From a virus, in IMG/VR virus record IMGVR_UViG_3300030329_004094, positions 1 through 26,602 of that record: a stretch of 26,602 nucleotides of DNA. The stretch is one strand, 5' to 3'. Every line of letters starts with the position of its first letter. The first letter of the stretch is position 1. The notes below the pieces were generated by a model. It was not told the DNA's origin, searched no databases, and saw nothing but the letters and a program-made list of their open reading frames with translations. A program made the position numbers and the translations under genes. This document shows positions 1-26,602 of the stretch, one piece after another.

Positions 1-298
1 CGAGTTAACCCACTGGACTGGTTCTGCGAAGCGATTGAACAGACTCAAGGATAGTCGCTTTGGAGACAAGGATTATGCGCTGGAGGAGTTAGTAGCAGAG
101 TTAGGCGCGGCGTATCTATGTGCAGGGCTGGGTGTTTCGGTTGCTGTTAGAGAGGACCATGCCCACTACCTCAATAGCTGGATCAAAGCCTTGAAGAATG
201 ACAAGAAGGCTATCTTCAAAGCGGCGAGCGCGGCCCAGAAAGCGGTCAACTGGCTAAACGATGCTGTGGACAACGAAAGGAAAGAGGAGGCCGCATAG
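1..298 (+). CDS. ArdC-like antirestriction / zincin-like metallopeptidase, C-terminal part (5' end outside window)
   Basis: The reading frame is open from base 2 and has no start in the window, so the gene begins to the left; a TTG at 35 is internal. The first codons read ELTHWTG, and base 1 (c) would be the last base of a His codon, which would complete an HExxH zinc site (HELTHW). About 20 residues on comes EELVAELGAAYLCA, followed by HAHYLNSWIKALKNDKKAIF. This order is typical of the C-terminal metallopeptidase-like domain of ArdC-type proteins found on plasmids and phages. In known ArdC proteins an N-terminal ssDNA-binding domain precedes it and the protein protects incoming DNA from restriction. 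That role here is inferred from the family. A small gene follows 19 nt after the stop, which suggests an early or anti-host operon. I am fairly sure of the family and cannot see the N-terminal domain. Confidence 0.85.
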   Translation, partial: ELTHWTGSAKRLNRLKDSRFGDKDYALEELVAELGAAYLCAGLGVSVAVREDHAHYLNSWIKALKNDKKAIFKAASAAQKAVNWLNDAVDNERKEEAA

Positions 299-317
299 CG
301 GCTCCTTGGAGGCAATA

Positions 318-662
318 ATGAGAGATACATTGAAAATATTGTGCAAGAAGCTCGACGCAGAAAGGCCGGAGGATGTATTGCCGGAAGACGAGCAGGATCT
401 TTTGGAGGCGTATCTGTACGAGAACGGGTGGCTGGCAGTCATCCCTGACGAGCGAGAGCATGAGACAGGCAAAGATTATGATGCTCGTGTAGATCAGCAC
501 AGGGAGGCTGCAGAGCGTTTGTTTTGCGAGGCTATGGCGGAAGGCACGAAAGAGTCCGCTATTCGCTATGTGGAGTTTCTCAGGGCTACTGTGATGGAGA
601 ATTACACGCAGAAGCTAGAGTATTACTTGGACGGTGCTAACAACTATAAGTTCCTTAATTAA
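318..662 (+). CDS. small hypothetical protein, 114 aa
   Basis: The frame is open from 261, but the ATG at 318 is preferred because GGAGG lies at 308-312, five bases upstream; the earlier ATG at 261 lies inside the ArdC-like gene and has no comparable site. The protein begins MRDTLKILCKKLDAERPEDV. It is acidic, probably mostly helical, and has no membrane segment or recognisable motif. It follows the ArdC-like gene by 19 nt and is probably cotranscribed with it, so a role in early takeover or counter-defence is possible but unsupported by sequence. It is the last gene before the 349-base non-coding stretch that precedes the packaging genes. Confidence 0.7.
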   Translation: MRDTLKILCKKLDAERPEDVLPEDEQDLLEAYLYENGWLAVIPDEREHETGKDYDARVDQHREAAERLFCEAMAEGTKESAIRYVEFLRATVMENYTQKLEYYLDGANNYKFLN

Positions 663-676
663 GCGTCTGTCATGTT

Positions 677-693
677 TGTCATAGAGTATGACA
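677..693. promoter_or_regulatory. palindromic operator-like site
   Basis: TGTCATA (677-683) and TATGACA (687-693) form a perfect 7-bp inverted repeat around GAG. A further half-site, TGTCAT, lies at 668-673. It lies between the end of the early-type genes and the candidate late promoter. A dyad of this size could bind a dimeric repressor; the binding protein is unknown. A chance dyad cannot be excluded. Confidence 0.35.
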
Positions 694-727
694 TACGCAA
701 GTGATTGTTAATAAAGGAAATAAAAAA

Positions 728-748
728 GTTGTGACAAACGTTGTGACA
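728..748. repeat. tandem GTTGTGACA repeat, possible operator or activator site
   Basis: GTTGTGACA occurs at 728-736 and again at 740-748, a 12-base period or about one helical turn, so a protein could bind both copies on one DNA face. The second copy overlaps the candidate -35 box at 741-746. The core TGACA resembles the half-site of the palindrome at 677-693, which suggests one regulator could read the whole cluster. This is inference from spacing and similarity. Confidence 0.35.
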
Positions 749-769
749 TAAGATCCAATATGTTATGGA
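741..769 (+). promoter_or_regulatory. candidate sigma70-type promoter for the late operon
   Basis: TTGTGA (741-746) is a possible -35 box, followed by a 17-base spacer and an extended -10 (TG at 761-762, TATGGA at 764-769). The -10 match is weak. Support comes from its likeness to the better promoter at 26011-26039: both have TTGT, TCCA in the spacer and TGTTA at the same 20-base offset. It would give a leader of about 235 bases before the small terminase gene. Confidence 0.35.
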
Positions 770-826
770 ACAATAAAGGGGAGTGGGACTCCACCGAGGG
801 AAGTCGTGATTATCTTCACCTCAAAA

Positions 827-846
827 ACTGTGTACGACCACGCAGT
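827..846 (+). other. leader hairpin
   Basis: ACTGTGT (827-833) pairs with ACGCAGT (840-846): seven base pairs including one G-U, closing a 6-base loop. It lies nine bases before the larger folded element at 855-955 in the same non-coding leader. No T-run follows, so it is not a terminator. It may be part of one larger RNA structure. Confidence 0.4.
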
Positions 847-854
847 ATTTACCT

Positions 855-955
855 GACCTCCTGTGCGTTGCGGCCCTTCTAATTTCATGCGTAACGCGAA
901 AGCAGGCAACACCTCCTCCACTCTTAAATAGTCGGGGGTGAAAGGTCAGGAGGTC
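855..955 (+). other. possible three-way-junction RNA (or packaging-site DNA) upstream of terS
   Basis: GACCTCCTG (855-863) is the exact reverse complement of CAGGAGGTC (947-955), a 9-bp closing stem. Inside lie two more hairpins. GCGTTGCG (865-872) pairs with CGTAACGC (890-897), eight pairs with one G-U and a 17-base loop. CACCTCC (910-916) pairs with GGGGGTG (934-940), seven pairs with one G-U and again a 17-base loop. Together they make a three-way junction with no convincing ORF. The 3' strand of the outer stem contains AGGAGGT, a perfect ribosome-binding sequence, paired with its complement, though the terS start is about 56 bases further on. Candidate roles are a regulatory leader, a small RNA, or a terminase recognition (pac/cos) region. 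No known RNA family was recognised. Confidence 0.5.
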
Positions 956-1011
956 GATATTTTCTACCCGTTGATTTACAATGCCAGAAGCGTTCATTCC
1001 GAGAGGGCAAA

Positions 1012-1446
1012 ATGGCTAAAAAATCAAGGGTTAAGCGCATTGGCCGGCCAACAAAAGAGCTAGATCCAAATGTCGTATATCGTCTGTGCTTGCTGGGACT
1101 ATCTCAACAAGAACTTGCAGATACACTGGGAATCTCACTAGCTACTGTAAAGAACAAGCGTAACCCAGACCATCCATCACACGATCCAGAGTTTTTAGCC
1201 GCATGGACGCGAGGCACAACCGACGCTGATAGCCGAGTAGCCCTGAGTATGTATGAGCAGGCGTTATCCGGCAATGTGACTGCTGGTATGTTCATTCTGA
1301 AAAACAAACGGGCCGCGAACTGGCAGGAGAAACAGCACATAGAGCATAGCTCCGAGACCCTGAGCGATTTAATCGGGAAACTAGAGGATAGTTACTACGA
1401 GCAGGAAGAAGAGTTAAATGGCAAAGAAACAAGCCATCAACACTGA
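1012..1446 (+). CDS. terS: terminase small subunit
   Basis: This 144-residue protein probably recognises phage DNA and hands it to the large terminase. It opens with a basic stretch and GRPTK, then a helix-turn-helix around residues 22-50 (LGLSQQELADTLGISLATVK). A helical middle part follows (ALSMYEQALSGNVTAGMFIL then KNKRAANWQEKQ), a pattern seen in small terminases of this kind. The C-terminus is acidic (YYEQEEE, 128-134). The ATG at 1012 follows GAGAGGG with a short spacer. The gene overlaps the large terminase gene by 29 bases in another frame, implying translational coupling. Position directly before TerL and the DNA-binding motif make the assignment strong. Confidence 0.88.
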   Translation: MAKKSRVKRIGRPTKELDPNVVYRLCLLGLSQQELADTLGISLATVKNKRNPDHPSHDPEFLAAWTRGTTDADSRVALSMYEQALSGNVTAGMFILKNKRAANWQEKQHIEHSSETLSDLIGKLEDSYYEQEEELNGKETSHQH

Positions 1447-2812
1447 TGCGGTAGAGCGACTCAAGGTCTGGCGTGAACACCCAGACATATTCGTACAAGA
1501 CCTATTCAAATGTCATATCGAGGAGTGGCAACGAGAAGCGCTGAAGAGCATAGCGACTCACGATAAGGTAAGTATCCGGTCTGGTCACGGAGTCGGCAAG
1601 AGCGCCCTGTTAAGCTGGGTAATATTATGGTTTATCTCTACCCGCTCGGATGCCAGAGTACCGTGTACTGCGCCATCCAGCCATCAGCTATCAGACGTGC
1701 TGTGGGCCGAGCTATTGAAATGGCTGAGAAAAGCGCCAGACTGGTATCAGTCACAGTTTGAAATGTCCGCAGACAGGGTGAGGATGGGTTCTAGCTATGC
1801 TGTGGCCCGTACAAGCAGGAAAGAACAGCCCGAAGCATTGCAGGGGTTCCACGCAGAAAACTTGCTGTACATCGTAGACGAAGCGAGCGGCATCCCAGAG
1901 AATGTGTACGAGACGGCAGAGGGAGCGCTGTCAGGGGAAGGGGCCAAGATTATGATGACGGCTAACCCGACAAGGGTGTCCGGTTACTTCTATGACTCGC
2001 ATCACAAGATGCGGAACAGATGGAAAACAATGGTAGTGCCGTGTACGGATAGCACTCAGGTATCGAAGACCTATATCGAGGATATGCTGGCGCGATGCGG
2101 CAACGACCCAGACTCAGACATTTACAGGGTACGTGTTCTGGGGGAGTTTCCTAAGAGCGAGTCCAACGGCGTTATTCCGCTCGACCTAGTGATAGCGGCG
2201 TATGATAGACCTGTTGAACAGATCAAAACAGTAATGCCCGTCTGGGGCTTGGACGTAGCCAGATTCGGCACTAACAAGACAGCCTTAGTGAAACGTCACG
2301 CAAATATCGTAAAGTCCGTAGAGACGATTACAAACAGGGATACGATGTATGTCGCAGGCTGGGTTATGCAACAGTATGAGGACGCGAACAGCGACGAGAG
2401 GCCAGCCGTGATTAACATTGATAGCATCGGCGTGGGGGCTGGGGTAGTAGACAGGATGAGAGAGCTAGATGTTCCTGTGCAGGGAATCAATGTAGGTGAA
2501 CAGCCGTCCGGCAAGGACCGCTATGCAAACCTGAGAGCAGAGCTATGGTGGAGAGCTAGGGAATGGCTAGAGCAACGGGACACACGGGTAGAGAGCGAGG
2601 ATCTAGGCGCTGAACTAACCGAGGTCCAGTTTAAAATTACCTCCACGGGGAAAATACAGATCGAATCAAAAGATGATATGCTAAAGCGCGGTGTGACATC
2701 ACCGGACATCGCAGACGCTTTTGTGCTGACATTTGCTGGCGCAGAGCGCAGACGGGGGCTAGGCAGGTACGCCGTTAAAGAACGCAAACAAAGAGCAGGA
2801 TGGGCGGCATGA
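1418..2812 (+). CDS. terL: terminase large subunit (packaging ATPase and nuclease)
   Basis: This 464-residue protein is the DNA-packaging motor and headful/cos nuclease, acting at the portal. The N-terminal ATPase shows Walker A GHGVGKS at residues 56-62, Walker B LLYIVDEA at 149-156 with the catalytic DE at 154-155, and the coupling motif TAN at 181-183. The C-terminal RNase H-like nuclease shows LDVARFG (Asp279), NIDSIG (Asp335) and a late acidic cluster SPDIADAF (Asp430, Asp433), the usual three metal-binding sites. The length is normal for the family. The start overlaps terS by 29 bases and is preceded by AGGAAGAAG. The end overlaps the following 1063-codon gene by 13 bases. Confidence 0.95.
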   Translation: MAKKQAINTDAVERLKVWREHPDIFVQDLFKCHIEEWQREALKSIATHDKVSIRSGHGVGKSALLSWVILWFISTRSDARVPCTAPSSHQLSDVLWAELLKWLRKAPDWYQSQFEMSADRVRMGSSYAVARTSRKEQPEALQGFHAENLLYIVDEASGIPENVYETAEGALSGEGAKIMMTANPTRVSGYFYDSHHKMRNRWKTMVVPCTDSTQVSKTYIEDMLARCGNDPDSDIYRVRVLGEFPKSESNGVIPLDLVIAAYDRPVEQIKTVMPVWGLDVARFGTNKTALVKRHANIVKSVETITNRDTMYVAGWVMQQYEDANSDERPAVINIDSIGVGAGVVDRMRELDVPVQGINVGEQPSGKDRYANLRAELWWRAREWLEQRDTRVESEDLGAELTEVQFKITSTGKIQIESKDDMLKRGVTSPDIADAFVLTFAGAERRRGLGRYAVKERKQRAGWAA

Positions 2813-5800
2813 GCGTATTAGACGTACTTGGAGGGCAAATAAGGGAAGGTGTGTTAGCGCCACCGCAGAGAATAGGGGAGCCGACTCCTACAAGGAATGT
2901 GTTAGGGATTAATCACCCGCTGGCGGAGTCACATCTGTTGCCGCGCTCGGTTGTAGCAATGACCCCATTTGGAGGCGCAACGTCCGGCTTCACGCAAGAA
3001 GCAATCGCAACATTAGGCCAACCAGAAGAAACGGTTTTTAGTATTCCGCCTTCCCGCTACGGCACACGCGATCCTCGCTATTTTCCATTGCCAGACGGCG
3101 CAGATATAACAAGCCATGACCTAGCACGATTCGAGTTAGGCTTAGATGCGCTAGATGCCGCGCCTTTTGTTGGCGCTTTAGGGGGTTTGGCTAGTGTGGC
3201 TATTCCATTCTTAGGTAGACAGCCGTTGCTGTCTGGGAGCAGCGGCGGGATTCCTTCGCCTAGCGCTCAAAGGGGAGCAATAGGATCAGACATAAACGCT
3301 AAAGCTAAAGAACAGCTCGCCAAATTAAAAGCGCAACAAAATGCCACGCAAGCCACGCCAGAAAAGCCATTAACAATAGAGAGCGAAAGAACATGGCAAA
3401 CTAGCGAATATCCAGAAGCCCGCGAAGCTCCAGAATGGGCGACATTACGTTCTTATGATGATGATATGCCGCCAGCGCCATATGAACTGACAGACTATGA
3501 AGAAATCGAATTGAGCGATGGAACAGTTATCAGATCAGAGTGGGGAAAATTGGATGAACGTCCCACCGTATGGATAGACGGAGTTGAACAAGACAAACGC
3601 TTTACCAGTGTTGGCGCAATACAAGAAGCGCAAATGCTAATAGATCGCAGAGCCAATGAATTTGCAAATAAATATCGGGGAGAGTTTGAACAAGGCATTC
3701 CAGAGGATATTGGCTTCTCAACGTCTGGTAGCAACCGAGAATACTATACGCTGGAAGACCCAGACACAGATCAGTTAGTTGAAGTGCGAGTTCTCAAAGA
3801 TCACCGACAGAAGCAAGGCGGCGGTTTTGATCAAGGGTCGGGTGAGCCGTATGGCGAATCGGATGTAGATATGTGGTTTGACAAAGATGGTGTGGTTCAT
3901 GTCGAAGGCTTGGAAGATATAGAGTCTGATCGCATCAAGAAGATGCTGCAAGGCTGGAAAGGCAAGCGACTTTGGCCTACGGCAAAGCCAGCACCAGCGG
4001 TTCAAGTATCGAGCGAGGCATTGCCATCTACAGGCTTGATAGAGGGCAGGATGATCAAGCGAATGCCGATTGACATACAGGACGAGTACGAGAGGCAGGT
4101 GCAGGAGATAATCGGCCCATCGCTATACGACAAGCTAGGGCTAACGGTTGTTGATGAGGCAATAGCGCCATCGAAGTACGACGGACATCAGGGAAGGTCA
4201 TTACAAACGATGTTAAGGCCAGAGACAGAGGTCAACAAAGCAGGAGACCTTGTTTTAACGCCAGATTATAAGAAAAAACTATTAGAACTAACGGCGGCGC
4301 GAGGGTTTTTACAAGACCAAGACGCTGTGACTATGAACTTTGCTGTTCCCTTGAAATCTTTCGAGAATATAGGTGTCGGCTATATAGATTATGACCGAGT
4401 CATCACAGACGATGAAATGCGCTTTTTCGACGAAATGTTAGATGAGTTAGGCGCAAAAGATGATACAATAGCGCGAGTCACTACACCGAAAGGCATTAAG
4501 TTTCTGAACCTTGGAATGGATGACGAAAAGTTTCAAGACTTGATGCAATCGGTGCATACAAAATCGGGACAAAAGATAGATTTATTCAAGAATGACTTAG
4601 GCGAGGAGATGGACTATGGCTATATCGGAGGATCGGACTGGCGCGGCGGGCAAGAAGCCTACCAAAAGATCGGGGCTGAGATTGGGGACGCAGGAGATGG
4701 CAAACAGAGCCAACCTTGGTGGAGTGCAGATGACGAGTTCATTTCGCTCAAGGAACGCATCCGCGAACACAGAAGGCAATTCATCAAGGACAACCCGCTC
4801 CCAGAAAAAACAATAAGGGAGATAGCGGACGAAAACGATGCCCGTTACCAAAGAGAAGGTCTAACTCTTCGGCTAAACGACCACTCCGACGAGGCTATGG
4901 ATGTCTTGGCAAGCCGTATGTTTGACGAGGCATTAGGCGTTCTTCGCGGCGGAGACAGGACAGGCAGAGGCTGGTATACGAGCAGGTATGACCAAGCATT
5001 AGGTGAGCTTGCCGTAAAAATACCGGAGCTAGACCTAGAGACCAAGACCCAGAAAGACCTGTACACTACGCTGACAGGGATATTTTCTGACGGCACGGCC
5101 ATCCAGCCCAACACAGAGCTTGCGGTTAATCAGTACAGGGATTTTCTACGCACAGGCAAAGTCAATGCGATGACTCCCACAGCGGGTCAGCGAAACAAAT
5201 CATTTCGCAATAACCTCGACAAGCTACAGGACTTAATAGACGACAAAGGCTTAGAAGGGGCTATGGAGTTTCTGGACGGGTTCAGCACAACCAGAGACCT
5301 ACAGAAACTAACGAATCGCAAGATCGGTTACTTGCAAGACCAGCGGTTGCCCAACTCCGTCATCTTTGGCGACAAAGTGGGCGTATTCATGGCTAACCTA
5401 AAAGGACACCCAGACTATCTGACAATGGATAGATGGTGGAATCGCACGGTGCATCGTTTGCGCGGGCATATGGGGGATGAGCCAAGTGAAAAAGGACTCA
5501 AACGGTTTAGGGAATTACTCGGCAGAGAAAAAGAACAGGAGTTAATGCGAAAGGCGGGGCATGGGCCGCAGTACGCCCCAGCGGCTCGAAGGAAGACATT
5601 GACCAAAGAAGCACGGCGGCTATCGAAGCAATACCAGAAAAAAGATTATAAAGACGGCACCCCTCTAGAAGTAGCGGCTAACACTATCTTTAAGGCCGAG
5701 ATGGGTTTACGAGATGTTGCGAAAAGCGGCGGAGAGAAGAAATTTCAATTAGACCTAGCGCGAAAAGTAGCAGAGCGTTTTAGACAAGACACAGAATATT

Positions 5801-5991
5801 CAGATATGACGGCGGCGGATTTACAGGCCATTATGTGGTTTGCAGAGAAGCGGCGCATGAAAGAGTTTGGAAGCAGGGATGTGAGAGGCTCAGAGGAGCT
5901 AGACTTTATGGATGCGGTGGAGAGATTGCCCCCAAACGTGCTAGACCCCTCTTTGAAAAATACCCCTGAACCAAGCCCATTAAGCCCATAA
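2800..5991 (+). CDS. large polyvalent-like phage protein, 1063 aa
   Basis: No enzyme motif was recognised, but the architecture resembles the large polyvalent proteins of phages and conjugative elements. Residues 1-150 are a low-complexity head with YGTRDPRYFPL at 87-97 and a hydrophobic glycine-rich stretch at 120-150. Residues 160-190 are Lys/Gln/Ala-rich. Residues 300-345 hold GSNREYYTLEDPDTDQ followed by a VRVLKDH turn, like accessory domains of such proteins. Residues 700-1020 (GWYTSRYDQAL, SDGTAIQPN, VIFGDKVGVFMANL, DRWWNRTVHRL, TPLEVAANTIFKAE, ADLQAIMWFAEKRR) match from memory a domain common at the end of these proteins (DUF7178-like). Such proteins are thought to be delivered with DNA or to counter defences; this is inference. 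The start overlaps terL by 13 bases; an ATG at 2809 is an alternative. Odd: it sits between terminase and portal, and its residue 87-97 peptide recurs in an internal virion protein. Confidence 0.75.
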   Translation: MGGMSVLDVLGGQIREGVLAPPQRIGEPTPTRNVLGINHPLAESHLLPRSVVAMTPFGGATSGFTQEAIATLGQPEETVFSIPPSRYGTRDPRYFPLPDGADITSHDLARFELGLDALDAAPFVGALGGLASVAIPFLGRQPLLSGSSGGIPSPSAQRGAIGSDINAKAKEQLAKLKAQQNATQATPEKPLTIESERTWQTSEYPEAREAPEWATLRSYDDDMPPAPYELTDYEEIELSDGTVIRSEWGKLDERPTVWIDGVEQDKRFTSVGAIQEAQMLIDRRANEFANKYRGEFEQGIPEDIGFSTSGSNREYYTLEDPDTDQLVEVRVLKDHRQKQGGGFDQGSGEPYGESDVDMWFDKDGVVHVEGLEDIESDRIKKMLQGWKGKRLWPTAKPAPAVQVSSEALPSTGLIEGRMIKRMPIDIQDEYERQVQEIIGPSLYDKLGLTVVDEAIAPSKYDGHQGRSLQTMLRPETEVNKAGDLVLTPDYKKKLLELTAARGFLQDQDAVTMNFAVPLKSFENIGVGYIDYDRVITDDEMRFFDEMLDELGAKDDTIARVTTPKGIKFLNLGMDDEKFQDLMQSVHTKSGQKIDLFKNDLGEEMDYGYIGGSDWRGGQEAYQKIGAEIGDAGDGKQSQPWWSADDEFISLKERIREHRRQFIKDNPLPEKTIREIADENDARYQREGLTLRLNDHSDEAMDVLASRMFDEALGVLRGGDRTGRGWYTSRYDQALGELAVKIPELDLETKTQKDLYTTLTGIFSDGTAIQPNTELAVNQYRDFLRTGKVNAMTPTAGQRNKSFRNNLDKLQDLIDDKGLEGAMEFLDGFSTTRDLQKLTNRKIGYLQDQRLPNSVIFGDKVGVFMANLKGHPDYLTMDRWWNRTVHRLRGHMGDEPSEKGLKRFRELLGREKEQELMRKAGHGPQYAPAARRKTLTKEARRLSKQYQKKDYKDGTPLEVAANTIFKAEMGLRDVAKSGGEKKFQLDLARKVAERFRQDTEYSDMTAADLQAIMWFAEKRRMKEFGSRDVRGSEELDFMDAVERLPPNVLDPSLKNTPEPSPLSP
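3057..3089 (+). repeat. 33-nt exact direct repeat, copy 1 (inside the 1063-aa gene)
   Basis: The 33 bases beginning CTACGGCACACGCGATC are identical to those at 23510-23542, about 20.5 kb downstream. Here they encode YGTRDPRYFPL at residues 87-97. Identity covers silent positions too, and the flanking bases differ. Confidence 0.95.
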
Positions 5992-6003
5992 AGGAGTGTT
6001 ATC

Positions 6004-6108
6004 ATGGCATATGGTGGATATAAAGCGACGACAAAACCCAAGGCAAAAGCCCCCAAAAAAAAGAAAAAGACGAAGAAAACGACGATGAAGGGCAAAAAAA
6101 GCAAATAA
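6004..6108 (+). CDS. 34-aa lysine-rich basic protein
   Basis: A short frame with start ATG at 6004 and AAGGAG nine bases upstream fills the gap between the 1063-codon gene and the portal gene, stopping 10 bases before the portal start. It begins MAYGGYKATTKPKAK and is then a run of Lys, Thr and Ala; roughly half of the residues are Lys. Such a peptide would bind nucleic acid electrostatically, so a role in DNA condensation, packaging or portal assembly is possible. There is no motif beyond composition. The good ribosome-binding site and the tight fit between neighbours argue that it is translated. Confidence 0.7.
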   Translation: MAYGGYKATTKPKAKAPKKKKKTKKTTMKGKKSK

Positions 6109-6118
6109 GGAAAGCGTA

Positions 6119-8218
6119 ATGACAACAGCGCGACAAGTACAAAGTTGGTTTGAGTCCGCGAAAGACGACACGGGCGAGTGGCGCTCGGAAGCCAAAGACC
6201 TTTATGACCTTGTGGCTTGTCGGCAGTGGACAGCGGCAGAAGAATCAGAGATTAAGGAAAAGCGGCGTGTTCCTATCGTGATGAATAGAATAGCGCCATT
6301 TGTTGACTCTATCGTAGGACAGCAGATTAATAACCGCAAAGAGGTTAGGTTTCTTCCTAGAGAGACATCTGACACGCAGTTAGCGGATATGTATACCGAG
6401 GCTTCTCGATGGGCGGACGATTTATGTGATGGTGAGGATGAAGTAACGGACGCTTTCACTGATCTCGTGATAAGCGGCATGGGCTGGACAGAAACCCGCA
6501 TGGATTACAGCACCGACCCAGAAGGCAAGCTGATCACGGCTTCGCGCATAGACCCTATCGAGATGTACTGGCCGACTTCAGACACATCAAGAAATCTTGA
6601 TAATGGCAAGTGGGTTATCAGGGCGCGGAAGTATCCGGCAGACGAGGCCGAGGACCGCTGGCCTAACATTAAGAATGTAGCGGGAGAATGGACCGCAGAC
6701 GATATTGATATGCGTCAGCCGCACGACGCGACCAATGCGTGGAAGTATGAGTCCGATAAGTCTAGTTATTTTCCGCACGAGCAGATGTATCTTGTGCTAC
6801 AGGTGCAGTATTACAAAGATGTGCCGATGTACCGAGTGGCTGACCCAGACAGCGGGCAGATTTTAACCGTTACTCCTGACCGTTTGAGCAAAATGCGCGA
6901 CTATCTGGAAGAGATGGGCGTGAAGTTTGTGAAGATTACACAAAGAAGGTACTTCCAAGCGTTTGTGTGCGGCTCTGAGCTACTGGAAGATGAGATAGCC
7001 CCAACTCAAAAGGGTTTTACGCTGAAGTGCATGACGGGCAAAAGAGACAGGAATAAGCGCCAATGGTACGGCGTTTGCAGGGCGCTAAGAGACCCGCAAA
7101 AGTTCTCTAATAAGTTCTTTAGTGACATCATGTTTATACTGGCGACCAATAGAAAAGGTGGTGCGTTTGTAGAAGCTGATGCGCTGGCAGATCCAAGAAG
7201 GGCAGAGGAAGACTGGGCTAGTCCAGATGCATTGATAAAACTCAACGCAGGCGGCCTCAATAAGGTAAGAGAGCGCGATGCGGGCGTATTTCCGGCAGGG
7301 CTAGAGCGCTTGATGCAATACGCAATCGACGCTGTTCCGGCAACGTCCGGCGTAAATGCCGAGATGATTGGCATGGCAGACAGAAATCAGCCAGCAATCC
7401 TAGAGGAATCACGCAAAGTATCCGGCCTTACCATACTAGCACCGCTCTTTGACTCTCTAAAAAGACACCAGAGAGAGCGTGGGCGCATTGTTCTGGACTT
7501 TCTAAACAGGTTTATAGCAGATGGGCGGGCAATCAGGATAGTAAGTCCGACAGGTGATAGAATCAGCGTACCGTTTAGGCAAGACCCACAAGCCGACACT
7601 TATGACATTATCGTAGATGAGATGCCGAGTACGCCTAACAGCAAGGCTGAGACGTTTAACGTGCTAACCAAGCTCATGCCCATAATGCAAAGCATGGGGA
7701 TGTCGCCTCCGTCAGATTTAATCAACTATATGCCGCTCCCCGCTACTCTAGTGGAGAAATGGCGTGGAGAACTGGCACAGCGCACAGAGCAACCTGACCC
7801 ACAACAGCAGATGCTACAGGCGGCGACTGAGTTTGAGATGATGAAGCAACAGGCGAATCAGCAAGAAGCGCAGATGAAATCCCAGCTAGAAATGCTCAAG
7901 CTTGAATTTGAGAAAGAAAAGACGGCGATAGCTACGCAGACGAACCAGCAGGATGCCGCTCTAAAACAGGGGCAGTTGCAACTAGAAGCGCAAATAAAGA
8001 GCAAAGAGGCGGAAATCAAGGCGCAGGAAGCGCAGATCAAAGCCGCAGAGCTAGAGTTGAAACGGCAGGAGTTGGCGCTGAAGAGCCAGTCTATGCAAAT
8101 TGAAGCTACCGCCGATATGATGGACGCACAGGCTAATCTGATGGAAGCCGAGGCCGATATGATAGAGGCAGGGAAGCCACCAGAATCAGAAACTAACATT
8201 ACCGTAAACATGACCTGA
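6119..8218 (+). CDS. portal protein, P22-like
   Basis: This 699-residue protein would form the dodecameric ring at the capsid vertex through which DNA enters and leaves. The N-terminus (WRSEAKDLYDLVACRQWTAAE, then RRVPIVMNRIAPFVDSIVGQ at about 48-67, then NNRKEVRFLPRE) is characteristic of P22 gp1-like portals, and the length is close to the roughly 725 residues of P22. Residues from about 560 to 690 form a long Gln/Glu/Ala/Lys-rich coiled coil (EAQIKSKEAEIKAQEAQIKA), matching the helical barrel that extends into the head in P22. The start has AAGGAAAG just upstream. It follows the lysine-rich peptide by 10 bases and precedes the scaffold gene by 12 bases. Confidence 0.92.
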   Translation: MTTARQVQSWFESAKDDTGEWRSEAKDLYDLVACRQWTAAEESEIKEKRRVPIVMNRIAPFVDSIVGQQINNRKEVRFLPRETSDTQLADMYTEASRWADDLCDGEDEVTDAFTDLVISGMGWTETRMDYSTDPEGKLITASRIDPIEMYWPTSDTSRNLDNGKWVIRARKYPADEAEDRWPNIKNVAGEWTADDIDMRQPHDATNAWKYESDKSSYFPHEQMYLVLQVQYYKDVPMYRVADPDSGQILTVTPDRLSKMRDYLEEMGVKFVKITQRRYFQAFVCGSELLEDEIAPTQKGFTLKCMTGKRDRNKRQWYGVCRALRDPQKFSNKFFSDIMFILATNRKGGAFVEADALADPRRAEEDWASPDALIKLNAGGLNKVRERDAGVFPAGLERLMQYAIDAVPATSGVNAEMIGMADRNQPAILEESRKVSGLTILAPLFDSLKRHQRERGRIVLDFLNRFIADGRAIRIVSPTGDRISVPFRQDPQADTYDIIVDEMPSTPNSKAETFNVLTKLMPIMQSMGMSPPSDLINYMPLPATLVEKWRGELAQRTEQPDPQQQMLQAATEFEMMKQQANQQEAQMKSQLEMLKLEFEKEKTAIATQTNQQDAALKQGQLQLEAQIKSKEAEIKAQEAQIKAAELELKRQELALKSQSMQIEATADMMDAQANLMEAEADMIEAGKPPESETNITVNMT

Positions 8219-8230
8219 CAGGAGGTTAAT

Positions 8231-9118
8231 ATGGCAGAAGAAGACAGGCTCTTAGAGCCGGACCAAAGCGAAGCGCCGACAATCCCCATCCCTACGGATG
8301 AGCCGGAGGAAGCGCCGCAACCCGTGGCAGAAGCGCAAGGGCCGGAGCAAAAGCAAGACAACAGGGACTATCGCACGGAATACGAAAACGTGCGTAAAGC
8401 GTTAAGGGAAGAGCGCCAGAGCAAAGCGGAAATACAAAAGCATATAGGCGGCATGGAAGAACGCCTGAGAGGGTATGAGACGCTAAAAGGCCAGTTAGAG
8501 GAGTACCGAAACTCGACTAAAGTGAGCGAGGATAAGACAAAGTACGAAGAAGATCCCGCCGGATACCTTAAAGATAGAGTAGACGGGCTGGCAAAACAGC
8601 AGGAAGAGTTCATCAATGGGACTCATCAGGCGAATCAAGAGTTAGAGGCGCAACGACAGGAAATTGAATTTATACGGGCGCAAGCGCAGGAGTACGCCAG
8701 ACAAAATCCAGACTACGAGAACGCTTTTAAATTCACGCAAGACCAAAGACGGTCCGAGCTTAACGCGATGGGCATCGGGGAAGAGCATCACGCTCAAATA
8801 ATGGACGCAGAGGCGATCCAGTTAGCAAGACAGGCTATGCAAAACGGCCAGAACCCTGCGGAGTTGCTACACAATATTGCAAAGGTAAAAGGCTATAGCG
8901 GCCCAGTAGCGCCGGATGCGTCAACACCTGCGCCGACTGGCAACGAAGCCAGAGGCAATGAAGCGAGCTTGCAGCGTCTTGAGGAAGGCCAGAGAGCCGC
9001 CGCCACATTAAGCAATGGTGGACAAAGCGATGATAGTCTGCTAAAAAGTATAGAAAGAATGACGGATGATGAGTTTGATAAATTCTGGGATACAGAAGTT
9101 AAGCCAACATACCGTTAA
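8231..9118 (+). CDS. scaffolding protein
   Basis: This 295-residue, highly charged, Glu/Gln-rich protein is predicted to be helical, with coiled-coil stretches around residues 50-150, and has no catalytic motif. It begins MAEEDRLLEPDQSEAPTIPI and ends with acidic then basic residues (MTDDEFDKFWDTEVKPTYR), as scaffolds often do to contact coat protein. Its place between portal and major capsid genes is the standard scaffold position. It would guide procapsid assembly inside the head and leave or be degraded before packaging. CAGGAGG lies eight bases before the ATG, a strong ribosome-binding site that fits a highly made protein. Sequence identity among scaffolds is low, so the call rests on position and composition. 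Confidence 0.85.
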   Translation: MAEEDRLLEPDQSEAPTIPIPTDEPEEAPQPVAEAQGPEQKQDNRDYRTEYENVRKALREERQSKAEIQKHIGGMEERLRGYETLKGQLEEYRNSTKVSEDKTKYEEDPAGYLKDRVDGLAKQQEEFINGTHQANQELEAQRQEIEFIRAQAQEYARQNPDYENAFKFTQDQRRSELNAMGIGEEHHAQIMDAEAIQLARQAMQNGQNPAELLHNIAKVKGYSGPVAPDASTPAPTGNEARGNEASLQRLEEGQRAAATLSNGGQSDDSLLKSIERMTDDEFDKFWDTEVKPTYR

Positions 9119-9220
9119 TCGTGGCCTACGTTATCGGCATTATCGCAGGGGTGCGTTACACCAATTCGCTAGACAGCGTGAAGTCTAATCGTATTAACAA
9201 CTCAATGAGGGTATAGCAAT

Positions 9221-10312
9221 ATGGCTACATCAAATTGGGGTGTAAACGATGCGGAAGCCGTTAAACTCTGGTCTCGCAAGACCATGCATGAGGCGCTTAA
9301 AACCACCTATGCATCGCGTTTTATGGGGTCGGACAGCAATGCTTTGTGTCAGATAGTAGACGACACAAGCAAAAGCTCAGGAGACCGTGTACGGAATATA
9401 CTTCGTATGCAGTTGACTGGTAGCGGTGTCCAAGGCGACAGCACCCTTGAAGGAAACGAAGAAGCTCTCGTGACCTACACTGACGACCTGCTGGTCGATC
9501 AACTACGTCATGCGGTAAGGTCAGGCGGTAAAATGTCTGAGCAACGTGTGCCGTTCGAAGTGCGCGAAGAAGCTAGAATGGCTCTCACCGACTGGTGGGC
9601 AGACACTTACGACACTTGGTTCTTTAATCAACTGTCCGGCAATAGCGGAGTCAGTGATACTCGTTTGACGGGTAACAACTCAGCTAGTGCGCCAGACTCA
9701 GGCCACCAGATTTTTGCTGGCGTGGCAACAGCCGAATCAAACCTATCAGCAAACTCTACACAGACATTCTCTCTGGCTGTGATAGACAAAGCTGTACTGG
9801 CGGCTCGAACCACTACACCTGTGATTAGACCCATTAACAATCAGCAAGAAGCTGGCAAACATCAATTCGTTATGTTTATCACGCCAGAACAACACTATGA
9901 CTTGCGTCAATCTACCAGCGATGGGCAGTATGGCGACATTCAGAAGTATGCTCTGGCGGCTAATGCATCCGATAAGAATCCTCTTCTCAGTGGTGCAATA
10001 GGCGTATATAACGGAGTGGTCATGCATGAGACTTCCCGTATGTATACGGGTGCTGGGGCAAGCGGAACGGCTAACACCGTAGGCCGTGCTGTGCTTTGCG
10101 GAGCGCAAGCGGCGGTTATGGCGTTTGGTCGTGGCTACACCCAGAACCGTATGGAATGGGTCGAGGAAATGTTTGACTACGGCAACCAGTTAGGCGTATC
10201 GACGGGCTGTATCTGTGGACTTAAAAAGACACGATATAACTCCAAAGATTTTGCTACTATGGTTGTTTCATCTTCTCATAGTGATGCGGCTCGAAACGCA
10301 TCGCAACGATAG
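9221..10312 (+). CDS. major capsid protein, N4 gp56 / Phage_capsid_3 type
   Basis: This 363-residue protein begins MATSNWGVNDAEAVKLWSRK and continues with TYASRFMGSDSNALCQIVDD, GDRVRNILRMQLTGSGVQGD and STLEGNEEALVTYTDDLLVD. That is the characteristic opening of the N4 gp56-type capsid family (HK97 fold). The middle has VRSGGKMSEQRVPFEVREEA, and the C-terminal third has EMFDYGNQLGVSTGCICGLK, typical of the same family. It forms the icosahedral shell. A 102-base gap after the scaffold gene ends with GAGGGT before the ATG. No prohead protease gene is seen nearby, in line with P22/N4-like systems that assemble without one. Confident. Confidence 0.92.
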   Translation: MATSNWGVNDAEAVKLWSRKTMHEALKTTYASRFMGSDSNALCQIVDDTSKSSGDRVRNILRMQLTGSGVQGDSTLEGNEEALVTYTDDLLVDQLRHAVRSGGKMSEQRVPFEVREEARMALTDWWADTYDTWFFNQLSGNSGVSDTRLTGNNSASAPDSGHQIFAGVATAESNLSANSTQTFSLAVIDKAVLAARTTTPVIRPINNQQEAGKHQFVMFITPEQHYDLRQSTSDGQYGDIQKYALAANASDKNPLLSGAIGVYNGVVMHETSRMYTGAGASGTANTVGRAVLCGAQAAVMAFGRGYTQNRMEWVEEMFDYGNQLGVSTGCICGLKKTRYNSKDFATMVVSSSHSDAARNASQR

Positions 10313-10326
10313 GGGGGTAAGCAAAA

Positions 10327-10749
10327 ATGGCACATTTAACTGCTGATGCAATGACCGCTGGCCCCGCTCCTGCCATTCACGCAGGGATAAACGCTCAGAT
10401 CTGTAAATTCAGCATGGGGGCAACCTCGTCTGGATCACTGACTGTAAGCCTGACACCATTGCCCGCAGGGGCAGAAATTGTCGGGGTTAGGTCCGTGCAG
10501 TCTAATACGATTGGTACAGGCGGAGAGCTGATATCCGTATATGCGACGATTGGCGGAACCAAGGTCCAGAACTATATAACTAGTGCGGCTTCGGGTATCG
10601 TTGTCGAGCAAAATGGTCAGGAGATTGGACAAAGGTTAACAGCTAGTGCAAACGCTGTTTTCTCTTTGACTAATCAAGTGGGTACAGGGACAGCTTCCTG
10701 CGACTTCACGGTGATCATCGAGTATTTGACACAGAAACGAGGCGATTAA
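10327..10749 (+). CDS. probable capsid decoration or minor head protein, 140 aa
   Basis: A small protein rich in Ser, Thr, Ala and Gly (ATSSGSLTVSLTPLPAGAEI) with alternating hydrophobic residues that suggest a beta-sandwich fold; two Cys residues are present. No family was recognised by name. It follows the major capsid gene by 14 bases with AGGGGGG upstream, so it is likely made in high amounts with the shell, as decoration proteins are. A possible terminator follows directly, which would close the head transcript. The many surface-type Ser/Thr residues make it a candidate acceptor for the glycosyltransferases encoded next. That last point is inference only. Confidence 0.65.
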   Translation: MAHLTADAMTAGPAPAIHAGINAQICKFSMGATSSGSLTVSLTPLPAGAEIVGVRSVQSNTIGTGGELISVYATIGGTKVQNYITSAASGIVVEQNGQEIGQRLTASANAVFSLTNQVGTGTASCDFTVIIEYLTQKRGD

Positions 10750-10756
10750 GGCGTAG

Positions 10757-10787
10757 CTGGCGGTGGGTTAATCCACCTGTCAGTTTT
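10757..10787 (+). terminator. possible rho-independent terminator after the capsid genes
   Basis: CTG (10757-10759) and GGTGG (10762-10766) pair with CCACC (10773-10777) and CAG (10781-10783) across a small internal loop, with a 6-base apical loop, followed by TTTT at 10784-10787. The T-run is short, so it is probably partial, letting some transcription through to the sugar cassette. It lies eight bases after the decoration gene. Confidence 0.4.
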
Positions 10788-10809
10788 AGCCAAACCGTCG
10801 GTTATGTCA

Positions 10810-10833
10810 GGGGGGTGGCGAAAGTCACTCCCC
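10810..10833 (+). promoter_or_regulatory. stable hairpin with GAAA tetraloop at the start of the sugar cassette
   Basis: GGGGGGTGGC (10810-10819) pairs with GTCACTCCCC (10824-10833) over ten positions (eight Watson-Crick, two G-U), capped by GAAA (10820-10823), a very stable GNRA loop. No T-run follows. The hairpin covers the only upstream start alternative for the next gene (GTG at 10815) and lies nine bases before its likely Shine-Dalgarno. It may block the early start, protect the mRNA end, or tune translation. Confidence 0.5.
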
Positions 10834-10856
10834 ACCTTTATAGAGGACAGGACTAT

Positions 10857-12323
10857 ATGGGTAAACTGATTGGCGAAGTTATGGACGATCTGCAAGCGGC
10901 GCAAGTCGAGTGCAGTGAGAACAATGACTTTGAGAAACTACAGACCGTTATGGATGGCTACCAGCAATTACTGCTGGAAGCGCCACACGACCCCTACATC
11001 ATATTTCAACTCGGCACAGCACACCTACAGAAGCAAGAGTACGGCGTAGCGCTGGTCATCCTGCAACGGGTTCTTGACTACCTGCCGGATAACTCCCATG
11101 TGTGGAGTAACATCGGTTGCTGTTATCGCGCCATGCATATGCTTCCACAAGCAAGAGACTGTTTTATGAAGTCTCTGATGCTGGAGGAGAAGGCAGAAAC
11201 CTACTCGAATCTTGCATCATCTTATGTCAACGAGGATGCGCCGGAGGAGGGATGGCCGTATGCCATTAAAGCGATGGAGCTAGAGCCTGACACAGCGAAG
11301 GCAAGATGGAACGCGAGCCTGCTACAGCTAGAGATGCGGAACTGGAAGGAAGGCTTTGCGCTGTACGATGCAGGGTTTTTCTGTGGTGAGCGCGGACTGA
11401 GAAGCTATAGCAATGATACGCCGGACAGCACGGACTGGTTTGACGGCAATCTGCAATCAGGCAAAACGCTGGCGCTCTGGGACGAGCAAGGGCTAGGGGA
11501 TAGGCTATTAGCGGCAGGGTTGCTCCCAAAGCTCGAAAAAGCGAATCTCGAAATCATCTTAGAATGTCATCCGAGGCTAGAGGCTATCTACAAGCGTTCT
11601 TTCCCGTGGATCAACAAGATATATCCGACAGCCAAGAAATCGTTTATCGAGTGGCCGAATGACCATCCGGTAGATCAGAAATCTGCGGTATTTAGCCTTG
11701 CTAAGCACTTCTGGAAAACAGAAGCGGATATGAGTACACGGTCTTATCTAAAGCCCAACCCAGAGCTACTGGAAATGTATCGCAAGCAGTTCGAGGCGCT
11801 TGGTCCGCCGCCCTACTACGGGTTGAGTTGGAAAGGTGGCGCACTGAAAACCAACACGCAATATCGGTCAATGAAGCTGGGCTGGTTCGAGAACGTGATA
11901 AAACGAGCGGGCGGAACGTGGATCTCTATGCAGTACCACGAGGATGCTAAAGAGAAAGTGGAACGGATGAGGGAGCAGACAGGGCTTCCGATATTCCATT
12001 GCGATGCGGCGCAGGAAATGGATTACGACCATACGCTGTCCGCTCTGGCGGCACTAGATCACACAATTACTTGCTGTAACACGGTAGTTCATACCTGTGG
12101 TGCGGCGGGTTTGAAATGCACGGCGCTTGTGCCAAAGAAACGGGCTTGGCGCTATCCGGCTGGCCCGTACTTTCCTTGGTATTCCGACGATATTGTTATG
12201 TTCCACCAGACCACAGATCAAGAGTGGAAAGAGGTTTTAGAGGTTTTAGGAGGGTCGCTCGAAAATGCGTACAATCATAATAGGTCACGGTCCGTCGATT
12301 CTAAGACAGAAACTCGGCAGTGA
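10857..12323 (+). CDS. TPR-repeat glycosyltransferase (GT-B fold, GT41/GT9-like)
   Basis: With the ATG at 10857 the protein has 488 residues; AGAGGA lies at 10842-10847, nine bases upstream. A GTG at 10815 would add 14 residues but lies inside a strong hairpin and lacks a well-spaced site. Residues from about 30 to 150 are tetratricopeptide repeats (DPYIIFQLGTAHLQKQEYG, HVWSNIGCCYRAMHMLPQA, AETYSNLASSY). The rest looks like a GT-B transferase related to heptosyltransferases: WDEQGLGDRLLAAGLLPKL near 208-226, YGLSWKGG near 321-328, and DHTITCCNTVVHTCGAAGL near 401-419, the usual nucleotide-sugar loop. TPR plus such a domain recalls O-GlcNAc-transferase-like enzymes that modify proteins. Substrate is unknown. 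The 3' end overlaps the next gene by 59 bases. Confidence 0.75.
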   Translation: MGKLIGEVMDDLQAAQVECSENNDFEKLQTVMDGYQQLLLEAPHDPYIIFQLGTAHLQKQEYGVALVILQRVLDYLPDNSHVWSNIGCCYRAMHMLPQARDCFMKSLMLEEKAETYSNLASSYVNEDAPEEGWPYAIKAMELEPDTAKARWNASLLQLEMRNWKEGFALYDAGFFCGERGLRSYSNDTPDSTDWFDGNLQSGKTLALWDEQGLGDRLLAAGLLPKLEKANLEIILECHPRLEAIYKRSFPWINKIYPTAKKSFIEWPNDHPVDQKSAVFSLAKHFWKTEADMSTRSYLKPNPELLEMYRKQFEALGPPPYYGLSWKGGALKTNTQYRSMKLGWFENVIKRAGGTWISMQYHEDAKEKVERMREQTGLPIFHCDAAQEMDYDHTLSALAALDHTITCCNTVVHTCGAAGLKCTALVPKKRAWRYPAGPYFPWYSDDIVMFHQTTDQEWKEVLEVLGGSLENAYNHNRSRSVDSKTETRQ

Positions 12324-12915
12324 GATAGATCGCCACGATCAAATAATCAGGATGAAGCGCCATTCGGATTTGCCGAAGCTTCGCCCAGACTTGTACGGAA
12401 GCAGAACAGATGTAGTGGTGTCATCCATGACGCTCGGAAGAGTAATCATGGACGCTTGGGAAGGCGTAAAAGACTTCTGGCTGTTTGACGATACCCGTAC
12501 AGAAAATGACAGCGATAAAACATTACCGCAGGATGCTAACGTGTATTGCGATAGGGACGTATGTCGCTTCTGGCGCACTCAATATAGACGCTTGCGAAAA
12601 GACTATGTGAAGGCCGACAGTCAAAAGCTGATCGACGGCGTGTCCGACAACAAAGGACATTTGCACCCGTCTGCGGGAACCCATGCCATTTTGTATGCCA
12701 TGCATAAGACGAACCCAGAAGAGATACAACTACACGGGTTCGACAACATCCTTTCCGGCACTCACGACTGGTCGATTACACGGGGCCATGAGTATAAGGA
12801 ATACCCAGACCACAACTGGCCCGCCGAGTCGCAGATGTTAGACCTACTATGCAAGGTTTACGGGTATCAGATGGAAAAAGGCGATACAGGGAGCGCTTTA
12901 CTCAATGCAATTTAA
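12265..12915 (+). CDS. GT29 / sialyltransferase-like glycosyltransferase, 216 aa
   Basis: The N-terminus IIIGHGPSILRQKLGSEID plus RHDQIIRMK (residues 4-31) resembles sialylmotif L of GT29 enzymes. PSAGTHAILYAM and EIQLHGFD (135-160) resemble sialylmotif S. HNWPAE (183-188) fits the very short HxxxxE motif, whose His acts as catalytic base in known members. GSRTDV (45-50) also fits the family. GT29 enzymes move sialic acid from CMP-sialic acid to glycans. No membrane anchor is present, so it would be cytoplasmic, and the protein is shorter than animal enzymes. AGGAGGG ends about eleven bases before the ATG, a strong site inside the previous gene, with which it overlaps by 59 bases. Donor and acceptor cannot be read from sequence, and a DUF115-like sugar enzyme is an alternative. 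Confidence 0.65.
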   Translation: MRTIIIGHGPSILRQKLGSEIDRHDQIIRMKRHSDLPKLRPDLYGSRTDVVVSSMTLGRVIMDAWEGVKDFWLFDDTRTENDSDKTLPQDANVYCDRDVCRFWRTQYRRLRKDYVKADSQKLIDGVSDNKGHLHPSAGTHAILYAMHKTNPEEIQLHGFDNILSGTHDWSITRGHEYKEYPDHNWPAESQMLDLLCKVYGYQMEKGDTGSALLNAI

Positions 12916-14152
12916 GTTTGTAACGTCGATGAACCGCCGTATGTACGATGAATACGGCGAGATAATGATGGATACTTTTAGTCAGTTCTGGCCCGCAGGG
13001 GAGTTACACGTTTACACGGAGGACGAGTTCTTCCCATACAATAATTCACGCATTGTCTACCATGACTTAATGAAGGTGGATGGCATACAGAATTTCCTCG
13101 ATGGCGTGTCCCACTTTCCAATATTTCACGGGCTTGTAAACGAGACGATCCAGTATAAATATAACGTCAATGCGTTTTGCCGGAAGGTATACGCACAGAT
13201 CGATGCGGCGAAGGACTACAGAGGCTATCTCTTCTGGATAGACACAGACATCAAGACGTTCAGGCATATCCCAGCGGTGAAGCTCGAAAACTGGATGAGC
13301 GGTAACTTCATGGCCGTTATGAGGCGTAAAACATGGCATCTATGCAGCTCTTTTGTCGGCTGGGATTGCGCCCATGCTTTTGCAGACGGTTGGTTCAAGC
13401 ATTACAAGAATATGTACGACTCCGGCGGCATATTCATGTTAAGCCAGTGGGACGACGCATTTGTCCTAGAGAAGACGCTAGAGGATTTGGTAGGTGTTAA
13501 TGACATAGCGGAGAATGTGACTGGTGAGGGGCCGTATAACGTGTTTGACGGGGTGTTTGACAAGTATGCGACACACGACAAAGGGCCAACAAAACACGCA
13601 GTCAGGTACATACATTTACTGGAAATCGTCAAACAGATGCAGCCGAAAAGAATACTGGAAGTCGGAACGTGGAACGGCGCGAGGGCAAGGCAAATGCTGG
13701 AGCTTAGCCCGAAGTCTGAGTATTTTGGGTTTGACCTGTTCGAGGAGGCGAACGACGAGACGGACAAGGCAGAGAAAAACGTGAAAAAACACTACAGTTT
13801 AGAAGAGGTGAAAGAGCGCCTAAACGATTTGAATGCAACTCTTTATCGCGGCGACAGCAAACAACAGCTAAAAAGATACCTGAAAGAGCATGGCGAAAAT
13901 TCGGCAGACTGTGTTTTTATCGACGGCGGGCATAGCGTGGAAACCATAAAAAGCGACTACAAGTACGCGAAAAAGATAGTGCAGAAAGGCGGAATTGTCA
14001 TTTTCGATGACTTCTATACGGAAATGCCGGAAGAAGAACTAAAACAGTACGGGGCGCAGGAAGTTTTGGAAGGCGAAGAATACTATCTGATGCCGACAAG
14101 GGACCATGTAAAGGGAGGAGGCAGAGTGCAAATGGCGGTAGTTCAATGTTAA
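12905..14152 (+). CDS. bifunctional GT-A glycosyltransferase / SAM-dependent methyltransferase
   Basis: Residues 1-225 look like a GT-A sugar transferase: KFVTSMNRRMYDEYG at the start, LHVYTEDEF, and a metal-binding DTD at 113-115 in YLFWIDTDIKTF, with WMSGNFMAVM and GGIFMLSQWDDAF further on. Residues 230-415 are a class I methyltransferase of the Methyltransf_24 kind: the SAM loop LEVGTWNGARA (251-261), the acidic FGFDLF (274-279), VFIDGGH (337-343) and GGIVIFDDFY (362-371). The fused protein could add a sugar and methylate it, or modify one residue twice. Sugar O-methylation often caps a glycan. It overlaps the GT29-like gene by 11 bases and the next gene by 7. Donor and acceptor are unknown. 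The two domain assignments are solid, the joint role inferred. Confidence 0.8.
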   Translation: MQFKFVTSMNRRMYDEYGEIMMDTFSQFWPAGELHVYTEDEFFPYNNSRIVYHDLMKVDGIQNFLDGVSHFPIFHGLVNETIQYKYNVNAFCRKVYAQIDAAKDYRGYLFWIDTDIKTFRHIPAVKLENWMSGNFMAVMRRKTWHLCSSFVGWDCAHAFADGWFKHYKNMYDSGGIFMLSQWDDAFVLEKTLEDLVGVNDIAENVTGEGPYNVFDGVFDKYATHDKGPTKHAVRYIHLLEIVKQMQPKRILEVGTWNGARARQMLELSPKSEYFGFDLFEEANDETDKAEKNVKKHYSLEEVKERLNDLNATLYRGDSKQQLKRYLKEHGENSADCVFIDGGHSVETIKSDYKYAKKIVQKGGIVIFDDFYTEMPEEELKQYGAQEVLEGEEYYLMPTRDHVKGGGRVQMAVVQC

Positions 14153-14850
14153 AACAAGCAGATGTATACATCGGGTTTGACCCGTCAGAGTCGGTAGCGG
14201 CATCGGTGCTACAGCACTCGATCAGGGCGAGGTCATCTATTCCGGTGCGGGTCACACTGTTGATGCTGGACCAGCTTAGAGAAATCCATAAGAGAGAAAG
14301 GCATCATTTGCAAAGTACGGAGTTCTCGTTTACCCGTTTTCTCACGCCGTATCTGAATCGCTACTCGTCGCACTCTATATATATGGACTGCGATATGCTG
14401 ATGTTAGGGGATATAGCGGACTTGTATAAAGAAGCGGAGCAAACCCATGCGCCCGTCAGCGTGGTCAAGCACGATTACAAGCCCGAAAACACGGTGAAAA
14501 TGTTAGGCCAAAAACAAACGCAGTATGAGAAGAAGAACTGGTCATCGTTGATGGTATTCTGGGGCAAGCATTACGACTGTATGCACTTAACGCCAGAAGT
14601 CGTGGACGAGGAGACAGGGTTGCATCTGCATCAATTCGCGTGGGCCTCCGATGTTGGAGAAATAGATGGCAGGTGGAATCATCTGGTGGGGTACGATGAA
14701 AGACCACTTGAGGATATAGCTATGTTACACTGGACAGAGGGCGGTCCGTGGTGGGATCGTTACAGCAACGCTGAATATGCAGATATTTGGTTTGAAGAAA
14801 AAGAGAGGATGGAACAGAGCTACGAACGACCCAAGGCGGTGACAGCATGA
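14146..14850 (+). CDS. GT8-like glycosyltransferase, 234 aa
   Basis: The pattern FSFTRFLTPYLNRY, then SIYMDCDMLMLGDIADLY with the metal-binding DCD at 81-83, is typical of GT8-type retaining sugar transferases. A late His-Trp element (MLHWTEGGPWWDRY, about 206-219) corresponds to their C-terminal HxxxxxKPW-like region. The N-terminus DVYIGFDPSESVAASVLQHS also fits. There is no membrane segment. It starts inside the end of the fusion gene (7-base overlap) and its stop overlaps the next start as ATGA, so it is coupled on both sides. It is the last of four consecutive sugar-transfer genes. Substrate cannot be assigned. Confidence 0.8.
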   Translation: MLKQADVYIGFDPSESVAASVLQHSIRARSSIPVRVTLLMLDQLREIHKRERHHLQSTEFSFTRFLTPYLNRYSSHSIYMDCDMLMLGDIADLYKEAEQTHAPVSVVKHDYKPENTVKMLGQKQTQYEKKNWSSLMVFWGKHYDCMHLTPEVVDEETGLHLHQFAWASDVGEIDGRWNHLVGYDERPLEDIAMLHWTEGGPWWDRYSNAEYADIWFEEKERMEQSYERPKAVTA

Positions 14851-15014
14851 CTGAAAACCAACCGACAGGAAGAAGACGTAGTATAATGGCTCAAAAAGTT
14901 GTCGAGACAGGCGATGATACAGTAGCTGAGACACCTAAAAAACCGAAGCGGAAGCGCCGCAGGAAACGAGGTAGCGATGGCGACACTATCAGAACTAGTC
15001 AACGAAGTCAGTGA
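14847..15014 (+). CDS. small basic protein, 55 aa
   Basis: The start ATG at 14847 overlaps the preceding stop as ATGA. The protein is very basic in its middle (KKPKRKRRRKRG at about 31-42) and polar elsewhere, with no hydrophobic core, so it is probably disordered and nucleic-acid binding. It covers the otherwise gene-free 126 bases between the GT8-like and adaptor genes and overlaps the adaptor gene by 38 bases. An internal ATG at 14886, with AGGAAG at about 14868, would give a 42-residue form. Like the lysine-rich peptide before the portal gene, it directly precedes a head-tail connector gene. The evidence is only position, coupling and composition. Confidence 0.5.
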   Translation: MTENQPTGRRRSIMAQKVVETGDDTVAETPKKPKRKRRRKRGSDGDTIRTSQRSQ

Positions 15015-15588
15015 CGATTTAGCAAGAACAGATTTAACTGCTCAATGCTCCGACGCAGTGGTGATGGCGATACGCCATTATGACCACAAGCGCTGGTGGT
15101 TTAACGAGGCTTCGGCAACATTCACAACAACCGCATCTACTACGACCTACGCATTGCCGTCAGACTTTCGCGCAGTCGATTATGTGGAGGCACGTCTGAC
15201 AGGCGATGAGTTTCAAGAGGTACAACCGCTAGACTTTCCGGCTATTAAAAAGATGCTGGAAGGCACATCGGTCACAGGATACCCAGAAGCGTATGCTATC
15301 CGCGACGAAAAGATGTGGTTAGCCTACACCCCAAACGATGCATATACGGTCAGGTTGTACTATTTGAGGTCGCTGTCTGAATTAACGGCAGGAGCTTCAA
15401 ACGCTTGGACAACAGACTGTAAGGATTTAATTCGCGCTCACGCTAGCAGAACAGTCGCGACTAGGACGCTACATGATGGCGAATTAGCGTCATTTATGTC
15501 AGCTATTGAACAGACAGAGCTAACACGTTTATTAGCCGAAAATGATAAGCGGGTGGCGACAAACTCCAAAGTAACGCCAGTGTACTGA
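14977..15588 (+). CDS. head-tail adaptor (connector) protein
   Basis: This 203-residue protein starts MATLSELVNEVSDDLARTDL, followed by AIRHYDHKRWWFNE and TTTYALPSDFRAVDYVEA. This arrangement of an N-terminal helical part, an aromatic HKRWWF segment and a beta element with LPxDF is typical of adaptor proteins that bind under the portal and build the neck in podoviruses (P22 gp4 / gp6-like role). GAGGTAG precedes the ATG. It lies between the sugar cassette with its basic peptide and the stabilisation gene, two bases before the next start. Family membership is from pattern memory; the position after the head genes and before the tail hub supports it. Confidence 0.8.
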   Translation: MATLSELVNEVSDDLARTDLTAQCSDAVVMAIRHYDHKRWWFNEASATFTTTASTTTYALPSDFRAVDYVEARLTGDEFQEVQPLDFPAIKKMLEGTSVTGYPEAYAIRDEKMWLAYTPNDAYTVRLYYLRSLSELTAGASNAWTTDCKDLIRAHASRTVATRTLHDGELASFMSAIEQTELTRLLAENDKRVATNSKVTPVY

Positions 15589-15589
15589 T

Positions 15590-17083
15590 ATGGAATGGAT
15601 GCAACTAAAATTTGGGGAATGGTTGCCAGATCAACCGGACTTTGAAAATTCTGGCGCTACGGTTGCAACGAACTGTTATGCAGGGGCTACATCTTACAAG
15701 CCGATAAAGTCTATAGAGGCATACAGTGACGAGATAGGGCTGGCTGGTGGTGACTTTATTCGCGGCGCGGTGTCGTGTAAGGACGCGACAAACACCGCGC
15801 GGGTTTATGCGGGCGACGCAGGAAATATTTATCGTCTGTCGGCACAATCTTTTGATGCGATAGCAACAGGGTTTACTGGGACAGCAACTCAGAACGTATG
15901 GAATTTCGCGAACTACGGGCCGGAAAGACTGCTGGCTACCAATTTTATGAACGCGATCCAAAAGATTGTACATGGCACAAGCATCGGCGCATTAGGTGGA
16001 AATCCGCCACGAGCAAAATACATACAGACGGTCAGAGACTTTGTGGTGTTAGGCTGGATCAATGACGGAAGCGACAGGCCGAACCGAGTGCAGTGGTCTG
16101 GGTACAATGATTCGGAGTTCTGGGAAGCGGGAGACATTGCCAGACAGTCAGATTATCAGGACATATATGAAGGTGGCTGGATAACAGGGCTGGCCGAAAC
16201 AGGCGGTAGTTGTTTGGTGATTCAGGAGGAAGCAGTCACCCTTATGCAGTACGTCGGTCCGCCACTGATATTCTCGTTTACCAGAATAGCAAATTCTGTA
16301 GGAAGCCGAACGCCGAGAAGCATTATTACGCACTCCGATAGAGTGTGGTGGTGGGGAACCAATGAAATCTGGGAATTTAGCGGCGGTCAAATTAAGCCGA
16401 TAGCAGGGGAGAAGGTCGCAGACTTTTGGGCTAATGACTACGACACAAGCTACCAAGAGAGAGTTAGTGTCGGCATAGATAGGACGCATAAGCTAGTAAT
16501 CTGGAGCTATCCCAGTAATACGTCTACTGGGGGAGTTCCTAACCGTTTGTTGATCTATGCATGGGACACCGGAAGGTGGACAAAGGCAGAAGTCACAGGG
16601 GATACCATTTTTCATCATTTGAGCGCGGGCAAGACCTTAGAGGAAATGGATGCAATTAGCAACGACGTAGACACCTCGACTTGGACGCTGAGTTTTGACC
16701 ATTCGATCTGGAAGGGTGGCGACATTTCGCAGGGCATTTTCAAAAACAAAAAAATGCATCTTTTCAGCGGCTCCCCGATGGCCGCGACAATCGACACGCC
16801 AGAGTTCAAAGCTCCGACAGGAAAGACCATAGAGGTTATGGGCGCGAAGCCTTTACACGAGGGCGGGGATGCACAACTGTCCATAGGCACTCGGTCTGTT
16901 CAATCCGAGAGCGCGACGTATACAACGAACACCTCCGTTAATCGTTTCGGAGAGGTCAATTTACGCAAGTCTGGAAAGTTTGTGAGAGGGCGTATGCATT
17001 TGCAAGGAAGTTGGTCGCAGGCCATTGGCTTAGAGCTACAGGTCAGGGGCGCGGCAACAAGAAAGAGAAGCACAGATGGTTGA
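15590..17083 (+). CDS. tail / DNA stabilisation protein, P22 gp10-like
   Basis: This 497-residue protein is almost entirely beta-strand in pattern, with repeated blades such as DFIRGAVSCKDATNTARVYA, TVRDFVVLGWINDGSDRPNR and SDRVWWWGTNEIWEFSGGQI. That is the beta-propeller-like layout of the P22 gp10 type of stabilisation protein, which plugs the head-tail channel after packaging and connects to fibres. The motifs PNRVQWSGYNDSEFW and GSRTPRSI are common in podovirus members. It starts one base after the adaptor stop and overlaps the following small gene by 8 bases. No catalytic motif is visible. Confidence 0.8.
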   Translation: MEWMQLKFGEWLPDQPDFENSGATVATNCYAGATSYKPIKSIEAYSDEIGLAGGDFIRGAVSCKDATNTARVYAGDAGNIYRLSAQSFDAIATGFTGTATQNVWNFANYGPERLLATNFMNAIQKIVHGTSIGALGGNPPRAKYIQTVRDFVVLGWINDGSDRPNRVQWSGYNDSEFWEAGDIARQSDYQDIYEGGWITGLAETGGSCLVIQEEAVTLMQYVGPPLIFSFTRIANSVGSRTPRSIITHSDRVWWWGTNEIWEFSGGQIKPIAGEKVADFWANDYDTSYQERVSVGIDRTHKLVIWSYPSNTSTGGVPNRLLIYAWDTGRWTKAEVTGDTIFHHLSAGKTLEEMDAISNDVDTSTWTLSFDHSIWKGGDISQGIFKNKKMHLFSGSPMAATIDTPEFKAPTGKTIEVMGAKPLHEGGDAQLSIGTRSVQSESATYTTNTSVNRFGEVNLRKSGKFVRGRMHLQGSWSQAIGLELQVRGAATRKRSTDG

Positions 17084-17438
17084 TACACTCGCTCCGGCAG
17101 GGTTATTAGCCCAGATGACTACGGCGGCAACGTCAGGGCCGACTCTGGCCTATAGCGCCGTGCATCACAGTGAAATTAAACGAATGGTGGTGGTTAATAC
17201 GAATTTGAGCGCTACGGCAGGACAATGTACGATTTACCACGCAGACAATGGAGAGGGCTTTTCAGCGGGAAATGCGCTAAGATTTGGACATAGCATTGCG
17301 GCTAAAACACACTTTGAGATTGTCGCAAACGATGATGGTAGTGGTATTAGTGTGAAAGCGGGAGGTAAAATCGGAGTGAACGCTACGACGAGCAGTATGA
17401 CGTTATCCATTTACGGAACCACAAGGGCGAGTCGATAA
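17076..17438 (+). CDS. small structural protein candidate, 120 aa
   Basis: This 120-residue protein is rich in Ser, Thr, Ala and Gly with alternating hydrophobics (MVVVNTNLSATAGQCTIYHA, then SSMTLSIYGTT), suggesting a small beta-sandwich. No named family was recognised. It resembles the decoration candidate after the capsid gene in size and composition but not in obvious sequence. It overlaps the stabilisation gene by 8 bases and its TAA shares its last A with the next ATG, so it is tightly built into the tail operon. A minor tail or neck role is likely from position only. Confidence 0.6.
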   Translation: MVDTLAPAGLLAQMTTAATSGPTLAYSAVHHSEIKRMVVVNTNLSATAGQCTIYHADNGEGFSAGNALRFGHSIAAKTHFEIVANDDGSGISVKAGGKIGVNATTSSMTLSIYGTTRASR

Positions 17439-18739
17439 TGGCTGTGCCACTTGCTCCCATACCAGAAAATTTATCGCCTGCGATGCAAGCCGCTGTTCTC
17501 GCGGCGCGGAAAGAAGTCGCGGAAGGCCCGAAAAGAGCGCCTGCAACAACTGTATCCCAGAGGAATCTTGCTCGAAGAGGAGTGAGAGAAGGGCTGGCAG
17601 GAAGAACAGGCGGCTATCCCAAATTAAATCTAAGCATGGATAGACCCACATATTATTGGGTTGACAACCCAGCGATAATGGACCTTCGGAAACATACCTA
17701 TAATGCTAAAACATTGCCTTACGCACAACACGGCGTAGGGATCGCGAATTATGGCTGGAATAGAAACAATATCGACCGCTATGTGAAACTCGGCAGAGAC
17801 AGAAAAAAGGCTGGGGACAAAAGCGGGGGCATGGCCGAGATATACGATGATATGCTCGTTTGGGCGAACAAGTACAAGCCCAAAAGCGGTCTTGCTAATT
17901 ACTTGAAAACAGGCAAAGTTGGCAAGGGTTACGATGCTGACGATTTGTTACGAGCCGCCGATTATGGGTTAAGAGAGACCGCCCGACAACAGCAGACTAA
18001 GGGAAATTTCCTCAAGGATATGGTGCTGGGCAATATAGGTACGATTACAGGCGCGGTGATGTTAGCCACTCCGCTAGCGCCGTATGCGGTAGCCGCCGGA
18101 ACGGTAGGCCAAGGAGTTCAAAGCGGGACAGGTTTTTTGAGACCCAGACAGGAAGCCGGATGGGGAGCAGGATTAAGAGGGGCCGCGCAAGGCTTCTCAA
18201 CAACTAGCGCGTTGGCGGGGGGATTAAACCAAGCGGGTTATCAAGTGCCAGCGCAACGGGTTCCATTTGTGGGAGAATTGCCAGCCCCTCTTCAGCCGTA
18301 TGGCACACAGACAGGGGGGAGCATGAACACAAATACCGCGCCGTTGGGACCGCAAAAGATAGCAACAACAGCTATGGAGTACATGAAGAAATATGGGATG
18401 CCGTTGTCTGCGGCAATGAGTTTAGCTCGATCCGCCGAAGAAGCAAAACTGGGAGCTATGCCAACATCAGAACGGCTTGCGGTAGAAGGGCGATTACCAG
18501 TGGCGCAATTTGACGGCGATAACCCAATGGCGGAACCTTTTGACATTCCCGATATCTGGAGTAATCGAGGCGCGGCAGGTGGAGCGGCGATCTCAGATGA
18601 TATTCCAGCCTTGAACAATGATTTATATTACAATCAGTTAGCACATCAATTAGCGTTTGGAGGGGGCGGCAATTTAGTTAATCCGTACCTTACCCCAAGG
18701 GGTACTCCAACGCCGATCTATCCGTACAGAGTGGCATAG
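17438..18739 (+). CDS. internal virion / ejection protein candidate, 433 aa
   Basis: It begins MAVPLAPIPENLSPAMQAAV and has a basic, charged first half. Around residues 197-225 comes a hydrophobic glycine/alanine-rich stretch (GTITGAVMLATPLAPYAVAA), then a low-complexity region with PFVGELPAPLQPYGTQTGGS and a Pro-rich end (NPYLTPRGTPTPIYPYR). No enzyme motif is seen. In podoviruses the genes between the stabilisation protein and the fibre encode proteins ejected ahead of DNA that build a channel across the cell envelope, and such proteins often contain membrane-active glycine-rich segments. It shares one base with the previous gene's stop. Assignment is by position and composition. Confidence 0.55.
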   Translation: MAVPLAPIPENLSPAMQAAVLAARKEVAEGPKRAPATTVSQRNLARRGVREGLAGRTGGYPKLNLSMDRPTYYWVDNPAIMDLRKHTYNAKTLPYAQHGVGIANYGWNRNNIDRYVKLGRDRKKAGDKSGGMAEIYDDMLVWANKYKPKSGLANYLKTGKVGKGYDADDLLRAADYGLRETARQQQTKGNFLKDMVLGNIGTITGAVMLATPLAPYAVAAGTVGQGVQSGTGFLRPRQEAGWGAGLRGAAQGFSTTSALAGGLNQAGYQVPAQRVPFVGELPAPLQPYGTQTGGSMNTNTAPLGPQKIATTAMEYMKKYGMPLSAAMSLARSAEEAKLGAMPTSERLAVEGRLPVAQFDGDNPMAEPFDIPDIWSNRGAAGGAAISDDIPALNNDLYYNQLAHQLAFGGGGNLVNPYLTPRGTPTPIYPYRVA

Positions 18740-18754
18740 CCAGAGGTAGAGTAA

Positions 18755-19690
18755 ATGGCAGCAATAGAGACGACAACTCAAACAGGTTATTCTGCGCCGT
18801 GGGCCGCACAACAACCGTTTTTAACAACTGGGTTTGAGCAAGCCCAAAAAGCGCTAGAGGCGGGCGGTCCTAAGATTTGGGACAGGAGAGGATATACGCC
18901 GTTCAGCGCCCAAACAGATCAAGCGCTGGGCATGATGGAAAATTTGGCGTTGCAAGGGTCAGGCGTAGACAGGTTAAATGAACAATTTGCCAGAAGGACA
19001 CTGCGAGGCGATTTTTTTGACCCACAAACAGCCGCAGGAAGGCTGAGTGATCGGCTGACAAAGAAGACGCTTCGAGGCGATTTTCTCACGCCGGACAGCA
19101 ATCCGTATCTGAAAGCATATTATGATCGGGCGGCGGAGAGCATCCAGCCTAACATAGCGTCTATGTTTGGAGCAGGAGGGCGTACAGGAAGTGGAGCGCA
19201 AGCGATGGCGTTAGGCCGAGGTCTCGCAGATGCGGCTACAGGGATCTATGGCGGCGCTTACGGCGATGAGCGAAACAGGCAGATGCAAATGGCGCAACTG
19301 TATGATCAGCGGTATGGGAACGAGAGAATGAGACAGATGCAGATGTCGCAGTTAGCGCCAACAATATCGGCACAACGATACGCGGACGCTCAACGACTTA
19401 TGGGTGTCGGTAGCGCGATTGAGCAACAGGCAAATTTGCGTTTGCAAGATCAAATGCGCCGTTTTCACGCAGAACAAAATAGACCGGAGGCTGCGCTAAA
19501 CCAGTACCTAGCTAGAATCACAGGTAATTATGGGGGCGCTCAGGCGCAGACAACTACATCGCCGCTCTACCAACCTAGCGGCGGCCAGAGATTCCTTGGC
19601 GGAGCCATGATGGGCGCTAGTATGTTTCCGAAAGATCCGTGGACCGGAGCGCTAATGGGCGGCGCTGGCGGTTACTTACTAGGAGCGTAA
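18755..19690 (+). CDS. internal virion / minor structural protein with internal repeats, 311 aa
   Basis: It opens MAAIETTTQTGYSAPWAAQQ and carries a phrase recurring in phage ejection-region proteins: TPDSNPYLKAYYDRAAESIQ (112-131) followed by GGRTGSGAQA. There are two internal duplications: TLRGDF at 82-87 and 105-110, and GDERNRQMQMAQL (170-182) against GNERMRQMQMSQL (188-200). The second pair makes a Gln/Met/Arg-rich helical region. The C-terminus is glycine-rich and hydrophobic (GGAMMGASMF and LMGGAGGYLLGA), a possible membrane-inserting tail. It ends one base before the next gene. The role as an ejected or head-internal protein is inferred from these traits and from its neighbours. Confidence 0.6.
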   Translation: MAAIETTTQTGYSAPWAAQQPFLTTGFEQAQKALEAGGPKIWDRRGYTPFSAQTDQALGMMENLALQGSGVDRLNEQFARRTLRGDFFDPQTAAGRLSDRLTKKTLRGDFLTPDSNPYLKAYYDRAAESIQPNIASMFGAGGRTGSGAQAMALGRGLADAATGIYGGAYGDERNRQMQMAQLYDQRYGNERMRQMQMSQLAPTISAQRYADAQRLMGVGSAIEQQANLRLQDQMRRFHAEQNRPEAALNQYLARITGNYGGAQAQTTTSPLYQPSGGQRFLGGAMMGASMFPKDPWTGALMGGAGGYLLGA

Positions 19691-19691
19691 A

Positions 19692-21332
19692 ATGGCGAAT
19701 CCATTAAGTCCGTTATTTACAGGGGTGCAGAACCTTTATGGAGGCGTGACAGGCGCTCTCGGGGGCGCAGATTTACAAGGCGCTCTGTCGAACCCGATGT
19801 TTCTGTATGGCGCTAGTATTTTAGGCAGAGGCCAAACACGAGCGCCCCAGCCTTTGTTTGATATGCAGACTTTCGCGCAAGCGCAACAAATGGCAGATAT
19901 GTATAAGCGCAGAAAGTTCTTTTCCGATCTAGCCGAAGAACAGCAAAAATACGAAGGCCAGTTGGACCGCTTTCAAGATTTTGCAACAAATGTGGGGGAA
20001 GTGGCGCGAGATTATGAGACAGAATATACAGGCACTCAAGAAGATATATTAGAAGAATATACACCGGATGATGCTTACGAGGGTGTTACGGCGGGGTTTC
20101 CACTAGATCCAAGCGATATAGATACAGCCGCATATAGGGAGCGTTTGTTGGATGAAGGGGTGCAACTGGCTCCGACAGGCGGTAGCCCAGAGATGGTTGA
20201 CGCAGAAATTGGCGTAAGAGGTACAGAAGCGAGGCTTCCAATAGCAGGGGATTTTCCTGCCGCCCTCGCGGTAGACCCAGTGAGCGGAGAGGTAATGACC
20301 CCCGCGCCAGAACTGATGGCAGACCCCCTTAGTCGGGAGAATTTAACAAACAGGCTGTTACAGAGCGGCGTACCAGCTTTGCAACAGGCGGGACTACAAG
20401 AGAAGTTTAAACCGCCAAGCCTGATGGCTGTTGACCCGTGGACAAACTTATACGATACAAGAACAGGTAAGTTTGTGAGCATGGGTGGCGCTGGTGGGGC
20501 AGGGGCAGGGATGTTCGACCCCAGATTTATGAGCAAAGGATTTAAAAGCGCCTTTTCGCTGTATGGACCAGAAGGAATAGGAACGGATGAGTTTAAACGA
20601 CATCAGCAAGAGGTAGATTTACTACAAGAACGAGCAGGGCCAGCGGGGCTACCAAAAAAATTAAGAGAGCTAAGAAACTCTCTGGAATCAGGGGTGATAA
20701 CCCAAAAAGGATACAACAACCAAGTAAAAATGCTATTAAAAGCAGGTTTCAAAGAAAATTTAACTGAAGCAGAGAATCAGACAGACAAAGAAATGGCTAA
20801 GCAATTTACCTCTTGGGGTACAAAAGGCGGGCGATTTCAAGACATCTCAGACATTGACCAAATCGATCAAGTAATTCAAGCCATGATGGATGGGAAAGAC
20901 CTTACGGGAAACTTTCTAACACGGATGCTCCCACAACCGCTTGAAGCCGTTATGTCTAAAGACAAAGTAATGGCGGAGCAGGACATTCTAAGCATAGTGC
21001 AAAGAAATTTAAGGGCAATATTAGGCGCACAATTTACGGAAAACGAAGCCAAAAGAATAATGGAACGCGCTTGGGACCCAGCCTTGGGACAAGACGTGTT
21101 GCTGAAACGAGCTAAAAGAATGGTCGGGGTTTTAAAAGCAAAACAAAGCGAATTAAACAGAGCGTATGCGTATTGGCGGAAAGAAGAATTAGATATAGAC
21201 AATTTATTCATTAAGCCCGCTCGGTCAATGGTAGGGTACGAGCAACAGGACTTTATGACAGCAGATGACTTTCTGAAGACTATAGCCATAGACCAACCAC
21301 AATCGGGCATAAGCGGGCGACTAGTACCGTAG
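19692..21332 (+). CDS. internal virion / ejection protein candidate, 546 aa
   Basis: The first 50 residues are glycine/hydrophobic (YGGVTGALGGADLQGALSNP), followed by Gln-rich helix (AQAQQMADMYKRRKF), an acidic middle (TGTQEDILEEYTPDD) and a glycine cluster (GGAGGAGAGMF, about 267-277). The second half is charged and helical. No enzymatic motif was recognised. It starts one base after the preceding gene and 21 bases separate its stop from the next start. Like its neighbours it is probably packed in the head and ejected with DNA. No individual family was recognised, so the call rests on the position in a run of four similar genes before the fibre. Confidence 0.55.
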   Translation: MANPLSPLFTGVQNLYGGVTGALGGADLQGALSNPMFLYGASILGRGQTRAPQPLFDMQTFAQAQQMADMYKRRKFFSDLAEEQQKYEGQLDRFQDFATNVGEVARDYETEYTGTQEDILEEYTPDDAYEGVTAGFPLDPSDIDTAAYRERLLDEGVQLAPTGGSPEMVDAEIGVRGTEARLPIAGDFPAALAVDPVSGEVMTPAPELMADPLSRENLTNRLLQSGVPALQQAGLQEKFKPPSLMAVDPWTNLYDTRTGKFVSMGGAGGAGAGMFDPRFMSKGFKSAFSLYGPEGIGTDEFKRHQQEVDLLQERAGPAGLPKKLRELRNSLESGVITQKGYNNQVKMLLKAGFKENLTEAENQTDKEMAKQFTSWGTKGGRFQDISDIDQIDQVIQAMMDGKDLTGNFLTRMLPQPLEAVMSKDKVMAEQDILSIVQRNLRAILGAQFTENEAKRIMERAWDPALGQDVLLKRAKRMVGVLKAKQSELNRAYAYWRKEELDIDNLFIKPARSMVGYEQQDFMTADDFLKTIAIDQPQSGISGRLVP

Positions 21333-21353
21333 CGACTTAAGGAAAGGCGAAAA

Positions 21354-23546
21354 ATGTCATTTATCAAACACACAAAAGATGGCGCTTATATAAAATTTAC
21401 GCATGGCCCTGAAAGGGGGAATTTATATGAGTACAGCCTTGATGATGTCAAACAGGGAACAGTGCAAAGCGAGTTTGACAACTACAATGCCAAGTACGAG
21501 TTTCAGCCGACAGGCAGGCAAGAACTAGCGGCAGTGGCTCAAGGAGCGACGTTTGGATGGGGTGATGAATTGCAAGCATTTTACGGTGCGGCATTAGACA
21601 AGGTGTTTGCAGGAGAGGACTTTTCCGATAGCTATGTGGCGTTACGAGACGCTTATCGTGATGAAGTAGAATCTTACAAGCAAAGCGACCCTCTTGGATA
21701 TACCGTGAGAGAGGTGGGAGGGTCGTTGCCGACAGGCTTTGGGATCGCTGGGCAAATGGCAAAAATACCGAAAATAGCGACGGCGTTACAGGGCGGCTGG
21801 AAAAGCAAACAAGCGTTAAAAGCGTCTGCGGTAATTGGCGCGACTGAAGGAACAATATACGGCGCTGGGGTTGCTGGAGGAGGCTCCCCAGTGATACAGA
21901 AAGACCCAATGACGGGAGAGATAACACAAACGGAAGATGTGCTTTCGTCGCCATTGTCGCAGGGCTTGACTACTGCCGGATCTGGCTTGGGGGGAGCCGT
22001 TGGAGGGCCGCTAGGACAAACTGTGGTTGGCGCAACTGGAGCGGCGGCTGGATATACCGGAAGAAAGCTGGGAGATGCGGTATTAGCCTTAAGCAATATG
22101 CTAAAAGAACGCAGTCAGCGCGTAGATATATCAATTCCAACAGCGGACACGATCTTAAAAGATGTTTTGTTAGGTACGGACGCAACAGAGGACGAAGCTT
22201 TTGCATGGTTGCGAAATAACCCAAAGTCTACTCTTGCGGACTTTAATGACTCCATGCAGAAAATAGGGGAAATGGTAGCGGCGAAATTGCATATGCCAGA
22301 CAATTATCTGGAGTTTTTTGCGGGGCGAGATACTACTGCAATCGACAGGATCATGCTTCCCGTGAGAAAGCACTTTGGAGGTGTCGTAGAATCCGGCAGA
22401 ACACTGTCGCAAATAGCAGAGGGCAGAGAGGCGTTAGCGAAACCGCTATATGCTCAGGCAATGGAAGAGGGTGTAGAAAATACGCCTGTGTTAAGACAAA
22501 TATTCGAGCATATGAAAAAACATACGCCAGAGAGACTAAACAAATCAAGAAAGCTAGGGCTGGAACACGCTTTAGCAAATAGTCTTCCCATCGACGAGGA
22601 GGCGCTAGGAACCGCATTGCCGACGTTACGGTGGTGGCAAGCTATTTCCCAGCAGTTAGATGACGACATCGGAAAGGCTATACGCGAAGGAGCAGGTTTC
22701 GAGGTGGCGAATTTAGTGGGGATAAAAAAACGAATAACGAATGAGTTATACGCCCAGAACGATGCGTATAGGCAGGCTAACGCGATATGGCAGAACAGCA
22801 AGCATATGGAAAACATGGTAGATGCGGGGAGGGATCTGTATAAAAACAAAAAGTTAAGCGAAATTTTCGCAGATTCAGAAGATATAAAAAATCTAAGCCC
22901 ACGAGACAAACAGCTATTCATGTTGGGTTTCGGTGAGGCTATACAAGACAACTTAAGCTCGATAATTGGCACGGGAGATTTCGGTGTTATGGCCGGATCT
23001 ATGAAAACCAGATCGTTTTTAACAAAAGCAATGGAAGAAAAATTAAGATTGCTCTTGCCGGATGAAGCGTTTGAAGAGTTTGCAGAAATGATAAAAATGG
23101 AGGCGCGATTCAAAGGCACGGCAAACAGAATAAACAAAGGATCGCAGACTTATGCACATAATGTTGTAGAAGCGGCGTTGCGTAGTAAAGAGGCTGAGAT
23201 CGACAAGTCAACAAGAAGCGCTGTCGTAGACAAGCTGATGGAACAATACAGACTAAGCGACCCTACTGTAAAGGACTTGCAGAACAGGTTGTTTACACCC
23301 TACAGCGGACACCGTTACGGGCAACCGTATTTTCCGCCAGAAGGACAGCCATTTAATCCGACGGGGATCGCAAGCCAAGCGCCAGTGTCGCCAGTGTCGA
23401 ATTTGCAATTATTAGGCGGCTCTATCGGAGCAGCAGAGGGCGGCAGGCAAGGTTCGGCGTTTGTTAACCCGATGTTTCAAAGCGGCAACCCGTTACAAAT
23501 AAGCACGCCCTACGGCACACGCGATCCTCGCTATTTTCCATTATAA
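21354..23546 (+). CDS. large internal virion / ejection protein, 730 aa
   Basis: AAGGAAAGG precedes the ATG. The N-terminal phrase ELAAVAQGATFGWGDELQAF (57-76) recurs, from memory, in large phage internal proteins. It is followed by a long glycine/alanine-rich hydrophobic zone at about 125-240 (GGAVGGPLGQTVVGATGAAA), suggestive of membrane insertion, then a long helical region to about 640. No lysozyme-type active site was identified. The last residues are YGTRDPRYFPL, identical to residues 87-97 of the 1063-residue protein encoded after the large terminase and encoded there by the same 33 bases. The probable role is to form part of the ejection channel. The shared tail peptide could be a packaging or processing tag, which is inference. 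Confidence 0.65.
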   Translation: MSFIKHTKDGAYIKFTHGPERGNLYEYSLDDVKQGTVQSEFDNYNAKYEFQPTGRQELAAVAQGATFGWGDELQAFYGAALDKVFAGEDFSDSYVALRDAYRDEVESYKQSDPLGYTVREVGGSLPTGFGIAGQMAKIPKIATALQGGWKSKQALKASAVIGATEGTIYGAGVAGGGSPVIQKDPMTGEITQTEDVLSSPLSQGLTTAGSGLGGAVGGPLGQTVVGATGAAAGYTGRKLGDAVLALSNMLKERSQRVDISIPTADTILKDVLLGTDATEDEAFAWLRNNPKSTLADFNDSMQKIGEMVAAKLHMPDNYLEFFAGRDTTAIDRIMLPVRKHFGGVVESGRTLSQIAEGREALAKPLYAQAMEEGVENTPVLRQIFEHMKKHTPERLNKSRKLGLEHALANSLPIDEEALGTALPTLRWWQAISQQLDDDIGKAIREGAGFEVANLVGIKKRITNELYAQNDAYRQANAIWQNSKHMENMVDAGRDLYKNKKLSEIFADSEDIKNLSPRDKQLFMLGFGEAIQDNLSSIIGTGDFGVMAGSMKTRSFLTKAMEEKLRLLLPDEAFEEFAEMIKMEARFKGTANRINKGSQTYAHNVVEAALRSKEAEIDKSTRSAVVDKLMEQYRLSDPTVKDLQNRLFTPYSGHRYGQPYFPPEGQPFNPTGIASQAPVSPVSNLQLLGGSIGAAEGGRQGSAFVNPMFQSGNPLQISTPYGTRDPRYFPL
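23510..23542 (+). repeat. 33-nt exact direct repeat, copy 2 (3' end of the 730-aa gene)
   Basis: Identical over 33 bases to 3057-3089. Here it encodes the last eleven residues of the internal virion protein and ends within its final Leu codon, just before the TAA stop. Both copies are in the same orientation. Confidence 0.95.
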
Positions 23547-23556
23547 GGAAGAAATT

Positions 23557-25110
23557 ATGAGCGAAATTAACAGGTATGGAATATCAGGTGGTGCGGCGGT
23601 ACAGGTCGCATCAGGCTATTTCCCAGAGGGACAAAGCCCAAGCAGTCTAAATGACGGGGTTCGAGCTGTCATGGCAGATGTCCGTCGTTACTTTCAGCAG
23701 ACAACGCCAGAAATAACAGCATCAGGGTCTTCTAATAATTATACTTTAACGCTTGACCGAGATTTGACCGCTGGTGAACTGACGGAGGGCTTTACTACGG
23801 CGTTTGTAGCAGACTTTACGAACGACGCAAGCGCGACACTGAATATCAACGCAGTAGGCGCGAAGCAGTTGAGAGACAGCGTGGGGAATCCGCTGTCCGG
23901 CAACGAGATTCAGCGTTATCAATCCGTCAATGCGATGTATAACAAAAAGCTAGACAGCTTTAACGTCACTGACCAGTTAATGAAATTTAACGCAATCCCG
24001 ACTTTTCCTGCGGGGACCACCATAGTCGCAGATGATATTACCACGGGAGATGCGGCGGTCACGATTGCGACAACTTCTGGAAACATCACCGTAGAAAATC
24101 ATGCTTCAGATGCAGATATTTTGTTTAAAGGTAACGACGACGGTTCTGTGATCACGGCTTTGCAACTCGATATGTCCGATGCAGGAGAAGCCAACTTTAA
24201 TGCGGGTATCGTTATTCCAGACGATGGAACAATAGGGAGTGCTTCAACAAAAAACGCAATCCAGATAGATAACAATGGTAACGTTGGTATTAAAACGGGG
24301 GGTACTTCGCCCGATTACGCCCTTCAAATAGCGACTCCTGATCATACGTCCGCCACAACTGGGGACGATGCTGAAGGCTTTAAAGTGCACCAAAGCGGAG
24401 TTATCGTTCACGCCAGTGATGCAACAAATGTGTATTGGTTTAATGATTGTAGCACCTCTTCTGGAACTCATAATTATATTTTGTTTCGTTATCAGGGCAG
24501 TAACATAGGAGATATTGATACCACAAATAATTCCACAATAAGGTACAACACGTTTACGGGCGCACACTGGAGTCAATTTGAAGATCATTCTCAACCTAAT
24601 ATAAAATTAGGAACTGTTATGTCATCCGTTTCAACTTTAATGAAATGGACTGAATTTACCTACGAAGACTCAGAGATGGGGCCGATGCAATGGAGAGCAG
24701 GTGGTCACGACTATACGATAGGAAATACCTATACCATCACAGTAGATGAAGACGGAACTACTGCAAGCGCGAAAGCGATAGAACACAAAACCGCAAAACG
24801 ATTGCCCATGTGCGAAGTAAGCGATACTGCTGGAGACACCGCAGTTTATGGTGTCTTCGCTGGACATTACAAGCGAGGCGAATCTTCCATCGAAGCACTT
24901 GGAAATGGCGAAATCTTAATCGGTTCTGGCGTTAACGTTAGCATTGGAGATTTGCTTGAAAGTGCTGGAGATGGCACAGCAAGACCACAGACAGGCTCAA
25001 ATAAAGATTTTTTTAAATCTAGCACAATCGCAAAGGTAACTAGCACAGTGAAAATAGATACTCACAGTGATGGTTCATACACGGTGCCTTGCACCTTGCA
25101 TTGCGGGTAA
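23557..25110 (+). CDS. tail fibre / receptor-binding protein, 517 aa
   Basis: AAGGAAG precedes the ATG. The N-terminus (SSLNDGVRAVMADVRRYFQQ, about 28-47) is a common virion-attachment start in fibres of marine and other podoviruses. Residues 50-260 are beta-rich with repeated Thr/Ala/Asp motifs (FTNDASATLNINAVGAKQLR, TSGNITVENHASDADILFKG, NAIQIDNNGNVGI). The C-terminal 150 residues (GPMQWRAGGHDYTI through SDGSYTVPCTLHCG) resemble the C-terminal domain of many phage fibres that aids trimer formation or is autocleaved; I could not identify the cleavage residues. It binds the host surface. The gene ends the virion block and follows the internal protein by ten bases. Confidence 0.78.
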   Translation: MSEINRYGISGGAAVQVASGYFPEGQSPSSLNDGVRAVMADVRRYFQQTTPEITASGSSNNYTLTLDRDLTAGELTEGFTTAFVADFTNDASATLNINAVGAKQLRDSVGNPLSGNEIQRYQSVNAMYNKKLDSFNVTDQLMKFNAIPTFPAGTTIVADDITTGDAAVTIATTSGNITVENHASDADILFKGNDDGSVITALQLDMSDAGEANFNAGIVIPDDGTIGSASTKNAIQIDNNGNVGIKTGGTSPDYALQIATPDHTSATTGDDAEGFKVHQSGVIVHASDATNVYWFNDCSTSSGTHNYILFRYQGSNIGDIDTTNNSTIRYNTFTGAHWSQFEDHSQPNIKLGTVMSSVSTLMKWTEFTYEDSEMGPMQWRAGGHDYTIGNTYTITVDEDGTTASAKAIEHKTAKRLPMCEVSDTAGDTAVYGVFAGHYKRGESSIEALGNGEILIGSGVNVSIGDLLESAGDGTARPQTGSNKDFFKSSTIAKVTSTVKIDTHSDGSYTVPCTLHCG

Positions 25111-25121
25111 AGATTTAAGCG

Positions 25122-25307
25122 ATGACCCCAGCCGAGAAAAGTTTGTTTGAAATCGAGGCGCATCAAAAGTTGTGCGAGCAACGCTACAAAGAAATAGAGC
25201 GAAGACTGGAGGAAGGCTCGGCAAAATTCAGAAGACTTGAGATGTTGATCTGGGGAATCTATCCTTTCATTGTTACGATTTTTTTGGGACTGCTTTTCAA
25301 CCAATAA
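25122..25307 (+). CDS. small coiled-coil membrane protein, 61 aa (holin-like candidate)
   Basis: Residues 1-40 are charged and helical (EIEAHQKLCEQRYKEIERRL), followed by one hydrophobic segment at about 42-58 (LIWGIYPFIVTIFLGLL) and a very short tail. This single C-terminal membrane anchor with a cytoplasmic helix resembles XhlA-type lysis proteins and other small phage holin-like proteins. The ribosome-binding site is weak. It lies 11 bases after the fibre gene and 21 before the next candidate start. No endolysin is visible in the window, so a lysis role is plausible but not shown. Confidence 0.6.
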   Translation: MTPAEKSLFEIEAHQKLCEQRYKEIERRLEEGSAKFRRLEMLIWGIYPFIVTIFLGLLFNQ

Positions 25308-25328
25308 CTGACAGGATTGGAGGCATCT

Positions 25329-25787
25329 TTGTTAGAATTGGTTGCTGCTGTCAGCGCGGCTTCGACTGCCTTCAATACCATCAAAAAAATGGTAGCGACT
25401 GGTCGAGAGATTCACGATGTCGGGACACAGATCGCGGAGTGGTATGGGCATATCGCTGATGCGACAGAAGGCATACGCGAAGCAAACGATCCTCCGCTTC
25501 ACAAAAAACTGCTCGGTAATCCAGAGCAAATGGCTGTGCAAGCTCTTGTGCAGAAAAAAAAGGTAGAAGAACAACGCAAGCAACTGCGCGAATTGATCAT
25601 GGTTGTGTACGGCAAGGATGCTTGGTTAGAACTTCGGCAGATGGAAAAGGACATTCGCAAAGCGAAAGAAAAAGCGGAGTACGCATCGCGGCGAAGAGCA
25701 GAAAAATTTAAGGCCGCAATAGTCGCGGCGGTTATTTTGGCAGTGGGAATCTCTGTGATCTTTGGCACAGTGTTTTTGTTTTTCTAG
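25329..25787 (+). CDS. membrane-anchored phage protein, 152 aa
   Basis: The start is taken as TTG at 25329 because GGAGG lies at 25319-25323, five bases upstream; TTG at 25317 would add four residues. The protein has an alanine-rich start, a middle AEWYGHIADATEGIREANDP then KKLLGNPEQMAVQALV, a highly charged helical zone (KAKEKAEYASRRRAEKFKAA) and a C-terminal membrane segment of about 20 residues (IVAAVILAVGISVIFGTVFL). This layout recurs near the end of virion operons in aquatic phages as far as I recall, without a proven role. Lysis, spanin-like or superinfection functions are possible. The stop overlaps the next start as TAGTG. Confidence 0.65.
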   Translation: MLELVAAVSAASTAFNTIKKMVATGREIHDVGTQIAEWYGHIADATEGIREANDPPLHKKLLGNPEQMAVQALVQKKKVEEQRKQLRELIMVVYGKDAWLELRQMEKDIRKAKEKAEYASRRRAEKFKAAIVAAVILAVGISVIFGTVFLFF

Positions 25788-25990
25788 TGAAGCTTGTATA
25801 TCTCTTAGTTGTTCTCTCAAACAACGAACCCATAAGACAAGACCCTATCTACTTCGCAAGGCTCGGCAGTTGTACTGCCACTGCGCGAAGACTGAACTAT
25901 CAAGGCCGAAAATATTACGACTATCGCCGGAGACCAGTGAAGGCTCACTGCGAACCAAGATGGGTGAGACAAAACATTCCAACCTTTTAA
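25787..25990 (+). CDS. small secreted or membrane protein, 67 aa
   Basis: It starts with GTG sharing the last base of the previous TAG, so it is coupled to that gene and needs no strong ribosome-binding site of its own. The N-terminus MKLVYLLVVLS is a short hydrophobic segment that could be a signal peptide or anchor. The rest is small, basic and aromatic with Cys at residues 29 and 55 (FARLGSCTATARR, VKAHCEPRW) that could form a disulphide after export. No family name is known to me. It is the last gene before the promoter at 26011. A competing frame at 25762-26019 is less convincing because it lies out of phase across the preceding membrane-protein gene. Confidence 0.55.
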   Translation: MKLVYLLVVLSNNEPIRQDPIYFARLGSCTATARRLNYQGRKYYDYRRRPVKAHCEPRWVRQNIPTF

Positions 25991-26010
25991 AAAGTTTTTT
26001 CAAAAAAGAC

Positions 26011-26039
26011 TTGTCATAGCTTTCCAGATTTGTTACTAT
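26011..26039 (+). promoter_or_regulatory. sigma70-type promoter with extended -10
   Basis: TTGTCA (26011-26016, five of six consensus bases), a 17-base spacer, and TACTAT (26034-26039, four of six) with TG at 26031-26032 giving an extended -10. It lies about 45 bases before the start of the next gene, in a gap after the end of the late genes, so it probably starts early transcription by host RNA polymerase. A weak A/T-rich dyad around 25994-26012 just upstream may help end late transcription, but is not a clear terminator. Confidence 0.65.
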
Positions 26040-26081
26040 CTCATCTCGACCTAAGAAAACGACCAAAAAAAGGAGACGAAA

Positions 26082-26602
26082 ATGAAAGCATTTGTAATTC
26101 ACATAGAGCCAAACGCTAATGGCTTTTGCCGAGCAGTTGCCGAAGTGGAGTTCGCCACACGCAAAGAATATCCGTTTGACGGTATCTACGAGCAATCCTT
26201 GCAGGTGCAGGAGTTCGCAGGGGTTTTGGATTATGCGTTTCGCTGGACTAACAACATCGAAGGCTCTTGGTCAAAAGATGGAAACAGCGACACAAACCCG
26301 AATGTGACATTCCTCGGAGAATACTTTGTAGACGAAGAAGGGGTCGAGTATGGGGCGCGTTCAACAACGGTTGGCGATCTGGTTGTTCTTCAGTTTCCTT
26401 TGGAATATGGACACCACGAGGTACTCGGCGTTTATCGAGTTGCAAACTTCGGGTTCGAGCACGTTGCGACTCGCACAGTGAATATCGATGGATGGGACGA
26501 CATCGACAATGTTGCTTACGCCAAAACCGGAGATAGCCGAGGTTTTCTCTTTTGCGAAAACGGACATTCAAAAAGAAGAGCAGTCGCTATACCCTCGTCA
26601 AG
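26082..26602 (+). CDS. early-type hypothetical protein, N-terminal 173 codons (3' end outside window)
   Basis: The frame is open from ATG at 26082 to the right edge with no stop. AAAGGAG lies about seven bases upstream and a good promoter precedes it. The protein begins MKAFVIHIEPNANGFCRAVA and includes FDGIYEQSLQVQEFAGVLDY, NPNVTFLGEYFV, ARSTTVGDLVVL and YRVANFGFEHV. The ARSTTVGDLVVL then YRV element recalls small uncharacterised proteins of phage and plasmid early regions in which a short 'RSTSVGDV' phrase precedes a 'VASFGF' end; I know no function. The region after FEHV is an extension that may be a second domain. It is probably the first gene of the next, early, transcription unit. Confidence 0.75.
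   Translation, partial: MKAFVIHIEPNANGFCRAVAEVEFATRKEYPFDGIYEQSLQVQEFAGVLDYAFRWTNNIEGSWSKDGNSDTNPNVTFLGEYFVDEEGVEYGARSTTVGDLVVLQFPLEYGHHEVLGVYRVANFGFEHVATRTVNIDGWDDIDNVAYAKTGDSRGFLFCENGHSKRRAVAIPSS

Follow-up and report, generated by a model that had tools for sequence, protein, structure and literature searches.

A candidate structured leader RNA ahead of the terminase genes in a small lineage of uncultured phages

The pRNA of Phi29 is a trans-acting part of the motor in phages with a terminal protein. The late leader of phage lambda, the 6S RNA transcribed from pR', ends at a Q-controlled terminator and precedes the lysis genes. The put RNAs of HK022 (putL and putR) are ~70 nt long, form two stem-loops and follow the early promoters (PMC9378689). 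Here we analyse a folded, non-coding element upstream of the small terminase gene (terS) of an uncultured phage. Our leading interpretation, to which we assign a probability of about 0.45, is that it forms a structured 5' leader on the late mRNA, which carries the packaging and structural genes, and that this leader acts in cis on the transcript and not by hiding the terS start.

The window, by which we mean the whole stretch of DNA that was analysed, comprises positions 1–26,602 of the IMG/VR virus record IMGVR_UViG_3300030329_004094. It begins within an ArdC-type antirestriction gene, which is followed by a 114-aa ORF ending at 662 and then by a non-coding gap (663–1011) that separates this ORF from terS and contains the folded element (Table 1). 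Portal, major head and virion genes are found downstream of terL. Scans of viral contigs with TerS and TerL, together with DNA-pattern scans, recovered the element in only two further contigs, IMGVR_UViG_3300030419_001668 (G002) and IMGVR_UViG_3300025128_000372 (G001). The first of these is a complete genome of 37 kb, self-closing through a 98-bp overlap located elsewhere than the leader. Two extra matches to the DNA pattern fall within tape-measure-like coding sequence and were set aside as chance. The element was not found in the next relative by TerL (74% identity) and is not, therefore, required for this gene order; in more distant relatives, the gaps preceding terS do not as a rule fold strongly. 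Among the sequences compared, it occurs in a single small lineage.

Table 1. Positions of genes, candidate signals and predicted RNA structures around the element (window coordinates).
Feature	Position	Strand	Basis or remark
Hairpin, ~14-pair stem (GCGT-TGTCATGTTT...GAGTATGACA-ACGC), no T run, directly 3' of 114-aa ORF stop codon	663–698	+	fold of 663–1011
Direct repeat GTTGTGACA	728–736, 740–748	+	sequence; same in both relatives
Candidate late promoter: TTGTGA (741–746), 17 nt, extended -10 TGT-TATGGA (761–769)	741–769	+	by eye
Leader hairpin 1, GGGGAGT/ACTCC.CC	778–795	+	invariant in three copies
Leader hairpin 2, GAGGGAAG/CTTC.CCTC	796–822	+	arm 26–27 nt longer in two relatives
Leader hairpin 3, 7 pairs, 6-nt loop	827–846	+	predicted fold
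Three-way junction, register A (preferred), closing stem 852–859/943–950	852–950	+	MFE structure, probability 0.56–0.63
Register A, arm 1	860–864/902–906 and 865–872/890–897	+	MFE structure
Register A, arm 2	910–916/934–940 and 920–922/930–932	+	MFE structure
Three-way junction, register B (earlier description), stem 855–863/947–955	855–955	+	constrained fold, probability 0.31–0.37
Likely terS ribosome-binding site, GAGAGG	1001–1006	+	sequence, 5 nt before ATG 1012
terS, small terminase subunit, 144 aa	1012–1446	+	PHROG 309, E 9e-22
terL, large terminase subunit, 464 aa	1418–2812	+	PHROG 2, E 1e-50

A sequence-only reading of this DNA had described, within 827–955, a perfect 9-bp stem enclosing two hairpins, with a third hairpin just upstream, and all of these pairings are present. 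The upstream hairpin has 7 pairs (827–833/840–846), the closing stem is perfect over 9 bp (855–863/947–955), the first inner hairpin has 8 pairs (865–872/890–897, one G–U) and a 17-nt loop, and the second has 7 pairs (910–916/934–940, one G–U) and a 17-nt loop that holds 3 further pairs. The closing stem can be drawn in two mutually exclusive registers which share the inner hairpins. The 8-bp register A is predicted to be slightly more stable than the 9-bp register B of the earlier description (63% versus 37%; −47.0 kcal/mol for the MFE fold versus −46.0 kcal/mol for the fold constrained to register B). In register A, residues 852–872 form a single continuous paired strand leading into arm 1, which is lengthened by the 860–864/902–906 helix. 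Pairing between the two 17-nt loops (ATTT/AAAT) was considered and dropped, as one relative has AAAC. The fold is also larger than first noted, with two more hairpins (778–795 and 796–822) preceding position 827. From ~778 onwards, about 180 nt of leader are paired nearly continuously in four helical domains, the last of which is the three-way junction.

Folding of 827–955 is better than that of shuffled sequence at z of about −3.3 to −3.6 (MFE −47.0 kcal/mol; z = −3.55, none of 200 shuffles being as good, and z = −3.26 with 2/1000 in a second run). The composite motif, defined as a perfect stem of at least 9 pairs enclosing two hairpins of at least 7 pairs, occurs once on the two strands of the window, on the plus strand at this site, and in none of 3000 dinucleotide shuffles, which agrees with the earlier judgement that such nesting is unlikely to arise by chance. 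The plus strand folds better than the minus strand over the same interval (z = −3.3 versus −1.5), as would suit an RNA read on the plus strand. Ranked by z among 816 folding windows from both strands, 846–974 comes fourth, and several others in the contig reach z values similar to that of 827–955, so that energy alone would not convince. The earlier description of the region as lacking an ORF needs qualifying, since small frames do exist (minus strand 821–997 and plus strand 938–1063); they nevertheless look non-coding, and a protein product of either was rejected because most of the differences between the copies alter amino acids.

The window holds a stronger fold than 827–955, namely 10750–10858, which at z = −5.7 is the strongest one examined. 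This intergenic stretch, 3' of the head genes, combines a 15-bp helix with a 10-bp GAAA-tetraloop hairpin and sits just before the ribosome-binding site of a 502-aa ORF. It is present at ~98% in both relatives, although one of its pairs seems to be broken in G001, and may act below the capsid gene as a partial terminator or a processing site.

Both relatives give the same fold of the element (z = −3.4 and −2.5). Within 827–955 the copies differ at 857 (C to T), at 879 (loop, two variants) and at 929 (loop). The first of these changes lies in the closing stem, where it produces a G–U pair compatible with both registers. Hairpin 2 carries one C to T change that converts G–C to G–U and retains its outer stem despite the change in length of 26–27 nt in both relatives, while its longer arm shows one A–U/U–G double change between the two. 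None of 63 pairs is broken over the three near-identical copies, and the one both-sides change is in that outer arm; the three-way junction has no compensatory changes among these copies. Covariation, which the sequence-only reading had looked to as a test of the stems, is thus nearly silent. The chance that five changes would break no pair is 0.05–0.14, so that the support is weak, and the structure was derived from the very sequences in which the pairs were counted, a bias in its favour. The promoter region and 827–955 together differ at 6 of 488 sites, compared with 90 of 2628 in a coding set consisting of ArdC and the 3' part of terL (Fisher p = 0.007). The lower divergence is not significant for 827–955 alone (p = 0.14) and, because terS is equally little changed (0.7–1.4%), it may reflect local history and not constraint.

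These comparisons bear on whether the element has any function at all, the alternative being that the fold arose by chance, or is a relic, between the genes of phages that diverged recently. Its limitation to three closely related contigs, the scarcity of covariation and the similar z values found elsewhere in the contig are all consistent with this alternative, whereas the uniqueness of the composite motif in the window and its absence from the shuffles, the lack of any pair-breaking change and the low divergence shared with the promoter region speak against it. On balance, we regard a functionless fold as distinctly unlikely.

Several differences between the contigs concern the genes around terL. 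A 1063-aa ORF (2800–5991) lies between terL and the portal gene and is without a Pfam or PHROG match. Its residues ~190–395 are absent or replaced in the 837-aa version of a relative, which suggests that an internal segment has been exchanged. G002 carries an extra 758-aa ORF (L115:9-2285) between its homologue of the 1063-aa ORF and the portal gene, with ~37 residues common to both. Furthermore, the 3' end of a 730-aa ORF contains 33 nt (23510–23542) identical to G002 34435–34467, inside the homologue of the 1063-aa ORF; they are a possible recombination footprint. The 5' part of terL (1447–2000) differs by 11.7% from G002 and by 2.7% from G001, whereas terS differs by 0.7% from G002; this unequal divergence would place a mosaic boundary within the terminase genes.

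The AGGAGGT motif is indeed paired in the closing stem, as had been pointed out, but the suggestion that a ribosome-binding sequence is thereby hidden finds no support as a means of controlling terS. The motif ends at 954, 57 nt before the terS ATG, and no ATG, GTG or TTG stands at normal spacing from it, the nearest alternative starts being TTG 971 (16 nt away) and the non-standard ATT 959. With this distance and no start in reach, AGGAGGT is excluded as the terS ribosome-binding site; terS has its own GAGAGG, and both this site and the start codon are outside the three-way junction. A sequestering riboregulator of terS, with a hidden Shine–Dalgarno sequence at normal start-codon distance, was not found. 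The two registers do raise the idea of a translational or conformational switch, in which the closing stem slides between near-isoenergetic states and so exposes or hides AGGAGGUC. The registers are mutually exclusive and 1 kcal/mol apart, AGGAGGUC (948–955) is fully paired in register B only, and the sole change in the closing stem (857 C to T) permits both. Such a switch nevertheless seems improbable to us: it has no start codon on which to act at normal spacing from AGGAGGT, nothing in the overlapping frame 938–1063 points to coding constraint, it has no known ligand or protein partner, and the repetitive CCTGACCTCCTG sequence may by itself account for the two registers.

The DNA between the 114-aa ORF and the leader contains candidate signals for the start of a transcript. 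The hairpin at the beginning of the gap is a possible end-of-operon or operator element, and the folding window starting at 651 has z = −3.2. The GTTGTGACA repeat is a possible activator or repressor site. The candidate late promoter was not called by a consensus promoter scan; with its repeats, it is unchanged in the relatives. A start would be expected near 775, and the promoter would lie after the ArdC gene cluster and ahead of terS. The first 180 nt of the transcript would then form the three hairpins and the three-way junction, ending ~50 nt before the terS ribosome-binding site. Either the message would begin with base-paired structure, or read-through RNA coming from the upstream genes would carry it at its cut end, and the leader would thereby protect and insulate the packaging and structural genes, in cis, on the long late transcript. 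We infer the promoter, the start site and the target, which we take to be RNA stability or processing and not RNA polymerase or ribosomes.

A late-mRNA leader is drawn from several lines of evidence: the fold beyond shuffles, the strand bias, the near-gapless run of hairpins and the same fold in both relatives; the position between ArdC/114-aa ORF and terS, with changes that fall only in loops or give G–U pairs; and the kept stem of hairpin 2, the low divergence and a terS start outside the junction. It is also the simplest account, because AGGAGGT is too far from terS, the leader has no terminator and the by-eye promoter has GTTGTGACA repeats upstream. Among the three options offered by the sequence-only reading (a leader of the late mRNA, a small RNA and a terminase-binding site), the first is best favoured by position, plus-strand bias and low divergence.

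No plus-strand terminator-like site was found in the leader of the window, which counts against both attenuation and a free small RNA; G002 has one weak site. That the element is a stand-alone, trans-acting phage small RNA is highly improbable. It is compact, strongly folded and non-coding, as such an RNA would be, but it has no terminator after 955, no good promoter of its own called by the scan and no Rfam match.

Packaging offers another explanation, in which the region is a DNA element, cos or pac, bound or cut by terminase, with the repeats and inverted repeats that many phages have upstream of terS. The location directly upstream of terS, the GTTGTGACA repeats and several TGTCA motifs would fit. 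We consider this quite unlikely, since the preference for folding on one strand is needless for a DNA site and no direct repeat was found within 827–955. The region is moreover unbroken in all three contigs and G002 closes elsewhere, which is still compatible with cos.

Searches for other members of the family returned no further copies. Against Rfam (4227 families) there was no match at gathering scores, and none up to E 10 for 640–1030. Model R1 found no match in the remaining TerL loci, in 13 additional virus records or among 385 genomes from a single class, which may not be the class of the host. A blastn comparison of the leader with phages and plasmids gave nothing of note, and no RNA described at this position was found in the literature. 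A 17-base pattern had 22 matches in genome contigs, about the chance expectation; the best of them (E 0.0025) was rejected as it lies inside a coding gene, which we take from its sequence to be hypE-like. The lack of an Rfam match, the size and architecture unlike those of put and a likeness to the lambda late leader in position only indicate that the element is probably a previously undescribed structured phage leader RNA. If it does work as a leader, the early/late switch of environmental phages gains a lineage-specific RNA element not described before; for now, what the three uncultured phage contigs offer is a plausible RNA element.

A role in transcription itself is the remaining alternative. 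HK022 put suppresses terminators by way of the zinc-binding domain of RNA polymerase. As an RNA-only processive antiterminator of this kind, the nascent leader would fold, stay on RNA polymerase and allow it to read through the terminators of the 25-kb late operon. A structured RNA close to where a long operon is inferred to begin would be well placed for this, and strong hairpins such as 10750–10858 occur within the operon. G002 has lambdoid-type Erf, YqaJ exonuclease, O-like, NinB and NinG proteins, and its endolysin follows directly after NinG, in the Q position of lambda-type phages. None of the 20 G002 proteins scanned matches an antiterminator, although a missing Q is negative evidence, the families being diverse, and the scan covered those 20 proteins. 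Also against this idea, put is ~70 nt with two stem-loops (PMC9378689), compared with ~180 nt and a three-way junction here, and a search of the right part of HK022 with model R1 gave no match (25000–40751, in a record in which put is not annotated). We therefore judge put-like antitermination unlikely. The bolder version, a new RNA-only antiterminator of late transcription with a fold unrelated to put, heading the structural operon of a phage that has lambdoid early genes and no recognisable Q, we hold to be a long shot; were it true, phages could substitute an RNA for the Q protein.

The late-mRNA leader that we favour thus resembles each of the described systems in part. Like the Phi29 pRNA, it would be a phage RNA with a three-way junction and a link to packaging, but this phage has a TerS/TerL pair and the element matches no Rfam family. 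Compared with the lambda 6S leader, no terminator was found here and the lysis genes are upstream, whereas both would be leader RNAs at the start of late transcription in phages with lambdoid early genes. It differs from put in its length, in its three-way junction and in standing before the late genes and, like put, it would fold as nascent RNA close to where a phage operon starts, acting in cis if the antiterminator explanation is right.
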